A stretch of 64,000 nt of DNA from Candidatus Sumerlaeaceae bacterium (GTDB lineage Bacteria; Sumerlaeota; Sumerlaeia; Sumerlaeales; Sumerlaeaceae), in contig JAOAAY010000017.1 in assembly GCA_026418615.1 (NCBI GenBank), forward strand, positions 1 through 64,000, written 5' to 3'. Of this stretch, positions 1 through 64,000 are shown piece by piece (positions within the stretch are counted from its first letter, which is position 1; each line of letters opens with the position of its first letter). A program made the position numbers and the translations under genes. The notes under the pieces were generated by a model. It had not been told where the DNA came from. It did not search any database and saw only the letters and a program-made list of their open reading frames with translations.

Positions 1-19
1 AGATGTGTATAAGAGACAG
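1..19 (+). other. Nextera transposase mosaic-end adapter (library artefact)
   Basis: The first 19 bases, AGATGTGTATAAGAGACAG, are identical to the Tn5 mosaic end used in Nextera tagmentation libraries. This is residual adapter at a contig end, not genomic sequence. Any open reading frame that reads through it is chimeric. Genomic sequence most likely begins at base 20. Confidence 0.97.
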
Positions 20-502
20 GAACACGCCACGGCGCCGGCACCCTTGGGCATAGGGCACGAGCACCGGTTCGACAACCCGCTGCCCTTCTGGATAACCACG
101 CGACAGATTGGCCGTTACGCCCGTCTCGCCGCGCAGGTAGGCCAGCGCAAACGAACCGTGCGGGGCAGCCGTGTTGTCGTAGTTGACCGGCAAATAGCCG
201 GGGTACCACACGGACTGGTGGTCGAAAAGGAACGGGCGGTTGAACGCCCCGATGGAATACGGATAGGTCCTGGGATTGAGAAAGCGCGGCGTCACGGCCG
301 GCACGGTGGCCGGCACAAACGAGCGCTTCACCACGGGCCCGTAACAGTCCATCTCCTTGAACAGGCTGCCCGGAGGCGGTGCGTCCTGCTCCATGTACGC
401 GGGCAGCGGCGCGGTCTGCTCCCAGCCGGCATCCTGAGCCGCGGCGACTCCGGCGAGGGCGATCCCAACGACGGCGACGATAGCAGCGGGGCGCGCTGTC
501 AC
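20..502 (-). CDS. Secreted protein of unknown function, 3' end cut by contig edge
   Basis: This reading frame opens with GTG at 502, overlapping the stop of the upstream golvesin-domain gene (GTGA), and stays open for about 160 codons until the adapter. The N-terminus, MTARPAAIVAVVGIALAGVA followed by AAQD, is a clear Sec signal peptide with an A-x-A-type cleavage site around residue 23. The mature part is rich in Pro, Tyr, Phe and Gly (for example FDHQSVWYPGYLPVNYDN), as in the Tyr/Pro-rich first half of its neighbour. I do not recognise a domain. The overlap indicates translational coupling with the golvesin-domain gene, so both probably act in the periplasm or at the cell surface. The C-terminus is missing from this contig. 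Confidence 0.7.
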
Positions 503-1806
503 TGGACCTTCACCAATTTAATGGCATCCACCGAAACATTGAGCGTCGGCCCCGGCTCGATCCCTTCCGTCGTGATGGTCAGGATTTTTTGTTTCGGCCC
601 TGCCGCAAACTTGTACTTGCCGAGGACATTGAAAGTGTTGCCGCCGGAGGTCTGATTCACAGTGGTCTTCACCGGACCGTCGGCCGTGTTGATGACAACG
701 GGCACGGCCGCAGACCGGAACTGGGAACTGGAGGCCACCCACCACATGGAAACCTCGTACTCGCCGGCCTCGGGTATGTCGGCGACAAAAGTGGCGGAGC
801 GTTTTTCCGCGCCGACCGCGGTGACGATTGAAGACCCGTCGTAGGAATCTGCCACATTCACCGACGGCTGCCAACCTGTGGGGGGATCCAACTCGATGGC
901 GCCCGGGGTTTTGTCGTCCACAACGATGGCACCGGGTTCGATGGCCGGCTTGGCGCCGGCGCGGGCGGGCGCTGTCGGGATGCCGGCCAGCGGCGCCAAG
1001 GCCGGGACACCCGGCGGCAGCGTCTCGGGCTGAGGCGTCTGCGGCGGGGTGCTGGGCAAAGGCGGCAACGCTTCCGGGGTGGTCGGTGCGGCCGGTTGAG
1101 TCGCTGCCGGTAATGGCGTGGGTGCGGCGATGGGCGCAGGCGTTGCAGCCGGTGCAGGTGTCGCTGCCGGAGCCGGCGTTGCAGCCGGCGCGGGAGCCTC
1201 CGTCAATGGGGCGAAGACCGGCGCTGGTGTGGCCTCAGTGGCCGGAGTCACAACCTCGGGCTCAGGTGCGGCGGCGGTGTCGTCGTAGCGCTGAACCGCG
1301 TAAGAGGCCTCGTTGGTCATCAAAGCCGTGGACGGCGCGACCGCATAAATCGGCACCTGGGGCTCCACCGGCGTGGTGCCAGCGTAACCCTGCGGCCAAT
1401 AGAAGGTGCCGTAGGGGAGATCCACATAAATATCCGTCCGTGTGAATGGCGCCGACGAGTATCCGTACTGAGCGACCGGCATGATCTGGTTCGGATAAGG
1501 TGTGATGCCCGGCACGAGGACGCGTGTCACTGTCTGGGGCATATAAATAATAGGCGGACCGGCAAAGGCGGGCGAGCGCAGATACGGCGTGCCGATCGGG
1601 GCGGCTGCGGCCAACCCTTGACCGTAGGGGCCTAAGGCGCCTCCTGACGGGACCGGATCCACCGCCGGCCGCGGATAGGCCTCCACGCTTGTCCCGCGCG
1701 GGGTCAGGCGCGGCCGCGCCATGACCGGCTCGGCAGGCGACGATTGTGCCACGCAAGGCGCAGCAAGTGCCAGCAGGACCGCGAATGCCCACGGTTGCTT
1801 GCTCAT
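499..1806 (-). CDS. Secreted protein with Ala/Pro linker and golvesin-like C-terminal domain
   Basis: The 435-residue product begins MSKQPWAFAVLLALAAPCVA, a Sec signal peptide ending near residue 21. The ATG at 1806 is preferred over a longer frame (to 1887) because it follows a GGGAG ribosome site and starts exactly at the signal peptide. Residues about 25-190 are Pro/Tyr/Gly rich. Residues about 190-300 form a low-complexity linker with repeated ATPAP units. Residues about 305-435 match the golvesin/Xly carbohydrate-binding-like domain, including ATFVADIPEAGEYEVSMWW and a final VDAIKLVKV strand. Such domains are usually extracellular beta-sandwich modules that bind carbohydrate or occur in surface proteins. 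The stop overlaps the next gene's GTG start, so the two are probably co-translated. The exact ligand is unknown. Confidence 0.82.
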   Translation of the reverse strand: MSKQPWAFAVLLALAAPCVAQSSPAEPVMARPRLTPRGTSVEAYPRPAVDPVPSGGALGPYGQGLAAAAPIGTPYLRSPAFAGPPIIYMPQTVTRVLVPGITPYPNQIMPVAQYGYSSAPFTRTDIYVDLPYGTFYWPQGYAGTTPVEPQVPIYAVAPSTALMTNEASYAVQRYDDTAAAPEPEVVTPATEATPAPVFAPLTEAPAPAATPAPAATPAPAATPAPIAAPTPLPAATQPAAPTTPEALPPLPSTPPQTPQPETLPPGVPALAPLAGIPTAPARAGAKPAIEPGAIVVDDKTPGAIELDPPTGWQPSVNVADSYDGSSIVTAVGAEKRSATFVADIPEAGEYEVSMWWVASSSQFRSAAVPVVINTADGPVKTTVNQTSGGNTFNVLGKYKFAAGPKQKILTITTEGIEPGPTLNVSVDAIKLVKVQ

Positions 1807-1995
1807 CTGGATACTCCCTCTCTCGATGTTCGCTTTTTTGCGTACATGGTCGGCAGAGCCGGGCAACAACCAACAAACACCCGCCATCAGCAGCCCGGAA
1901 GCAATGAAATCTCCCTAACCTCGGCAATCTCAAGCGGCAAAGAGGCACCCGCGTTTGCTGAAATCAAATCATTTCAGACAGGTCGGCGGGCGCAG

Positions 1996-4047
1996 TCACG
2001 GGGCGACGGTTACGGTGGTTTGGCTGTCGGTCGCCAGCCGTGCCCACTCGGCGCGCAGTTGCTGGGCCTCGGCGCTGCTGGCGCCCATCTCTTCGAGCCA
2101 CTGGCGAGCGGCGTCGGCGCGGCCTGCCAGCGCGTTCAGGCCGGCCAGCGCGCGTAGCAGCGGCTCGCGGCCGCGGCGGAGCGCCTTTTCGGTGGCCTCC
2201 GCCTCCAATAGGGCCTCGGCGATGCCCCGCGCGTCGGCCTTGGGCGGCACGCCGCTGAGACGGCGGCAGAGGAAATAATAATAAGTGGCCTCTGAGCGCT
2301 GGGGGCTGAATTGGGGCGTCTCGTACATTGCGGCAAGGAAATAAGCGGCTGCCCGGTCGTGAAGGCCGTCGGCAAAGGCCTCGCGCCCGCCGGCGAGCGA
2401 CAGACTGCCAGCCCCTGCCTCGCTTTGCGTGGCGGTACGCTTGAGATAGGCTTCGGCGGCGCGCCTCTCGTAGGGCTGAAGGGCTTCGAATCGCTCGGAC
2501 GCGATCTGCTCCCAGTGGCGGCGCGCCTCGTCGTGGTGCTCGAAGGGCGCATCCCCCATGAGAATGGCCATGCGCCGCGCGACATGAAACTCCACTAATG
2601 GGTTCGCGCCGAGCCGCAGCACGGTCGAAGTCCAGTCTTCGCGAGGGCGCGAACGCAGATCCCCAACCAACCCCCGCCCGGCAAGGGTATCGAAGATCGT
2701 CCAAGCCATCAGCGCCTGTCCTTCAAGTGACGGATGCAGATGATCAGTGAACAGCCGCCACCCCGGGCCCATGTTTTGCTCGTACGACTCGAACGCGCCC
2801 GCGACATCGCACCAGACGGCCGTCTGTTTGAAGTCAGCCGTTGCCCGCGCCAGCCGTTCATTGAACGCCGACGATCCGCGCCACGGCATGGCGTCGAGAT
2901 CGCGCGCCAGCCGGTACGCGGCGAGCGCCTCGCTGGTGCGTGCGTCGGCTTCGAGCGCACGGCCGAGCGCAAATGCGGCGGCAGCGCTCTGGGGCTGGGC
3001 GCCGACCCACCGCCCGGCAACGGCGAGTGCCCCGGTCGTGTCGCCGTCGCGCAACAGCCGGTTGATCTCGTCGCGGAGTGCGGGATCATCGCCGACCGTT
3101 CGCACCGGCTTCAGGTCGCGCAGGTTGGAGGCGAGCGAGCAGACCACGACGGGGACGCGGGCGGTCGCCGCCATCTCCAAGATCTGCCGCACGCTCGCGT
3201 CCAGCGATGCCGCGGCCCGCTCGCGCAGCGGATCGTCAGGGGCGATGAACTCCCGGGCAAACATGCGGCTCATGAGCGTGCCGCGCGGGGCCGTGGCCTC
3301 GCCCCATTCTGCACTTGCGCGCTGAGCGGCAGCGGCCAGGGCCTGATAGAGCGCCGTGCGGCGGGCGGCGAGGGACAGCCCCATCTGCCATGGCCGGCTT
3401 CCCGCCCCCTGCCGCGAAGCCACGCCAAACGCGCCATAATATTCATTGTGCCCGGCGTACACCACCAGCAGGTCCGGATCGAAGCGCAGCGCCTCCGCCG
3501 CAAGGTATCGCAGCGGGTAACTGGCTATGGCCGTGACGCCGAGGTTGACCACTTCCGCGCGCCGCCCTGCGGGCAGCCGCTCCTGCAGGTACGATTGAAG
3601 GATGGACGCCGCACAAAGATTGGACGGATAGGGAAATCCTTGGACTGTGGACTCGCCAATCATGAAAACCCGGAGGGTTCCGGGCGGCTTGGGCATCGTG
3701 AGGCGCTCCTCCACCATCGAACCGATGGACTTGCGCGCGCGCTCGTCCACTACGCCGAAAAACAATCCGACACCGCGGTTGCTGATCCGGAGGACCTGCT
3801 GGCTGCCGATCATCAGCACCGGCTCGAACAGCGCCGGCATACCGCCGAAACCGGCGAGACGCAGGCCGCCCTCGGCGAGGGCCAAGACAAATAACACGGT
3901 GACAAGCGCAAAGGCGGCAAGCCGCAGAACCGACGGCTCGCGGCGCGCGGCGCTTGTGCGGCCCGACCCCTCTTTCGTCTCCGGAACCGGAGCCGGCGGA
4001 CCGTCCGGCTTGGCGGAGCGATAGCGCGGTTTGCGACGGCGTGTCAT
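1996..4047 (-). CDS. Membrane-anchored SGNH/GDSL-type hydrolase with C-terminal helical repeats
   Basis: The 683-residue protein has a basic cytoplasmic head, one transmembrane anchor (about residues 41-65) and an SGNH hydrolase domain outside. Visible family blocks are GES (Ser133, in MIGESTVQGFPYP), the Gly-bearing block NLGV near 168, the Asn block GHNEYYG (Asn201) and DHLHP (Asp435 and His438), which supplies the rest of the catalytic triad. Residues 340-400 between the blocks, and the region after about 460, are Ala-rich helical repeats resembling TPRs. SGNH enzymes remove acyl groups from lipids or polysaccharides, so a role in trimming cell-envelope glycans is likely, but the substrate cannot be read from sequence. 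It lies upstream of the golvesin-domain gene on the same strand with a gap of about 190 bp. Confidence 0.8.
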   Translation of the reverse strand: MTRRRKPRYRSAKPDGPPAPVPETKEGSGRTSAARREPSVLRLAAFALVTVLFVLALAEGGLRLAGFGGMPALFEPVLMIGSQQVLRISNRGVGLFFGVVDERARKSIGSMVEERLTMPKPPGTLRVFMIGESTVQGFPYPSNLCAASILQSYLQERLPAGRRAEVVNLGVTAIASYPLRYLAAEALRFDPDLLVVYAGHNEYYGAFGVASRQGAGSRPWQMGLSLAARRTALYQALAAAAQRASAEWGEATAPRGTLMSRMFAREFIAPDDPLRERAAASLDASVRQILEMAATARVPVVVCSLASNLRDLKPVRTVGDDPALRDEINRLLRDGDTTGALAVAGRWVGAQPQSAAAAFALGRALEADARTSEALAAYRLARDLDAMPWRGSSAFNERLARATADFKQTAVWCDVAGAFESYEQNMGPGWRLFTDHLHPSLEGQALMAWTIFDTLAGRGLVGDLRSRPREDWTSTVLRLGANPLVEFHVARRMAILMGDAPFEHHDEARRHWEQIASERFEALQPYERRAAEAYLKRTATQSEAGAGSLSLAGGREAFADGLHDRAAAYFLAAMYETPQFSPQRSEATYYYFLCRRLSGVPPKADARGIAEALLEAEATEKALRRGREPLLRALAGLNALAGRADAARQWLEEMGASSAEAQQLRAEWARLATDSQTTVTVAP

Positions 4048-4304
4048 TGCCCGCGCTGGCTACCGCCCCCGACACCGCGATGGCAACGGCCGATTGTGAT
4101 GGCGGAGGCTGGTTGTTGTCCGCCAACCGCCGCGCGCGCTTGGCCGGGCAGGGCGATGCCTCAGAGGAAGGAGTTTTCTGTCATGGTCGTTCGGATACGG
4201 TTGCCCCCGGCTTAGTGGCGCAAGGCCGGACTGGTTTCTTGCCCCTATCTGTGCGAGATACGGTCACCGTTTCCATGAGGGCTTTGCCAAAACAGTTAAT
4301 TCAT

Positions 4305-5633
4305 TTACGCATCGGCCAGTGTGACCGCCACCGGCGCGCGTTCGAAGCCGGCGGCCTCCATGAGGGGCCTGCGGCGAAAGCCAAACAGCCGCGCGATCAG
4401 GATGTCCGGCACCAGATCGAGGCGCCGGTTGTAAAAGGTGGCAATGTCGTTGAAATAGCCGCGGGCGAGAGCGATCCGCTCCTCCGTGTCGGCCAGTTGG
4501 TGCTGCAAGTTCAGGAACGATGTGTCCGCCTTAAGGTCGGGATAGCGCTCGACCACTGCCGCGAGGACAGGGGCGAGCCCGCGCGGGTCGTCACCCGGCG
4601 CTCCCGGCGGTGTGGCTGCGATTTGGGCGCGCAGGAGCGCCACGGCCTCTTGGACCGCCTGCTCGTGCATCGAATAGCCTTTCACCGCGGCGACCAAGTT
4701 CGGTATGAGGTCGGCCCGCCGCCGCAGTTGCACCTCGATGAGCGACCATGCCTGTCCCACGCGCTGGCGCAATTCGACCAGACTGTTGTAGACCATCCAC
4801 GCCCACACCAGCGCCACCGCGCCGGTGTAACCGGCCGTAAACGCTGCGTAGGTCGGCCAGTCGCGCCATTCATCGCGCCCCCCGCGCGCAAAATAGAGCG
4901 TCCCCAGCAATAGCGTGAGCCCAACAAGTAAGAGCACCACCGAGCACGCGGCATATCCGAGTCGCACCTCCTGCTCGGTGTGCGTCGAGATCAGGAACAA
5001 GGGCGCGTCGCGGTGCTGGGCGATCTCCGGCGCCACCACATCCTCGCGCTCGCGCGCGTATCCGAACACATAAAGATTCGAATGCAGCGGGATGGCGCGC
5101 TCTTTGAACCGCCGCCGGTCGGTCGAGTCTGCCACGGCGTGTGCCGGCCCCTTGCCGTAGTACAGCGGATGCTCTGGCCCGCAGTCTTCCAATAAAGTGG
5201 TTTCCGGCTGGATCTCGGCTCCGTCCGGCCGGATGAGAATCTCGCCGTCCGCGTCGCGCAGGTAAAAAGGTTGCGACTCGCCTCCTGAATCCACCGTTTT
5301 CCAGCCGCTCTCGGTGCGCGTGCGCGTTCGACTCCTGCCGGCCGAGTCGGTGTAGGTCTCGGTCACCGTGCGCTCCCAATGCTCCTCGACGCTCCACGCG
5401 TACCACACGCAGGGCTGCCCAGACAACCACCCGTGTAGCGGTGCCTCGCTCTCGGCCGTCCCCTTGAGTTCCACCAGACCGATGAACACGCCCCGCGTCG
5501 TCAGCGTTGGCGTGTCATCAATCAGCCGTTTGCGCCGCGCGCACAGGAACGCTCCCCCAAGACAAAGCCCCAGCAGCAGCGCCACCAGCAAGCATGCGAC
5601 CGTCGTCCCCGTTGAAAAAGGTTCGGCCATCAT
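4305..5633 (-). CDS. GIDE-like domain fused to LemA-family membrane protein
   Basis: The 442-residue protein combines two domains. Residues 1-230 contain a first membrane helix (about 9-31) and a region resembling the non-RING part of GIDE/MULAN membrane proteins: a WYAW..EEHWERT motif, then an arginine-rich ESGW segment, PFYLRDADGEILIRPDGAEI and a VFGYARERED segment. Two further helices span about 228-250 and 262-282. Residues 283-430 are a standard LemA core (VYNSLVELRQRVGQAWSLIE and RRADLIPNLVAAVKGYSMHE). LemA proteins are membrane-anchored helical bundles of poorly known role, often linked to envelope stress. Two Met codons at 5633 and 5630 are both possible starts. The fusion of the two modules is the notable point. 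Confidence 0.85.
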   Translation of the reverse strand: MMAEPFSTGTTVACLLVALLLGLCLGGAFLCARRKRLIDDTPTLTTRGVFIGLVELKGTAESEAPLHGWLSGQPCVWYAWSVEEHWERTVTETYTDSAGRSRTRTRTESGWKTVDSGGESQPFYLRDADGEILIRPDGAEIQPETTLLEDCGPEHPLYYGKGPAHAVADSTDRRRFKERAIPLHSNLYVFGYAREREDVVAPEIAQHRDAPLFLISTHTEQEVRLGYAACSVVLLLVGLTLLLGTLYFARGGRDEWRDWPTYAAFTAGYTGAVALVWAWMVYNSLVELRQRVGQAWSLIEVQLRRRADLIPNLVAAVKGYSMHEQAVQEAVALLRAQIAATPPGAPGDDPRGLAPVLAAVVERYPDLKADTSFLNLQHQLADTEERIALARGYFNDIATFYNRRLDLVPDILIARLFGFRRRPLMEAAGFERAPVAVTLADA

Positions 5634-5643
5634 CTTCGTATGT

Positions 5644-5663
5644 CATGGGAATTTATACCCATG
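5644..5663. repeat. Inverted repeat CATGGG-8-CCCATG between genes
   Basis: A perfect 6-bp inverted repeat separated by eight A/T-rich bases lies in the 72-bp gap between the aldo/keto reductase stop and the LemA-protein start. Two ATGTCA-GGG direct repeats (5640 and 5661) overlap it. It could be an operator or weak hairpin in the leader of the LemA gene. There is no T-run, so a terminator role is not supported. Confidence 0.35.
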
Positions 5664-5705
5664 TCACGGGAACACGCGTGCGACCGGTCTGACGGCGTTC
5701 GGTTC

Positions 5706-6677
5706 TTACCAAGCGTAGGCTTCGGGGGCCTGGCCGCCGGGTCCGGGCCAGATTTCATCGAGTTTCTTAAGCGTTTGTTCGGAGAGCCGGATTTCGAGGG
5801 CGCGCAGGGACTGGTCCAACTGTTCAATGGTCCGGGGGCCGATGATGGGTGCAGTGACGGCGCGCTGGTGCAGGAGCCAGGCAAGGGCCACATCGGCCGG
5901 TCGTTCGCCGAGATCAGCGCAGAGTTTTTCCCACGCCTCGAATTGCGGGCGGAGTTTCTCGAGGCGCTTCTGTGCCGGCTCGCGCAGGCGCCGGCTGCCG
6001 CCTGCGCCGCCCAGTACGCCGCCCAGCAGGCCGCCTGCCAACGGACTCCAAGGGATGACGCCCACGCCGTAATTCTCGCAGGCCGGCAGGACTTCGAGTT
6101 CCACCATGCGGGCCGTCAGGTTGTACAGGCTCTGCTCGCTGACGAGCCCCATGAAGTGGCGTGCGCGCGCCGCCTCGTTGGCCTGCGCAATGTGCCAACC
6201 GGCGAAGTTGGACGAGCCGACATAGATAACCTTGCCTTCGCGGACGAGTTGCTCCATGGCCTGCCACACTTCTTCCCACGGGGCGTCGCGCCAGATGTGG
6301 TGCATCTGGTAAAGGTCAATGTAATCCGTTTTCATGCGGCGCAGGCTTCCTTCGCAGGCTCGCCGGATGTGGAGTGCGGACAGGCGCCCCTCGTTGGGCC
6401 AGTCGCCCATGTCGCCGTACACCTTGGTGGCAATCACGGTTTTCTCACGCCGCCCGCCGCCCAAGGCAAACCAGCGGCCGATGATCTGTTCGGTTACGCC
6501 CTCGCCCTTTTTCCATCCGTACACATTGGCGGTGTCGAAGAAATTGATGCCGTGCTCAAGCGCCCGGTCCATGATCGCGTGGCTGTCGGCCTCGTTGGTC
6601 TCGGGACCGAAGTTCATGGTGCCGAGGCAAAGCCGGCTGACCTTGAGGGCGGTGCGGCCGAGGCGGGTGTAAATCAT
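5706..6677 (-). CDS. Aldo/keto reductase
   Basis: The 323-residue enzyme belongs to the NAD(P)H-dependent aldo/keto reductase superfamily, which reduces aldehydes and ketones in the cytoplasm. The catalytic tetrad is complete: Asp48 and Tyr53 (FDTANVYG), Lys85 (VIATKVYG) and His126 (YQMHHIW). The cofactor-binding C-terminal region includes the IIGPRTIEQLDQ segment typical of the YghZ/YajO-like subgroup. The ATG at 6677 follows a strong GGAGG site. A longer in-frame extension to 6770 has no homology and is rejected. It lies 147 bp downstream of the ftsW-like gene, on the same strand. The physiological substrate is unknown. Confidence 0.92.
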   Translation of the reverse strand: MIYTRLGRTALKVSRLCLGTMNFGPETNEADSHAIMDRALEHGINFFDTANVYGWKKGEGVTEQIIGRWFALGGGRREKTVIATKVYGDMGDWPNEGRLSALHIRRACEGSLRRMKTDYIDLYQMHHIWRDAPWEEVWQAMEQLVREGKVIYVGSSNFAGWHIAQANEAARARHFMGLVSEQSLYNLTARMVELEVLPACENYGVGVIPWSPLAGGLLGGVLGGAGGSRRLREPAQKRLEKLRPQFEAWEKLCADLGERPADVALAWLLHQRAVTAPIIGPRTIEQLDQSLRALEIRLSEQTLKKLDEIWPGPGGQAPEAYAW

Positions 6678-6824
6678 TGTTTCCTCCTCCGTTTGTTTGC
6701 GGGCAGGCGAGCGCTCGAAAAGGTTAAAGGCAAGGGCGCCTTGGCCGCGCCCCCGATTCGCCGTGTCCAACGGTCGCGCGGTTGTGTGCCGTGCAGGCCC
6801 GAGCGCGGCGGTTGCAACGGGGGC

Positions 6825-8030
6825 TTACCCGAAAACGGGACGCAATCGGCGGACGGGGACCGACTCGATTTCCACGGCCCGCGAGACATTCATGAGCAGT
6901 CCGACGGCGGCCATATTGAAGACGAGGGAACTGCCGCCGTAACTGACGAGGGGCAGAGTCAATCCTTTTGTTGGCAACAATCCGGTGACCACGCCCATGT
7001 TGATGAAGGCGGGAATGGTGATCATCATGGTTGTCCCGACGGCGAGCAGGCGCGCGTAAGGGGAGTTGGCGGCGACGGCCACGCGGATGCCCTGAACCGC
7101 GAAGAACACATAAAGCCCTGCGACCAGCGATGCGCCAATGAGGCCTGTCTCTTCGCAAATGATGGCGTAGATGAAGTCTGTGTAGGCCTCGCTGAGGAAC
7201 AGGTGTTTTTGGGGCCCCTGACCGATGCCCAGCCCGGTCACTCCGCCGCTGCCAATGGTTACCAGCGACTGATAAATCTGCCAAGTCTTGCCACGGATGT
7301 CGCTCTCGGGGTTAAGATAGGCAAAGAAACGCGCGACGCGGTAGGGTTCCGCGATAATCGCGATGACGATGAATGCGAGCCCCAGAACGACAAGGGTCCC
7401 GAGATGGACAAGGCGCGCACCGGCGGCAAACATCATGGTGAAAACAATCAAACCGATGACGGCAGCGGCCCCCAAATCCGGCTCGACCACGATCAGCAGG
7501 GCGAACACGCCCAGCAGGGCGAGCAACGGCAGGAATCCTGTCAGGAACTGCCGTATACGAGCGGGATTGTCGCTCATTTTTTTGGCCATATAAATGACCA
7601 TGGCGAGTTTGGCCAATTCCGAGACTTGGAACTGAACGGATCCGTAGCCCAGCCAGCGTCGGGCGCCGTTTCTCACCATGCCCAGGCCGGGAATGAGAAC
7701 GAGCACCAGTAACAGCAGGCTGATCGCCATGAGCGGCACGGCCAGTTTGCGGGTGCGGTCGTAATCAAACAGGTAGGCCAGAGCAAGAGCCACCAATCCA
7801 ATCATGGCCCAGACAACCTGCCGCCTGAGGTAATGATAACTGTGAATGCTCACATGGGTTGCAAAGTCGGGATCGTGCTCGTCGAGCAGCGCTGCCGTCT
7901 CGCGCTGGTGCACATCGCGCGCCGCAATGGCCGCGCTGCTGCTGTACACCATCACGATTCCGAAAGTGACCAGGATCATGGTGCACAGAAAGATGAGCCA
8001 TGTGCGGTTGGACCGCAGTTCCACATTCAT
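6825..8030 (-). CDS. ftsW: FtsW/RodA/SpoVE-family peptidoglycan polymerase
   Basis: The product has about ten transmembrane helices and is about 400 residues from the ATG at 8030. SEDS-family landmarks are present: FGIVMVYSSSA in the first helix, RRWLGYGSVQFQVSELAKLA, VEPDLGAAAV, GQGPQKHLFLSEAYTDFIYA and PLVSYGGSS near the C-terminus. SEDS proteins polymerise lipid II into glycan strands. The FLSEAYTDFIYA motif and the extended first helix favour FtsW (septal) over RodA. It is not in a dcw cluster here. The alternative TTG start at 8183 would add 51 residues with no resemblance to the family and is less likely. Neither start has a strong ribosome site. Confidence 0.88.
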   Translation of the reverse strand: MNVELRSNRTWLIFLCTMILVTFGIVMVYSSSAAIAARDVHQRETAALLDEHDPDFATHVSIHSYHYLRRQVVWAMIGLVALALAYLFDYDRTRKLAVPLMAISLLLLVLVLIPGLGMVRNGARRWLGYGSVQFQVSELAKLAMVIYMAKKMSDNPARIRQFLTGFLPLLALLGVFALLIVVEPDLGAAAVIGLIVFTMMFAAGARLVHLGTLVVLGLAFIVIAIIAEPYRVARFFAYLNPESDIRGKTWQIYQSLVTIGSGGVTGLGIGQGPQKHLFLSEAYTDFIYAIICEETGLIGASLVAGLYVFFAVQGIRVAVAANSPYARLLAVGTTMMITIPAFINMGVVTGLLPTKGLTLPLVSYGGSSLVFNMAAVGLLMNVSRAVEIESVPVRRLRPVFG

Positions 8031-8238
8031 CGGGGGCAGAAATCCATCAGACAGCGGTTGGGCAACTAAGCGTAGCAGAATGCGCGCCACGGCCGGGTGC
8101 ACGCAACGAAATTCCGATGTGCCTGCGGCGGCCTTGGCGCGTTTTCCGGTTGACTTGGCCGGCAGGTCGAAGAGGATCCTCAACTCAGCAAAGCGCGGCG
8201 GCGTCCTGGATCGGGAAGCAATCCGATAACCGGGTGCA

Positions 8239-8272
8239 CCGGGGCCTCAACGACGACTGTCGACAGCCCCGG
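8239..8272. repeat. Strong hairpin in divergent intergenic region 8031-8366
   Basis: The 336-bp gap between the divergent ftsW-like gene and the small plus-strand gene contains CCGGGGC (8239-8245) and GCCCCGG (8266-8272), with an inner CGAC-gact-GTCG stem between them. No T-run follows directly. A poly-T tract (8341-8346) preceded by a short GC-rich dyad lies just upstream of the plus-strand gene. The region may hold promoters for both genes and possibly a short structured RNA. I see no protein-coding frame in it. Confidence 0.4.
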
Positions 8273-8366
8273 ATGCCCTTAGAGATCGGTTTTTATCGTA
8301 AAGTCGAAGATCTCGACCTCTTGGGCGCCGACCGCGCGGCTTTTTTGTAGGGGTGAACCAGACGCC

Positions 8367-8735
8367 GTGGATGCGCTCGCGGTGCTTGCCGATTACCTTT
8401 CGCGCGCTGCCGGGGCTGGCGCCAGCAGTCTGCTCTTGGTGGCCAACCAGCCGCCGGGTGTGCGCGTGGGCGGCGAAATCCAAACTCCTTTTGGCAGTGT
8501 GCCGCTGCCCTTTCGCACCACCGAGGCGTTTGCCCTCGCCGTGCTCGATGCGGTTGGGCTGCAGTTGCTCGACCGGGACGGAAGCGTTGAGGTGCCCTTT
8601 GAGATCGCGGGCGTCGGGGGCATGGTGACGGTGTTTTACGGCGGCGGGTGCCACAACCTTGTCTTTCGACTGGGCTCAACCGGCGGTCCGGACGCGGACG
8701 CCCCCGATCAGTCCACCCCCGCCCACGACGCCTGA
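8367..8735 (+). CDS. Stand-alone PilT/T2SSE N-terminal-like domain protein
   Basis: The 122-residue protein starts at GTG. Its layout follows the PAS-like N-terminal domain of PilT/PilU/GspE retraction and assembly ATPases: an Ala-rich helix with GASSLLLVANQPPGVRVGGE (compare the family's GASDxHL....PPxxRxDGE), a helix covering TTEAFALAVLDAVGLQ, then FEIAGVGGMVTVFYGGG, corresponding to the GxGRFRVNVF strand. The histidine in DxHL is missing, and no Walker A or B motif follows, so no ATPase domain is attached. It may bind a pilus or secretion ATPase or be a relic. The 3' end overlaps the convergent ABC-permease gene by 28 bp. The annotation rests on pattern similarity read by eye. Confidence 0.6.
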   Translation: MDALAVLADYLSRAAGAGASSLLLVANQPPGVRVGGEIQTPFGSVPLPFRTTEAFALAVLDAVGLQLLDRDGSVEVPFEIAGVGGMVTVFYGGGCHNLVFRLGSTGGPDADAPDQSTPAHDA

Positions 8736-9622
8736 CGACCGATGAAGCGCCGGATCACAAGCCCGAGCACCACCGTCAGGGCAAACAGGATGTAGGCGAT
8801 GGCCGACGCGTACCCCATGTTGTAAAACTCAAAGGCGTTTCGATAGAGGTAGTACACGATGGTCATCGTGCTCTCGCTATCGCGGTTCATGATTTGCGGC
8901 TGAACGAAAACCTGCAGAGCATCAATCGTGGTGATGAGCACGACGAAGAAGGTCGTGGGGCGAAGCATGGGCAGCGTGATATTCCAGAAGCGCTGGAGGG
9001 CGGTCGCACCGTCCAATCGGGCCACATCGTAAAGTTCCGCCGGGATGCCTTGAAGCCCGGCCAGATAGATGACTGTGTTGAAACCCACCACCGCCCAGAT
9101 GCTGACCATGATCATCGTCAGCAGGGGGACGAACGGCACGCTGCTGTCGAGGAAACGGTAGCGGCGCGCGGCCCAGCCGGGCAGCGTGCCCGTGAACCAT
9201 TCCACTGCGCGCCCGACGGCCTGCACCGCCTCGTTGATCAGCCCGACCTCGCTATTGAGGATGAGTTTCCACAGAAGCGAGACGACGACCAGAGAAACAA
9301 TGGACGGCAGAAAGAAAATGCCCCGGTACAGACGCTTGAGGAACCGCACATTGTTGAGGAACAGCGCCATGCCCAAGCCCACCGACACGGCCAGCGAAAC
9401 GGTGAGCACGGCATAGATGACCGTGTTCAGGAGGGCATGGTGAAACCCCGGATCACCGGCGGCCCGCAGGTAGTTGTCCAATCCGACAAACCGGGGGGCC
9501 ATAATGCCATTCCACCGCAGCAAACTGAGAAAGAACGAGACGGCGATGGGAAACACCATGAATCCCAAAAACATCAGGTAGAACGGGGCGATAAAAAGGT
9601 AGGCGTTGCGGTTGCGGACCAT
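8708..9622 (-). CDS. Carbohydrate ABC transporter permease (MalF/UgpA type)
   Basis: The 304-residue product has six predicted membrane helices and the ABC-permease coupling motif (EAA loop) in YDVARLDGATALQRFW followed by NITLPMLRP. The family (CUT1) imports oligosaccharides or glycerol-phosphate esters together with a second permease, a periplasmic binding protein and an ATPase. None of these partners is adjacent, so this is an orphan subunit whose partners must lie elsewhere. The loop after helix 3 (EWFTGTLPGWAARRYRFLD) is somewhat longer than in many MalF-like proteins. The ATG at 9622 is used. Longer in-frame extension to 9715 would run back into the dipeptidase gene, whose stop lies 46 bp upstream. 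Confidence 0.87.
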   Translation of the reverse strand: MVRNRNAYLFIAPFYLMFLGFMVFPIAVSFFLSLLRWNGIMAPRFVGLDNYLRAAGDPGFHHALLNTVIYAVLTVSLAVSVGLGMALFLNNVRFLKRLYRGIFFLPSIVSLVVVSLLWKLILNSEVGLINEAVQAVGRAVEWFTGTLPGWAARRYRFLDSSVPFVPLLTMIMVSIWAVVGFNTVIYLAGLQGIPAELYDVARLDGATALQRFWNITLPMLRPTTFFVVLITTIDALQVFVQPQIMNRDSESTMTIVYYLYRNAFEFYNMGYASAIAYILFALTVVLGLVIRRFIGRQASWAGVD

Positions 9623-9668
9623 GGCCTTCCACAGTCCGCCCCGAGGCCTTCCCCCCGAGCGCTGCCGG

Positions 9669-11153
9669 TCAGTCGGCGCAGAGCCGGGCCAGTGCGTAAG
9701 CATAGATGCGCACATTGCGCAGATGATGTTCGATGCTCACCCGTTCGTCCACCTGATGGGCGAGTTCCACCTCGCCGTCAGCCTCGTCCACCGGGCCGAA
9801 GCAGACCGCTCGCGGGAACGCCTTTGCGTAAGTCGTGCCGCCAATGGACAGAAGCCGCCCTTCACGGCCGGTGACGGCTTGGTAGGCTTCCATCAGGGCG
9901 GCAATGAAGGACGGATGCTCGGTAGGGTCGAGGAAGATGGGATCCAAGGCCCGCCCTTCGACGGCGGATTTTGCTTCGAATCCGGTTTCCTCGGCAAAAG
10001 CCGCCACTTTGGCGGCGATGCGCCCCGCGACCCCATCAATCCGTTGCCCCATCGTGTGGCGGATATTGAGGACGGCGCGCAAGCGGCCAGCCTCCCATTC
10101 GAGGATGCCCAAATTCACCGTGGTTTCCCCGATAAAGGGGTGGTGGGCGGCGATGCCGAGGCAGGCGCCCGTCAGGTCGGCGCAGGATTCGAAAAGGAAG
10201 CCCGCAAGATCCGCCTCGTCGTCTGTTACGAATGCGCTCTCGGAGATGAATTGGAGCATGTCGAGGGCGGCGTTGTGTCCCTCGGCGGGAGTGCTGCCAT
10301 GGGCGCTTTTTCCGTGAAATACGATGACAATCTCGCCCTGTTCCTCAGAGGGCAGCCCCAAGGTGGCGTGTGCCGAAGAGTTGCCGGCGAGGAAACGGTC
10401 GAGTTCTCTTTCGAGGCCCGCCGTATCGGCCCCGACGGCGCAGCCAAAGCGCACCTCGGCGCGCTCGGGGACGATATTCGCCCGCTGCCCGGCCCGGGCC
10501 GAGCGAAGCCATAGTCCCCCGGTCGTCGGGAGTTCATCCGCCGGGATCGTGGCTGTCACCGAGACATTGAGCATGCCTTTCTCGCCGTTAATCACCGGAA
10601 AACCAGCATCGGACACGATGCAGTATTCCGGCTCCGGCTCCACGGTGAAATAGTGACGGATGTCATCCCACGGGCCGGTTTCTTCCTTGGTACCGATGAT
10701 CAGCCGCGCTCCCCGCTTCAGGGGCAGCCCCAGTTCCTTGAGCAGGTAGACGGCGTACAGTGTTTGGATAACAGGTCCTTTGTCGTCCTGACAGCCGCGC
10801 CCCCAGATCGTGCCATCCTCGACGATTCCCCCAAACGGGTCGTGCTTCCATCCCTCGCCGACAGGCACGACATCGGTGTGGACGGGCAGGCCGATGAAAC
10901 GGTCGTGCTCGCCGAGTTGGATGACGGCGACCTGATTGTCATGATTGCGCCAAGCGAGGCCCATGCGGTTGGCCTCGGACTCGAGCCATTTCAGGCAGCG
11001 CTCGGTCTCGGAGCGGTAAAGTTGTTCGTCCTCATCTGTTGAGCCGCCGCTCACGGTGCGGAATTTGAGGATAGTGCTCAACGCGGCTACGATATCCTCG
11101 CGATGTTGCGCCACCAGCCGGTCAATGCGCTCGAGCAGGTTCGAACTCGTCAT
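9669..11153 (-). CDS. M20-family dipeptidase (PepV-like metallopeptidase)
   Basis: The 494-residue protein shows the di-zinc M20 signature: LPVHTDVVPVG (metal His92 and catalytic Asp94), GRGCQDDKGP (bridging Asp123), TKEETGPWDD (catalytic Glu157 and metal Glu158) and VSDAGFPVINGEKG. The length and the GCQDDKGP and EETG motifs match PepV/Sapep-type dipeptidases rather than ArgE or DapE. It likely hydrolyses dipeptides in the cytoplasm. The ATG at 11153 is taken as start. A GTG nine codons upstream (11177) has no ribosome site. It is followed closely by the ABC permease gene, so the two may be co-transcribed, but a functional link is not obvious. Confidence 0.9.
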   Translation of the reverse strand: MTSSNLLERIDRLVAQHREDIVAALSTILKFRTVSGGSTDEDEQLYRSETERCLKWLESEANRMGLAWRNHDNQVAVIQLGEHDRFIGLPVHTDVVPVGEGWKHDPFGGIVEDGTIWGRGCQDDKGPVIQTLYAVYLLKELGLPLKRGARLIIGTKEETGPWDDIRHYFTVEPEPEYCIVSDAGFPVINGEKGMLNVSVTATIPADELPTTGGLWLRSARAGQRANIVPERAEVRFGCAVGADTAGLERELDRFLAGNSSAHATLGLPSEEQGEIVIVFHGKSAHGSTPAEGHNAALDMLQFISESAFVTDDEADLAGFLFESCADLTGACLGIAAHHPFIGETTVNLGILEWEAGRLRAVLNIRHTMGQRIDGVAGRIAAKVAAFAEETGFEAKSAVEGRALDPIFLDPTEHPSFIAALMEAYQAVTGREGRLLSIGGTTYAKAFPRAVCFGPVDEADGEVELAHQVDERVSIEHHLRNVRIYAYALARLCAD

Positions 11154-11276
11154 GTGTCGTTGGTTGCCTCGTTTCACTCAGATGCGGTCCGGGACCGAGG
11201 GGGATCAAGAACCCGGATTGTGACATACACGCCCGAAGCCCGGGCATGTGAAGCGTTTTTTCCGACCGCGGTGCGG

Positions 11277-12662
11277 TCAGGGCAGGACTGAGAGAGCCTT
11301 CGTCCAGTAGGCAATCAGAGGATTATCTGGCAAGTGTGTGCCGTCCGGCTGCTTGTCTGGCGCGAAGGTCGGGTTTGCCAACCAGGAGGCCAGGGGCGTC
11401 CCGAGCGTCTCGGTGTTGTATTGCTGCAGAACGAAGTCGCGCCCGCAGCGTCCGAGGTCCGGCAGATCCGAGGCGCGCCCAACGGTTTCCACCAGCACGC
11501 GGGACAGATCCTCTGCATCGCCCACCCGGAAGGGGAGAAGGAACCCGCGGGCAGCCAGGTCTTCCGACAGTTCCGTACAAACGGTGGAGATGACCGGTTT
11601 GCCGGCTGCGAGGAAGTGAACCAGCCGTGTGCGGCTGCCCAGATAGGCCTCGTAACTGGGCCGGTCAATGCTGAGGCCGGCATCGCAGGTGGCGTACAGG
11701 CGCTGCAATTCGGCCAACGGCACCCAGTCATTGAGTCGCACGCGCGCCGACAGGCCGGCGTTCTCGATGGCGGTGGAGAAGCGTTCGTAACTCGTCTCAT
11801 TATATCCGGGGATGCGCCCGCCCACGACGAGCAGGCGCAGCCGTTCCTCGGCGCGAAACGCCTGGATCAGGCCCTCGACCAGCGTGTCCACATCCATCCA
11901 GGTGTTGAAACTGCCGCACCACATGATGGTGACCTGACTGCGTCGGGTGCCGGTCGGGGGGGGCATCTCCGGTGCATCGCAGGGCAGCAGGCCGAAGGGC
12001 AGGACCGACACCAGGTCGCAGCCCGTCGTATGCCGGTTCAGCCGGCCTGCACAGCCCAACTGGCCGATCAGCGCTTGGCGCTGGCGGGAACTCAGCGCAG
12101 AGAACCGGTCGCCTTGCAGCAAGGCCGGCAGCATGAGTTTCCACACATGCGTGGAGCGCATGTCGTTGTCGTGTGCCTTTTCCGGTTCGAGTTGCGCCTT
12201 GGTCTGCACCTCCGCCAACGGGTCGCCGAAAACATCTATCCACAGCGGCACGCGGCGTGCGGCGGCAAAGGCCGCCGCCGTGGCGCAGGGCTGGGCGGAG
12301 GCGCATCCGATGACCGCCCCAAGATCCCCGTCCAAGGCCGGATGGCCTGTCTCGGGCAAGCGCGAGTAGGTTTCGTAATCAAATGGGTGGTATTGCACCA
12401 GACAACCGGTCACCGGATCCCGGCCATCGGCGGCGACCATGCGCAGCGGGCTGCCCCCCGCGCGAAACTCGATGCCTGCGGGCGAAGTCGTCCGCGCGTG
12501 AGGTTCAAGGCCGCACACCACGACTTGGCCTTGGTCGGGATGGGTGCGGGCGAGCGCCCCTGCCACGGTGGCTGCTATTTGCCAGGTCCGCGCGCCCGGG
12601 GCCATCACGGCATAGGCCGGTTCGCCCGTCATGGGCCCTGCGCCAAAAACGATAATCTTCAT
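11277..12662 (-). CDS. Family-4-like glycosyltransferase (GT-B fold)
   Basis: The 461-residue protein starts MKIIVFGAGPMTGEPAYAV and has a C-terminal GT-B half with VTIMWCGSFNTWMDVDTLVEG, LLVVGGRIPGY, DWVPLAELQRLYATCDAGLS and the donor-binding SYEAYLGSRTRLVHFLAAGK, followed by PVISTVCTELSE. This pattern is that of retaining glycosyltransferases that move a sugar from a nucleotide donor to a glycan or lipid acceptor. The usual E-x7-E motif is degenerate. It is monocistronic, 115 bp upstream of the dipeptidase, with pyrR divergent on the other side. Acceptor and donor are not predictable. It may contribute to surface polysaccharide synthesis. Confidence 0.8.
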   Translation of the reverse strand: MKIIVFGAGPMTGEPAYAVMAPGARTWQIAATVAGALARTHPDQGQVVVCGLEPHARTTSPAGIEFRAGGSPLRMVAADGRDPVTGCLVQYHPFDYETYSRLPETGHPALDGDLGAVIGCASAQPCATAAAFAAARRVPLWIDVFGDPLAEVQTKAQLEPEKAHDNDMRSTHVWKLMLPALLQGDRFSALSSRQRQALIGQLGCAGRLNRHTTGCDLVSVLPFGLLPCDAPEMPPPTGTRRSQVTIMWCGSFNTWMDVDTLVEGLIQAFRAEERLRLLVVGGRIPGYNETSYERFSTAIENAGLSARVRLNDWVPLAELQRLYATCDAGLSIDRPSYEAYLGSRTRLVHFLAAGKPVISTVCTELSEDLAARGFLLPFRVGDAEDLSRVLVETVGRASDLPDLGRCGRDFVLQQYNTETLGTPLASWLANPTFAPDKQPDGTHLPDNPLIAYWTKALSVLP

Positions 12663-12832
12663 GGGCCAACGAGAGAGCGGACGGACAAGACTCGCAACTC
12701 CGTTCTCTCAGGAGTCCTCTCTGCGCCGGTACTTCGGTCAGGAATGGTCTTGCGTTCGCCGGGAACCCGCCGGACTGTGCCTGACCGTGTGCGGCACAGC
12801 CGCCCAAAACCTTTGACGCGGGAGAAACTGCC

Positions 12833-13387
12833 ATGGCCGAGAACTTTCCGGTGATCCGTGTGCTGATGGAGGCCGATGATGTGGAGCGTTCACTGGGGTT
12901 ATGCGCAGCGCAACTGCACCGCGATTTCCCGCACGACGAGGAACTGGTTCTCCTTGGCATCAAGACCCGCGGAGTTTACCTCGCCGAGCGCCTCGGCCGC
13001 CAATTGATGTCCGCCCACAATCAGAAGGTGCTGGTGGGCGTGCTCGACATCACTCTCTACCGTGATGATCTCTCCACGCTCGGGCCTCAGCCTGTGGTGG
13101 GCAAGACCGCCATTGATTTTGATGTGACTGACAAAAAAATCATTCTCGTGGATGATGTGATCTTCACGGGTCGCACGATTCGCGCAGCGTTGGACGAAAT
13201 CGTGGACTTTGGCCGCCCCCGCCTGATCCGGCTGCTGGCCTTCGTAGACCGCGGCCTGCGCGAGTATCCCATCCAGCCCGATTACACGGCGTTGAAGGTC
13301 GAGACTGACCTGACGCAGGTCGTACAGGTGCGCCTGACGGAGTCCGACGGCGAAGACCGTGTTCTCCTGTGCAAGCGGCCGGTGTGA
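12833..13387 (+). CDS. pyrR: PyrR bifunctional pyrimidine regulator/uracil phosphoribosyltransferase
   Basis: The 184-residue product has the PyrR fold. The PRPP-binding loop is IILVDDVIFTGRTI (residues 103-116), preceded by LGIKTRGVYLAERL and DITLYRDDL, which distinguish PyrR from other phosphoribosyltransferases. In Gram-positive bacteria PyrR binds pyr mRNA and causes transcription attenuation; it also makes UMP from uracil and PRPP. No other pyr gene and no obvious anti-terminator/terminator pair is visible in the roughly 170-bp leader, so here it may act mainly as an enzyme or regulate in trans. The start follows a GGGAG site (spacing about 7). It converges on the alpha/beta hydrolase gene with a 10-bp gap. 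Confidence 0.92.
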   Translation: MAENFPVIRVLMEADDVERSLGLCAAQLHRDFPHDEELVLLGIKTRGVYLAERLGRQLMSAHNQKVLVGVLDITLYRDDLSTLGPQPVVGKTAIDFDVTDKKIILVDDVIFTGRTIRAALDEIVDFGRPRLIRLLAFVDRGLREYPIQPDYTALKVETDLTQVVQVRLTESDGEDRVLLCKRPV

Positions 13388-13397
13388 GCGAGCCGAC

Positions 13398-14189
13398 TCA
13401 GCCGGCCAGCAGCCGCTGAGCCAGCCATTGTTCGGAGCGTTCGAGCAGCGCCGTGATGTGCGCATGGGTTGAGAAGGCATGGTCTGCCCCCTCGAGCATG
13501 AGGGTTTCATCCTGCGGGTTGGCGCGCGCGGCCCGGTACTCGTCCGTGTGCTCCGGCAAGACGACGGTGTCTTCCGTGCCGTGGATGAAGAGGATCGGTC
13601 CGGAAAAATCCCTGACCCATGCCACGGGTGTCAGCCGCTCCCCGCAGTGTGCCAAGTATCCCGCGCTGACGCGCGAGCCGCGGTCGTCCACATAGCCCCG
13701 CTCTCTCCATCCCTCGTATTCGGCCGTTCGGGCAAGGCGCGCGTGAATGATGGCCGGCCGCGCCACGGGCGCCCACAGGACAGCCGTGCGAAATGCTGGC
13801 CGCCGGCGAATGGCGTGGGATGCCCCGACGCCGCCAAGGCTGTAACCCACAACGGCCGTGCGCGACGGATCCACGGCTTGGAGGCTGTCAAAAAGATCAA
13901 TGGCTGCCTCCACATCCTCCAGCAAGCCGTCGGCGGTGAAATCCAGAAAATCTCCATCGCTCTCGCCGCAGCCGCGATGATCGAAGCGAAACGAGGCAAT
14001 GCCGCGGGCCGCCAAGCGCCGGGCCAGCAGGACGAACAGCCGCTTGGCTTCCACGCGGTGGCCTGTGTAGCCGTGGCAAAACAGGACTGCCGGCACGCGC
14101 AAGCCCGGCGTCGCGTCCGCGGGCAGGTCCAGCGATGCAGCCAGCCGGAAACCGCCCGCAGCAAAGCCGAGCGGTTGCGTGCGAAACAC
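13398..14189 (-). CDS. Alpha/beta hydrolase (BAAT/dienelactone-hydrolase-like)
   Basis: The 263-residue protein has a complete serine-hydrolase triad: Ser117 in the nucleophile elbow GYSLGG, Asp207 in IHGTEDTVV and His237 in GADHAF. The oxyanion region is FCHGYTGHR, and FDHRGCGESDGDF is the usual strand-loop following it. It probably acts on an ester or thioester in the cytoplasm; the substrate is unknown. The GTG at 14189 lies 7 bp beyond the elbB stop; a TTG at 14210, overlapping that stop, is an alternative start. The tight spacing suggests an elbB-hydrolase transcription unit. Confidence 0.86.
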   Translation of the reverse strand: MFRTQPLGFAAGGFRLAASLDLPADATPGLRVPAVLFCHGYTGHRVEAKRLFVLLARRLAARGIASFRFDHRGCGESDGDFLDFTADGLLEDVEAAIDLFDSLQAVDPSRTAVVGYSLGGVGASHAIRRRPAFRTAVLWAPVARPAIIHARLARTAEYEGWRERGYVDDRGSRVSAGYLAHCGERLTPVAWVRDFSGPILFIHGTEDTVVLPEHTDEYRAARANPQDETLMLEGADHAFSTHAHITALLERSEQWLAQRLLAG

Positions 14190-14196
14190 CCTCGGG

Positions 14197-14859
14197 TCAG
14201 CAGAGGTCAAGAACGGCCCTGACGGTCTTTTCGATGCCCACAAACACCTCGCCGATGCTCCGGCCCAGCATGTAGGCGGGCGAGGTGACGATGCGGTTGG
14301 CCTTGTCCACATGGAAATCCTTTACGCCGCACGACACATGCTCGGCGCCCATCGCGCGAAGTCCGGATGCCGTGGCCTCATCCGTGCCGATCGTCACGGC
14401 GGGCTTGATGTCCGTGCCCTTGAAGACCGCGGCCAAAGTGGCCGGGGCGATGCACACCGCGCCGATGGGTTTGCGGGCGGCAGCGAAATCGCGGACAACG
14501 CGAGCGACTTCGGGATGGATGATGGCGTTGGGGCCGTCGGTGGCAAAGGTGCACAGGTTCTTGGCCGCGCCATATCCCCCCGGCAGGAAAAGCGCGTCGA
14601 AATCGGCAGCACGGATTTCTGCCAGATCCTTGATTTTGCCGCGGGCGATCCGGGCCGACTCGACAAGCACATTGCGCTTTTCGTTCACCGGTTGGTGTGT
14701 CAAATGGTTGATCACATGCATCTGATCCACATTCGGCGCGCAGCAGACGGCCTCCGCGCCTGCATTGTCGAGGGCCAGCAGGGTGAGAACGGCTTCGTGG
14801 ATTTCCGAGCCGTCAAACACGCCGCACCCCGAGAGCAGGACAGCAACCTTTTTTGCCAT
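14197..14859 (-). CDS. elbB: ElbB-like glyoxalase of the DJ-1/PfpI superfamily
   Basis: The 220-residue protein begins with the ElbB signature MAKKVAVLLSGCGVFDGSEI and contains the nucleophile-elbow Cys136 in GAVCIAPA, with FLPGGYGAAKNL upstream and a conserved Glu19. ElbB (formerly called an isoprenoid-biosynthesis protein) is a class I glutamine-amidotransferase-like protein with weak glyoxalase activity; its true role is unsettled. The ATG follows a GGAGG site. It is the first gene of a probable pair with the alpha/beta hydrolase. The length and motifs match the family closely, so the identification is firm even if the function is not. Confidence 0.93.
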   Translation of the reverse strand: MAKKVAVLLSGCGVFDGSEIHEAVLTLLALDNAGAEAVCCAPNVDQMHVINHLTHQPVNEKRNVLVESARIARGKIKDLAEIRAADFDALFLPGGYGAAKNLCTFATDGPNAIIHPEVARVVRDFAAARKPIGAVCIAPATLAAVFKGTDIKPAVTIGTDEATASGLRAMGAEHVSCGVKDFHVDKANRIVTSPAYMLGRSIGEVFVGIEKTVRAVLDLC

Positions 14860-14955
14860 GTCAAACCTCCCGGATCACATTGTCTGCGGCCGCGCGCAAC
14901 ACGGGCGCAGCCGCTGTCAAGCCGACCTTATTAACCCGTTGCAGGGGGCATTCAG

Positions 14956-15636
14956 TCAACTGCGGAGGCGATACTTCAGCACCACCCACAGCGACACGAA
15001 ACCGTCGGCCCAGTAGAGTTTTTTCCCTTCGGCTCGTGACCGCGGGGTGTACGCAATCGGAACCTCCACGATGCGATGGCCGGCGCGGATGAGGCGCACG
15101 GCCAGTTCCACGGTAAACGACATGTCGGTGCGGTCAAACGGCATTCCGGCCACTGCCTCGCGGCGGAACATCTGGTAGCAAGTCTCCACATCCGTGAGTT
15201 GTGTGCCCCAGAGAAGGTTGAGCGCAGCGTTCACAGCCCGGTTGCCCCAGTACTGGAGAAAAGTCATCGGCGGGCGGCCGCGCAGGAAGCGCGACCCGAA
15301 GACGACATCCGTCTCGCCGCGTTCAATGGGTGCGAGCAGGACGGGGAAGCATGCGGGATCGAGTTCGAGATCGGCGTCCTGAAAAACGACGACATCGCCG
15401 GTGGCCACGGCAAGCCCTTCGCGCAACGCGCCGCCGCGACCGTTGCGGCCGGGTTGATAAATCGCGCGCACATCCCCCCGCTGTTCCTCCTGCGCCAGCA
15501 CCTCGCGCGTTCCATCGTCGGAGTTGCCGTCCACGACAATGATTTCCTTGTCCACCGGTACGGCGCGCACGGCGGCAATGACCGTGGCAAGAGTGGCCAC
15601 TTCGTTGTAAACGGGAATGATGACCGACAGTTTCAA
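14956..15636 (-). CDS. Family 2 glycosyltransferase (dolichol-phosphate-mannose-synthase-like)
   Basis: The 226-residue product has the GT-A core: LSVIIPVYNEVATL, IIVVDGNSDDGT, GRGGALREGL and the metal-binding FQDADLELDP (Asp87, Asp89), followed by FGSRFLRGR and the acceptor helix GTQLTDVETCYQMFRRE. No membrane helices are evident. DPM1-like enzymes transfer mannose or glucose to polyprenyl phosphate. The only plausible start is a TTG that overlaps the stop of the aminotransferase gene as TTGA, so translation probably depends on coupling. This ends the ppx-ppk1-aminotransferase-GT2 run and suggests a role in making or loading a sugar for envelope glycans. Confidence 0.88.
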   Translation of the reverse strand: MKLSVIIPVYNEVATLATVIAAVRAVPVDKEIIVVDGNSDDGTREVLAQEEQRGDVRAIYQPGRNGRGGALREGLAVATGDVVVFQDADLELDPACFPVLLAPIERGETDVVFGSRFLRGRPPMTFLQYWGNRAVNAALNLLWGTQLTDVETCYQMFRREAVAGMPFDRTDMSFTVELAVRLIRAGHRIVEVPIAYTPRSRAEGKKLYWADGFVSLWVVLKYRLRS

Positions 15637-16910
15637 GGTGCGGTGTCGGGCCGCTGGCTGGCGTCGGCGGCCACGGCGCAGATCTCGGCCACCTGCTCCT
15701 CGCGAAGAGCCGGGTACAGCGGCAGGGTCAGGGTGCGTGTGGAGAAGTCCTCCGCTGCGGGCCATCCGGCGGCCAACAGGGCCCGTTCGCGCGGCGAGTC
15801 GGGCTCGCCTGTCGCGCAACTGGCTGCCAACATGGCCCGGTAATGCGAGAAGGTATGGATGGGCGGATAATGGTGCGATGTCTGGATGCCTGCCGCCGTC
15901 AGGGCATCCCGGGCGCGGTCGCGTGCGGCGCCGGACTCGAACAGGACCGGCATGATGTGGCAGGCGGACCGGGCGATTGCTTCGTCGTCGGAAAAGACGG
16001 GCGCGATGCCCGTGCCTTTCAGCGTGTCGCGATAGAGCCGTGACAGGGCGCGCCGCCGTTCGTTGGCCGCGTCGAGTTTGTCGAGTTGCACGAGGCCCAG
16101 GGCGGCGGTGATCTCGGTGCAGCGATAGTTGTGGCCGGCCAGCACGACATCATAACCCTGCGCGCCGCGCGCATGGCGGTCGTAGGTGGCGGCCGTCATG
16201 CCATGCGAGCGGGCCAGCCGCGCAAAACCGGCCAGGTCGCCGTCGTTTGTCGCGATCAGTCCGCCCTCGCCTGTCGCAAGATTTTTGTTTGAGAAGAAAG
16301 AAAAACACCCGGCAAGGCCGAGTGTGCCGAGTTTCCGGCCGTCGGAGGCCGTGGCGCCCATGGCATGGGCCGCGTCCTCGATGAGCATGAGGCGTTGATC
16401 CGCGACGACGGCGTCGAGGCCATCCGACAGGGCATCGTAGCCGGCATAATGGACGGCGCAGACGGCGGCAGCCGCGGCTCCGAGCGAAGCGGCAAGGGCA
16501 GCGGTGCCGGCTGCGGAGAGCAAAGGCCTGTCATGGCGTTCGATGTCCACCAGTGCCGGTTCGGCCCCTGCTGCAAGAACGGCGGCAGCCGTGGCCACGA
16601 AGGTCACATCGGGAACAAGAATGTAAGGGTTTTCAATGCCCCATGCGGGAATGTGGCCATGGCCGCCTTGTTCGCGAAAGCGCCGCAAGGCGAAGGCGTA
16701 CGCCAGTTCCAGCGCACAGGTTCCGCTGGCCACCGCCACGGCGTGTCGGACCCCGAGATAATCGGCCACCCGGGCTTCGAACTCCTCCGTGCGGGGCCCC
16801 ATCGTGAGCCACCGGGACCGGAGGACCGCGAGGACGGCTTCCTCCTCCCTCGAGTCATAATTCAGGTCGCACAGGGGAATGCGCCAAGCGGCGGGCTGGG
16901 GCACTGTCAT
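15633..16910 (-). CDS. DegT/DnrJ/EryC1/StrS-family sugar aminotransferase
   Basis: The 425-residue protein is a fold-type I PLP enzyme. Recognisable parts are IPLCDLNYDSREEEAV and LRSRWLTMGPRTEEFE at the N-terminus, the cofactor-binding ASGTCALEL, EDAAHAMGA and the Schiff-base lysine Lys209 in FFSNKNLATGEGG. Members transaminate keto-sugar nucleotides to amino sugars, although some are dehydratases. The ATG overlaps the ppk1 stop (ATGA), and the stop overlaps the GT2 start, so it is translationally locked between polyphosphate kinase and a polyprenyl-sugar synthase-like enzyme. The insertion after residue 75 (REQGGHGHIPAWGIENPYI) is longer than usual. The sugar is not predictable. Confidence 0.9.
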   Translation of the reverse strand: MTVPQPAAWRIPLCDLNYDSREEEAVLAVLRSRWLTMGPRTEEFEARVADYLGVRHAVAVASGTCALELAYAFALRRFREQGGHGHIPAWGIENPYILVPDVTFVATAAAVLAAGAEPALVDIERHDRPLLSAAGTAALAASLGAAAAAVCAVHYAGYDALSDGLDAVVADQRLMLIEDAAHAMGATASDGRKLGTLGLAGCFSFFSNKNLATGEGGLIATNDGDLAGFARLARSHGMTAATYDRHARGAQGYDVVLAGHNYRCTEITAALGLVQLDKLDAANERRRALSRLYRDTLKGTGIAPVFSDDEAIARSACHIMPVLFESGAARDRARDALTAAGIQTSHHYPPIHTFSHYRAMLAASCATGEPDSPRERALLAAGWPAAEDFSTRTLTLPLYPALREEQVAEICAVAADASQRPDTAP

Positions 16911-19117
16911 GTTTTGGCACCTTTGATGACTGCAGGTTGAGCCGCGATTTTCTCCTCAGCGGCTATCAGGCGCTGATGCGAGTCATAGGCCTGAGCCGGC
17001 GACGGCGGGGTCCGCCGTTTCCAGGTGCCGTCGGGCCGCAATTCCCAAGCATTCACATTGTCGTTCAGGTTTGCCGCAAGGATCTCGTCCGTGATGCGTT
17101 TGCGCAAGTCGGGGTCGTCCACGGGAAACATGACCTCGATGCGGCTGAAGAAGTTGCGCTGCATCCAGTCGGCGGATGACAAATAGATCAGCGGGTCTCC
17201 GCCCTGGGAGAAATAGAAGATGCGCGAGTGCTCGAGGAAGCGGCCGACGATGCTGATCACGCGGATGTTTTCCGACACGCCCGGCACGCCCGGCCTCAGG
17301 CAGCAAATGCCGCGCACGATCAGGTCAATGCTGACGCCGGCCTGACTGGCCTCGTACAGGGCCGCGATGATGGCCGGCTCCACGAGGGAGTTCATCTTGC
17401 AGATGATGCGGGCCTTTTGCCCCGCCCGGGCATGCTGGATTTCGTTGCGGATGAGTTTGAGCAACCGCGCATGCATGGCGTTGGGTGCCGGTACGATGCG
17501 CTTCCACTCGGCGGGATTGGCAAACCCTGTGAGCATGTTGAACAGGTTGGCCACATCCTCGCACATGGCGGGATCGGCGGTGAACAGGCCCAGATCCGTG
17601 TAAATGCTGGCCGTGGTGGGGTTATAGTTGCCCGTGCCGAGGTGGCAGTAGCGGCGCAGTTGCTTTCCCTCGCGGCGTACGACGAGCGATGCCTTGCAAT
17701 GGGTTTTGAGTCCTACGATTCCATAAACGACATGGACGCCTTCGCGCTCGAGCAGCCGCGCCCACTGGATGTTGTTGGCCTCGTCGAAACGCGCCTTGAG
17801 TTCCACCAAGGCGACAACCTGTTTGCCGTTGTTGGCCGCTTTGATGAGCGAACGCATGATGGGCGACTCGGGCGAGGTTCGGTAGAGGGTCATTTTGATG
17901 GCCAGAACATGCGGGTCCGTCGCGGCGCTCTCGATGAATTCGGCCACGCTCGCAAAGGACTCGTAGGGGTGGTGGACCAACAGATCGCCCGCGGCAATCA
18001 GGTCGAACACATTGAGCCCGGCCCTCCACAGCGGCCTGATCTGCGGAGTAAACGGCGGGTAGCGCAGGTCATCGTATCCGGGCAGGCGCGTCAGGGCCAT
18101 CCAATCGCCATAGTTGACCGGTCCCTCGGCGGCGACCACATCGCGCGGCTCGATGTCGAGCATTTCTACAAGATACTTGACGGCCTCGGCGGGCGCCCGG
18201 CTGGAAATCTCGAGCCGCACCACATTGCCCCATTGCCGCTGGCGCAATTCCTTCTCGATGACCTTGAGCAGGTCCTCGGCCTCTTCCTCGTCAATTTCGA
18301 GGTCCGAGTCGCGGGTGACGCGCAAGGTAAAGGTTTCGATGACCTTTGAGCCGGGAAAAAGCATGTCAATGTGCTGGGCAATGACCTCGCCCAGCAGGAT
18401 GAAGCGCGAGCGCTCGCGCGTCTGTTTGAGCGGTACGAAGCGCGGCAGGATGGTCGGGATTTCGACGAACGCGTACAGGGGTTTGGCAGCGCGCCCGTTG
18501 TCCTTGGCGCGCAGCATGACGCAAAGGCTCAGGCTCTTGTTGGGCAGGTGTGGAAACGGGTGCGCCGGATCCACCGCCATAGGCGTCAGCACGGGCAGCA
18601 CCTGTTTGACGAAGTAACGCTGCAGAGGGGCCAGTTCATCCTCGGCAAGATCTCTGCGGGTGACAATTTCGATGCCGGCGCGGGCCAGTTGCGGCTGCAG
18701 ATCCTTGAGCCAGAGCCGGGCCTGCTGCGCGGCCATCTCGCGAACGCGTCGCGAGATGCCCTCCAGTTGCTCCAAGGGAGAGAAGCCGTCCGCGCCAGCC
18801 TTGCGCGTTCCGGCGCGCACCTGTTCCTTGAGACCCGCCACGCGCACCATGAAGAATTCGTCAAGATTGGTGGCCGTGATGGACAGGAATTTCACCCGCT
18901 CGAGGAGCGGAATGGACGGCGTGGCTGCCAAAGCCAGAACGCGCGAATTGAAGTCCAGCCAACTCCATTCCCGGTTGAAATACATTTCCGGTTCGGCCAA
19001 AGCCTCAGAGCGACGCCGGCGGCCTTGTGGCTTGCGCTTGTGATTGTCTTGCTTAGGCGCAGGGGCTGCGTTGTCCTTGATCTTGTTGCTGCTCTGAGTG
19101 GTCTTTTTGGCCGACAT
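16907..19117 (-). CDS. ppk1: Polyphosphate kinase 1
   Basis: The 736-residue enzyme polymerises ATP gamma-phosphate into polyphosphate. Family features are MYFNREWSWLDFN and LERVKFLSITATNLDEFFMV in the N domain, VLTPMAVDPAHPFPHLPNKS, the LVHHPYESF segment, and the autophosphorylated histidine His473 in GLKTHCKASLVVRRE; HLGTGNYNPTTASIYTDLGL follows. A Lys/Arg-rich head of about 40 residues precedes the conserved part. It lies 21 bp after ppx and shares an ATGA overlap with the aminotransferase gene, so it sits in the middle of a probable operon. PPK1 is membrane-associated in many bacteria. Confidence 0.97.
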   Translation of the reverse strand: MSAKKTTQSSNKIKDNAAPAPKQDNHKRKPQGRRRRSEALAEPEMYFNREWSWLDFNSRVLALAATPSIPLLERVKFLSITATNLDEFFMVRVAGLKEQVRAGTRKAGADGFSPLEQLEGISRRVREMAAQQARLWLKDLQPQLARAGIEIVTRRDLAEDELAPLQRYFVKQVLPVLTPMAVDPAHPFPHLPNKSLSLCVMLRAKDNGRAAKPLYAFVEIPTILPRFVPLKQTRERSRFILLGEVIAQHIDMLFPGSKVIETFTLRVTRDSDLEIDEEEAEDLLKVIEKELRQRQWGNVVRLEISSRAPAEAVKYLVEMLDIEPRDVVAAEGPVNYGDWMALTRLPGYDDLRYPPFTPQIRPLWRAGLNVFDLIAAGDLLVHHPYESFASVAEFIESAATDPHVLAIKMTLYRTSPESPIMRSLIKAANNGKQVVALVELKARFDEANNIQWARLLEREGVHVVYGIVGLKTHCKASLVVRREGKQLRRYCHLGTGNYNPTTASIYTDLGLFTADPAMCEDVANLFNMLTGFANPAEWKRIVPAPNAMHARLLKLIRNEIQHARAGQKARIICKMNSLVEPAIIAALYEASQAGVSIDLIVRGICCLRPGVPGVSENIRVISIVGRFLEHSRIFYFSQGGDPLIYLSSADWMQRNFFSRIEVMFPVDDPDLRKRITDEILAANLNDNVNAWELRPDGTWKRRTPPSPAQAYDSHQRLIAAEEKIAAQPAVIKGAKT

Positions 19118-19138
19118 GCTTTCTCTCTTGGGCGGGGG

Positions 19139-20674
19139 CTACACCACTGCCTCCTGCCGCTCCACCCCCGTATGCGACAGCCGGAAGACTATTTTCCGCC
19201 CGAACAGTTTCTCGAACATCTGGGCCTTCTTTCGGCCTGCAGAGAGTTCCAGCAAAACGGGCGCCCGGGCGGTCACTTCCAACTCCACCATAGCATCATC
19301 AATGCGGGCCGAGACGGAGTCAACAAGTTGCCGGTGCTGCCGGTCGAGCGCGTCGGCAATGCGCAAGAGCGCGGCGCAGCAGGCCGCAGCCCGGCGCTGA
19401 TCCGAGGTCAGGGCGAGGTATTCCGGATGCTTTTCCGACGGCAGGGATTTTCGGTGGTAGCGGGCAATGACGGCCACCATGTGCTGCTGGGCGTCCTCGA
19501 GGCCGGGAAATTCCTCGTGCTGGATCAAATAACACGAGTGCTTATGATGGCTGCTGTAACTGATGAACTGTCCGATGTCGTGCAGCGCGGCGGCGCACCG
19601 GAGTAATTCGCGGTACTCTGGATCGAGTTGATGAAGCGGCTGCAGTGCATCAAACAATTGTACGGCAAGCCGTGCCACCTGTTCGCCGTGGGCCCGGTCG
19701 AATCCGTACTTGTCGCCGATCCTCAACGCAAAATCGAAAACCTGAACATCCGCTGACGCGTCGTGGCCGCTGGCCATGTCTTCGATCAGGCCGTCGCGCA
19801 GGCCCCGCTGCGACACCGTGATCCTCGCCAGACCGTACAATTCCATGAGGCCCTCGACGATGAGAGCGCCGGGGATGATGATCTGGCCGCGCCGCGGCTC
19901 GATCCCCAGCCGCGACTCCATTTCCGCGATGGTCATGCCGCGAAGCGTCCGCAGCAGTTTGCGCACCTCGCGGTGTGTGAAAGAATTGGCTGACCGGCTG
20001 TTGCGCCCGGCGCAGGCGTCCAACACCGCCCGCAGCGTGCCCGCCACGCCAACCGCCTCGGTCGTGCGGGCGATCACGGGCAGGTGGCTGTTTTCCAGCA
20101 TGTTGCGCACCCAGATTTGGCTGAGGGCGAACTCCTTTTTCGACATCGGGTTGGACGGTTTGACCATCTGTTGCAGCCGCACGGCGCCTAACCGGAGGCT
20201 GTGCATGGTGTCGATCTCGAGGTCGGTGCGCGTGTAAATGAGTTCTGTGCTGCCGCCGCCAATGTCTATGATCAGATGGTGAAGGCCCGGCGTCAGGTCG
20301 GGTCGCAAGCCCAAGGCCAGAAGCCGGGCCTCCTCCAGCCCGCTGATGACCTCCACGGGAAAGCCCGTGCGCTCCTCGATGGCTCGCAACAATACATCCC
20401 GGTTGCCCGCCTCGCGCACGGCGCTCGTCGCCACCACGCGGGTTTGGTCAACGCTGAAACTGCGACAAGTGGCGGCGACCTCCTCGAAGACGCTGACGGT
20501 GGTCTCGATGTCCTCGTCGCTGAGAATCCCGCTCTCGAAGGCGCTTGCGCCCAGCCGTATCGGGTAGCGGGCCTCGAACAGCGTCTTGCGGTACGCATCG
20601 CCCACCTCGACGACGCGCACCTTGATGGCATTGCTGCCGATATCGCCGGCACACAGGCGCCTGAACTCTGCCAC
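19139..20674 (-). CDS. ppx: Exopolyphosphatase/pppGpp phosphohydrolase with HD domain
   Basis: The product of about 511 residues has a Ppx/GppA actin-like ATPase module (GDIGSNAIKVRVVEVG, ATSAVREAGNRD, IIDIGGGSTELIY, GVAGTLRAVL, PGALIVEGLMELYG) and a C-terminal HD-type domain (RCAAALHDIGQFISYSSHHK, with His-Asp). It removes terminal phosphates from polyphosphate or from pppGpp. The order ppx then ppk1, 21 bp apart, pairs synthesis and breakdown of polyphosphate. The GTG at 20674 places the start about ten residues before DIGSN, as in the family; an ATG at 20713 adds 13 residues and has no ribosome site, but cannot be excluded. Confidence 0.95.
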   Translation of the reverse strand: MAEFRRLCAGDIGSNAIKVRVVEVGDAYRKTLFEARYPIRLGASAFESGILSDEDIETTVSVFEEVAATCRSFSVDQTRVVATSAVREAGNRDVLLRAIEERTGFPVEVISGLEEARLLALGLRPDLTPGLHHLIIDIGGGSTELIYTRTDLEIDTMHSLRLGAVRLQQMVKPSNPMSKKEFALSQIWVRNMLENSHLPVIARTTEAVGVAGTLRAVLDACAGRNSRSANSFTHREVRKLLRTLRGMTIAEMESRLGIEPRRGQIIIPGALIVEGLMELYGLARITVSQRGLRDGLIEDMASGHDASADVQVFDFALRIGDKYGFDRAHGEQVARLAVQLFDALQPLHQLDPEYRELLRCAAALHDIGQFISYSSHHKHSCYLIQHEEFPGLEDAQQHMVAVIARYHRKSLPSEKHPEYLALTSDQRRAAACCAALLRIADALDRQHRQLVDSVSARIDDAMVELEVTARAPVLLELSAGRKKAQMFEKLFGRKIVFRLSHTGVERQEAVV

Positions 20675-20788
20675 GGGTTTCCGCTTCCCGCCCCGATTAA
20701 GGAGATACACCATTGAGGCGCTGCGCGGCCCGAATCCAAGAGAAAACGGCGTGACAGGTGTGTCGGAGCGCCCGCTTCCCGAGGGCTG

Positions 20789-21391
20789 TCAGGCTCTGAG
20801 CGCGGCCCGTATCAGGGGCAGCATGGCGCGCAGCGCGCGGCCGCGGTGGCTCACGGCGTTCTTTTCGGCCATGCTCAGTTCCGCCAGCCGTCGGTCGAGA
20901 GAGCCGACATGAAATATCGGATCGTAGCCAAACCCCCCGGTGCCGCGCGGCGTATCGGCGATCTGCCCCTCGACCGTGCCGATGGTGGCTGCGAGTACCT
21001 TGCCGGGTGCGGCCAGTGCCATGGCACAGACAAACCGGGCGCTACGGCGTGCAGGCGGCACCTGGTCAAGTTCCTTCAAAACGCGGGCGATGCGCTCGGT
21101 GTCTGTGGGCGCGTAACGCGACGAGTACACGCCCGGGCGACCGCCGAGGGCATCCACCACGAGGCCCGAATCATCGGCCAGAGCCGTCAAACCGGTCGCC
21201 GCGGCATAATGCAGGGCCTTGGCGGCGGCATTGCCGAGGAAGGTCTCCTCGGTCTCCTCCGGGTCGGCAACTGTTGGGAAGGCAGCGGCGTCCACGACTT
21301 CAATGGCGCCGTGCGCGCCCAACATGTCGCGCAATTCCCTGACTTTGTGGGCGTTGCGGGTGGCCAGCAGCAGTTTGGGCATGTCGGACAC
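20789..21391 (-). CDS. rdgB: Non-canonical purine NTP pyrophosphatase (RdgB/HAM1)
   Basis: The 200-residue enzyme hydrolyses dITP, ITP and XTP to monophosphates, keeping deaminated purines out of nucleic acids. Diagnostic segments are LLLATRNAHKVRELRDML, ETFLGNAAAKALHYA, ALADDSGLVVDALGGRPGVY, SSRYA, GTGGFGYDPIF and the C-terminal SHRGRALRAM. The start is taken as GTG because a perfect AGGAGG lies six bases upstream of it; the nearby ATG at 21382 would be 15 bases from that site. It lies 114 bp upstream of ppx on the same strand and divergent from a lipoprotein gene. Confidence 0.95.
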   Translation of the reverse strand: MSDMPKLLLATRNAHKVRELRDMLGAHGAIEVVDAAAFPTVADPEETEETFLGNAAAKALHYAAATGLTALADDSGLVVDALGGRPGVYSSRYAPTDTERIARVLKELDQVPPARRSARFVCAMALAAPGKVLAATIGTVEGQIADTPRGTGGFGYDPIFHVGSLDRRLAELSMAEKNAVSHRGRALRAMLPLIRAALRA

Positions 21392-21397
21392 GCGAAA

Positions 21398-21403
21398 CCT
21401 CCT
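21398..21403 (-). promoter_or_regulatory. Strong Shine-Dalgarno site deciding the rdgB start
   Basis: On the minus strand this is AGGAGG, six bases upstream of GTG at 21391. It supports the GTG over the ATG three codons further in. Confidence 0.7.
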
Positions 21404-21531
21404 GTTCCCGGTCGGTGCGTTGCTCAGGCAGACAGCCGCCCGCCGGGCTGTAAAGATGCAAATCTGCTTGCGACGGGACTGGCCTGCCGCCATGATGCCG
21501 GCCAGTGCTTCCCGGAGGCGAAATCCCCACG

Positions 21532-23517
21532 GTGATACGGCGCGGACTGACACTGCTGTTGGTTGCAGTTTGCGGTGCCTTCGTGCTTGCGGCTTGCGGT
21601 TCAGGGCGCCGTGGGAGTTCCGAAACTCCGGCTTTGGGGGAAATCGCAGGCCAAGCCCTGCTCGCCGACGGCGGCACAAACGGCCACGCGGGCATCCTTG
21701 TTTACCTTGGGGGCACTTCGTTCTCTGCGCGCACGGACGAGTTCGGCTCCTATCGCATGACGGGCGTGCCGCGCGGACAGTATTCCGTGATGGCGGAGAA
21801 GCCGGGCTATCAAACCGTTTCCTTGGGTCGTGCTGAGGTGGATCCGGCTGTGCATACCGGGCCAAATCCACTGGTCATTCAGACGGCGATACTCGAGCGC
21901 GCCGACAACGCGTCCACGGCGCCCCCGGCTCAAAATCAACTGGGCGGCATCCGCGGCGCGCTGGCGGTGATGGGGGCGCGCAGCGGCGAGGGCGTACGGG
22001 TTGCCGTGGAGGGAACGCCGCTGGTCACTGTCACGGATGAGGCCGGGTATTATCAGTTCTTCAATGTCGAACCCGGCGCCTATGTCCTCGAATTGACCAA
22101 GTCGGGCTACCGTCGCCAGCAGGTTTCCGTGCGCGTGTCCCCGGGTCAGACGGCTCAGGTGCGGGACCTGATCATGGAACCCGAGACAGAAGCCGCCCCA
22201 GCCGCCGAATTGACGCCGGCGGTGGCACGGCTCGCCGGTGCGACACTCGACCGCGCGGCGGCCGGTGGCAACCGCTCCATCACGGGTCTGGTCACAGCCC
22301 GCGAACCCGGCGGAACACCCATCACCGACTTCAAACGAGTCAGTGTTTCCATTGATAACTCCGATTATGTCATCTCGCCGGATTCCACCGGACGCTTCGA
22401 GTTCAATGGCCTGCCGCCCGGCGTTTATACGGTGATCGCCGTGCTCGACGAAGGGCAGCCGGTGACCAAGCGCGTGGATCTGGTCGCTGCCGCGACGGCT
22501 TCCGTGGAGTTTGCGTTGGGCGGACCCGGCGGCCAGCCTGAGGGCGAAGGCACCGTGACAGGCCGCGTGGTGCTGGCCGGGCCCAACGGCGAGTCGGGGC
22601 CTTCTGCTGAGGGCGTCACGATTGGCCTCGCCGGCACCAACATCACGGCGCTGACCGGCCGGGACGGCGCGTTCCGCTTGGCGAAAGTGCCAGCGGCCAC
22701 CTATAGCCTTGTTGCGGCCAAGGACGGATACACCAACGCCACCGTGGATGGTGTGGAGGTGGGCGGCGGCCAGACGGTGGATGTCGGCGAGATTGTTCTC
22801 GAACCCAAACTCGATTACCCGCGTGTGATTTCCACTTCGCCTGCCGACGGCACGCGCGATGTTGTGGTAGGGCAGAAACTACTGGTTCGGGTGAAGTTTA
22901 GTAAACGCATGAATGCGGATACGGTTCGCGGGGCTGTTTCGATACAGCCGGAAACCAACTTCCGGACTTTTATGGGGCCGGGCAGCCATCCGCAGGCCGA
23001 CGACTCGACGCTCGTCATCGAACTCGACAACATGGACGAGCAGCGGCCCATCAAATTTCGCGCCGACTATGTCATTCGCATTGCGCAGGCGGCCGCCGAC
23101 ACGGACGGACTGCGCATGAAGGAGGACTACTCGTTCCGGTTCACCACCGGCGCTCCCGGCATTATCGGCACGCGGCCCGCCGACGGCGAGGTGCTGCGTG
23201 TCACGGGCGAACCCACGCGCCCGATCATCGTCTATTTCAACACGCGCATCCGCCATGAGTCGCTCAAGGAGCGCACCGTGCGCATCCGGCCCGACACCGA
23301 CATCCTGCCCAACATCATTTGCCGCGACGACCCGCGCACGGGGTGGACCACGGCCGAGATCGAGTTTCCGCTTCAGGGCGGCGAACAGTACACCGTCACC
23401 ATCGGGCGCGGCGTGCGGGCCTTCAACAACCAGTCGCTGGCTAACACGCCCTATCAGTTCTCGTTCCGAACCGAGACGCTCCGGCGGGAGGTTTTGCCGC
23501 CGCGCATTCACCGGTAG
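21532..23517 (+). CDS. Lipoprotein with carboxypeptidase-regulatory-like repeats and two Ig-like (Big_5) domains
   Basis: The 661-residue product starts with a lipoprotein signal (hydrophobic core LTLLLVAVCGAFV, lipobox LAAC). The mature protein carries four carboxypeptidase regulatory-like beta-sandwich repeats. Each has the pattern of a T-D-x-x-G-x-Y/F turn and a GxY strand (for example TDEFGSYRMTGVPRGQYSV, TDEAGYYQFFNVEPGAYVL, STGRFEFNGLPPGVYTV, GRDGAFRLAKVPAATYSL). Two SbsA/Big_5-type Ig domains follow at the C-terminus, starting STSPADGTRD and GTRPADGEVL. It is likely a membrane-anchored envelope or surface protein, possibly adhesive or load-bearing; no enzymatic motif is visible. It is divergent from rdgB and followed after 78 bp by a PtsN-like gene. 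A GTG nine codons upstream (21505) is an alternative start. Confidence 0.85.
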   Translation: MIRRGLTLLLVAVCGAFVLAACGSGRRGSSETPALGEIAGQALLADGGTNGHAGILVYLGGTSFSARTDEFGSYRMTGVPRGQYSVMAEKPGYQTVSLGRAEVDPAVHTGPNPLVIQTAILERADNASTAPPAQNQLGGIRGALAVMGARSGEGVRVAVEGTPLVTVTDEAGYYQFFNVEPGAYVLELTKSGYRRQQVSVRVSPGQTAQVRDLIMEPETEAAPAAELTPAVARLAGATLDRAAAGGNRSITGLVTAREPGGTPITDFKRVSVSIDNSDYVISPDSTGRFEFNGLPPGVYTVIAVLDEGQPVTKRVDLVAAATASVEFALGGPGGQPEGEGTVTGRVVLAGPNGESGPSAEGVTIGLAGTNITALTGRDGAFRLAKVPAATYSLVAAKDGYTNATVDGVEVGGGQTVDVGEIVLEPKLDYPRVISTSPADGTRDVVVGQKLLVRVKFSKRMNADTVRGAVSIQPETNFRTFMGPGSHPQADDSTLVIELDNMDEQRPIKFRADYVIRIAQAAADTDGLRMKEDYSFRFTTGAPGIIGTRPADGEVLRVTGEPTRPIIVYFNTRIRHESLKERTVRIRPDTDILPNIICRDDPRTGWTTAEIEFPLQGGEQYTVTIGRGVRAFNNQSLANTPYQFSFRTETLRREVLPPRIHR

Positions 23518-23595
23518 GCGGATGACGGGCCGGAATTGTCTCGACTCGCTGGCCGCGACTGCCCCCCATGTCGCCCTTGGAACGGCGGAACAATC

Positions 23596-24072
23596 ATGAT
23601 CGATTTCGCGAAGATGCTCGACGAGTCGCGCATCGTGGACCTCGAGGCCAGAACCAAGGACGAGGCGCTGCGCGAATTGGCCGATGTGCTGGCCACCTCG
23701 CCGCTCGTCACCGATCGCGACGACCTGCTGCGGGGGCTCATCGAGCGGGAGAAACTCATCTCGACCGGCGTCGGCGTCGAGGTCGCCCTGCCCCATGTCA
23801 AAATAGCCTCTGTCAAAGATTTCGTGATGGCCGTCGGCCGCTCCCACAGCGGAATTGATTTCGACTCGATAGACGGGAAACCGGTTTACATCGTCGTCAT
23901 GATCGGCGCCAACGAAAAACAGTCGGGCGAGTTCCTGAAGGTGCTGGCCGAACTCGTCCTGCGTCTGAAACGCAAAGCCGTGCGCAAACAGATCATGTTC
24001 GCGCCCACGCCCAAGCGCATCCGCGAAATCTTTGTCACCCCGCTGGAGATGTTGCCGGGCGATGACGAATAA
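23596..24072 (+). CDS. PTS EIIA (PtsN/fructose-type) domain protein
   Basis: The 158-residue protein is a single EIIA-2 domain. The phosphorylatable histidine is His67 in GVGVEVALPHVK, matching the family's GIALPHxR/K loop. The rest has the family's alternating pattern, including VKDFVMAVGRS and FDSIDGKPVYIVVMIGA. Stand-alone EIIA proteins (PtsN, EIIA-Ntr) usually regulate nitrogen, potassium or carbon responses by phosphorylation state rather than transporting sugar. No EI, HPr or EIIBC is adjacent. The following purine nucleoside phosphorylase gene overlaps its 3' end by 11 bp, implying co-translation. Confidence 0.9.
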   Translation: MIDFAKMLDESRIVDLEARTKDEALRELADVLATSPLVTDRDDLLRGLIEREKLISTGVGVEVALPHVKIASVKDFVMAVGRSHSGIDFDSIDGKPVYIVVMIGANEKQSGEFLKVLAELVLRLKRKAVRKQIMFAPTPKRIREIFVTPLEMLPGDDE

Positions 24073-24910
24073 AATGCTGACACCCCACGACGGCGAGGCT
24101 CTGGCGGCCCTGCGAACGGCCCTGGCCGGGCGGCTCCAAGGGGTGAGGGCGCGCGTGGCCGTCATTGCGGGCAGCGGCCTTGGCGGGTTTGCCCGCACCA
24201 TCGGGGTTCGATGCACCGTGCCCTACGACGAACTGCCCCATGTCGGCACCACCACGATCCCCGGTCATTCCGGGAGACTTGTTTGCGGCGAGGTGGCCGG
24301 GGTGGCGCTCATCGTCCTCAACGGCCGCCGCCATCTGTACGAGGGCGTTGCGCCCCGTCGCGCCACCCTGCTGTTGCGCGCGCTTCTGCTCGAACAGCCC
24401 GTGGACACCGTCATCATCTCCAACGCGGCCGGCGGCCTCAATCCATGCTTTGAGGTGGCCGACTTGATGCTGATCGCCGACCAGGTGAACTGGATGTTTC
24501 GCAACCCGCTCGTGGGGCCTAACCCGCCCGACTGGGGACCGCGTTTTCCCGACGCGAGCAACCTGTATTCGCAGCATCTGCGCGAGACGGCCCGCGAAGC
24601 CGCCCGCGAGGCCGGCATCCCGCTGCGCGAGGGCATCTATGTCGGCGTCCATGGGCCCTCCTATGAGACGCGCGCCGAAATCCGCATGCTGCGCGCCGTT
24701 TGCGGCGCCGACGCCGTCGGCATGAGTACCATCCCCGAAACCCTCGTTGCTGCCCAGATGGGCCGCAAGGTCCTCGGCATCTCCGTCATCACCAACCTCG
24801 TCCCCTCCGCCGCGCCGACTACGCACGAAGAAGTCATCGAAAACTCGCGCATCGCCGAGCAACGCTTCCGAGCGCTCGTCCATGCCGTCCTCGCAAGGCT
24901 CAAAACTTAA
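24062..24910 (+). CDS. Purine nucleoside phosphorylase
   Basis: The 282-residue enzyme belongs to the trimeric PNP/MTAP family. Motifs are VIAGSGLGGFA (phosphate loop), HVGTTTIPGHSG, NGRRHLYEGV, IISNAAGGLNP, GIYVGVHGPSYETRAEI and VGMSTIPETLVAAQMG. It splits inosine or guanosine with phosphate to free base and ribose-1-phosphate. The ATG at 24062 overlaps the EIIA gene; a second ATG at 24074 lies just after that gene's stop. It ends the ordinary gene block. The next 940 bp are non-coding. Confidence 0.95.
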   Translation: MTNKMLTPHDGEALAALRTALAGRLQGVRARVAVIAGSGLGGFARTIGVRCTVPYDELPHVGTTTIPGHSGRLVCGEVAGVALIVLNGRRHLYEGVAPRRATLLLRALLLEQPVDTVIISNAAGGLNPCFEVADLMLIADQVNWMFRNPLVGPNPPDWGPRFPDASNLYSQHLRETAREAAREAGIPLREGIYVGVHGPSYETRAEIRMLRAVCGADAVGMSTIPETLVAAQMGRKVLGISVITNLVPSAAPTTHEEVIENSRIAEQRFRALVHAVLARLKT

Positions 24911-25854
24911 CCTGCCTCGCGACGGCTTGTCATAGTCCTAAAAAACAATGTCCACCCGTCCCCGGTTGCCGGGCCTGTTTGCCGACGCAGCCTAACGGGC
25001 AAGCCCGACCGGTGACACGCGCTCGCGGCCGGTGACACGCGCTCGCGGCCGGTGACACGCCCACCAGCGCCCGTGAGCATGGTACGGCGGGCTAACCAGA
25101 TTGGGGGTCAGGTCTCGCTTCCGGTGCCCCGGGCTCTGGCTGAACGGGCAAGCCGGGCAGGTGATAAACTTGAACAAGATCCGATGGTAGAGCGAAGCGG
25201 TACTCCTGAGTTGAGCCGGAGTGTCCTTGTCGCCTTCGGGACCGGGCGACAAGAACTCTATCTTCATGGTGTTTTTTTTGCGCGCAACTACAGCGGGGTG
25301 GCCGGTTCGCGGGAGGGTGCTGACATGGAAATGGTTCTGTCGGTAGGGGAACGGGCGTAACGGCGATATTAGAGGACGCGGGTCCGCCATCCCAGTCATC
25401 CGGCATGTTTCCCGAGAATCCGCTCGATGATGGGGGTGATAAGTGTCAGGGAGACCAGAATTTTGAACGATATCCCAGTTATCCCGCATCTGCGCGCGCG
25501 CGTCCCGTCGCTTCAAAGGATGCTGATGGGCCGGCGCAGCAGTCGTGCCGTCGGGTGCGACACGCGGAAGTGCAAGAACTGCAGTGGCTGCGCGTCCGTT
25601 GCGATGGCTGGCGCAAGATAGGTGTGCAGGTGTACATGGCGCGGTCTAGTGCGCGGACCGTCTCGAGCATGGCGGCCACCTGATGCGCCACGGCGAGGGC
25701 GTCTATCAATAATCTTTGAGTGACGGTCATCTGACGCATTGCAGCAACCTGTTCGGCATTGAGTTGACGCGCGCCGCCCGGTAATCTTGAATATGCCATG
25801 GCCAACGGGGTCGGCCCGTTCGAGTGGCTTTCAACGACGGAGTCAAATTTTATC
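24911..25854. other. Long non-coding stretch with repeats, likely remnant of a mobile element
   Basis: No convincing coding frame is seen over 944 bp on either strand. The stretch holds the 20-bp tandem repeat at 25009-25060, a 12-bp direct repeat AACGGGCAAGCC at 24994 and 25143, a motif TTGGGGGTCAGGTCTCGCTT at 25101-25120, and a T8 run at 25271. The GTCAGGTCTCGCTT motif resembles sequence I remember near IS200-like/REP-associated transposases in other genomes (unverified recollection). It leads into the methyltransferase module. Confidence 0.45.
25009..25060. repeat. 20-bp tandem repeat, 2.5 copies
   Basis: The unit GGTGACACGCGCTCGCGGCC occurs at 25011-25030 and 25031-25050, with a third half copy (GGTGACACGC) at 25051-25060. 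The preceding CC at 25009 also fits the unit. It is not part of any credible gene. The regular unit length suggests slippage or an extragenic repetitive element. Confidence 0.9.
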
Positions 25855-26844
25855 ATGCGTGATTTCTACAACGAAGACTGTATCACGGGCATGGCGCGCC
25901 ATGTTGCCGACAACTCCGTGGATCTGGTGGTCACCGATCCACCATACGGAATAGCGGGCGACACCTTGCAAAAGCATTACAATCGCAAGGAATCGTTCGT
26001 GATAGACGGTTATGTCGAGGTTCCGGCTAACCGCTATGACGAGTTCAGCCGCGAGTGGATCGCACAGGCGGCCCGCATCCTGCGGCCCGGCGGGGCCATT
26101 TATGTCGTGTCGGGTTACACCAACCTTCCGTCCGTGCTCAACGCCCTGAGGGCATGCGGGCTGGAAGAGATCAATCATATCATCTGGAAGTTCAATTTTG
26201 GGGTTTACACAAAAACAAAATATATTTCTTCCCACTATCACATTCTCTATTATGCCAAACCCAACGGGCGCCGGACATTCCATACGCATTGCCGGTATGG
26301 TCCAACGGAGAAGGGCGAGAGCGGCGAGTCGCTCAACTATCGCGACCGCGAGGATGTCTGGGTGATCAATCGCGAGTATCAGCCGGGCACGGTTAAGAAC
26401 CAGAATCACCTGCCCACAGAATTGCTTGTTCGAATGATTCAGTACAGCAGCAACGAGGGCGATTTGATCTGCGACCCGTTTATGGGCAGTTTCAGCACAG
26501 CACGCGTTGCCATCGGGCTTCGTCGCCGCTTCGTAGGTTTCGAAATCAGCAAAACTATTTTCGAGCATTATCGGCGCGAGTCGGAGAATTGGATAGAAGG
26601 ACATCTTATCAGCACTTTGGGGCGGCCGCTGATCGTCAGGCGTGGGCGGCAGGGTGCCCCTGGGTCCGCCGAGGAACGCAACCGCCTGGCTCGCCGCCAC
26701 GAGGCGCTGGTCAATCAAGGTTTTACAAAGCAACGCGCCGTTAAAGTACTCAGCGAGGAGTTTCAGCGAGGCGAATGGGCGATAATCAAGGCTCTCGATC
26801 AAGCCGCAGCCAAATACCACGCTCCTGATTTGCCGTTCTCGTAA
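25855..26844 (+). CDS. Beta-class site-specific DNA methyltransferase (N6-adenine or N4-cytosine)
   Basis: The 329-residue protein has the catalytic motif IV first (DPPYG, Asp28-Tyr31) and the AdoMet motif I late (DPFMGSFSTA from Asp207, with FVGFEIS following), the beta-class order of M.HinfI and CcrM-type enzymes. DPPY favours adenine-N6, but N4-cytosine is possible. The intervening region (about 110-185), with many aromatic and basic residues, would include target recognition. A C-terminal extension of about 70 residues (helical, Arg/Lys rich, with QGFTKQRAVKVLSEEFQRGE) resembles a helix-turn-helix. An ATG at 25798 would add 19 residues but lacks a ribosome site. The next gene starts 24 bp downstream. 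The GC content is lower than in the core genes, suggesting acquisition. Confidence 0.9.
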   Translation: MRDFYNEDCITGMARHVADNSVDLVVTDPPYGIAGDTLQKHYNRKESFVIDGYVEVPANRYDEFSREWIAQAARILRPGGAIYVVSGYTNLPSVLNALRACGLEEINHIIWKFNFGVYTKTKYISSHYHILYYAKPNGRRTFHTHCRYGPTEKGESGESLNYRDREDVWVINREYQPGTVKNQNHLPTELLVRMIQYSSNEGDLICDPFMGSFSTARVAIGLRRRFVGFEISKTIFEHYRRESENWIEGHLISTLGRPLIVRRGRQGAPGSAEERNRLARRHEALVNQGFTKQRAVKVLSEEFQRGEWAIIKALDQAAAKYHAPDLPFS

Positions 26845-26868
26845 AAATTCACGCCTGGGAGGTAATCT

Positions 26869-27846
26869 GTGGACGCAGAGCAATCAAGTCCCGCGCCCTT
26901 TGACAAGTGGTTTGCTGGATATAAATGGTTATCTGAATATGAATTGCCTTGCATCGTCAGTGCCGATCTCGACGGGATTGCGTGCGCGCTGCTTCAGATC
27001 TCGCTTCTGGGGTGGCGCGCAGTGGGAACCTACGATGGATACAAACTATGTCTCTTCGAACCTGTAACTAAGATAGATTGGCCTCGCGTCGTATTTGTTG
27101 ATGTCGAGGTGTTGCGGCGTGAGACGCGCTCTATTGGAAACCACATGCTGACATGGAACGACATGGACGCTGCCCAACTTGCCGCAAACCTGCCAGACTG
27201 TGCCAATCCGAATCTCTGGCAAGGGTTGCATGTCGAAAACGGTTTTCAGCGGAAATACCCGTTTGGTACTTTGCCAATGCTGCTTGCCGGTGCTGCCGCA
27301 CGCGACGCTTCATTCGATGTCTCGCGCACATGGTTAGCCCTCGCGCTCCATGTGGATTCTTCCTTCACGAACGCGGCAGTTTATCAGGACAATGCTCTCC
27401 AGTGGCTTGCTTGGATGGGATCAAACTGCACTTCCCCCGGTCTCGAGCGGTTTTGTGCGCTTCTTTCTCGAATTCCAGCTCAGGCTGCACTCGGTCTCCT
27501 CAACGATGTGCAGCAGTGGGTGAGCGCTGCGGGTTTTGGCTCTAAGGCGCGCGCCTGCCGGTTTGACAGCACAAGTAAAACGGATCGCGAGAAAGTCTCG
27601 AAACTGATTGATATATTACTCAGTCATTTGAATATCACTAAGTCTGTGCCATTTGCCAATGAGCCAGTTTATGCGGTCGAGTTTAAGACAGACAAACTTC
27701 CGATCCACACGAAAGGGAGGGCGGTTTCGTCATTTTTACAGGCTCGTGAACAACGCGCGGTTTCTATGGCTGCCACGGGACGGACTTCCGACGGGCTCAG
27801 CCTGACCTATCCGTTACCTGAGTGTCCGATTGCTCTTTTTCAATAA
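26869..27846 (+). CDS. Unrecognised protein with DHH-phosphoesterase-like motifs, coupled to methyltransferase
   Basis: The 325-residue protein starts at GTG after a strong GGGAGG site. I do not recognise it as a named family. The N-terminal 100 residues alternate strand and helix and contain S-A-D33-L-D35-G, then YDGYKL, a hydrophobic strand ending in V-D78-V-E80, and GNHM (Asn91-His92). This spacing recalls the HxDxDG / D / DHH metal-binding motifs of DHH phosphoesterases, although the first His and the DHH itself are altered. The C-terminal half is helical with no clear motif. It directly follows a DNA methyltransferase, so it could be the nuclease or effector partner of a restriction-modification-like system, but that is inference. 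Local GC is low (19 of 60 bases at 27601-27660). Confidence 0.75.
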   Translation: MDAEQSSPAPFDKWFAGYKWLSEYELPCIVSADLDGIACALLQISLLGWRAVGTYDGYKLCLFEPVTKIDWPRVVFVDVEVLRRETRSIGNHMLTWNDMDAAQLAANLPDCANPNLWQGLHVENGFQRKYPFGTLPMLLAGAAARDASFDVSRTWLALALHVDSSFTNAAVYQDNALQWLAWMGSNCTSPGLERFCALLSRIPAQAALGLLNDVQQWVSAAGFGSKARACRFDSTSKTDREKVSKLIDILLSHLNITKSVPFANEPVYAVEFKTDKLPIHTKGRAVSSFLQAREQRAVSMAATGRTSDGLSLTYPLPECPIALFQ

Positions 27847-28316
27847 CTCCATGGCGGTTCTGGGACGAGGAGATATGGGGCCGGTTGACTAAATGCCGGT
27901 CATGCGTTTGCCAAATGAGTCGCCCTCTGTCAAGCCCCTTTGGCCGTTCTCGGACCGGTATGGTCTCGAGTTCTGTCCTCATCGTCCTGTCATCCCGCTT
28001 GACCTTGCAAACGGCTTTGATGAATCGCTCAGCAGTACCGGCTCAGCCGAATCCATCCGAAACCCCGTGACCTTGCATTGTTGTGCATCGCATCCATACG
28101 AGTTCACGAGTGTTTGGGCGAAGACCTCTGGTCGGCTTGCCTGTTCGCATGTCTGGTCAGCAGGTTCTTGGAACCGAGTCCAAGTCGCGAGAACCCACCC
28201 GCCGGCGCGCATTTTGTCAACCGTCCCCGAATTTGGAGAATTAAGAAAAGGGTTGGCGAGTCTATCTGCCCAGCATCCTCATGCTTTAAGGGGGCGCGCT
28301 TGAGGGGGTGATGGGG
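27847..28316. other. Non-coding stretch flanking the methyltransferase module
   Basis: About 470 bp hold no gene I can support; the open frames here lack ribosome sites and family resemblance. A motif GTCAACCGTCCCCGAATTT at 28216-28234, followed by GGAGAATTAAG, reads on the other strand as CTTAATTCTCC then AAATTCGGGGACGG. I recall similar motifs beside REP-associated tyrosine transposases (unverified). It may be a scar of mobile DNA at the right edge of the island. Confidence 0.4.
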
Positions 28317-30533
28317 TTAGAGTGTGGTCGGTTTGCCGAGGCGCTGGCCGAGGCGGGCGAGGACATCTTTGATTCCCTGATTGGTTGGATCAAGCGGGAC
28401 GGCGATCTTGGCCTTTTCGTAGGCTTCTTCGAGGCGGACGCCGGCATCCTCGGCAATCACGGCAAACATGTAATAAAAGGTGTGCTTGTCGGGATAGTTA
28501 TTCTGAAATTGTTCACAGTAATAGAGGGCATCGCGACATCTTTTGAGTTTCCATAGACATTTGACGCGAGCATAATCAACGAACATCCCGGAATTGTCTC
28601 CGCCAAGGTGTCCTATCGCGGTGGAGATTTTCAGGCCTTCCCGCCATCTACCGGCATCCATGGCTTCCTTTAGTTGCTTGAGATTCCTGTCCAAATATTG
28701 CCTGTATATCTTCCATTTGGGAACCCAGCCGTTGTTTGCCTTGATCACATAAAAGAAATTTCTCATTTGTTCCTGTGCGACCAATCTTCCGTCGGATAAA
28801 GCGACCTCCATAGCCTCGCCGTAATAGAGAGCATCGGGGCGATCCTTGAGCCGCAGATAGTTTTCCGAGTTGTAAGGCCGGATGGTCATTGAAAGCGGTC
28901 CTGCCATGGCGTAAGTCACCTCATGCATCACTTGGGGTGATGTTCCCACCCGCTCGACAGCCTTTTTGATGATGTCCAGATAAGCCATATCCCCGGCGGG
29001 TGCGCGTGTGCCCACATACGCGGCCACGATGAGGTCGCCTTCAATATTCTTGGGGTCTATAAGTTGCATTCGAGCAAGAATGGGCATGAGAGATTCCGGG
29101 GGATCGCCCTTGCCGACCTTTACGCGCAGAATATCTTCCAGAAGGGCGAGAGGGGCCATGTGGCCCGTTGCGGCTTGTGTCAGTTGATCCAGCGCCAATT
29201 CATAGAGCCGACTCTGGGCAAGACGGATTGTTTCAGTGTCAGATACATCAACGGAGAAACTCGCGGGATCTAAATGCGCTATGGTCAACAAATGCACACC
29301 GTAAAGCCGTCGCATCTGCCATGCTCTTGGCCGTAACCGCAAGTAGTCCTCCAGTCCCTTGCGCAGGGCGTGAGCCGTGGCGCTCGTGTTCGGGAGATCG
29401 AATTGGTACATGGCGTAGATGTCACTCTGCAAGTCAACGGCCCAGGCAGTTGTCAGACCGTATCGGCGAATCAACTCGGATGCAAAAAGCGCAGCGGCTA
29501 CGGGATTTCCCGAATCCCTCAGGGCTGCGTGCTTGACCTGAATCAGTCGAGTGTCGTTTGGCCATCGCTTGAGCGACTCATTAGCAAACTCGATACCCTC
29601 GGGCGATGACAACATCAATGGTGCGTGCACATGAAGGCAGAGGCTGTCCGGTTCCGTGGCGAAGTATTTGCGGAACAATTCCGGAGTGGCCACTTCCTCG
29701 GAGACGAAGGCTTCGAACGACGCTGGCCCGGGGAGCCCTTGCAGCATTCCGGCTGCCTCGATTTCGGCCTGCGACACGCCAGAAAACTGAGCAACCTTGA
29801 CTACGGCCTGACCTATTGCATCGCCAATCTTGCTCAGCGGCGCTTGAACCGAAAAGGTATCCGTCCGCGTGACATTCAAATCGGAAAGGCCCAGTTGGAT
29901 GGTCACTTGCCCGTCGGTAACATCGGCTCGTCCGTACACAAAGATGTCGGCGCCAAAGTTGCGGGCGATCTCAAAATACTCGGCGGGGGTTCGGTCGGTC
30001 CATTCGCCTTGCCCCGTTGGCACCTCGCAGGCCTGCGCCAAGTAATGCCCTGGGGGTAGGTCAAGCAATACCTTCCCGGGTGAAGCAGCAGTCAGGTGCG
30101 TAGCGAGAAAGAACTCGATTGCTTCGACAGCGGTCGTGCGAGCATCCTTGAGGTTGCGCAAGGGTGCGATAAAGAGCAGCGGGGCCAATTTCTCCGGCAG
30201 TGGCGGAGGCTCGGTCAGCAGGCCGGCGGTCTCGGGCAGCGGGAATCGTTCGGCCGAGGTTACGAGGTCGTCGAGTGTGAGCATCCGAGGTTTCTTGATT
30301 TCCTCGGGCAATTGCTCCCAGACTTTTTGCCAATCGCGCTGTCGGGCCTCGGCTATGGCCTTATTGCGCTCGGCGGCGACCTTATCGGCCGCGTTTTTCG
30401 TCGTCGAGTCGGCCGATGTCGTCGGTCGCGCGAGCCCCGGCCGCCGGTCCGTCCAGCGGCTGAGCGCGAAAAATCCCGCCGCGCAGACAAGGATGACCAG
30501 CCCAAGTAGCAGCCACATGCGCTTGGAAGTCAT
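28317..30533 (-). CDS. Membrane-anchored helical-repeat protein of unknown function
   Basis: The 738-residue protein has one N-terminal membrane anchor (residues 6-24, MWLLLGLVILVCAAGFFAL). A charged linker follows, then a globular region with a GADIFVYGRADVTDGQVTI strand pattern (about 190-230) resembling FlgO/TolB-N-like domains, and finally a long alpha-helical part with TPR-like character (for example ALYYGEAMEVAL and DALYYCEQFQNNYPDKHTFY). It is probably periplasmic or inner-membrane attached. No catalytic motif is visible. The start follows a GGGGGG ribosome-site-like run. GC is lower than neighbouring blocks (22 of 60 bases at 28741-28800), consistent with an accessory region. It lies 76 bp downstream of the discoidin-domain gene on the same strand. 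Confidence 0.75.
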   Translation of the reverse strand: MTSKRMWLLLGLVILVCAAGFFALSRWTDRRPGLARPTTSADSTTKNAADKVAAERNKAIAEARQRDWQKVWEQLPEEIKKPRMLTLDDLVTSAERFPLPETAGLLTEPPPLPEKLAPLLFIAPLRNLKDARTTAVEAIEFFLATHLTAASPGKVLLDLPPGHYLAQACEVPTGQGEWTDRTPAEYFEIARNFGADIFVYGRADVTDGQVTIQLGLSDLNVTRTDTFSVQAPLSKIGDAIGQAVVKVAQFSGVSQAEIEAAGMLQGLPGPASFEAFVSEEVATPELFRKYFATEPDSLCLHVHAPLMLSSPEGIEFANESLKRWPNDTRLIQVKHAALRDSGNPVAAALFASELIRRYGLTTAWAVDLQSDIYAMYQFDLPNTSATAHALRKGLEDYLRLRPRAWQMRRLYGVHLLTIAHLDPASFSVDVSDTETIRLAQSRLYELALDQLTQAATGHMAPLALLEDILRVKVGKGDPPESLMPILARMQLIDPKNIEGDLIVAAYVGTRAPAGDMAYLDIIKKAVERVGTSPQVMHEVTYAMAGPLSMTIRPYNSENYLRLKDRPDALYYGEAMEVALSDGRLVAQEQMRNFFYVIKANNGWVPKWKIYRQYLDRNLKQLKEAMDAGRWREGLKISTAIGHLGGDNSGMFVDYARVKCLWKLKRCRDALYYCEQFQNNYPDKHTFYYMFAVIAEDAGVRLEEAYEKAKIAVPLDPTNQGIKDVLARLGQRLGKPTTL

Positions 30534-30609
30534 GCGGTCCCCCCGTCGGAGGTTCTTGCAGGCCTCCGAAGATCCTCACCTGCAAGCCAAGTTTTAGCGC
30601 CATTATCTT

Positions 30610-31512
30610 TCAGCGTACATTCTCATCCAAGAATTTCAAGAATGCGGCTTCCTCGGCGATGCCGGGCAGGGTGGCCTTGACGGTCCCGTCAGGCCGGGCG
30701 ATGACAAAGGCCGGCGACCGGAAAACCCCTAAAGCGCGGGCGCGGTCGGCCTCAGATTGCATTTCGACAGGCACGATGTTGAAGCGCATGACCGCGGGCC
30801 ACTTGTCGCGGGCCAAGACCATCCGCGAGTAATAATCCCGCGAGGGCTGGTGGGTGGCCAGATAAACAAAGTAGAGCGTGTTGCGCTCGGCTGCCGGAGC
30901 CGGCACGGGCGTCGAGGCCGGCAGCGACGGCATGGCTCCGGCCGGCGTGCCGTCGCCCTGCCACTCATAGCCCGAGATTTCCCACTCGAGGATGCGCGCG
31001 GCCCAGTCGTCGTTGGGCTTGCCCGGCGAGTTCATGCTGCACGGGTCTGCAATCTCGAGTTTGAGGTAGCGCGCCTGAATGTTTTGCAGCGGCAGCACCG
31101 ACACCGGGCGCGTATTGTCTAATGATTCGGCGACTTTCGTCCAGGGCCCCCGCAGGCTGTTGCTGCTTGCATAGATCGCCAAGTCTTCCGTGTTCAGGTG
31201 GTTGCTCTGGGGCGAGGCGTAACCCTCGTGGTAGACGACGCATTCGGCAATGGGTTGGATGTTGCCCAGATCAACTGCCACATAGTGCGACTGCTCGGTG
31301 CTCAGCCCGAGATGGAAGCATGTCCATTTGTTTTCGAGCGTGATCTTGCCGTCCCACAGGGCCTCCGGGCTTTTGATGGTCTCGGGTGTGGAGCACGACT
31401 CGTAGGCCACAGGGATCAGGCGCTTGCGAACCCATTCGGCGCAAGCGCTTTTCGGGGCAACGGCGTCAAACAGAATCATGATGACCGCAACGAAGATGGC
31501 AAGCGCTTTCAT
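30610..31512 (-). CDS. Secreted protein: discoidin (F5/8C)-like domain plus thioredoxin-like domain without CxxC
   Basis: The 300-residue product begins MKALAIFVAVIMILFDAVAP, a signal peptide ending near SACA. Residues about 30-195 look like an F5/8-type C (discoidin) domain: ESCSTPETIKSPEALWDGK, HYVAVDLGNIQPIAECVVYH, the SNSLRGPWTKVAES turn and ARYLKLEIAD. A Pro/Ala linker follows, then about 85 residues with a thioredoxin-like layout (NTLYFVYLATHQPSRDYY, GVFRSPAFVIARPDG with the cis-Pro, and a final helix FLKFLDENV). The redox CxxC is absent, so it is not a disulfide oxidoreductase. A carbohydrate- or protein-binding periplasmic role is likely. An in-frame extension to 31644 lacks signal-peptide sense and is rejected. 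Confidence 0.72.
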   Translation of the reverse strand: MKALAIFVAVIMILFDAVAPKSACAEWVRKRLIPVAYESCSTPETIKSPEALWDGKITLENKWTCFHLGLSTEQSHYVAVDLGNIQPIAECVVYHEGYASPQSNHLNTEDLAIYASSNSLRGPWTKVAESLDNTRPVSVLPLQNIQARYLKLEIADPCSMNSPGKPNDDWAARILEWEISGYEWQGDGTPAGAMPSLPASTPVPAPAAERNTLYFVYLATHQPSRDYYSRMVLARDKWPAVMRFNIVPVEMQSEADRARALGVFRSPAFVIARPDGTVKATLPGIAEEAAFLKFLDENVR

Positions 31513-31770
31513 GGTTTGCTGACACCCCTTTCCGATTTGTCCGGTGACATAAAACTTGGAGCCCATTCTCTGCCTGATGAGCGCCGACATTTGCAATGGC
31601 ATTTGTGGATGATACCCTGGTCTCAAGAGAATTCGAAGGGTCATTCAAGGTGGAAACGGAGATCATTTTCCAATGGCAGGAAAACGACATCCGACGGCCG
31701 GGAATAAGGGAACGGTCAGTCCGGGGGGGCGACGGCGGCATGCGGCGACCGTTATTTGGTAGATCAAAGC

Positions 31771-31998
31771 ATGACTGATCGCGAGTTTCTTGCCGGGTTG
31801 CAGCGATACCATACGCGCATCTGCAACATGATCTTTCATATGGACATCGAATGGATTGACATCGAGATCCAGATCAACGAAATGCGCGAATTTTGCCGCG
31901 AGCACTGCCCCGACAGGCTCGAATTGTTCGAAATGATCTACCCGAATCGTTTCCGCCGTCTGTTCGAGAGTTGGGGGCCGGAAAGCCGCGTGGGCTGA
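31771..31998 (+). CDS. Small acidic protein of unknown function upstream of pilus ATPase
   Basis: A 75-residue frame starts MTDREFLAGLQRYHTRICNM and continues with an amphipathic helical sequence (DIEWIDIEIQINEMREFCRE) ending in YPNRFRRLFESWG. The composition is protein-like and the codons are GC3-rich as in neighbouring genes. It lies 68 bp before the GspE-like gene on the same strand. There is no recognised family and no clear ribosome site; an in-frame TTG lies 15 bp upstream. It could be a small regulator or partner of the pilus locus, or a non-coding coincidence. Confidence 0.5.
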   Translation: MTDREFLAGLQRYHTRICNMIFHMDIEWIDIEIQINEMREFCREHCPDRLELFEMIYPNRFRRLFESWGPESRVG

Positions 31999-32066
31999 TC
32001 GTTTTTTTTCTCGTCGCACGCAAAAGTCGGCACGCCAATCCGTCTTTGGCCTTCGAAGGGGCTGAG

Positions 32067-33293
32067 ATGGCGATGTCCGAATCCCGCACAACCGAGGGCA
32101 TGGCTCTGCAAGAGCGCTTGGAGGCTTTGCGCGAGAGTGACAACTGGGCCGTCGAGGCTGCAGACCTTCTCTTAGGCGCGGCCTTTAGGTCCGCCTGCTC
32201 TGATCTCCATCTGGCGTGCGTGCGCGACGCTGTGGTTGTGCGCGGCCGGCGCGACGGCGGGTTTTTTGCTCTTGCGCGGATCCCAGCCGTGCGGCGCGAC
32301 CTGCTGATCGCCCGCCTCAAGGTGCTGGCCCGCGTGCCCGCCTTCATCCGCCACGAGCCGCAGGACGGCCGCATCGAGTGGCAGCCTCCGGATGCGGCCG
32401 GCCCCATCCTGCTGCGGGCCTCGTTTTTGCCCACGATCCACGGCGAAAGTATTGTCATTCGTTTTCCTGAACCGAGCGCGCGCCTGCTTGACCTTGGCGC
32501 TCTCGGCATGAGCGATGCGGTTTTGGACGCTGTCGAGGGGCTGCTGGCCCGGCAGGAGGGCACGCTCATGCTGACCGGCCCCAGCAGCAGCGGCAAGACG
32601 ACGACAATTTACGCCATGCTGTCGCGCCTGCACGAGCGGCGCGGCGACCGGCTCAATATCCTGACCATCGAGGACCCGGTCGAGCGCGACCTTGGCTTCG
32701 CGTCGCAGGTGCAGGTGAGCGAGCCGCAGGGGTTGACGCATGAGCGAGCCTTGCGGGCCGCGCTGCGGCAGGACCCCAATGTGTTGATGATCGGCGAGGT
32801 TCGCGACGCGGACACGGCGCGCGTCGCCATTCAAGCCGGCATGACGGGTCACCTCGTCATTTCCACGCTTCATGCGGGGCGAGCCTCCCGCGTGTTTACG
32901 CGGCTGCTGTCCATGGGTGTCGAGCCTTATCTTGTCGCCTCGGCGATGGCGGGCGCCGTGGCGCAGCGGCTGGCGCGTCGGCTCTGTCCGGCCTGCCGTC
33001 GTGTGGAGGGCGCAGCGGCGGAATGGACGGCCGGCGGGTGCGCGGAGTGCGACTTCACGGGTCACCGCGGGCGACGCGGCCTGTTCGAGGCCGTTATCGT
33101 CACCGAGGAGTTGCGCGGACTCATTTTAGCCCGCGCCACCAGTTCCCAAATTGCGGCGCAGGCCGCGCGCGAACAGGTGGGCGACCTCGTCGCCGAGGGT
33201 CGCCGGCTCGCCGACACCGGCGAGATCTCGCGTGCGGAGTTCGAATACCTGCTGGCCGGTGAGGAGGAGGAGATGACGCATGAACACGCCTAA
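32067..33293 (+). CDS. GspE/PilB-family secretion ATPase, compact form
   Basis: The 408-residue ATPase has all signature boxes: Walker A GPSSSGKTT (171-179), the Asp box ILTIEDPVE, Walker B LMIGEVRD (Glu244 region), the His box STLHAG (266-271), and a CPAC / CAEC zinc motif further on. The N-terminal PAS-like domain is short (SACSDLHLACVRDAVVVRGR), and the longer N1 domain of GspE/PilB is absent, giving a length nearer to PilT. The zinc motif, however, places it with GspE/PilB. It powers polymerisation of pseudopilins at the inner membrane. The ATG at 32067 follows AAGGGG; frames further upstream are not conserved. Its last 14 bp overlap the first GspF-like gene. Confidence 0.93.
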   Translation: MAMSESRTTEGMALQERLEALRESDNWAVEAADLLLGAAFRSACSDLHLACVRDAVVVRGRRDGGFFALARIPAVRRDLLIARLKVLARVPAFIRHEPQDGRIEWQPPDAAGPILLRASFLPTIHGESIVIRFPEPSARLLDLGALGMSDAVLDAVEGLLARQEGTLMLTGPSSSGKTTTIYAMLSRLHERRGDRLNILTIEDPVERDLGFASQVQVSEPQGLTHERALRAALRQDPNVLMIGEVRDADTARVAIQAGMTGHLVISTLHAGRASRVFTRLLSMGVEPYLVASAMAGAVAQRLARRLCPACRRVEGAAAEWTAGGCAECDFTGHRGRRGLFEAVIVTEELRGLILARATSSQIAAQAAREQVGDLVAEGRRLADTGEISRAEFEYLLAGEEEEMTHEHA

Positions 33294-34974
33294 GCCCGGC
33301 GACGGCCAGCGATCCATCTTAAACTATGACCTGCTGGATCTGCCGGGTTTGCGCTGGCTCAAACGGCGGTTCGGGTCTGCCGGTCCTGAAGCGCCGGTTT
33401 ATGACCTGTTCGATCTTTCGATCTTTCGCTGGTGGGTGTGGAAGTGGCGCTCGTTGATCATGGCCAACCTGAGGGTGCGCCGCGAGGCCAAGGCCGTGCT
33501 CTTCGGCGAATTGGCCGAGGCGTTGCGTCAGAAAATGCCGCTGCCCGAGGCCTTGGCTGCCAATTCGCAGACCCTTGAGGAATCTTGGCGGCGCAAGCGC
33601 CATGGCGTTGGGCGCGGCGCGGATTCGCGCCACAGCATCGTGCAGCGCTTCACGGCTCTGTTCATAGTCGGAATCGGATTCGTCGTGTTTTTGATTTACA
33701 CGGCACTGTCATTCCGCTACACTGATCCGGAGCGTGTCGCACGGCTTATGGCCAACCGCCTCCACAAACTTGTGGTGCGGGGCGTGCCGCTATCAGAAGC
33801 CATGCGCCGCTGCCACCCTGACTACGATCGCGCCGAGGTAGCCATCGTCGAGAACGCCGAGAAATGGGGCAACCTGCCCGAGGCGATCCAACGCCTCTCG
33901 GCCTATCAGGTGACGGAGAAAACCCTGACGGGCGCGGGCGTTAGCGCTATGTACCCGGTGATTCTGGCCTATGTCCTGCTGTTTCCTGTTGGGTTCATCC
34001 AGATCCTGCTGCTTCCCAAGTTTGCAGACATATATGTCCAACTGCAGGCCGATGTGCCCGCGTTGACACGGGCGCTCATGAACTTCAACCCCACGAGTTT
34101 CCCCATCGTTCTCGCCACAGTTGCCTGGTGGCTGCTTATCCTTTTCTGGATCGTCCGGGCTGTCATGAACGGCAACTTCATGGCTCGCTACATCATAGGT
34201 CTTGGCATCCTGAGTTTTGGTTTCTGGTTTGCCAGTCCCGGCGGTGTCCTTTTTCCGGTGTGGTGCGTCATGCCTTTGTTTCCGTGGGATTGGGCGACCC
34301 GACAACCCATCGTTGGAGTCATACCTCTGGTGTTGTTTTTCACCGCACTGATTATGCCCTACCTATTGGCCCGCGTCGAGGTCTGGATCTTGGCCATCGA
34401 ACGCGCCTCGGGTCGCCTGCTGCCCTGGCTGCCTTTTCTCGGCCGGACCCTCGGCAAGGCTGCTAAGGCCGAGGCTGACTCCCGTTGGCTTGCGGCGCTT
34501 AGCACGGCGCTGTCGGCAGGAGTTCCTGCTCCGGATGCCCTGCGGATGGCTGGAGCCACCGTCGGGGGTGTCTATCGTCGCCGCTCAGAGGCCGCGGCCT
34601 CGTTGGCCTTACAGGGTCTGTCCCTCGGCGGTGCCTGTGTTCGGGCTGGTGTGCTCGAGCCGCGCCTCAATCATCGTCTTGTCTTGGCCGATCGCAGCCC
34701 GCAGTTTATGAACGCGTTGCAGGCCATTGCTGAGGACGCCGGCGACAACGCGCAGCAAGTCCTCAGCCGCACCGCGCGCATCGCCGAGGTGGCCGGGCAG
34801 GTGCTTGTGGGCTGTGTCATGGCCGCCGCTGTGATCGCGATCTACCTGCCTCTGTTCAATATCCCGAGGATTTTCGCGCCCTTGAGTTCGCAGGCTCCGG
34901 TCATGAGGCCGTTCGCCGGCACCGTCGCATCTCATCCATCTGCAGATCCGCCTTTTGCCATACGGAGGGTATGA
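33280..34974 (+). CDS. GspF-like inner-membrane platform protein, enlarged
   Basis: The 564-residue membrane protein contains two PulF/T2SSF-type segments: an N-terminal one split by a membrane helix (LFGELAEALRQKMPLPEALA at 75-94, then MANRLHKLVVRGVPLSEAMR and VENAEKWGNLPEAIQRLSAY) and a C-terminal one (ADSRWLAALSTALSAGVPAP, with a degraded end ITDRSPQFMNALQAIAED-like). Between them is an unusually long membrane block with about six helices, including GFIQILLLPKFADIYVQLQ, typical of the GspF mid-region. It should form the platform around which the ATPase works. It overlaps gspE by 14 bp and is followed 3 bp later by a second GspF-like gene. Having two platform proteins in tandem is unusual. 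Confidence 0.8.
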   Translation: MNTPKPGDGQRSILNYDLLDLPGLRWLKRRFGSAGPEAPVYDLFDLSIFRWWVWKWRSLIMANLRVRREAKAVLFGELAEALRQKMPLPEALAANSQTLEESWRRKRHGVGRGADSRHSIVQRFTALFIVGIGFVVFLIYTALSFRYTDPERVARLMANRLHKLVVRGVPLSEAMRRCHPDYDRAEVAIVENAEKWGNLPEAIQRLSAYQVTEKTLTGAGVSAMYPVILAYVLLFPVGFIQILLLPKFADIYVQLQADVPALTRALMNFNPTSFPIVLATVAWWLLILFWIVRAVMNGNFMARYIIGLGILSFGFWFASPGGVLFPVWCVMPLFPWDWATRQPIVGVIPLVLFFTALIMPYLLARVEVWILAIERASGRLLPWLPFLGRTLGKAAKAEADSRWLAALSTALSAGVPAPDALRMAGATVGGVYRRRSEAAASLALQGLSLGGACVRAGVLEPRLNHRLVLADRSPQFMNALQAIAEDAGDNAQQVLSRTARIAEVAGQVLVGCVMAAAVIAIYLPLFNIPRIFAPLSSQAPVMRPFAGTVASHPSADPPFAIRRV

Positions 34975-34977
34975 ACC

Positions 34978-36024
34978 ATGAGTAGGCTGACTTGGAAGGA
35001 CACAGAACTTCTTGCGCGCGAGTTGGCGAGTTTCGCGCGGGCGGGCATTCCGATTCCCGATGGACTGCGACAGTTGTCGCTCTCGCTGAGCCCGGGCCCG
35101 CTGCAAAAACTGGCCCAGACAGTGGCGACGCAGGTGGAACAGGGCATGCCCCTGTCCGAGGCGTTGAGCGCGTCCGGCAAGGGCGTACGCAACGAACTCA
35201 TCGCCTTGGTGCGCTGCGGTGAAATGTCGGGCGACATGCGCGGTCTGCTTGATTTCGCCGTGGAGCACGCCCGGCGCATCGAGCGCCACCGCTCTGCGCT
35301 GCTCACCGTGCTGATCTACCCGGTGTTCGTTTTGGCCATGCTGATTTTATCCATGGCCTTCGTCTTTGCCACAATCATTCCGATCATCGAGATTAGGGTC
35401 GAGGAACTTGTTGGTATGGAAATACCGCGCCTGACCCAGATGATGATTGATCTCTCCCGGTTGTTGGACGGTCCGCTCGGTGTTGCCGTCCTCGCGATCG
35501 TGTTGCTGGCGCTCGCGGGTCTCTTATTCTCGGGCGCTTATCATGACTGGCTCCAGCGGGTTATCGGCTACCTGCCGGGTTTCGATATCCTCGTCTCTCT
35601 GAGTGACACGGCAGTCAGCATGAAGTTCCTTGCCAGTACCGTCTCCCGGGGCGTGCCACTGCCAGATGCCTTGGCGGCGGCGAGCCTCGCGGTGTTTACG
35701 ACGCAGTCGCGTACGATGCTGGGCAGCATGGCCAAGGCCGCCGCGCAGGGGCACAAGGTTGGGCCTATGCTGGCCGGACGAATTCCCGCCACGGCCGCCT
35801 GGCTTTTCCGGCAGGCGGAAGAGACAGGCTCGCTGGCTGCGGCATGCGCGGGCATCGCCTCGTATTGCGAGGATCGGTTCGACCGCGTCAGCAAGCGCAG
35901 CCTCGCCATCCTGGAGCCGGTCCTTTTGCTGTGTGTTTCCCTTGTCGTAGGAATTACCCTTTTGTCCATCTATTTGCCAATTTTCCGGATTCCCGGGTGC
36001 TACTTATTCGCGGGCACTGATTAA
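34978..36024 (+). CDS. GspF/PilC-family inner-membrane platform protein
   Basis: The 348-residue protein has the standard T2SSF plan: an N-terminal cytoplasmic domain (LARELASFARAGIPIPDGLR, VRCGEMSGDMRGLLDFAVEH), a membrane hairpin with LIYPVFVLAMLILSMAFVFA, a second cytoplasmic domain (SDTAVSMKFLASTVSRGVPL, FRQAEETGSLAAACAGIASY) and a C-terminal helix ending LLSIYLPIFRIPG. The length fits PilC/GspF (about 400) with a short N-terminus. It starts 3 bp after the preceding GspF-like gene. A degraded copy of its last 18 codons follows the stop. It probably works with the compact ATPase to assemble the pseudopilins encoded next. Confidence 0.92.
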   Translation: MSRLTWKDTELLARELASFARAGIPIPDGLRQLSLSLSPGPLQKLAQTVATQVEQGMPLSEALSASGKGVRNELIALVRCGEMSGDMRGLLDFAVEHARRIERHRSALLTVLIYPVFVLAMLILSMAFVFATIIPIIEIRVEELVGMEIPRLTQMMIDLSRLLDGPLGVAVLAIVLLALAGLLFSGAYHDWLQRVIGYLPGFDILVSLSDTAVSMKFLASTVSRGVPLPDALAAASLAVFTTQSRTMLGSMAKAAAQGHKVGPMLAGRIPATAAWLFRQAEETGSLAAACAGIASYCEDRFDRVSKRSLAILEPVLLLCVSLVVGITLLSIYLPIFRIPGCYLFAGTD

Positions 36025-36025
36025 A

Positions 36026-36079
36026 TCCTGGTCGGTAGGAATCACCATTTTGTCTATGTATTTGCCGGTTTTTCCAGAT
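36026..36079 (+). pseudogene. Remnant copy of a GspF C-terminus
   Basis: Directly after the GspF stop, in a shifted frame, bases 36026-36079 read SWSVGITILSMYLPVFPD. The real GspF ends SLVVGITLLSIYLPIFRIPG, so the two are nearly the same at protein level and clearly related at DNA level (GTAGGAAT-ACC-TTTTGTC). It is a leftover of a duplicated or recombined GspF gene end, now non-coding leader of the next gene. Confidence 0.8.
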
Positions 36080-36105
36080 TGCCGAGATCCATGGGGGCAT
36101 GCGAC

Positions 36106-36498
36106 ATGAACACGGAACAGACAACCCTTGGCAGTCGGCGAGCCATGACGCTGCTCGAACTGATGATCTTCCTGGGTGTGTTCTCGCTGCTGGCCGTTGC
36201 GACCATGCGTTGCATTGGTGACGGGCGCCTGCTGCGGGCTAACGCGCGCGACCGGTCGGTCATGACGGCCATCGCCCTGAGCGAATTGGAGCGTGCGCGG
36301 ACGATGCCTTCCAGCAACCTCAACGGCGGGCGCGTGGAGCGAAGCGATCCCTCTTGGCCATCAGGCACGGTAGCCGCAGTGGAACTCGCCCCGCGCCCCG
36401 ATGGCACATGGCTTTTGGATGTGACCGTCACGCGTGACGGCGCTGAGGGCCGACCTTCGGTTCGCCTCACCACAATCCGCCCCGGAGGCCCGTCATGA
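36106..36498 (+). CDS. Minor pseudopilin (GspI-like)
   Basis: The 130-residue protein has a type IV prepilin N-terminus: RRAMTLLELMIFLGVFSLLA, with Glu at position +5 of the mature pilin and a hydrophobic helix. The residue before the cleavage site is Ala14, not the usual Gly. The rest is short with a GspI-like sequence of strands. A GGGG element sits 8 bases before the ATG. The TGA overlaps the next ATG. Minor pseudopilins cap or prime the pseudopilus. Confidence 0.82.
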   Translation: MNTEQTTLGSRRAMTLLELMIFLGVFSLLAVATMRCIGDGRLLRANARDRSVMTAIALSELERARTMPSSNLNGGRVERSDPSWPSGTVAAVELAPRPDGTWLLDVTVTRDGAEGRPSVRLTTIRPGGPS

Positions 36499-37031
36499 GA
36501 GACTTTCAGCCCAAGGTTCGACGCCATGCAGGCTTCACCCTGATCGAAACTCTGATCGTCGTTGCGATGTTGGCCATCTTCACGGCCTCGTCGCTGGTGA
36601 TGGTGACCGCCCCGATGTACGAGCGCGTCTACGCAGACATCGAGGCACCGCGCGAGGCCGGGCTGGCGACTTTGCTGCCGGCGCTGGTGTCGGACGCGCA
36701 TGCGGCGGCCTCCGCCGAGGCGCCGGACGGCGCATTCGTCCTGCGGGGTGCGGCGCCGGGCGGCGACGATATCGCGTATTTTGTGGACACAGCGAAGCAG
36801 TTACGCCGGGCGCAGGCTTCGGCGGGCGCCTCTTGGGAGGATCTGCGCGGACGAGCGGCGGGCGCGGCACTGCTCGAAGACATCGAGGCGTTCTCGGCCA
36901 GCCACGACGAATCCGCGGGCCTCTGGCGCGTGACCTTGCGGACGGCCACGACGCGGCTCGGCCGGAAAATGAGCGCAGATCACACAATCACTGTGGCCGT
37001 CGGCAAGACTTGGGCGGGAGGTGGACGATGA
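36495..37031 (+). CDS. Minor pseudopilin (GspJ-like)
   Basis: The 178-residue product has a canonical prepilin signal, RRHAGFTLIETLIVVAMLAI (Gly13 cleaved before Phe, Glu at +5). The size and an Ala-rich soluble domain fit GspJ/PilW-type minor pseudopilins. It overlaps its neighbours on both sides as ATGA, showing that four consecutive genes (36106-38214) are read as one coupled unit. No Ca-binding DPWG motif is seen. Confidence 0.85.
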   Translation: MRDFQPKVRRHAGFTLIETLIVVAMLAIFTASSLVMVTAPMYERVYADIEAPREAGLATLLPALVSDAHAAASAEAPDGAFVLRGAAPGGDDIAYFVDTAKQLRRAQASAGASWEDLRGRAAGAALLEDIEAFSASHDESAGLWRVTLRTATTRLGRKMSADHTITVAVGKTWAGGGR

Positions 37032-37453
37032 AGACGATCACGGACTCTCTTGTCAGGTCCCGCACGACTCGTGGCACCGTGACCATGTTCGGCTTCGCGG
37101 CGCTCACGGTCATGCTCGGGCTGCTTTGCTCTGCTGTGCTTCTGCGGTCGCTCGATTCGTACGCGGCCTCGGGACGGGGCGAGATGCGCCTGCAAGCACT
37201 GGCTGCGGCGGAGGGCGCTGTGGTCGCGCTGCTCGCGGCCAACGGCGAGCCCACCACACAACCGCTGGCCTTGGGCCGTTGCCGGGTAACCTACGGCGAG
37301 GCACGCGCAGACGCCGGCGGACGCACCGTCGCTATGACCGTCCATGTGTATCGGACGGGTGAACGGCCGGCGCTGACTCAGCATTACCGGGCACGCCTCC
37401 TACCGCGCGGCGACGGCGGCTGGGGACTCGACCGGCTGGAGGTGGTCCCATGA
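37028..37453 (+). CDS. PilX/GspK-like minor pilus protein
   Basis: The 141-residue protein begins MKTITDSLVRSRTTRGTVTM and has one N-terminal membrane helix (FAALTVMLGLLCSAVLLRSL) that keeps a helical continuation with AEGAVVALLAANGE, as in PilX/GspK N-termini (RG-x-ALL... then AE). The prepilin Glu+5 is not evident, as in GspK/PilX variants. A longer same-frame ORF starts at 36434 inside the upstream gene, but the ATG at 37028 overlapping the previous stop is the real start. It is likely part of the pseudopilus tip complex. Confidence 0.72.
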   Translation: MKTITDSLVRSRTTRGTVTMFGFAALTVMLGLLCSAVLLRSLDSYAASGRGEMRLQALAAAEGAVVALLAANGEPTTQPLALGRCRVTYGEARADAGGRTVAMTVHVYRTGERPALTQHYRARLLPRGDGGWGLDRLEVVP

Positions 37454-38214
37454 ACGCATGCACTTCACGGAGGCGCGCTTTCACCTTTGTCGAACTGCTG
37501 GTAGCAGTCGTCATCGTGACTGTCCTCGCGGCCATCGGCGTGCCCAATTTTCTCGAGGCACAGTTGCGCTCGAAGAGGGCGGTTGTCCGTTCGGACATGG
37601 CCGTCATCGAGGCCGCGCTGCGCGCCTACTATGCGGACTACAACGAATATCCGTCGAACAACGCAGAATTGCGGGAGTTCAAACTGGCCGCCCTCGAGAT
37701 GACTACAACCGAGGTGCTCGCCATGGCCACCCCCTCCACGGCTACTGTGTCGTGGGGACAAAACGACCCGGCCTTCGCCAAGCGCCCCGGCAACTCAGCA
37801 TGGTTATTCCCATCTGGTCATGGTTTCGGGGAAACATATAATCCCGTGCTTGGACTCTCTGGATTTGATCTGAAAGTCCTGACAACGCCGATTCCATATC
37901 TCGCACGCGCTTTACCGCGGGATATCTTTCAGAGCGTTTCCGTACCGCCGATTTACCTTAGCCTCGCCGACCTTCCGCAAGATAAGCCTCCGGCCAAGGG
38001 GGTTGGGCTGAGACGCCGCTATATACTTGGCAGCGTCGGACCAGACGGCAGGTGGGGGGCGCGCATAGGCTTTATGATGGATCACCCAATCAAGGGACCA
38101 TTTATCCCGTACGATCCGACCAACGGGTCAGTCTCGGCGGGCGAAATTATCTCGTACGGGCATGGTGAGCAGGAGGTGGAGCCGCTGCCACCATTGGAGT
38201 CACCGGTTCCATAA
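37450..38214 (+). CDS. GspG-like (pseudo)pilin
   Basis: The 254-residue protein has a prepilin start RRRAFTFVELLVAVVIVTVL, with Ala at -1 instead of Gly, and a helix continuing into VPNFLEAQLRSKRAVVRSDM and EAALRAYYADYNEYPSNNAE, a signature shared by many GspG-like pilins of environmental anaerobes. The C-terminus has the family's YILGSVGPDGRWG segment. The canonical Ca-binding DPWG motif is not present. It may be the major subunit of this locus. It is followed by a 398-bp gap. Confidence 0.87.
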   Translation: MNACTSRRRAFTFVELLVAVVIVTVLAAIGVPNFLEAQLRSKRAVVRSDMAVIEAALRAYYADYNEYPSNNAELREFKLAALEMTTTEVLAMATPSTATVSWGQNDPAFAKRPGNSAWLFPSGHGFGETYNPVLGLSGFDLKVLTTPIPYLARALPRDIFQSVSVPPIYLSLADLPQDKPPAKGVGLRRRYILGSVGPDGRWGARIGFMMDHPIKGPFIPYDPTNGSVSAGEIISYGHGEQEVEPLPPLESPVP

Positions 38215-38612
38215 GCAACGGGCATCGAACTCTTTTCTAAATGCTCGTGGAAAAGGCTGGCCCGTAGCCGTGCGAGACCGCTCAGCATGGCGGGTAGCGA
38301 AGGAAGGTTCGCTGCGGCTCTGTCAGCCCTAATCGGCGCATTTCCGGGATGACCCTGAAAGGCCGGCCATTTTAAAACCCGTTTCCGGGTCAGTTGGAAC
38401 CTGCATAACTTTTGAGCGTCGGACCGCTGCGAGCGGACGGATGCATTCGTGCTTGCGACTTGGCTTCACAGCCGTCAAGGAATTGACCCGGAGCATCGTG
38501 CGTTCGCGGCGCGAGGTGTTTCGGCGAACGCCGGGCATGCCGCACAGACGCTGGTCGAACCGCCGGGAGCGTATCGGAGAACCGCCCGTCGGTCAGGAGA
38601 GAGTTTGACATC
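38215..38612. other. Intergenic region before korA
   Basis: About 400 bp without a supportable gene separate the pilin operon from korA. It contains a small perfect hairpin ACCCG-tttc-CGGGT at 38377-38390 and a GGCCGGCC palindrome near 38361. Neither is followed by a T-run, so no terminator is called. The korA promoter should lie here. The korA ribosome site (AGGAGAGA) is at about 38595-38602. Confidence 0.5.
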
Positions 38613-40427
38613 ATGAGTGCTTCCAAATCCCTCACCGTACGGTTCGAGGGGGATTCGGGCGACGGCATCATCACCATGGGCAAGGTGGCCGCCCGCACCG
38701 CCGCCCGTCTGGGTTATCATGTCTACACTTACAGCACTTTTCTTGCTGTCGTGCGCGGCGGTCAGGTGACCTTCCAGATGCGCATCGGCGCAGAGCCGCT
38801 TGTGTCGCAGGGCAACGAGCCCGATATCCTTGTGGCGCTCAACCGGCAGGCTGTCAAAGATGTGGGGCCGTTGGTCAAGCCGGGCGGAATCGTCATTCAT
38901 CCGCCGTGGGACGGCCAGCCCGAGGCTATCGGTGCCGGCGTGACCGCGCTGGAGGTGAACTATAAGGAACTGTCTTTGGGCGAGACGGGTTCGCCCCGCA
39001 GCAAAAACATGGTGGCCGCGGGCGTGGCGATGGGCCTGCTGGGATTTGACGAGGCCACGGCCGCGGCTGTGGTTGAGGAGCATTTTTCCGGCAAAGGGGA
39101 GGATGTCATCACGGCCAACCGGGGGGCGCTGGCCGCCGGCTTTGATGCCGGGCAGGCGGCCGCGAATGCCGCCGCTGCCCTGCGTTTCACGCCGCCGGAG
39201 CCGCACCCGCGCATGTTGCTCTCGGGCAACGAGGCCGTGGCTCTGGGCGCCCTCGCCGCGGGTGTGCGCTTTTTTGCCGGCTACCCCATTACGCCTGCCA
39301 GCGAAATCATGGAATGGCTGGCGGCCGAACTGCCCAAAGTGGGCGGGATCATGTTTCAGGCCGAGGATGAAATCGCCTCGGTGGGCATGTGCATCGGCGC
39401 GTCGTTCGGCGGCGTCAAAAGCATGACAGCCACCAGCGGCCCCGGCCTGTCGCTGATGATCGAACTGCTCGGCCTCGCCGGCATGGCGGAGATTCCCATG
39501 GTCGTGGTGGATGTTCAGCGTGCCGGGCCTTCAACCGGTATGCCCACCAAGGAGGCTCAGGGAGACCTGCATCAAGCCGCGCAGGGCACCCACGGCGAGG
39601 TGCCGCGCGTCGTGCTGGCCCCCCAGACGGTGGCCGACTGCTTCGAGCAGACGGTGCGGGCCGTCAACACGGCCCACGAATTCCAGATTCCCGTCATCTT
39701 GCTCTCGAGCCAATCGCTCAGTCACCGCATGCAGACCATCGAGCCCGACGAACTGCGGACCATCCAGCCGTTTGAGGAGAAATTCTACCAACCGCCGGCG
39801 GACGGGCGCGGCGGTCAGCCGGCGGAACCTTATAAACGGTATGCATGGCGCAATGATGGCATGCCCGTCGAGCGCGCCATTCCCGGCACGCCGGGGGGCA
39901 TGTACCGAACGGGCGGACTCGAGCACGACGAGTATGGCAATCCTGACTTCGACCCGGAGGTGCGCAGCAAAATGGTTTTGCGGCGCCGCCTGCGCATGCA
40001 CGCCATTGCGCGTCACTTCGAGGAGGACATTGCCACCGAACAGCCGCTGCCGCCGCCGGCCCCGCTCGGGCTGATGAGTTGGGGGGCGTCGGCCTCCGTG
40101 GCCCTCGAGGCCCTCCAGCAGATGGAAGCCAAAGGCATCAAAATGACTTATTTCATGCCGCGCATCCTGTGGCCGATGCCCGATGTCATCATCGAGCGCT
40201 TCCTCACGCGCGGCTTGAAATACCTTTTTGTGTGCGAACTCAATGCCACGCGGCAGTTCGCGGAAATGCTGCGCGCGCGCTACACTGCCACGCTGGTCAA
40301 GCATGACATCGAGGTCATCAGCATCATCAAGGATGACGGCCTGCCGTTCACACCCGGAGAAATCGAACAGCGCATCCTCAATGCGCTTGCCGCGCGCAAC
40401 TGGACGCCCGAGGAGGTAACCGTATGA
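38613..40427 (+). CDS. korA: 2-oxoacid:ferredoxin oxidoreductase, fused gamma-alpha subunit
   Basis: The 604-residue protein fuses a gamma domain (residues 1-195; FEGDSGDGIITMGKVAART, GGQVTFQMRIG) to the alpha domain that binds the TPP pyrimidine (from about 205; FFAGYPITPASEIMEWLA, MTATSGPGLSLMIELLGLA). This is the KorA/VorB layout. With KorB it converts 2-oxoglutarate or a related 2-oxoacid plus CoA to acyl-CoA, CO2 and reduced ferredoxin, or the reverse. It has a good AGGAGA ribosome site and overlaps korB by ATGA. Substrate specificity cannot be fixed from motifs alone; KorA is the most common identity for this pair. Confidence 0.92.
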   Translation: MSASKSLTVRFEGDSGDGIITMGKVAARTAARLGYHVYTYSTFLAVVRGGQVTFQMRIGAEPLVSQGNEPDILVALNRQAVKDVGPLVKPGGIVIHPPWDGQPEAIGAGVTALEVNYKELSLGETGSPRSKNMVAAGVAMGLLGFDEATAAAVVEEHFSGKGEDVITANRGALAAGFDAGQAAANAAAALRFTPPEPHPRMLLSGNEAVALGALAAGVRFFAGYPITPASEIMEWLAAELPKVGGIMFQAEDEIASVGMCIGASFGGVKSMTATSGPGLSLMIELLGLAGMAEIPMVVVDVQRAGPSTGMPTKEAQGDLHQAAQGTHGEVPRVVLAPQTVADCFEQTVRAVNTAHEFQIPVILLSSQSLSHRMQTIEPDELRTIQPFEEKFYQPPADGRGGQPAEPYKRYAWRNDGMPVERAIPGTPGGMYRTGGLEHDEYGNPDFDPEVRSKMVLRRRLRMHAIARHFEEDIATEQPLPPPAPLGLMSWGASASVALEALQQMEAKGIKMTYFMPRILWPMPDVIIERFLTRGLKYLFVCELNATRQFAEMLRARYTATLVKHDIEVISIIKDDGLPFTPGEIEQRILNALAARNWTPEEVTV

Positions 40428-41311
40428 CACCCGACACCGCAACGGCCGCGCCGGCGGCCGGATCTGCAGCCGCGAAATCCTCTTACAAAGGCTCCCGCCC
40501 CACTTGGTGCCCGGGCTGCGGCGACTACGGAGTCCTCGCGTGTCTCGACAAGGCCTTGCAGGCCTACGGGCGGCCCGAGTGGGAGGTGGTTGTTGTCTCC
40601 GGCATCGGCTGCTCCAGCCGTTTTCCGTTTTTCATGAACACCTACGGTTTTCACTCCGCGCACGGCCGCGCCCTGACCGTCGCCACGGGGCTCAAACTTG
40701 CGCGCCCGGACCTCACGGTGGTCTGCACCGGCGGTGACGGCGACGCGCTGGCCATCGGCGGCAACCATTTCTTCCACACGATGCGCCGGAATGTGGACCT
40801 GACCTATATCCTGATGGACAATCAGATTTATGGAATGACGAAGGGTCAAACGGCGCCCACCAGCGCGGTGGGCATGGAGACAAAGTCGTCACCCTACGGC
40901 AATGTGGAGCCGCCGGTGGACCCCTGCTGGGCAGCGCTGACCATGGGCGCCACCTTCGTGGCGCAGACGGCATCGCACGATCCGGCCCAGATGACGGCGC
41001 TCATCCTCGAGGCGCTTCGCCACCCCGGAATGGCCTTTGTCAACTGCCTGTCGCCCTGCGTGACATTCAATGAAGTCATGGACAAAGAGTACTTCAAAGC
41101 CCATGGGGACCCCTTGCCGCCCGACTGGGACCCCTCGGATTTCGAGGCGGCGATTCGTTTGCTGCGCAACGCGGGCGATCGTTTCCCCCTCGGGCTGATC
41201 CATCGCCGGATCGAACCCACGCTCGGCCAGCGGGTCGAGAACATCACCAACAGGATTCGTGCGCAAGCCGGCGAGGCGGATGTCCTCAGCATCGCGCGTC
41301 AATTTTTGTAG
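40424..41311 (+). CDS. korB: 2-oxoacid:ferredoxin oxidoreductase, beta subunit
   Basis: The 295-residue protein binds TPP diphosphate (GGDGDALAIGGNH, NQIYGMTKGQTAPTS) and a [4Fe-4S] cluster through Cys29 and Cys32 (WCPGCGDYG), Cys63 (GIGCSSR) and a Cys near 213 (LSPCVTFN). The pattern matches KorB-type subunits. Translation is coupled to korA through an ATGA overlap. There is no KorC/KorD ferredoxin subunit downstream, so this two-subunit enzyme probably uses soluble ferredoxin. It converges on tsaB. Confidence 0.94.
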   Translation: MTPDTATAAPAAGSAAAKSSYKGSRPTWCPGCGDYGVLACLDKALQAYGRPEWEVVVVSGIGCSSRFPFFMNTYGFHSAHGRALTVATGLKLARPDLTVVCTGGDGDALAIGGNHFFHTMRRNVDLTYILMDNQIYGMTKGQTAPTSAVGMETKSSPYGNVEPPVDPCWAALTMGATFVAQTASHDPAQMTALILEALRHPGMAFVNCLSPCVTFNEVMDKEYFKAHGDPLPPDWDPSDFEAAIRLLRNAGDRFPLGLIHRRIEPTLGQRVENITNRIRAQAGEADVLSIARQFL

Positions 41312-41326
41312 CGGGTACGGCTTGCG

Positions 41327-42055
41327 TCAGACGCGTTTGGGCTTCGCCCGCTCCATATAACTGCGGGCGACATACTCCGGCTGGAGCGCCGCGGGGTCGT
41401 CTGTGTCGCCCCGCCGCCAGCGTTCCATGGCCAACACGGCCACCTCCTCGGCCGATGGCAGCCGCCGATGTGGCGGTGCCAGCACGAAGCGGTCGCCCAG
41501 CAGCGCTGCAAACTCCCGCGCATACCGCAGCGCTCCCTCGCCCAGAAAAACGGTGGGTTCCGTCACCCATTCGGCCACCTCGGCCGTTCGCCCGGCGAAA
41601 TCCTCGCGCAGACGGACCACCGTTGGCAGCCCTGCGCCACCTTCCCCTTTCAGCCGAAACAGCGCCGCATAGACCAGCCCCTGACGGGCGTCGAGCACGG
41701 GGCAGACCGGACAGCCGCCCGCGACGCCGGCGGCGCGCAACGCCAGCGCCTCGAGAGTCGGCACGCCCACGAGGGCCGCGCCGGTGGCATAGGCCAAGCC
41801 TTTGGCCGCGCTCAGCCCGACTCGCAAACCAGTAAACGAACCCGGGCCGCGCGAGATGGCCACTGCGCCCACCTGCTCGAGCGCGGTCTCGGTGCGCTCG
41901 AGCAGCCATTCGACGGCGGGCAGTAAACGCTGCGAATAGAGCGCACGGCTGGTGAAACAGAGCGAGCCCAGCAGGATCTCTCCGCTGAGCAAGGCCGCGC
42001 CGCCTGTGGTGCCGGAGGTCTCCAGCGCCAGGACGATCTCGCGTGCTGCGCTCAT
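41327..42055 (-). CDS. tsaB: tRNA threonylcarbamoyladenosine biosynthesis protein TsaB
   Basis: The 242-residue protein has the ASKHA-fold TsaB motifs LALETSGTTGGAALL, VGAVAISRGPGSFTGLRVGL and SAAKGLAYATG, and a short C-terminal domain. TsaB is the inactive paralogue of TsaD that scaffolds t6A37 synthesis in tRNAs reading ANN codons, and is essential in most bacteria. The ATG at 42055 is used; a GTG three codons earlier is possible. No tsaE, tsaD or rimI is adjacent. It converges with korB over a 15-bp gap. Confidence 0.93.
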   Translation of the reverse strand: MSAAREIVLALETSGTTGGAALLSGEILLGSLCFTSRALYSQRLLPAVEWLLERTETALEQVGAVAISRGPGSFTGLRVGLSAAKGLAYATGAALVGVPTLEALALRAAGVAGGCPVCPVLDARQGLVYAALFRLKGEGGAGLPTVVRLREDFAGRTAEVAEWVTEPTVFLGEGALRYAREFAALLGDRFVLAPPHRRLPSAEEVAVLAMERWRRGDTDDPAALQPEYVARSYMERAKPKRV

Positions 42056-42322
42056 GCTGGCCACGCCCGGGCCGAATGCGGCGAGACTCTGCCCGACGGT
42101 CCCATTAAAGGTAAAAACGCCTCGCTCATTCGATCCTCATCCCGCGTGTCACTGTCGGAGTTAGTCTCCGTCCTGCCAGCACAAAAACATTCTTTTCGGG
42201 CGCGGAATCTTTCTTGCCGGCCGACCGTTGCGGTTCGGGCAGCGGTACGACCGGCGGAAATCGCGTGAGTGCGCCCTGCGTGACTAACCGCGGCACCGTT
42301 TGGTAAAAGTCTCAGACCGTTG

Positions 42323-42679
42323 ATGTTGAAACGATGCCAAGTCATTTTCTGCCACTGTGCGCGACAGGCGGGCGCCGTCTTCCTTGCCGTGGCGTTTCTC
42401 CTGTCGGTGCCTTGCGCACCTGATGCGTGCTGGCTTCACATGCTCGCGGAACTCGAGCACGGCGAGTGCGCGCACAGTCATGGCTCCGAGCCGTCGCCGT
42501 CCGGCGCTGAGAACTGCAAGGTGTGTGTCGAGCACACGCATCAGATCCCTCATGTTCCGGCACCCGTAACAGCGCCGTCGCCGCCTGTCGAAGCCGTCGC
42601 TGATGAGCGTCCGGCAGACGACCGGCGTCCGGAAGCGACGCCCGCACCCATTTTTGTCCCGCCTAAAGTCCTTGTTTAG
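42323..42679 (+). CDS. Small secreted Cys/His-rich protein next to metal efflux genes
   Basis: The 118-residue protein has a hydrophobic N-terminal segment (AGAVFLAVAFLLSVPCAP) and a mature part rich in Cys and His (ECAHSHGSEP, NCKVCVEHTHQIPH), then a Pro/Glu tail. It lies 107 bp before an RND adaptor gene. Small secreted Cys/His proteins often accompany heavy-metal efflux loci as metal-binding or sensing factors, so a periplasmic metal role is inferred. I cannot name a family. An in-frame TTG precedes the ATG directly. Confidence 0.68.
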   Translation: MLKRCQVIFCHCARQAGAVFLAVAFLLSVPCAPDACWLHMLAELEHGECAHSHGSEPSPSGAENCKVCVEHTHQIPHVPAPVTAPSPPVEAVADERPADDRRPEATPAPIFVPPKVLV

Positions 42680-42786
42680 GGTTTTCGTGTAACCTGTTCC
42701 GTGCGGGCACACCGGGCCGGTCTTCGCGGCCTGTCTCTGCCGCTGCATCACGCTTCCGTCTCCAAAGTTGCCTATAAAGGGTTGTC

Positions 42787-44250
42787 ATGGAACGATTGAC
42801 ACTTGCGCGCGGTTTTGCGCGCCCTGTTGCCATCTTGTCAGCCGTCTTGTGCCTCGCGGGCTGTAATCGTCGCGATTCGGGGCCTGCAACGGCGGCACCC
42901 GCGGACGAGCCGGCTGAACCGTCCAACCGCGTGGCCATTCCCGAGCCTGTGCGGCGCAACCTCGGCATCTCGTTTGCCCGCGCCGAGATGCGCCATGTCG
43001 GGCGGACCCTGCGGATGCCCGGCCGCTTTGAGATTCCTCCCGAGGCTCGTCGGGAATATCACGCTCCGCTGGCCGGAACCGTGGAATTGTTGGTCCGGCA
43101 GTACGACCGGGTTGAGACCGGCACGCTTCTCTACCGGCTCGACTCGACCGAGTGGCGGCGCATCAAACAGGACTATGCCCAGACGCTCGCTGAGGCCCGC
43201 ACCGCTTCGGTCACGCTGGAATCCGCCGAAATCTGGCACGGTCATCTTCACAAGGACCCATCCGGGTCTGGCATCGCTGCCGGCTCGCAGCGCATCGAGA
43301 GCCTGCGGGCGGCGGCCTTGGCTGCCGCTGACCGTGTCCGCCAACTCGAGCGGGCTTCCGCTGCTGTCGGCGTGCAAACCCCCGAGATGGCCGAAGCCCG
43401 CAACCGCCTGGCTGAAGTGCAGGCCGACCTTGCTCAGGCCATCATAGACTTTGCCAGCCTTGAGGCCAACTACCACGCGGCTGAGGTCACTCTCGAATCG
43501 GCCGGCACGAAAGCCCGGCTTCTGCTCAATACGATGGCTTCGTTCACGGGGTTGTCGCCCGCGGAGTTGGAGCAAACCGCGGAGGACGGCGTCACGCCCC
43601 GTTGGCAAACTCTCAACCAACTCGAGTTTCGCGCCGCGGGCGAGGGCGTGGTGGATCGCGTAGCGCTGACCAATGGCGCCTACGCCGAGGCGGCTGCTCT
43701 CGTGCTGTCCACGGTGGTTCCGGATCAGGTGCGTTTCCGTGCCGTGGCTCTTCAGAGCGACAGCAGCCGGTTGCGCGATGGGATGAAGGCCATGATCGTT
43801 CCGCCGGCAGGTCATGGGGATGCGCCTCTGACGGGCACGCTGCACATGGGACTCGAGGCCGATCCGGACGAACGCACCATGGATGTCATCGTGACCCCGC
43901 ACGCTTTGGCCCGGTGGGCGCGTGCGGGCGTGACGGCACACGCCGAGGCCGTTCTTGACGAGACAGAGGAGCCGCAACTGGCCGTGCCGCGCGCCGCGGT
44001 CATCCAAGACGGTCTCGCCATGGTCATCTTCCGCCGCAATCCGGACAACCCGGACGAGGTCATCCGCCTCGAGGCCGACTTGGGAATTGATGATGGCCGG
44101 TGGGTGGTCGTCGAGTCCGGCCTTCGCGAGGGTGATGAGGTGGTGCTCGACGGCATTTACGAGTTGAAATTGAGCGGCTCTGGCAAGGGGGCGGCTGCGG
44201 GCGGACATTTCCACGCCGACGGCACTTTCCACGCCGGCAACGAGCACTGA
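42787..44250 (+). CDS. HME-RND efflux periplasmic adaptor lipoprotein (CusB/CzcB type)
   Basis: The 487-residue protein has a lipoprotein signal with lipobox LAGC (Cys26), a barrel-sandwich hybrid (REYHAPLAGTVELLVRQYDR, ETGTLLYRLDSTEWRRI), a helical hairpin (residues about 120-240, Glu/Ala rich) and a C-terminal beta-barrel/membrane-proximal part (AVPRAAVIQDGLAMVIFRRN, VESGLREGDEVVLDGIYELK). The C-terminus is His-rich (GGHFHADGTFHAGNEH), a plausible metal site. Such adaptors link an inner-membrane RND pump to an outer-membrane channel. The pump gene follows 18 bp downstream; no TolC-like gene is present in the window. Confidence 0.9.
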   Translation: MERLTLARGFARPVAILSAVLCLAGCNRRDSGPATAAPADEPAEPSNRVAIPEPVRRNLGISFARAEMRHVGRTLRMPGRFEIPPEARREYHAPLAGTVELLVRQYDRVETGTLLYRLDSTEWRRIKQDYAQTLAEARTASVTLESAEIWHGHLHKDPSGSGIAAGSQRIESLRAAALAAADRVRQLERASAAVGVQTPEMAEARNRLAEVQADLAQAIIDFASLEANYHAAEVTLESAGTKARLLLNTMASFTGLSPAELEQTAEDGVTPRWQTLNQLEFRAAGEGVVDRVALTNGAYAEAAALVLSTVVPDQVRFRAVALQSDSSRLRDGMKAMIVPPAGHGDAPLTGTLHMGLEADPDERTMDVIVTPHALARWARAGVTAHAEAVLDETEEPQLAVPRAAVIQDGLAMVIFRRNPDNPDEVIRLEADLGIDDGRWVVVESGLREGDEVVLDGIYELKLSGSGKGAAAGGHFHADGTFHAGNEH

Positions 44251-44268
44251 CGGGAGAGGGGCGGCGCC

Positions 44269-47200
44269 ATGCTCAAACACCTCATCGCCCTGTCTTTGCG
44301 CAGCCCGGGCCTCGTGCTTGCGGCCGCTCTGCTGATCCTTGGCGCGACGGTCTGGCGCATTCCTTCGATGACGGTGGATGTTTTTCCGGAACTCGACGCG
44401 CCGACAGTGGTGATCATGACGGAGGCCGGCGGCCTCGCCGCGGACGAGGTCGAGCAGTTCGTCACCATGCCGCTCGAGAGCGCCGTCAACGGGTTGCCCG
44501 GCGTCCGCCGGGTCCGCAGCGCCAGCGCGCTCGGATTGTCGTTTGTCTGGGTGGAATTCAATTGGGGCGAGGATATCTTCCGCGCCCGCCAACTCGTGTC
44601 GGAACGCATTGCAACTGCGCGCGAGAACCTGCCCCCCAATGCGCACGCCGAACTTGCGCCCGTGTCGTCCATCACGGGCGAAATCATGCTGATCTCCCTG
44701 ACGGCTCCGGGCGGCGAGGTCAGTCCGCTGGAACTGCGTGCTCTCGCCGAGTTCGATATCCGCAACCGCCTGCTCGCCGTGCCGGGCATTTCCCAGGTTG
44801 TGGCCATTGGCGGCGAACTGCCAGAGTATCAGGTGAATCTCCGCCAGGACAGATTGCTCCTTTACGGTTTGACCGCGACCGAGGTCGCTGAGGCAGCCGG
44901 CGAGGCGCACAGCGTGGCCAGTGCAGGCTACCTGTCCCATGTGGAGGGGCGGGAACTGCCCATCCGCCAGTCTGGCCGGATCCGTTCGGCCGCCGACATC
45001 GCCAACACCATTGTCAAATATCATCATGGTTCGCCGCTGACCATTGGGCAGGTGGCGGATGTGGCCGTGGCCGGCGCGCCCAAGCGGGGCAGCGCCGGCG
45101 AAGGTGGTCAGAATGCCGTGGTCATCAGCATTCAGAAGGCGCCCGGAACCAACACCTTGCGCCTGACGGGCGAACTCGACAAGGCGCTGGACGAAATCGA
45201 GCGGATGCTGCCGCCCGGCGCCCGGATGAACCGCCATGTGATGCGGCAGGCGGATTTCATCTCTCTGTCGGTTCGCAATGTCATCCATGTCTCGCGCGAC
45301 GCGGCGGTCTTGGTGGCCATCGTCCTCATCCTTTTCCTGATGAATGTCCGCACAACCATCATCACCCTGACCGCGCTGCCGCTCTCCATCGCCGTGGCGC
45401 TGCTGCTGTTTCCCGTGTTGGGGCTGACGGTCAATGTCATGACCCTCGGCGGGCTGGCGGTGGCCATCGGCGAACTCGTGGATGACGCCATCATTGATGT
45501 GGAAAATGTTTACCGTCGCCTTCGGGAGAACGCGGCGCTGCCGCCGGATGAGCGCGTGGGCGCACTTCAGGTCGTATTCAACGCCAGCAACGAGATCCGC
45601 TCCTCGGTCGTGTTCGCCACGGTGATCATCATAATTGTGTTCGTGCCGCTGCTGTTTCTGCAAGGTTTGGAGGGGCGGTTTTTCCGCCCGCTTGGCATCG
45701 CGTATATCACGGCCATCCTGGCGTCGCTGGTTGTCGCGCTGACGGTCACGCCTGCCATGTGCTATCTGCTGCTGCGCAAAACGGGCGCCGGGCGGGAGCA
45801 CCGCGACAGTTGGCTCGTCTGCCGCCTCAAGGCGTTGTACCGTCCCGCTTTGGGCTGGGCGCTGCGCTGGCGCCGCTCTTTGCTGGGCGTCACGGCTGCG
45901 GCGACGCTGGCCAGCCTCGCGCTGGGCTGGACCTACGGCAGCAGTTTTCTGCCGGAGATCAATGAGGGGACCATCACCCTGTTTCTGATGGCGCCGCCGG
46001 GCACCTCGCTGCGCGAGAGCGAACGGCTGGCGGTGGGGGTGGAGCGACATGTGGCCACCCTGCCGGGTGTGCGCCATGTGGTGCGCCGCACGGGCCGGGC
46101 CGAGCGCGACCTGCACGCCGAGCCGGTGAGTTTCACGGAGATTGACCTCGGCGTTGCCGAGGGGGTGCGCAAAGAAGATATCCGGCAGGCGCTCAAGACG
46201 GCCACTGCCGGCATTCCGGGCATCACGACGATGATCGGACAACCCATCGAGCACCGGTTGTCGCATATTTTATCGGGAACGCCCGCCGCCATTGCCATTG
46301 ACATCTACGGGCACGATCTTGACGCGCTGCGCGCGGCGGCCCGCGATGTCGAGCGCGAACTCAAGACGCTGCCCGGGGCGCGCGATGTCGCGGCCAACCG
46401 CGAGGTCATGATTGACTCCGTGCCCGTTGTGTTCCGCGCGGCCGACCTGGCCCAATGGGGCCTGACGCCCGCCGAAGCCGCAGGACAGATCGAACTCGCC
46501 TTCAGCGGTCGCGTGGTGGCCGAGGTCAACGAGGGTATCCGCCGGATGCAGGTGGCTGTGCGCCTCGCGCCCGAGGAGCGCGAGTCCATCGCCCACTTGC
46601 GCAATTTCATTCTCCATGCGCGCGGCGGCGCCAAGGTGCGGCTGGGCGATGTCGCCACCATCGGCGTCGAGCAGACCTCAAACCTCATTGCCCGCGAAAA
46701 CGGCCGGCGCAAGGCCACGGTGTCGTGCAATGTCGCCGCTGGCTCCAACCTGGGCGACTTGCTGCGCGAGGTGCGCGCGAAAGTGGATCCCGTGCTGGCG
46801 GGACGCGGATTTTCTGTGCACTACGGCGGCCAGTTCGAAGCCCAGCAGGCTGCCGCGCGCACCATCAGCGCCATGGGTGTCGGGGTCATCGTGCTCATCC
46901 TGTTGCTGTTACGGGCTGCGCTCGGCTCGATGCGCGCCGCGCTCGTTGTGATGGTCAATCTGCCTCTCGCGCTGATTGGCGGCATTGTGGCCATCTTTAT
47001 AGCCGAATCGCCGGGCTTGGTCGCCAATCTGGCGGGGCTAGCGGGGCTGGGCCCCTACACGGCGCCCGTTGTCTCTGTCGCGAGCATGGTCGGTTTCATC
47101 ACGCTTTTCGGCATCGCCGTCCGCAACGGCATCCTGCTTGTCAACCATTACCACTACCTGATGCGGCATGAGGGGCGCACGCTGGCCGAGGCTGTCGTGC

Positions 47201-47448
47201 AGGGATCCATGGAGCGGCTTGTGCCGATCCTGATGACCGCGCTGACGGCCATCCTCGGGCTGCTGCCGCTCGTGCGGGCTGCGGGCGAGCCGGGCGGCGA
47301 ACTGCTCGCCCCCCTGGCCGTCGTCGTTCTCGGCGGCCTCGTCACATCCACCGCGCTCAACCTGTTTATTGTCCCACCCGCCTATTTCCTGTTTTTCCGC
47401 GGGCGGGTCGGGCAACCGGAGTCGCTGAAGGAGGATGATACCATGTAA
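44269..47448 (+). CDS. Heavy-metal efflux RND permease (CusA/CzcA family)
   Basis: The 1059-residue pump has twelve predicted membrane helices and two large periplasmic loops. HME-RND markers include DVFPELDAPTVVIMTEAGGL after helix 1, the MPLESAVNGLPGV segment, and in helix 4 GELVDDAIIDVENVYRRL (acidic pair near residues 404-405, used in proton relay). The substrate may be Cu/Ag, Zn/Co/Cd or another cation; the residues seen do not settle it. The start follows GGGAGAGGGG. The adaptor gene precedes it and a His-rich periplasmic protein follows. Confidence 0.93.
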   Translation: MLKHLIALSLRSPGLVLAAALLILGATVWRIPSMTVDVFPELDAPTVVIMTEAGGLAADEVEQFVTMPLESAVNGLPGVRRVRSASALGLSFVWVEFNWGEDIFRARQLVSERIATARENLPPNAHAELAPVSSITGEIMLISLTAPGGEVSPLELRALAEFDIRNRLLAVPGISQVVAIGGELPEYQVNLRQDRLLLYGLTATEVAEAAGEAHSVASAGYLSHVEGRELPIRQSGRIRSAADIANTIVKYHHGSPLTIGQVADVAVAGAPKRGSAGEGGQNAVVISIQKAPGTNTLRLTGELDKALDEIERMLPPGARMNRHVMRQADFISLSVRNVIHVSRDAAVLVAIVLILFLMNVRTTIITLTALPLSIAVALLLFPVLGLTVNVMTLGGLAVAIGELVDDAIIDVENVYRRLRENAALPPDERVGALQVVFNASNEIRSSVVFATVIIIIVFVPLLFLQGLEGRFFRPLGIAYITAILASLVVALTVTPAMCYLLLRKTGAGREHRDSWLVCRLKALYRPALGWALRWRRSLLGVTAAATLASLALGWTYGSSFLPEINEGTITLFLMAPPGTSLRESERLAVGVERHVATLPGVRHVVRRTGRAERDLHAEPVSFTEIDLGVAEGVRKEDIRQALKTATAGIPGITTMIGQPIEHRLSHILSGTPAAIAIDIYGHDLDALRAAARDVERELKTLPGARDVAANREVMIDSVPVVFRAADLAQWGLTPAEAAGQIELAFSGRVVAEVNEGIRRMQVAVRLAPEERESIAHLRNFILHARGGAKVRLGDVATIGVEQTSNLIARENGRRKATVSCNVAAGSNLGDLLREVRAKVDPVLAGRGFSVHYGGQFEAQQAAARTISAMGVGVIVLILLLLRAALGSMRAALVVMVNLPLALIGGIVAIFIAESPGLVANLAGLAGLGPYTAPVVSVASMVGFITLFGIAVRNGILLVNHYHYLMRHEGRTLAEAVVQGSMERLVPILMTALTAILGLLPLVRAAGEPGGELLAPLAVVVLGGLVTSTALNLFIVPPAYFLFFRGRVGQPESLKEDDTM

Positions 47449-47519
47449 TCCGTGTACTTGCTTCGCTTTGTATCTGCCCGTTCTCGCATCCCATCCCGAT
47501 CAGCAAGGAGACCATTCAG

Positions 47520-47969
47520 ATGTTGATTTTCTCACGCACCGGACTCGCGGCTGCCGCCGTGCTGGCGCTGCTGGCCGTGCCCACTGTCGGATTTGCGGCG
47601 GATCCGCACGCCGGCCATTCCCACGGCGCCGTTCACGGCGCGGAGTCGCTCAAGGCCGATCTTGGCACGACGACGGTTGCCGGCGTGGAAGTGACCGTTG
47701 TGCAGGGCAATCTCGCGGAACCCGGAAAAGAAGTGGCGTTTGATATCGCCATCGGGGGCAGTGCCGCGCCCAAGGCGATCCGCGGCTGGATCGGCACCGC
47801 CGACGGCAAAGGCGCTCTCAAGGGTAAGGCTGACAAAGAGAAAGATGGCGGCTGGCACCTTCATGTCGAGGCGCCGAAAACCCTGACGCCTGCCGACAGG
47901 CTCTACATCGAGGTCGAGCCTCAGGAAGGTCCCCGGGCAAAAGCCGGCTTTGAGATCAAGCGCAAGTAG
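47520..47969 (+). CDS. Small His-rich periplasmic protein following RND pump
   Basis: The 149-residue protein has a Sec signal peptide (FSRTGLAAAAVLALLAVPTV then GFAAD) and an immediate His cluster, HAGHSHGAVHG. The rest (GVEVTVVQGNLAEPGKEVAF..., IRGWIGTADGKG, GGWHLHVEAPKTL) looks like a small beta-sandwich. It is likely a periplasmic metal-binding accessory of the RND pump, comparable in role to CusF, but it is not the CusF fold by sequence. A strong AGGAGACC ribosome site precedes the ATG. It is 71 bp after the pump gene. Confidence 0.75.
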   Translation: MLIFSRTGLAAAAVLALLAVPTVGFAADPHAGHSHGAVHGAESLKADLGTTTVAGVEVTVVQGNLAEPGKEVAFDIAIGGSAAPKAIRGWIGTADGKGALKGKADKEKDGGWHLHVEAPKTLTPADRLYIEVEPQEGPRAKAGFEIKRK

Positions 47970-48115
47970 GCCTCACCGCGCAGGACTTGGACGCGGGTCG
48001 CCCGTGGAGCGGCCCGCGCATGGCCTGCTCCAGAGGGGTGTGGTGGACGGTCACCCCGCCGCACATTCCTAGATCGGCGTTCCTCGGGCGTCGCTCCGCG
48101 GCGCCTCCTGCCGTC

Positions 48116-48874
48116 TTACTCCCGTTTGCGGGCCAAGCAGAGGATGGAGAGGCCGAAGGGAAGGTTGTGATGGCGCAGCCAGCGGGCTTCCAAGGTCAGA
48201 ATGCGATGCAAAACCGTGTTGACGCAGCGGGGGAGCGGAAACTCGTCGGTTCGTGGGGGCGTGTCGGGTTTGACAAAGCGGCGTTTGAGGCGGCGAAACA
48301 GTGCGGCGGCCGGATAGACCGTGGCGACCGCGCTGGTGTAGCGCTCGATGTGCAGCCCGGCTGCTTCCACAAGGGCACGGAACTCGGCCTTTTCGTAGCG
48401 GCGGTGATGATGGAGAGCCACATCGTGACTGCTCCAGAGGTTTTTGTGGGCGGGGACGCTCATGAGGGCGAGGCCGCCGGGGCGAAGCACGCGGTGGAAT
48501 TCACCGAGCAGCCCCGCGTCGTCGCGGATGTGTTCGATCAGGTCGAGGGCAGTGATCAGATCTATGCGGTTGGCCGGTAGGGGCAGGTGACGGACATCGG
48601 CGCGGCCCAAGTGTCGCAGACGGCGTTCGCGGCAGTAACGCAAGGCCACGGGTGAGAAATCCAAGCCGACGGCCAGCCCCTCTTGCTCGAGCGTTTGGAG
48701 GAGCATGCCGGTTCCGCATCCGACATCGAGCAGCCGCAGGGGTCGGCCGGGCGTTTCGCGTCGCAGCCGCGGCAGGAGTTCGCCCAACTGATTGAGGATG
48801 ATGTCGCGCCGTCCCTGAAACCACCAGTAGGTGCTTTCGAGGGCGTGCATCTTGTGGTACTCGGCAATGTCCAA
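48116..48874 (-). CDS. Class I SAM-dependent methyltransferase
   Basis: The 252-residue protein has AdoMet motif I LLDVGCGTGMLL, an acidic motif II region (LAVGLDFSPVAL), LPLPANRIDLITALDLIEHI and the post-motif RVLRPGGLALMSVP. The C-terminal part (HHHRRYEKAEFRALVEAAG) fits the UbiE/Methyltransf_11-like group with small-molecule or lipid/glycan substrates. The start TTG at 48874 follows a GGGAG site; an ATG eight codons in (48850) is possible. It stands alone, converging on the metal-efflux genes. Substrate unknown. Confidence 0.85.
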   Translation of the reverse strand: MDIAEYHKMHALESTYWWFQGRRDIILNQLGELLPRLRRETPGRPLRLLDVGCGTGMLLQTLEQEGLAVGLDFSPVALRYCRERRLRHLGRADVRHLPLPANRIDLITALDLIEHIRDDAGLLGEFHRVLRPGGLALMSVPAHKNLWSSHDVALHHHRRYEKAEFRALVEAAGLHIERYTSAVATVYPAAALFRRLKRRFVKPDTPPRTDEFPLPRCVNTVLHRILTLEARWLRHHNLPFGLSILCLARKRE

Positions 48875-49103
48875 CGCGGAGGCTCTCCCGGGCCAAGCAG
48901 GGCTTGATTCTTGATCGCGGCGTCGGCGAAAGAAGGGTGCGAAATGAAGAGTTTCAAGAACTGCCGCGATGTCGGTTGGCGGTTGGGAGGGGTTCTGTTA
49001 TAGACTTGCGGTTGGCGTCCGGCTGCTTTGGCTGGGCGCGTGTGGCTGTCGGTGTTGAGTTTTGGCCGCGCGGGCGGTCGCGAGATTTTGTGAGGCGAGG
49101 TTG

Positions 49104-51362
49104 ATGAGGCTCGGTCACCGGGCGCGCGGTTCCACCTTCATACTGGTTCTGGCGCTCTTGTCCATACTGGTGTTTCTCGTGGCGGTGTTGTCGTACACCA
49201 CGCGCCTTGAGGGCATCACGAGCCGCAACTACGCGCAGGTGGTTCAGGCGCGGACGGCGGCGGCCACGGGTTTGCCGCTGGCTCTGTCGCTGACTGCGGC
49301 GGCGACCTCGGTGACGACGCCCATGCAACCGTGGCGTGTGGCGCCTCTGTTGACGAGCCTTCATGAGACGGCGGATCGCCCGGGCGGGCCGTCGCTGCTG
49401 GCTCAGGCCAACGCCCTGCCGTCGGGGCGTGCGTTGACGGATTTTCTAAAACATTCCAAACCGGACGACCCCCAGAGCACGATGGGGCTGCACAATGCGC
49501 AGGCTGTGGTGGCCATCGCCGACTTGTCGGGGCGCGTGAACCTCAACACCATTCGCAGCGAGGACGCGCTGGCGCGTTTCTTAGTGGCGGCGTTCTCGGA
49601 AAGCGGCTCGGTGCCCATGGACGCGCAGACGGCCAAGCGTCGCGCGCGGGCGGTCATGGCGTGGCGCGGAAATCTGGACGAGACCACAACCGCGGCTCTG
49701 GCCGGCGACCCGCGCACGACGGCGCCGGAGAACTTCCGCCGGCTTGGCAGTGTGTATGACCTGATGGCAGCGAGCACGCAGCCGGCCAGCGACCTCTTCA
49801 CCGGGGCGGAACTGGCCGTACTGGCGGCCCATACCACGGTGTTCTCGCAGGCGCCGGAGGTTTACACGCGTCCCGACGGCACCTCGATGCCGCGCGTTCC
49901 GCTGGCGGGGCTCACCGCCCGTAGGGCGTGGCGGGCTCTGTCACAGGCTTTCCCGAAGCACGACCCGCGGCTGCTGATGCAGTTTGCGGCCAATGTCGCG
50001 GATTTTTCCGACACGGACGATGTGCCGACGATCGTCACAGATCCACAGCATCCGCAGCCATGGAATGCCATCCTTGGCGTCGAGCAGACGCCGCTCATCA
50101 CGGAGGTTTACCCGGACGCCACGCCCGGGTTGGAAGGCGACGACAGCGGCCAGTTTGTCGAGATCCACAACCCGTGGGCTAAACCGATGGTCTTGCGCCA
50201 GTGGCGGCTTCTGGTGGGTGCGACGACCGGCGCGGGCGGCGTGACGATCAACGCCGTCATACCGCCCAACGGTTTCCTGATCCTCACGGACAACTACGAT
50301 AATCCCTCGGAGCAGGCTCCGTCCGGGACGGGATCCTTCCTGTCCGTTTTTGGGGCGCGCAAGGACGACAATCTGCGCCAGTTGGTCGAGAGCCGCTCGC
50401 TATCGTTGCCGGACGAGAATTCCTTTGTCGCGCTGGTGGATGGCGAGGGCCACCTGATTGACATTTTCAGTTACACCTCGGCTGCGGGAGCGGACTCGCG
50501 CCAGAGTTACCAGCGCGACGACCCGCGGGTCCGCGCCTTTGGTGTGGCCGAGGCGTCGCCCTTCTCCAACGGGCCGACAACTGTTTACAAGGGATCCGGC
50601 GAGGCGCTGGCGGTGATGCGCCTTGCGTGGGAGAAAGGCAACCGCCCGCTCGCTTCGGCCGTGGACTTGTTCCGGGTGTCGTCCGCTTATGCGGGGCTGC
50701 GTGGCTCAGGCCAACGGGTCCTGTTCGCCCCCCGGGGCTGGCAGATGCCCGAGTACAAGGCCGCGGATGACGCGAACCCGTCGAATCTCGACGCCCGACT
50801 GCTCGATATTTTTACGACGGTTGCTCCGGCCGAGCAACTGGCCGACGCGGCAACGACCCAGACCGGGGAATCCGCCACGACCGGCCCGCTCGTTGCTGCC
50901 GCACCGGAGGGCGGGACGAACGACGACGAGGAACCGACGCAGACGCTGCTGTACTCGTATGGCAAATTGAATGTGAACACCTGCGTGAAGGCGGCGCTGG
51001 CTTCGTTGACGGGTGGCAAGGACACGCCCGAGGCGGCGCCGCCCGCGGTGATGGAGCGGATTGAGGCCCACCGCCGCAACCGTCTGGCCCGCGGGGAAAC
51101 CCCTTTCCTCACTCCCAGTGAATTCGTGCTGATGCTGGTGCCGACGCTTAAGACCGAGTCCGACGCGGAGACGATCGCGGCGCTGCTGGAGCAGGTGACA
51201 GTCGGCTCGACCTCGTTTGAAGTGCTGTCAGAAAATCTTGCGAATCCGTCTGCTTTGCGCGCCGCGCCGGGTGCTGTGCCGGGCGCGAAATCCCGCATGG
51301 CGTGGATCGTGGCGTTGGACCGCCAGCCATTCAGCCTGATCGGCTATTCCGTGGAGCCCTGA
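49104..51362 (+). CDS. GspK-like minor pseudopilin with inserted lamin-tail (LTD) domain
   Basis: The 752-residue protein begins MRLGHRARGSTFILVLALLS, a GspK/PilX-type N-terminus without the prepilin Glu, then a helix in which RNYAQVVQARTAAATGLPLA corresponds to the AE-containing helix of GspK. GspK-type SAM-like parts are visible at SGRVNLNTIRSEDALARFLV (about 135-155) and GKLNVNTCVKAALASL (about 620). Residues about 329-455 resemble a lamin-tail domain (LITEVYPDATPGL, GQFVEIHNPWAKPMVLRQWR, INAVIPPNGFLILTDNYDN), inserted in the middle. LTDs are often extracellular modules that bind DNA or other ligands. It heads the second pseudopilin locus. The GAGG ribosome site is close to the ATG. Confidence 0.82.
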   Translation: MRLGHRARGSTFILVLALLSILVFLVAVLSYTTRLEGITSRNYAQVVQARTAAATGLPLALSLTAAATSVTTPMQPWRVAPLLTSLHETADRPGGPSLLAQANALPSGRALTDFLKHSKPDDPQSTMGLHNAQAVVAIADLSGRVNLNTIRSEDALARFLVAAFSESGSVPMDAQTAKRRARAVMAWRGNLDETTTAALAGDPRTTAPENFRRLGSVYDLMAASTQPASDLFTGAELAVLAAHTTVFSQAPEVYTRPDGTSMPRVPLAGLTARRAWRALSQAFPKHDPRLLMQFAANVADFSDTDDVPTIVTDPQHPQPWNAILGVEQTPLITEVYPDATPGLEGDDSGQFVEIHNPWAKPMVLRQWRLLVGATTGAGGVTINAVIPPNGFLILTDNYDNPSEQAPSGTGSFLSVFGARKDDNLRQLVESRSLSLPDENSFVALVDGEGHLIDIFSYTSAAGADSRQSYQRDDPRVRAFGVAEASPFSNGPTTVYKGSGEALAVMRLAWEKGNRPLASAVDLFRVSSAYAGLRGSGQRVLFAPRGWQMPEYKAADDANPSNLDARLLDIFTTVAPAEQLADAATTQTGESATTGPLVAAAPEGGTNDDEEPTQTLLYSYGKLNVNTCVKAALASLTGGKDTPEAAPPAVMERIEAHRRNRLARGETPFLTPSEFVLMLVPTLKTESDAETIAALLEQVTVGSTSFEVLSENLANPSALRAAPGAVPGAKSRMAWIVALDRQPFSLIGYSVEP

Positions 51363-51471
51363 AACGACTGTGGACAAGCGCTTATTGACCACTCACGAAT
51401 CTTTGCGTTTGAGGATGGGCGGGTTGACACTGGAGCAGAGGCGTCATATACGACACGCGCGAACCGCAATC

Positions 51472-52278
51472 ATGGACAAACATCGTCAACATAGGATCAG
51501 AACCAGCCGCCAGAAGGGTTTCACGCTCGTGGAAATGCTGATCGTGGCGGCCCTGATCGCCCTGTTTGCCGGGCTCGCCGTGATCAACATCCAGCAACAA
51601 TACGAGTTGAACAAACAGAAGGCGTCGGTCGCGGAGTGCCGCCAGATCGGGACGGCCATGACCTTTGCGCTTCAGGATCTGGGTTTCTTCCCGAAAATCT
51701 GTTTCCTGCGGTTCAACTATAATATGTTGGTCAACCGCATCCAGACGCTGCCGCTGGACCAGTTTGAATACCACGGGCTTCCGGTGGGCAATATCGTGAC
51801 CCGCCTGACCAATCAATGGAGCCGGCAGGGGCAGTACGCAGCATTCAATTTCGACAAGTTGGCTTACATGCGGATCCCGGGGGATCCGGGTGAGCCCTAC
51901 GAGTGGCCGGCCGACCCGTGGCGCAACCCGTATGTGGCGTACTTCGTTCAGACCCAGCGGGATCCCAACAGCCTCAATGTGACGCAGCGTTTCATCAATC
52001 GTTCGGGTGAAAAGGCGGACTACTTCGCGGGCATCGTCAGTTACGGCCGCAACGGGGTGCCCGGTCTGACGGAGTCGCCGCAGGCTGCAGATCTGGCGGC
52101 TCGCAAGGATCTGCGGCTGTACAAGGAGACAGGGCAGTTCAATGTGTATCTGGCGCTGACGCCGGCGGAGTACGACGCGGCGCGTGTGTCGCAGATTGTG
52201 GCGGAGCCGGCCAATCCTGATCCGGCGCGGCCGCGCATCCGCGACACGGGATCCGATGACCGGTATTTTGAATTCTGA
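51472..52278 (+). CDS. GspG-like pseudopilin 1 of locus 2
   Basis: The 268-residue product has a prepilin signal RQKGFTLVEMLIVAALIALF (Gly16 then Phe, Glu at +5). It ends with a C-terminal domain containing the DPWRNPYVAYF element (a variant of the GspG Ca-site loop DPWGNPY) and GIVSYGRNGVPGL. Its soluble domain is much larger than classical GspG (about 140 residues in total). The ATG at 51472 is chosen because upstream residues do not look like a leader; a GTG at 51370 is possible. It lies 110 bp after the GspK-LTD gene, and the next pseudopilin gene starts 26 bp downstream. Confidence 0.85.
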   Translation: MDKHRQHRIRTSRQKGFTLVEMLIVAALIALFAGLAVINIQQQYELNKQKASVAECRQIGTAMTFALQDLGFFPKICFLRFNYNMLVNRIQTLPLDQFEYHGLPVGNIVTRLTNQWSRQGQYAAFNFDKLAYMRIPGDPGEPYEWPADPWRNPYVAYFVQTQRDPNSLNVTQRFINRSGEKADYFAGIVSYGRNGVPGLTESPQAADLAARKDLRLYKETGQFNVYLALTPAEYDAARVSQIVAEPANPDPARPRIRDTGSDDRYFEF

Positions 52279-52303
52279 GGGAACGAGGTTGGGACTTCGA
52301 ATC

Positions 52304-53110
52304 ATGAAAATGATCGGCACAGCCGCTTTCTCCCCCGGCGGGAGTTTCCGCGGTCGCCCGGCGGCGCGGCGGGGCTTCACTGCGATCGAGATCGCCATGG
52401 TGGCCACCGTCATCGCCATCTTCGCGCTGCTCGTGCTGCCCCTGTTTCGCAATCGCGTGGAAGAGGCGAAGATCGCTGCTGCACGCGCCGACCTGACAAG
52501 CCTGATGAAAGCCGAGCAACTGGTGAAGGCCGACACGGGCTATTTCGTGAGGCTGGAGGACTTGGACAACATCGAGTTGAACCTTCCTGGCCAGCCCAAC
52601 CCGACCCCGCCGCCCAACGGTATCACCCTGGAGGTTCCGCCCTTTTACTACCTTGAGGCTCCGCCTTCGAGCCGGGCGCCCCTGACGGTGCCCGAGTGGA
52701 TTGCCTTCGCAGGCACCACGAGCAAGCCCAAGTTCCGCGGGCCTTACATCGCGTTCCAAAATTCGCTGCGCTACGGCGACCTTTTGACCCGGCCCGAAAA
52801 TCAGCAGTTGGCAAACAATCTGCTGCGCAGCCGCACGGGCAACCCGGCCAGTGCCATCTTTGACATTCCGACCGGACCGTTGTTCGATTCGCTTGAAAAC
52901 CGCATTCCCGTGGATCCGTGGGGCAACCCGTACCTGTTTTTCCCCGCCACGGGAGAGACGGGCTTTGCCAGCAGCGTCATATACTCGCTGGGGCCGGACG
53001 GTCTGCCGGGTCTGCTGAACGGCACATCACCGAATGACTTCCTTCGGGGGACGCCCAACGGCCTCGGCACGCTCGATCCCAATGTGGATGATCTTCAGGT
53101 TCAATTTTGA
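52304..53110 (+). CDS. GspG-like pseudopilin 2 of locus 2
   Basis: The 268-residue product has a leader of 24 residues ending RRG before FTAIEIAMVATVIAIFALLV. The helix continues into FRNRVEEAKIAAARADLTSL. The C-terminal part has IPVDPWGNPYLFFPA and VIYSLGPDGLPGL, shared with its neighbours. A TTG 15 bp upstream fits the ribosome site better than the ATG and would add five residues. It belongs to a tandem family of paralogues here, probably made by duplication. Confidence 0.85.
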   Translation: MKMIGTAAFSPGGSFRGRPAARRGFTAIEIAMVATVIAIFALLVLPLFRNRVEEAKIAAARADLTSLMKAEQLVKADTGYFVRLEDLDNIELNLPGQPNPTPPPNGITLEVPPFYYLEAPPSSRAPLTVPEWIAFAGTTSKPKFRGPYIAFQNSLRYGDLLTRPENQQLANNLLRSRTGNPASAIFDIPTGPLFDSLENRIPVDPWGNPYLFFPATGETGFASSVIYSLGPDGLPGLLNGTSPNDFLRGTPNGLGTLDPNVDDLQVQF

Positions 53111-53115
53111 GACGG

Positions 53116-53859
53116 ATGCGTAAAGACATGACAGCCATCACAGCCAAACGGAGTCAGGGCGGTTTCACCGTTCTCGAACTCCTGATCGCAGTGATCATCA
53201 TCGGCATCCTCGTGGCGATCATTGTGCCGGTGTACACGGACCGAGCCGAGCAGGCACGCCTGACGGCCGCGCAACAGGATCTCGACGCGCTCAAGACGGC
53301 CCAGGAGCACGCGGCGATCGACACGGCCTATTTCTACGCTTTGTATGTGCTCGATGATGTGCGCGATTTTGACGGCGTGCCGTCGAGCAATCCCAATGAC
53401 CGCACCGACGGCATCCGCGATGAGGTGTTGCGCACGGATATCTCTGGCGACCCGAGGCGCATCTTCATTGATACGACTTCGGGGCAGGTGCCGGCCGGGT
53501 TTGCGACCATCTTCTCGCAGATCCAGACCAGCGAAACGAACTTCAACTGGAACGGGCCCTATGTCAATTACACGCGGCGCTCGTTGCCGGGCGAGTTCAC
53601 GGATGTTCCTGCTGACATGCCGCTCGACCCGTGGGGACGCCCCTACCTGTTTTTTACCAAGGACGGCTACTTCAACCCGCGGACACTGACGATAGACAAT
53701 CAGGTCACGATCAACGGCACCACGCTCTTGGGCGACGCCACCATCTTCGACCGGCCCACGGTGCTCTCGCTCGGCGCGGATGGGGCGTCCGGCGGGATTG
53801 TGAACGGAGTCCAGAACAACAATTTTGGAACAGGCGACGACCTGTTCCGGCAGTTCTGA
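53116..53859 (+). CDS. GspG-like pseudopilin 3 of locus 2
   Basis: The 247-residue protein has a canonical signal GGFTVLELLIAVIIIGILVA and the helix VYTDRAEQARLTAAQQDLDA. In the C-terminal half it has MPLDPWGRPYLFFTKDG and LSLGADGASGG. It starts 6 bp after the preceding gene. Of the five it is the closest to a classical GspG in its helix. A second ATG four codons on (53128) and a TTG at 53107 are alternative starts. Confidence 0.88.
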   Translation: MRKDMTAITAKRSQGGFTVLELLIAVIIIGILVAIIVPVYTDRAEQARLTAAQQDLDALKTAQEHAAIDTAYFYALYVLDDVRDFDGVPSSNPNDRTDGIRDEVLRTDISGDPRRIFIDTTSGQVPAGFATIFSQIQTSETNFNWNGPYVNYTRRSLPGEFTDVPADMPLDPWGRPYLFFTKDGYFNPRTLTIDNQVTINGTTLLGDATIFDRPTVLSLGADGASGGIVNGVQNNNFGTGDDLFRQF

Positions 53860-53867
53860 GAAAGGAC

Positions 53868-54635
53868 ATGCGGCGTCTCATGACACAGTACCGGACCAAC
53901 GGCACCCGCGGCGTGACGCTGACGGAATTGCTCGTCGTGATGGTCATCATCACGCTGCTCTCGACACTGATTCTCCTCGTGTATGTGAACCGCATGGAGC
54001 AGGCGCGCATCAGTGTTGCCACCGGCGAGTGCCGCGAGTTAGCCCACGCGCAGGAAATGTGCGCCCTTATTCATGGCTACTATGTGCCGCTTCAGGTGCT
54101 CGACGACCGCCCAGCCATCACCGGTGTGTCGTCCGTCGGCGATGTCATCACCTTGGAAGACTTGAGCAACATTCGGCTTGTCCATCCGCTGATCCCGCCG
54201 CAGTTCCAGCAGGGCAACCAGCCCACGCTCGCCAGCGACCTGCCCCGTATCCGCGAGATGCGCCTGAATTGGCAGGGACCGTTTACGAACATCCAGCGCG
54301 CCTATGTGGGCAACGAGGATCCGCGCGATCCAAACTTCCAGAACTCGCCAACGGTGCGGCTGGACTTCCCGCTTGATCCGTGGGGCAATCCCTATCGCTT
54401 CTACTCGCCCATTGGCATCATTGGCACCAATGCCAACCGCACCGATTACACCAACCTGACAATCAGTTTCAGTGACGGTTTGATCACGACCCAGGACGAT
54501 CGCAACTTTGAGCGCTACGCGATCGTCAGTTGGGGCCGCAATAATGAGTCAGACCTCAACACGCCAACCGACCGCGATGACATCATTCACTTGTTCGGGT
54601 CGGGCGGTGTCGAATCGAACTTTGCCCTGCCGTGA
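53868..54635 (+). CDS. GspG-like pseudopilin 4 of locus 2
   Basis: The 255-residue protein has the signal TRGVTLTELLVVMVIITLLS, with Val in place of the usual Phe at +1 and Glu at +5. The helix VNRMEQARISVATGECRELA follows. Near the C-terminus are FPLDPWGNPYRFYSP and AIVSWGRNNESD. It starts 9 bp after the previous stop, with AAAGGA nearly touching the ATG. The C-terminal segment is close to that of its neighbours, supporting a common ancestor. Confidence 0.86.
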   Translation: MRRLMTQYRTNGTRGVTLTELLVVMVIITLLSTLILLVYVNRMEQARISVATGECRELAHAQEMCALIHGYYVPLQVLDDRPAITGVSSVGDVITLEDLSNIRLVHPLIPPQFQQGNQPTLASDLPRIREMRLNWQGPFTNIQRAYVGNEDPRDPNFQNSPTVRLDFPLDPWGNPYRFYSPIGIIGTNANRTDYTNLTISFSDGLITTQDDRNFERYAIVSWGRNNESDLNTPTDRDDIIHLFGSGGVESNFALP

Positions 54636-54725
54636 CGGTAGTCAGCGCGGCGGGTATGGGCTATACTTTTGCAGGGCTAACAAGAAGGTAATTCAGGCGG
54701 TTAACGAACCGGGAGGCTTAACAGG

Positions 54726-55328
54726 ATGAAGGGCAACAAGGCATTTACTCTGATCGAACTGCTGGTGGTGGTTTTGATCCTCATGCTGCTGGCCACCATC
54801 GCGGTGGGCTTGTACATCCGCGAGATGGAACGGGCACGGTACGCGGTGGCCAAGAGCACCATCAGCGAAATAGAGCGCGCAGCGGCCCGCTACGCCCTCG
54901 ATATGAGCGCCTATCCGCCAAGCCTGAGCCTGAATCCCAGCCTCAACAGCAGCGTGGCAGCCTCTGGCGGCGGTTGCGGTTACGCCGAGGAGGCCCTGCT
55001 TCACAGCATCGGCGGCAGCAGCACGGCCCCAAGTGATCCGCGGTGGGGCGGGCCCTACCTGACGATTAAAAACGAGATGCTCGACACGACAGGCGGCCCG
55101 GGCGATGTGCAGATCCTCGACCCGTGGAAGCAACCCTACCGGTTTGTCCGGCGCAACGACTACGCCAACTTTGGCACGCGCCTGCCCGCCGGCCACCCGT
55201 ATCAGGCCACAGAAACCTGGTACAACCCCAGCACGGTTCAGATTATTTCCCGAGGCCCCAACGGCGTCACTCTGAGCGATCCAAATTTCGGGCGTGACAT
55301 TGACGATGTCTCGAACTTCGGACTCTGA
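54726..55328 (+). CDS. GspG-like pseudopilin 5 of locus 2
   Basis: The 200-residue protein has a very short leader (MKGNKA) then FTLIELLVVVLILMLLATIA. The residue at -1 is Ala, not Gly. The helix YIREMERARYAVAKSTISEI is followed by RAAARYALDMSAYPPSL, the GspG-type AAxxYxxDxxxYP pattern. C-terminal markers are LDPWKQPYRFV and IISRGPNGVTL. The ribosome site GGGAGG is about 10 bases upstream. This is the last gene before the terminator and the smallest of the set, so it may be the major subunit. Confidence 0.9.
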   Translation: MKGNKAFTLIELLVVVLILMLLATIAVGLYIREMERARYAVAKSTISEIERAAARYALDMSAYPPSLSLNPSLNSSVAASGGGCGYAEEALLHSIGGSSTAPSDPRWGGPYLTIKNEMLDTTGGPGDVQILDPWKQPYRFVRRNDYANFGTRLPAGHPYQATETWYNPSTVQIISRGPNGVTLSDPNFGRDIDDVSNFGL

Positions 55329-55353
55329 CGCTACCTGCTGACCAAACGGCATG

Positions 55354-55401
55354 AAAAAACCGCCGGCGGCCGACACCAAGGCCTCCGGCGGTTTCGTTTT
55401 T
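55354..55401. terminator. Bidirectional intrinsic terminator
   Basis: AAACCGCCGG (55357-55366) pairs perfectly with CCGGCGGTTT (55385-55394), and an inner GGCC/GGCC stem (55368-55371 with 55380-55383) extends it. The plus strand ends CGTTTTT. On the minus strand the A-run at 55354-55359 becomes a T-run, so the element can end both the pseudopilin operon (+) and rpoZ (-). Confidence 0.9.
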
Positions 55402-55457
55402 CCGATCGCCGAACGATGAGCCAACCGCGCGCGCCCGACGCGCGGTCTCCACGGCCG

Positions 55458-55727
55458 CTACTCCTGAGCGCCCTCTGCTCCAGCCTCGCCCTCTGGCTGG
55501 TCGCTGCGGGGGATAATGTCGAGTTTCCCTTCCAGAAATTCCTGAGTGGCCACCTTGACCGGGTCCCAACTGCCGTCGGGCAAATGCGACAGAGCCCGCT
55601 CGCCCGCCTGCAAGTCGCGGACGCGGCGCGAGATGGCATTGATCATCATGTACATGCCGCGATGCTCGCGGATGAGCGTGGCGGGATCCTCTTTCAGCGC
55701 ATCCGGAGGAGTGAACGGATTGATCAT
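55458..55727 (-). CDS. rpoZ: RNA polymerase omega subunit
   Basis: The 89-residue protein starts MINPFTPPDALKE and carries the omega core helix YMMINAISRRVRDLQAGERA followed by DPVKVATQEFLEGKLDI, matching the family's xRxxxA..RARQL and ..VxxAxEExxxGK regions. Omega helps fold beta-prime and assemble the polymerase. The C-terminus is a short acidic tail (EGEAGAEGAQE). The ATG at 55727 is preferred because AGGAG lies upstream and the homology begins there; a longer in-frame extension is rejected. The usual gmk-rpoZ pairing is not seen here. Confidence 0.85.
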   Translation of the reverse strand: MINPFTPPDALKEDPATLIREHRGMYMMINAISRRVRDLQAGERALSHLPDGSWDPVKVATQEFLEGKLDIIPRSDQPEGEAGAEGAQE

Positions 55728-56021
55728 GGTGTAAGCGGGGCTCCTTGACAGGACTTCGTTTTCAGACGCTGCGATACAGGCGGGCGGCTCGGGGAATTCA
55801 AGCCTGATCTGAATGTTCCGAGCGCAGGGGTCATGCTTGGTGGGCGCCGACGGTCTGGCGGCCGGCAAAGGCCCGGTCTCCAGCCGGCGCGGCCGGAGAT
55901 ACGGCACGCCAAGAGCGGGTTGGCGGGAGAGGGTCTGAGACGGCGGATAGCCGGGCTTGCATATTTCGCCAGCGGGGGGGTTGGCTGTCGGCAAAACATG
56001 CGGGGGTGAAAGCCAGCGGTC

Positions 56022-56816
56022 ATGTCGGATTCGAAAAAGCGCATCTGGAGCATCCTTCGGCGCGAGGTACAGGAACTGGCCGATGCCGAGCCTATTCTGG
56101 CCAGTTTTCTCTACGCTGCCGTCCTCAACCACAAAACCTTTGAAGAGTCGCTCAGTTTCCACCTCTCGGTGAAACTGGCCAGCCCGATGATCCACGCAAC
56201 GACGCTGCGGGATGTCATGTACGAGTGCCACGAACAGAATACGGATTTGGCCGCCTGCGCCGTCGAGGATCTCAAGGCGGTGGTGGACCGCGATCCGGCC
56301 TGCGACCGCTATTCGGTGCCCTTTCTGTTTTTCAAAGGTTATCAAGCGCTGCAGTCATACCGCATTGCGAACCATCTGTGGCAACAGGGTCGGCGGGCGC
56401 TGGCTCTGCAGTTGCAGAGCAGCATCAGCGAAGTGTTCGGCGTGGATATCCATCCGGCGGCCCGCATCGGCCGCGGCATCCTGATGGATCACGCCACCGG
56501 CATTGTCATTGGCGAGACGGCCGTGGTGGAGGATAATGTCTCGATGCTCCACGAGGTGACACTGGGCGGCACCGGCAAGGAGCACGGCGACCGTCACCCG
56601 AAAGTCCGCCGTGGCGTGCTGATTGCGGCTGGCGCAAAAATCTTTGGCAATATCGAAATCGGCGAGAGCGCCAAAGTGGCGGGCGGCAGCGTTGTCCTCC
56701 ATCCCGTTCCTCCGTACACGACCGTCGCCGGTGTTCCCGCAAAACCAGTGGGCAAGACCCATGGGCGTCCCAGCGTCCAGATGGATCAAAGCATTGAAGA
56801 CGACCGGACGCCCTGA
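56022..56816 (+). CDS. cysE: Serine O-acetyltransferase
   Basis: The 264-residue protein has the CysE N-terminal helical domain (RIWSILRREVQELADAEPIL, HKTFEESLSFHLSVKLAS) and a left-handed beta-helix (GVDIHPAARIGRGILMDHAT with Asp156-His157, GIVIGETAVVEDN, GGTGKEHGDRHPKV). It acetylates serine with acetyl-CoA in the first committed step to cysteine. The C-terminal tail is extended and ends without the usual inhibitory Ile, so cysteine feedback may differ. The next gene starts 64 bp downstream. It is about 295 bp from rpoZ in the divergent direction. Confidence 0.95.
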   Translation: MSDSKKRIWSILRREVQELADAEPILASFLYAAVLNHKTFEESLSFHLSVKLASPMIHATTLRDVMYECHEQNTDLAACAVEDLKAVVDRDPACDRYSVPFLFFKGYQALQSYRIANHLWQQGRRALALQLQSSISEVFGVDIHPAARIGRGILMDHATGIVIGETAVVEDNVSMLHEVTLGGTGKEHGDRHPKVRRGVLIAAGAKIFGNIEIGESAKVAGGSVVLHPVPPYTTVAGVPAKPVGKTHGRPSVQMDQSIEDDRTP

Positions 56817-56880
56817 TCTGAGGGATGGAGCGCGGGCGGAAGCGTCTTGAACTTCGTCTCCCGGCCGGCGACCAGAACGC

Positions 56881-59436
56881 ATGGCTGACGACACGCAAAA
56901 GCCTGAGACTGCGGTGACGGCCCCGGCGCCGCACGACACGCCGGTCGAGCCGGTGCGATTGCGCGCGGGGCGTTATGCTTTGCCGCGCTGGGTGGAGCAT
57001 CCGGCCGCCCTTGGGGTGGGCGTGCCTGTGGGTTGTCTGCTGCTGGCGCTTGCCATTTACGCGCCCGCCCTCGGCGGGCAGTACTGCGTTTTCGGTACGG
57101 ACACGCTCAGTCACGATTACATCATGCATCTCTACGGTTGGCGGTCGGTCTGGCAGCGGGGTGAGATGCCGCTGTGGTGTCCGTACCTGTTCCTCGGCCT
57201 GCCGTTTGTGGGCAGTTTTGCATTGTGCCCATTTTACCCGTCGCAATGGCTCTATTTTGTTTTGCCGCACAACACAGCATTCACGCTGCAATATGTAGGC
57301 GCAGTGGCCCTCGCCGGCGTCATGTTTTTTGTCTGGATGCGCACCATGGGGGCCGGGCGGCTGGCGGCGGTTTGGGGGGGAGTGCTGTTCATGGTGTCGG
57401 GTCATTTTCTGACCCTGACCTACGCCGGTCATTTGCAAAAGATGATCGCGCTGGCCTGGGCTCCCGGGGCGCTGGCTGCAGCGTTGGTTGTTTGCCGGCG
57501 GGCTCGCAGCGGGCCGCTGCTGAGGCCGGTGCTGGCCCTTGGCGGTTGCTTCGCGATGCAATTGCTCGCCAGCCATACGCAAATTTTCTATGCGACGCTG
57601 ATGCTGTGTCTACTGGGCGGGGCCGGCGTGGCGCTGCCTCTGGCGGCGCGGGCTTGGAGTTCGCCCGAGCCCGGCATCACCGGGATGTTGAGATCGTCCC
57701 ATGCACGCGCCATCGGGCGTTTGGTCGCGGCACTGTCGGGTGCCGTTGCGTTCGCTGTCGTGCTCTCGGCTGTCCAAATGTTCCCCGGATATGAGACTGC
57801 GGGGGTTTCCAACCGCGCGGCGGGTGTTGCGTTTGACGAGGCTGTCGAGACATCCTACCCGCCCGCGGAACTGTTGGAGTTTGTCATTCCGTCAGTGTTT
57901 GGCGACTCGCTGCGTACTTCGCGAGTGGGCTACTTTGGGGCGTGGGGCGAGCGCATTGTCAGCGATTATCTTGGTGCGCCGGTGCTGTTGCTGGCGCTTT
58001 TGGGGTTGGTCGTCGGCTTTTCGCGCTATCGCTTCTTTCTGGCGGTTACGGCCGTGTTGGCTCTGGTGGTGGGCTTGGGTCGTCACACGCCCCTGTATGG
58101 GATGCTCTATGGCGGTCTGCCCGGGTTTGCGAGTTTTCGTTCGCCGGGAACCTTTATGTTTGTGGCGACGCTGGGTTTGGTGTCGTTGGCTGCGACGGGG
58201 CTCGAGGTCCTCGGGCTGCGCCTCCGCCCGCCCGGGGGCGCGGTGGCCGCGCGCGGCCGGCTGCTGCTGATGCAGTTCCTCTTCGTAGCCCTTGCCGGTG
58301 CCGGACTGGCCTTGGCCCTCGTGGCGCTGGGGCGCAACTGGGGCGTGCGGCTGGATATCGCCACGCCTGCCGAGGCGCGGCGTTTTCATGTGACTGGCGG
58401 CCTGCTGACGCTGGGCTGGCAACTGGCTGCGGGCGCCGGTCTGGGTTGGGTTTGCCTGCGGGCGGCGACCGATCCGGCAGGCTGGGGCGGCCGTTTGCTA
58501 CGCGCGGGTCGCGTCGCGCTTGTCATGCTCGCGGTGCTGGCTCCGGCGCTGACCTTCTTATCAAGCCGCCGGTATGTGCAGTTTGAGCCGCTCGCCAAGT
58601 ATATGGAATACCTGACCTATCAGAATGTGTACGCCGCGCTGCGCGGGGCAGGACCCGACCCTGTCCGGATGGTGGAGGAGAAGGCACTCAAGACCGATCA
58701 TATCCTGCACGCGGTGGGGTCGCCGACCGGCTACCACCCCGTCACGCTGGAACGCTACGGGCGGCTGACCCAGTCGGCGGGATATGCCACGGAACTTTTT
58801 GGCGACCTGTTCGCCATTCGCCATGCCCATACCTACACGGACCGTCCGTTGCGCGGCACCTGGCGCGCGCTTCGCGAGTTTCCCGGCGGAGAAACCGTGT
58901 GGGAATGGGCTGGCGAGGCGCGGCCGTTTGCGCACGGGGGCGCGACCGTTGTTGCGGTGCAGGACGAGGCGGAAACGGCCCGGATGCTCTCGGGCGGCAG
59001 ACTCAACCGCAAAACCTTTGCCGTCGCCCAGGATCTGATGCGCGTTCACGGCGTGGAGGCCGGCCTGCAGCCCAACGCGGCTGAACTGGTGTCCTGGTCG
59101 CCCGGCCGGATCCAGTTGCGCACGGTATCGCAACGGCCCAGCATTCTGCCGCTGGCCGAGGTGCACGCCCCCGGCTGGCGCGCCCGGACGAGCGCGGGCG
59201 ACGCCTTGCCCATCGTGCCCGTCAACATCGCGATGCGAGCCATTGTTCTGCATGGCAGCGGCGATGTGGAATTGCGCTACGAACCTTTTTCCTACCGGCT
59301 CGGCTGGTTTGTGACGGCGTTGACGATGGCCGTGCTGGCGCTGGCGGGTGCAGCGGCGCTGCACGGGCGTTTGAATCGGACGAATCTGGGCCCGCAGGTG
59401 CGGCATCTGGTTTCGCTCATCGCGCGGGACTTTTGA
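56881..59436 (+). CDS. YfhO-family multi-pass membrane protein 1
   Basis: The 851-residue protein has about twelve hydrophobic helices in the first 560 residues, a loop with SHDYIMHLYGWRSVWQRGEM followed by PLWCPYLFLGLPFVG, and a large C-terminal beta-rich periplasmic domain (after about 600). This is the YfhO plan: GT-C-like membrane enzymes, often involved in adding sugars to wall teichoic acid, glycans or other surface polymers. DTLSHD may contain the Asp expected in the first external loop of GT-C folds. A sister protein of similar plan lies 1.2 kb downstream with trxB in between. Acceptor unknown. Confidence 0.8.
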   Translation: MADDTQKPETAVTAPAPHDTPVEPVRLRAGRYALPRWVEHPAALGVGVPVGCLLLALAIYAPALGGQYCVFGTDTLSHDYIMHLYGWRSVWQRGEMPLWCPYLFLGLPFVGSFALCPFYPSQWLYFVLPHNTAFTLQYVGAVALAGVMFFVWMRTMGAGRLAAVWGGVLFMVSGHFLTLTYAGHLQKMIALAWAPGALAAALVVCRRARSGPLLRPVLALGGCFAMQLLASHTQIFYATLMLCLLGGAGVALPLAARAWSSPEPGITGMLRSSHARAIGRLVAALSGAVAFAVVLSAVQMFPGYETAGVSNRAAGVAFDEAVETSYPPAELLEFVIPSVFGDSLRTSRVGYFGAWGERIVSDYLGAPVLLLALLGLVVGFSRYRFFLAVTAVLALVVGLGRHTPLYGMLYGGLPGFASFRSPGTFMFVATLGLVSLAATGLEVLGLRLRPPGGAVAARGRLLLMQFLFVALAGAGLALALVALGRNWGVRLDIATPAEARRFHVTGGLLTLGWQLAAGAGLGWVCLRAATDPAGWGGRLLRAGRVALVMLAVLAPALTFLSSRRYVQFEPLAKYMEYLTYQNVYAALRGAGPDPVRMVEEKALKTDHILHAVGSPTGYHPVTLERYGRLTQSAGYATELFGDLFAIRHAHTYTDRPLRGTWRALREFPGGETVWEWAGEARPFAHGGATVVAVQDEAETARMLSGGRLNRKTFAVAQDLMRVHGVEAGLQPNAAELVSWSPGRIQLRTVSQRPSILPLAEVHAPGWRARTSAGDALPIVPVNIAMRAIVLHGSGDVELRYEPFSYRLGWFVTALTMAVLALAGAAALHGRLNRTNLGPQVRHLVSLIARDF

Positions 59437-59575
59437 TGCTCCCGATGGGCTCCTGCCGTCTGAATGCCTCTGCGCCCGGTTCAATAGACAACCCATGGCG
59501 TGCGCGTAAGGCATGTGAGGGGGCCGCGGTGCCCCGAAGCGTTTCACACGATCCCGACAGAAAGGCGAAATCAGG

Positions 59576-60613
59576 ATGACGCACAAGGCGGTCGAGATGT
59601 TGCAGGAAACCACCACTCTCGTGCGCGAGGCCGTGCGGCGCGTCATCATCATCGGTTCGGGGCCGGCCGGGCTGACGGCGGCGTTGTACACGGCGCGAGC
59701 CAACCTGGCCCCGCTGGTTTTCGAGGGCGACGGGTTCGAGCAGACGATGCCCGGCGGCCAACTCATGATCACGACGGATGTTGAGAATTATCCGGGCATG
59801 GTGAAATGGGTGGACGGAAAACTCCACGGCTACCCCGGACCGGAGATGATGGATGTCTTGCGGCGGCAAGCCCAGCATTTTGGCGCGGAATGCGTGATGA
59901 GGCGGGTGACGCGCGTTGATTTTTCCCGACGGCCGTTGCGCGTCGAGGTGGACGATGAGGTTTATCATGCCGAGGCGGTCATCATCGCCACGGGTGCCAG
60001 TGCGAAGTGGCTGGGGGTCAAGGGCGAACAGGAGTACATGGGGTACGGCGTCAGCGCGTGTGCCACCTGTGACGGCGCCTTTTTCAAGGGCAAGCATGTC
60101 CTTGTGGTGGGTGGCGGCGATACAGCCATGGAGGAGGCCTCGTATCTGACGCGCCATGCTGCCAAGGTGACCATTGTTCATCGGCGTGAGGGATTTCGCG
60201 CGTCGAAGATTATGCTCGAGCGCTGTCAATCGAATCCGAAGATCGAGTGGGTGCTCAACGCCGTGATTGACGAGATTTTCGGGCAGACAGAAGGCCTGCG
60301 CAAGTTTGTCACGGGTGTGCGTCTGCGCGATACGCGCACGGGCGAACTGCGAGAACTGGCGTGCGACGGCGTGTTTGCCGCCATCGGGCACAAGCCCAAC
60401 ACCGACCTGTTCGCCGGAATGCTCGACATGGATGCCAACGGTTACCTGATCACCGAGCCGCGCTCGACCTACACCAATGTGCGGGGGGTGTTTGCGTGCG
60501 GGGACTGCCAGGATCATGTGTACCGGCAGGCCGTGACTGCCGCAGGCACCGGTTGCATGGCTGCCATAGACGCCGAGCGCTTCATCGAGGCGAATCCGAT
60601 CCGATTCGCCTAA
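59576..60613 (+). CDS. trxB: Thioredoxin-disulfide reductase
   Basis: The 345-residue flavoprotein has an FAD site (RRVIIIGSGPAGLTAALYTA), the NADPH site VLVVGGGDTAMEEASYL, and redox-active CATC (Cys162, Cys165), followed by DGAFFKGK. The C-terminal FAD-binding GVFACGDCQDHVYRQAVTAA is present. It reduces thioredoxin with NADPH. About 18 residues precede the usual start, and the segment after ENYPG is slightly extended (VKWVDGKLHGYPGPEMM). No thioredoxin gene is adjacent. Confidence 0.95.
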   Translation: MTHKAVEMLQETTTLVREAVRRVIIIGSGPAGLTAALYTARANLAPLVFEGDGFEQTMPGGQLMITTDVENYPGMVKWVDGKLHGYPGPEMMDVLRRQAQHFGAECVMRRVTRVDFSRRPLRVEVDDEVYHAEAVIIATGASAKWLGVKGEQEYMGYGVSACATCDGAFFKGKHVLVVGGGDTAMEEASYLTRHAAKVTIVHRREGFRASKIMLERCQSNPKIEWVLNAVIDEIFGQTEGLRKFVTGVRLRDTRTGELRELACDGVFAAIGHKPNTDLFAGMLDMDANGYLITEPRSTYTNVRGVFACGDCQDHVYRQAVTAAGTGCMAAIDAERFIEANPIRFA

Positions 60614-60680
60614 GGGGCTCGCGAATCGTCGCGGTTTTGCTGGTTGCCCGCCGGCGGCGCGGTTCACAGTCTTGCGCACC

Positions 60681-63131
60681 GTGAACGACTGTCCCGTGAT
60701 TGTCCGTATCACCCGGCGCAGCCATGCGGCGGCGGTGTTGGCGCTGCTGGTGTTCCTGCTGCTGGCCTGCGCGGCCTTGCTGCGCGGCGGCGGACGCCTT
60801 TACTTCGGCCCGCCCATCAGCGATCTCACCTACTGCTTTTATCCGTGGCGAGTGTTTTTGTGCCGTTGGTTGGAGCGGGGGGTTCTCCCGTGGTGGGATC
60901 CGCATGTGTTCGGGGGGTACCCCGTTCTTGAGATGCAACAAATGGCGCTGTTCAATCCCGTGTCGCTGCTGACGGCGCTGACCCTGCCGCCGGGTCTGGG
61001 GCTCAATGTCATGATGGCAGCGCATGTCGTGCTGGCTGGCGCTGCCACCTTTGCGGCGTTGCGCGGGGCGCTGCGTTTGTCGCCGTGGGCTGCGCTCGTC
61101 GGGGCAGTAATCTACATTTACAATGGTGTTTATGCCACGCGCGTTTGCGCGGGCCACTTTACGGTGGCGGCGGCGTGCGCGGTGGCTCCGCTGGGCGTGG
61201 CGGCCTCGTGGCGCGCCGTGCGCGAGGTCGCCTCGTGCACCCGCCTCATGGATGCCCGGCATAAGTCCGATGCCTGCCGGTGGCTGGCGGTGACAGTTGC
61301 TGCCAATGCCTTTTGTGTTGTGGCGGGTGCGCCGCAGTATGTTGTGTACCTTGTCTGGATGGAGTTTGCCGCCTGCGTAGTGTCGGCGCCGCGGCGGCCG
61401 GCAGCCTCGGCGGGGGTGTTCGCATGCGTCTGGGGTTTGGCCGCACTCCTTTCCGCGCCGCAATGGCTCCCCACTCTCTCCTATCTTCCCTTTAGCGGGC
61501 GCAGCCAGATGTCGGGCGCGATGGGCAATGTCCTGGATTTTGATTTCCACACGATGCTGGCCGAGTTGCTGTTTCCCTTTCCGCTGGGCGACGATGTCTT
61601 TGCCGGCCATCTGCACTCGAAAAATGTTTGGGAGACGGCGGGCTATCCGGGGGCGCTGGCGCTGGTGCTGGCGGGTGCCTTGCTTTTGGATCCGCGCACC
61701 TACCGGCGCGGGGGGCGCACGCAACGGCTGATGGCGTTGGCCGTCATGGGCCTTGGGTTTTATCTGGCGCGCGGTGGGTGGCTGCCGGGTTTTGCGTCGT
61801 TTCGCGAACCGCTGAAGGCGCGGGCGGTCATCGCCACCGGCTTGATGCTTGCCGCTGCATTAGAGATTGATTCGCTGCGCCTTGCTGTGCGGCGGGGTGG
61901 CCGCGCGCTGCGGTACGCCTCGCGGCGCGCCGTCGCGACGGCCGGGCTGCTTGCCGCTGTCGCTGGCGTCGCAGCGGTCTGGGCCTCGCTCGATGCGCAG
62001 GGCTGGGGCCGGTACATCCTCAGTCAGCAATCTCCTTTCGACCCTGCCGCCTTCCAGACTTGGCAGGAGATGAAACAGTACCCCGAAGTGGTCGGGGTGC
62101 GAATCGCCGATGCGGCGCTGCATACGATGGTGGTGGCGCTTGCTGCGGCGTTGGCTCTGGTGCTTCTGCCGCACCGTCCGGGCGCGGTCCTTGTGCTGGT
62201 CCTTGTGGCGGCCTGCGTCGAACCGGTGGCCGCGCATTTGCGGTGTTTTGTTGCGCGCTACCCGTATGAGGCGGCCGGTTTGCCCCGGGCGGTGGCGGAT
62301 TTTGTCGAGCCCCGCCTTGCCGAAACGCGCGCGGCCGGCCGGCCGCCGTGGCGCGTGGCGATGCCCAACCTTTTGGCGAATCTGACGCATCATCTCGATG
62401 ACTTCGCCGAGGTCTCGGGGTATGACCCGCTGATGCCGCTCGGCGCGAACAACCGTCAGGCGCTGCATGGCATGATGGGACAGCGCCTGACGCGCGAGAT
62501 CATACGCGAGGTGGCTCGCGCGCAGGCCAAGCGCTACGACTTGTCGCGGTGGGATGCCGGGTCAGGCGAACCCCTCACTAGCGACACAGCGATCGAGGTG
62601 CTGCCGGAGGCGGCGCTGTTGACGGTGGAACGGCAGGTTGAGGCGGGTGCGCCATCGCTGGACTTCTACGGACCGCGCATTGATGGCACGCACTTTCTTG
62701 TCACCGCACCGTTCGCGCGACGCGAGGTCGCGCCAGATCGTTTGCCGTCGGATGTCGTCGCTGCGCTTGACGAAGTGGCCCGCGTGGCGCGAGAGGACGG
62801 GGTGACGACGCTGACCACGGGCGAAAGTCTGAGCCTGATGTCCTCCGGCGAGCCCCACCGCTACCGGGTCGAGGTAGACCTAAAGCGTCCCGGGGTGGTG
62901 TTGTTGCGCTCGACTTGGCTGCCCGGCTGGCGGGTACGGGTGGACGACGGTCCGCGCCTGCGCCCGTTGTGCGCAAACCACTGGATGCCGGCTGTCATCG
63001 TGGCATCCGGCCGGCATACCGTGACCTTTGAGTACCGGCCCGAGCATCTGGGCATATCGTCGCTGGGCGCGCTTTTGGGTTTTGCGGGGCTGGTCGGGTT
63101 ATTGGCCGGGGCGCGGAGCCGCAGGCGCTGA
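60681..63131 (+). CDS. YfhO-family multi-pass membrane protein 2
   Basis: The protein of about 816 residues shows the same architecture as the first YfhO-type gene: about 12 membrane helices (from RITRRSHAAAVLALLVFLLL onward), an external acidic loop FGPPISDLTYCFYPWRVFLC with WWDPHVFGGYPVLEM, and a soluble C-terminal beta domain (YRVEVDLKRPGVVLLRSTWL, GWRVRVDDGPRLRP, HTVTFEYRPEHLG) that is typical of YfhO. It likely acts on a lipid-linked glycan at the outer side of the inner membrane. The GTG at 60681 and a TTG at 60672 are both possible starts; neither has a good ribosome site. Confidence 0.78.
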   Translation: MNDCPVIVRITRRSHAAAVLALLVFLLLACAALLRGGGRLYFGPPISDLTYCFYPWRVFLCRWLERGVLPWWDPHVFGGYPVLEMQQMALFNPVSLLTALTLPPGLGLNVMMAAHVVLAGAATFAALRGALRLSPWAALVGAVIYIYNGVYATRVCAGHFTVAAACAVAPLGVAASWRAVREVASCTRLMDARHKSDACRWLAVTVAANAFCVVAGAPQYVVYLVWMEFAACVVSAPRRPAASAGVFACVWGLAALLSAPQWLPTLSYLPFSGRSQMSGAMGNVLDFDFHTMLAELLFPFPLGDDVFAGHLHSKNVWETAGYPGALALVLAGALLLDPRTYRRGGRTQRLMALAVMGLGFYLARGGWLPGFASFREPLKARAVIATGLMLAAALEIDSLRLAVRRGGRALRYASRRAVATAGLLAAVAGVAAVWASLDAQGWGRYILSQQSPFDPAAFQTWQEMKQYPEVVGVRIADAALHTMVVALAAALALVLLPHRPGAVLVLVLVAACVEPVAAHLRCFVARYPYEAAGLPRAVADFVEPRLAETRAAGRPPWRVAMPNLLANLTHHLDDFAEVSGYDPLMPLGANNRQALHGMMGQRLTREIIREVARAQAKRYDLSRWDAGSGEPLTSDTAIEVLPEAALLTVERQVEAGAPSLDFYGPRIDGTHFLVTAPFARREVAPDRLPSDVVAALDEVARVAREDGVTTLTTGESLSLMSSGEPHRYRVEVDLKRPGVVLLRSTWLPGWRVRVDDGPRLRPLCANHWMPAVIVASGRHTVTFEYRPEHLGISSLGALLGFAGLVGLLAGARSRRR

Positions 63132-63172
63132 TCGAACAGAAAACTTCACGGCAAGTCGAGACAGAGTCAACC

Positions 63173-63222
63173 TTTTGGAAAACTTCCAAAATAGACCACC
63201 TTTTGGTCCGCTTTTATTTTTC
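63173..63222 (+). terminator. Double hairpin with T-rich tail after YfhO-like gene 2
   Basis: TTTTGGAA-aac-TTCCAAAA (63173-63191) is a perfect inverted repeat, followed by GACCA-5-TGGTC (63194-63208) and a T-rich tail (CTTTTATTTTT). The second hairpin plus tail fits an intrinsic terminator for the preceding gene. The first dyad could also be an operator for the downstream electron-transfer gene. The whole gap, 63132-63479 (348 bp), holds no other feature I can support. Confidence 0.5.
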
Positions 63223-63479
63223 TGATTGACGGATGTCGGGTCGGGCGGGTTTTTGGATGGCAGAAAGTGCACGGTGGCCCGGGGGCCAAAACAAAGGGCG
63301 CCGTGAAATCATTTGAATATCGGGCATCATAACGAGCGAGGCAGCAGCAGGCTCCCCAGCCGGCGGTCAGGCTGGCCGGGTGAGCGCTTCTCGCTTTCCG
63401 TCGGTGCCCGGCGGGCCCGCTCTCTTGATTTTGCGCGCAGCCGTGGCTGTGCGCGCCTATCCCCATGGAGGTCCGACGA

Positions 63480-63980
63480 ATGGAAACGGCTGTAGTAGAG
63501 AATCCGGCGACCTCGAAAGACACGCGGTGGAAACTGCTGACGGCGACGATGCGCCGGCATGGCAACCGCCCGCACGCGCTTATCGAGTCGCTGCACACGG
63601 CCCAGGAGGCGTTCGGATACATTGACGATGTGGCCATGAAATATGTGGCCGAGTCGTTGAGGGTGCCCCTGAGCAAAGTGTACGGAGTGGCCACCTTTTA
63701 TCATTACTTCACGCTCAAGCCCCAAGGCAAACACACCTGCGTGGTCTGCACGGGCACGGCCTGCTACATCAAAGGGGCCGGCCAGTTGCTTCAGGCGATG
63801 GAGGAGAAGTACGGCGTGTCGGCGGGCGAGACCACGGAGGACGGCGAACTCTCCGTGCTGACGGCGCGGTGTTTCGGCTGCTGCGGTCTTGCCCCGGCGG
63901 CCGTCATTGACGGCGCCGTGGCCGGCAAACTGACCGTGGCTGAAACCCTCGAACGATTGGACAAGGTGATCGGCAAATGA
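63480..63980 (+). CDS. NuoE/HndA-type [2Fe-2S] electron-transfer subunit
   Basis: The 166-residue protein is a thioredoxin-like ferredoxin of the NuoE/HndA/HydC type. The cluster ligands are Cys90 and Cys95 (VCTGTACYIKGA) and Cys131 and Cys135 (CFGCCGLAP). It serves in complex I, in NADP-reducing [FeFe] hydrogenases or in electron-bifurcating complexes. The next gene starts by an ATGA overlap with MTPDELK, which resembles the second subunit of Hnd-type complexes, favouring HndA over NuoE. The ATG at 63480 follows GGAGG at eight bases; an ATG five codons earlier (63465) is less likely. Confidence 0.9.
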   Translation: METAVVENPATSKDTRWKLLTATMRRHGNRPHALIESLHTAQEAFGYIDDVAMKYVAESLRVPLSKVYGVATFYHYFTLKPQGKHTCVVCTGTACYIKGAGQLLQAMEEKYGVSAGETTEDGELSVLTARCFGCCGLAPAAVIDGAVAGKLTVAETLERLDKVIGK

Positions 63981-64000
63981 CCCCTGACGAACTGAAAACA
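63977..64000 (+). CDS. Start of next gene in HndA operon (truncated by window end)
   Basis: Only eight codons (MTPDELKT) are visible. The ATG overlaps the stop of the HndA/NuoE-like gene as ATGA. A start of this form is common in HndB-like [2Fe-2S] proteins, but this is too short for a firm call. Confidence 0.5.

Follow-up and report, generated by a model that had tools for sequence, protein, structure and literature searches.

The gene at positions 49104 to 51362 on the forward strand of the window (the whole stretch of 64,000 nucleotides that was analysed), part of the metagenome-assembled genome (MAG) of an uncultured Sumerlaeota bacterium, encodes a GspK-class minor pilin whose head has a lamin-tail domain (LTD) built into it. 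The presence of the LTD in this GspK is ancestral, and the architecture is an old one, kept across the class of bacteria to which the genome belongs and beyond. We propose that the protein, called LTD-GspK here, forms the tip of a retractable, type IVa-like pilus, where its LTD serves as a tip receptor or adhesin (probability about 0.6). With it, the pilus could probably take hold of a target outside the cell. What a pilus binds depends on its tip minor pilins, and beyond the well-studied species, to our knowledge, few tip receptors have been described. Present in nearly all genomes of its class, and also in other lineages without cultured members, LTD-GspK would be a conserved receptor on the surface of bacteria that are known almost entirely through metagenomics. 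It would also give the lamin-tail domain of bacteria a concrete function that can be tested.

The open reading frame (ORF) is intact and encodes 752 amino acids, starting at the ATG at 49104, which has a GA-rich stretch before it, and ending with a TGA whose last base is 51362. Scans for promoters and terminators gave nothing useful. The end of a prepilin-type leader (RGS) and a long hydrophobic N-terminal helix (RGSTFILVLALLSILVFLVAVLSY; residues 8-54, positions 49125-49265) are conserved in A1, an alignment of 28 homologues. A GspK beta strand and a first alpha unit with the motif NLNT follow (residues 134-242, 49503-49829), and then an extra helical unit (residues 255-310, 49866-50033; helices at 272-282 and 288-302 in the predicted model), the LTD (residues 329-472, 50088-50519) and a segment that leads to the C-terminal half (residues 473-616, 50520-50951; low AlphaFold2 confidence at 578-609). 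The protein ends with a second GspK alpha unit, with the motif NVNT, and C-terminal beta strands (residues 617-752, 50952-51359). The extra helical unit may be a degenerate duplicate of the first NxN alpha unit, as judged from a profile comparison of units 1 and 2 that reached a probability of only 65%. Units 2 and 3 were rejected as repeats of each other (4%).

The LTD motifs named in the original prediction, EVYPDATPG, GQFVEIHNP and PPNGFLILTDN, are present at residues ~334-396, and NLNT (146-149) and NVNT (623-626) flank them as it had described. LTD-GspK alone matched the Pfam LTD model PF00932 at residues 331-458 (profile positions 9-108 of 109) with E = 5e-5 and 24 bits, which is below the curated cut-off of 34.3 bits. 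In the whole-genome search, the E-value of this match was 5e-6. Each of the 28 members of A1 matched PF00932 independently (best 1.7e-12), and a chance similarity was therefore rejected. The LTD columns were among the best conserved along the family. A phmmer search of PDB sequences with the single LTD-GspK sequence found no match.

The AlphaFold2 model of LTD-GspK, built on A1, had a mean pLDDT of 81 and a pTM of 0.81. It contained a multi-stranded beta domain at residues 331-470, mostly of high confidence, in addition to the long helix at 8-54 and GspK-like alpha units and strands. When the whole model was compared with the PDB by Foldseek, the top 14 matches were the Ig folds of lamin A/C and lamin B (3gef: E = 3e-5, probability 1.00), followed by XcpX/GspK entries (9a1f, 6utu and 5vtm, with 3ci0 slightly lower). 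The superposition was loose, with an rmsd of about 5 A or more, so the likeness to lamin is at the level of the fold. The model of a homologue from an Elusimicrobia-titled contig (L068; pLDDT 82, pTM 0.78) had XcpX/GspK as its best matches, followed by lamin folds, which it matched more weakly than LTD-GspK did. In the predicted structure, segment 329-472 is a lamin-type Ig beta sandwich, in line with the PF00932 match.

The frame around the LTD has the prepilin leader, the N-terminal helix, the two NxN alpha units and the fold of a GspK. The NCBIfam model for GspK, NF037980, matched 27 of the 28 A1 members (best 3e-23), and the Pfam models T2SSK and T2SSK_1st matched 14 members each. Alignment of A1 by hhalign with P0002, the canonical GspK of the same genome, gave 98% probability over residues 4-242, which takes in the beta strand and the first alpha unit. 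In a profile search of PDB sequences, XcpX (5vtm) was matched at 53-127 and at 174-204, on both sides of the insert, the latter match corresponding to the second alpha unit and the C-terminal strands. The XcpX matches and the P0002 alignment together indicate that ~370 residues, comprising the helical unit, the LTD and the following segment, form an insert that separates the two alpha units of GspK. The score of LTD-GspK against NF037980 (26 bits) was under the 130-bit equivalog cut-off, but no match in the 41 genomes passed this cut-off, canonical GspKs included, so it does not discriminate here. The original prediction of an LTD embedded in a GspK-like frame, which had staked itself on both the LTD fold and the frame, was thus borne out by sequence profiles, hhalign, AlphaFold2 and Foldseek, with both found.

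The inserted domain is not a one-off but widespread. Among 39 genomes of the class, the present one included, homologues were found in 37; the match spans the LTD in 34 of the 39, and the remaining three genomes have N-terminal matches in short frames. A contig scan with the single sequence gave nothing, whereas an alignment-based scan found relatives beyond the class, with the same order of parts on contigs (from MAGs) titled Omnitrophota, Elusimicrobia, TA06, UBP4 and PVC. In a second alignment, A2, 17 of 18 members matched the LTD, and 31 of 35 genomes in the phylum of L065 had a strong match to A2. Counts of phyla need caution because L065 has a different record title from L060 and L068, yet all three belong to one phylum. 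A recent insertion by a mobile element was rejected: the insertion point is identical across the class and beyond, and a plasmid search for LTD-GspK gave no match. In many A1 members (L013, L014, L017, L018 and L020, for example), acidic repeats such as DDDGD and DNDGDG lie between the first alpha unit and the next, and are absent from the LTD-GspK of the window. These repeats represent a possible calcium-binding insert.

Five G-type pilin genes follow LTD-GspK on the same strand. G1 (ORF 51370-52278, probable start about 51472) encodes a GspG/GspH-type pseudopilin with matches to N_methyl and to GspH/GspG-type models. G2 (52304-53110 from its probable start, ORF from 52184) encodes a GspG-like pilin matching T2SSG, and G3 (53107-53859), G4 (53868-54635 from its probable start, ORF from 53631) and G5 (54726-55328) encode further GspG-like pilins with pilin profile matches. 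The order in the window is K-G1-G2-G3-G4-G5, without H-I-J upstream. In the most complete loci (L041 and the UBP4 locus L058), it is PilB-PilT-PilB-PilC-H-I-J-K(LTD)-G1-G2-G3-G4-G5, with an extra gene after K in L058. Partial versions of this arrangement occur at L050, L051, L055 and L057. The G1-G5 genes of the window and of 11 other Sumerlaeota loci match those of L041 one-to-one and in order, apart from an occasional second G5, while the G genes of L058 match them in part. Thus, five different G-type pilins (51472-55328 in the window) are kept in fixed order across Sumerlaeota loci. The PilT proteins of L041 and L058 exceed the curated NCBIfam cut-off (435 and 464 bits vs 319), the I-type protein of L041 matches the PilV model, and four K members of A1 match PilX_N.

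PilB, PilT and PilC adjoin K only in the loci of other species. In the window's genome, relatives of all the partners, H-I-J included, (33-66% identity) are on other contigs, with H-I-J together at C11, PilT and PilC at C29, and PilB-type ATPases at C29 (59%) and C34 (66%). Their pairing with LTD-GspK therefore rests on orthology. PilM and a secretin were found at C113 of this genome; PilN, PilO and PilP were not confirmed. One study of Sumerlaeota reported twitching dependent on type IV pili for every MAG that it covered (PMC8092238). Another group of loci (L060-L076) has H-I-J-K(LTD) without an adjacent ATPase or PilT. In that group, H-I-J-K(LTD) adjoins two surA-like genes, pdxA and ksgA, as assigned by sequence resemblance and not by profile, in an arrangement that resembles the surA-pdxA-ksgA order of E. 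coli.

PilY1 (PF05567) was matched in none of the 41 genomes, a result from one Pfam model on genomes many of which are incomplete MAGs. The same search gave a match in a Myxococcales genome used as a control. This supports, as far as sequence models go, the absence of PilY1 from the 41 genomes.

These genes suggest the following mechanism. A prepilin peptidase would process LTD-GspK, which would then join the H-I-J minor pilins in a tip complex that starts the filament; the homology to GspH-I-J-K and the conserved H-I-J-K gene order point to this step. PilC and the PilB ATPases, the genes of which are present, would extend the filament from G-type pilins of five positionally conserved kinds. 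Lying between the two alpha units of GspK, the LTD would be carried at the outermost tip, by analogy with XcpX/GspK. There it may bind a protein, a glycan or a surface outside the cell, acting as a receptor built into the tip, where other type IVa pili have the PilY1 that was undetected here. PilT, a member of whose family is encoded both in the complete loci and in the window's genome, would retract the pilus and so pull on the bound ligand or deliver it.

Instead, LTD-GspK might be the tip of a T2SS-like periplasmic pseudopilus, with the LTD recognising secreted substrates or the secretin and not a ligand outside the cell. The frame is that of a GspK and the G genes are GspG-like, as this explanation expects. 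Moreover, the L060-L076 group has its H-I-J-K beside surA-like genes with no PilT adjacent, so that the machine there may be T2SS-like, and the genome encodes other LTD enzymes that look secreted. However, the same genome has a separate canonical T2SS locus at C58, with GspE, GspF, a GspJ-like protein, a secretin and a GspK that lacks an LTD. This GspK is a separate paralogue, and LTD-GspK was rejected as the canonical T2SS GspK; it lies outside this operon, in a locus where K is accompanied by the five G-type genes. Of the pseudopilus tip bearing an LTD that was first predicted, the GspK-class tip protein with an LTD is supported. PilT and PilB accompany LTD-GspK in the most complete loci, and with PilT and PilB/PilC among its syntenic partners, LTD-GspK is more likely to belong to a retractable pilus of the type IVa kind than to a T2SS pseudopilus. 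We regard a T2SS-like pseudopilus tip as rather improbable, though the best of the alternatives.

The window contains a second type IV filament set at 31893-38214, with a PilB/GspE-like ATPase and two T2SSF/PilC-like proteins, and a pilin with an N-terminal methylation-type motif is found near it, at 37450-38214. This set is distinct from that of LTD-GspK.

DNA, or another extracellular ligand, had been suggested as a target of the LTD. A precedent is ComZ of Thermus thermophilus, a tip pilin resembling GspK, whose beta insert binds DNA (PMC6561018); a comparable tip could serve natural transformation here. LTDs have been linked to DNA binding (PMC4486849) and occur on nucleases, one of them in this genome, and ComEC-type competence proteins were found in 36 of the 41 genomes. 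ComEC is common, however, and not specific evidence. In each of the 28 homologues the LTD has a negative net charge (-4 to -23, median -11.5), although ComZ also has no obvious positive patch. In line with the occurrence of LTDs on surface nucleases and adhesins that the original prediction cited, the other LTDs of the genome are on secreted-looking proteins with signal-like N-termini, namely an endonuclease I, an alpha-amylase and a smaller protein. One of the three being an amylase, the LTD is not tied to DNA in this organism. DNA binding by the tip was thus not supported, and we consider it distinctly unlikely; a plausible ligand would be some extracellular molecule other than DNA. That the LTD is only a structural or assembly spacer in the tip, without any ligand, is very improbable. 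In favour of it, most of the invariant LTD residues, which include E353, N356, P357, W367, G390 and D453, look like general LTD core consensus and not like a family-specific site, but the family-conserved GDDGQ, TDDYD, GSFYDIF and SxQRxDPxVR may point to a maintained surface.

LTD-GspK shares with the T2SS GspK/XcpX proteins (3ci0, 5vtm, 6utu) the N-terminal pilin helix, a beta strand with an NLN alpha unit after it, a second N(V/I)NT alpha unit and C-terminal strands, and most of its relatives have H, I and J as neighbours. It differs from them in the extra residues between the alpha units, in its location outside the T2SS locus of the genome, and in scoring below the equivalog cut-off. ComZ is likewise a GspK-like tip pilin whose head has gained a large beta domain, and a role as a tip receptor has been proposed for it (PMC6561018). 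In ComZ, the inserted domain is a DNA-binding beta-solenoid that lies between the last strand and the one before it, whereas the insert of LTD-GspK includes an acidic LTD between alpha units. Modular pilins such as PilB and PilC of Streptococcus sanguinis also carry a functional module, likely for display at the tip, but C-terminal to the pilin and not inserted in it (PMC8179133). Bacterial secreted LTD proteins, nucleases among them, are exported and have PF00932 in common with LTD-GspK; they are enzymes or surface proteins and not pilins. The type IVa tip complex FimU-PilV-PilW-PilX-PilY1 is similar in having H-I-J-K type minor pilins together with PilB, PilT and PilC. In the present system, PilY1 was not found, the K subunit itself bears the extra domain, and there are five conserved G-type pilins.

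LTD-GspK has the architecture of a modular tip pilin, with putative tip display and binding. The kind is already known, as in ComZ, and the LTD variant appears to be new: in the open-access literature on lamin-tail domains with GspK, pilins or type IV pili, we found no description of it. A survey of modular pilins lists 264 architectures (PMC8179133). It searched IPR012902, the Pfam member of which (N_methyl) does not match LTD-GspK, and therefore this architecture may have been missed there, although it may be in InterPro. We tentatively suggest that Sumerlaeota and several other uncultured lineages possess an undescribed class of type IV filament, in which a tip pilin with its own lamin-tail receptor would replace PilY1, and the shaft, in Sumerlaeota, would draw on five separate, ancient GspG-like pilins conserved one-to-one.

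The three other LTD proteins of the genome are encoded at L096:3624-5039, L097:4283-7093 and L098:4428-8837 (contigs C60, C68 and C64, respectively). Each has a short C-terminal stretch of aromatic or charged character (QWWLY, SRFRLD or MMWEIY), which might be a sorting signal.
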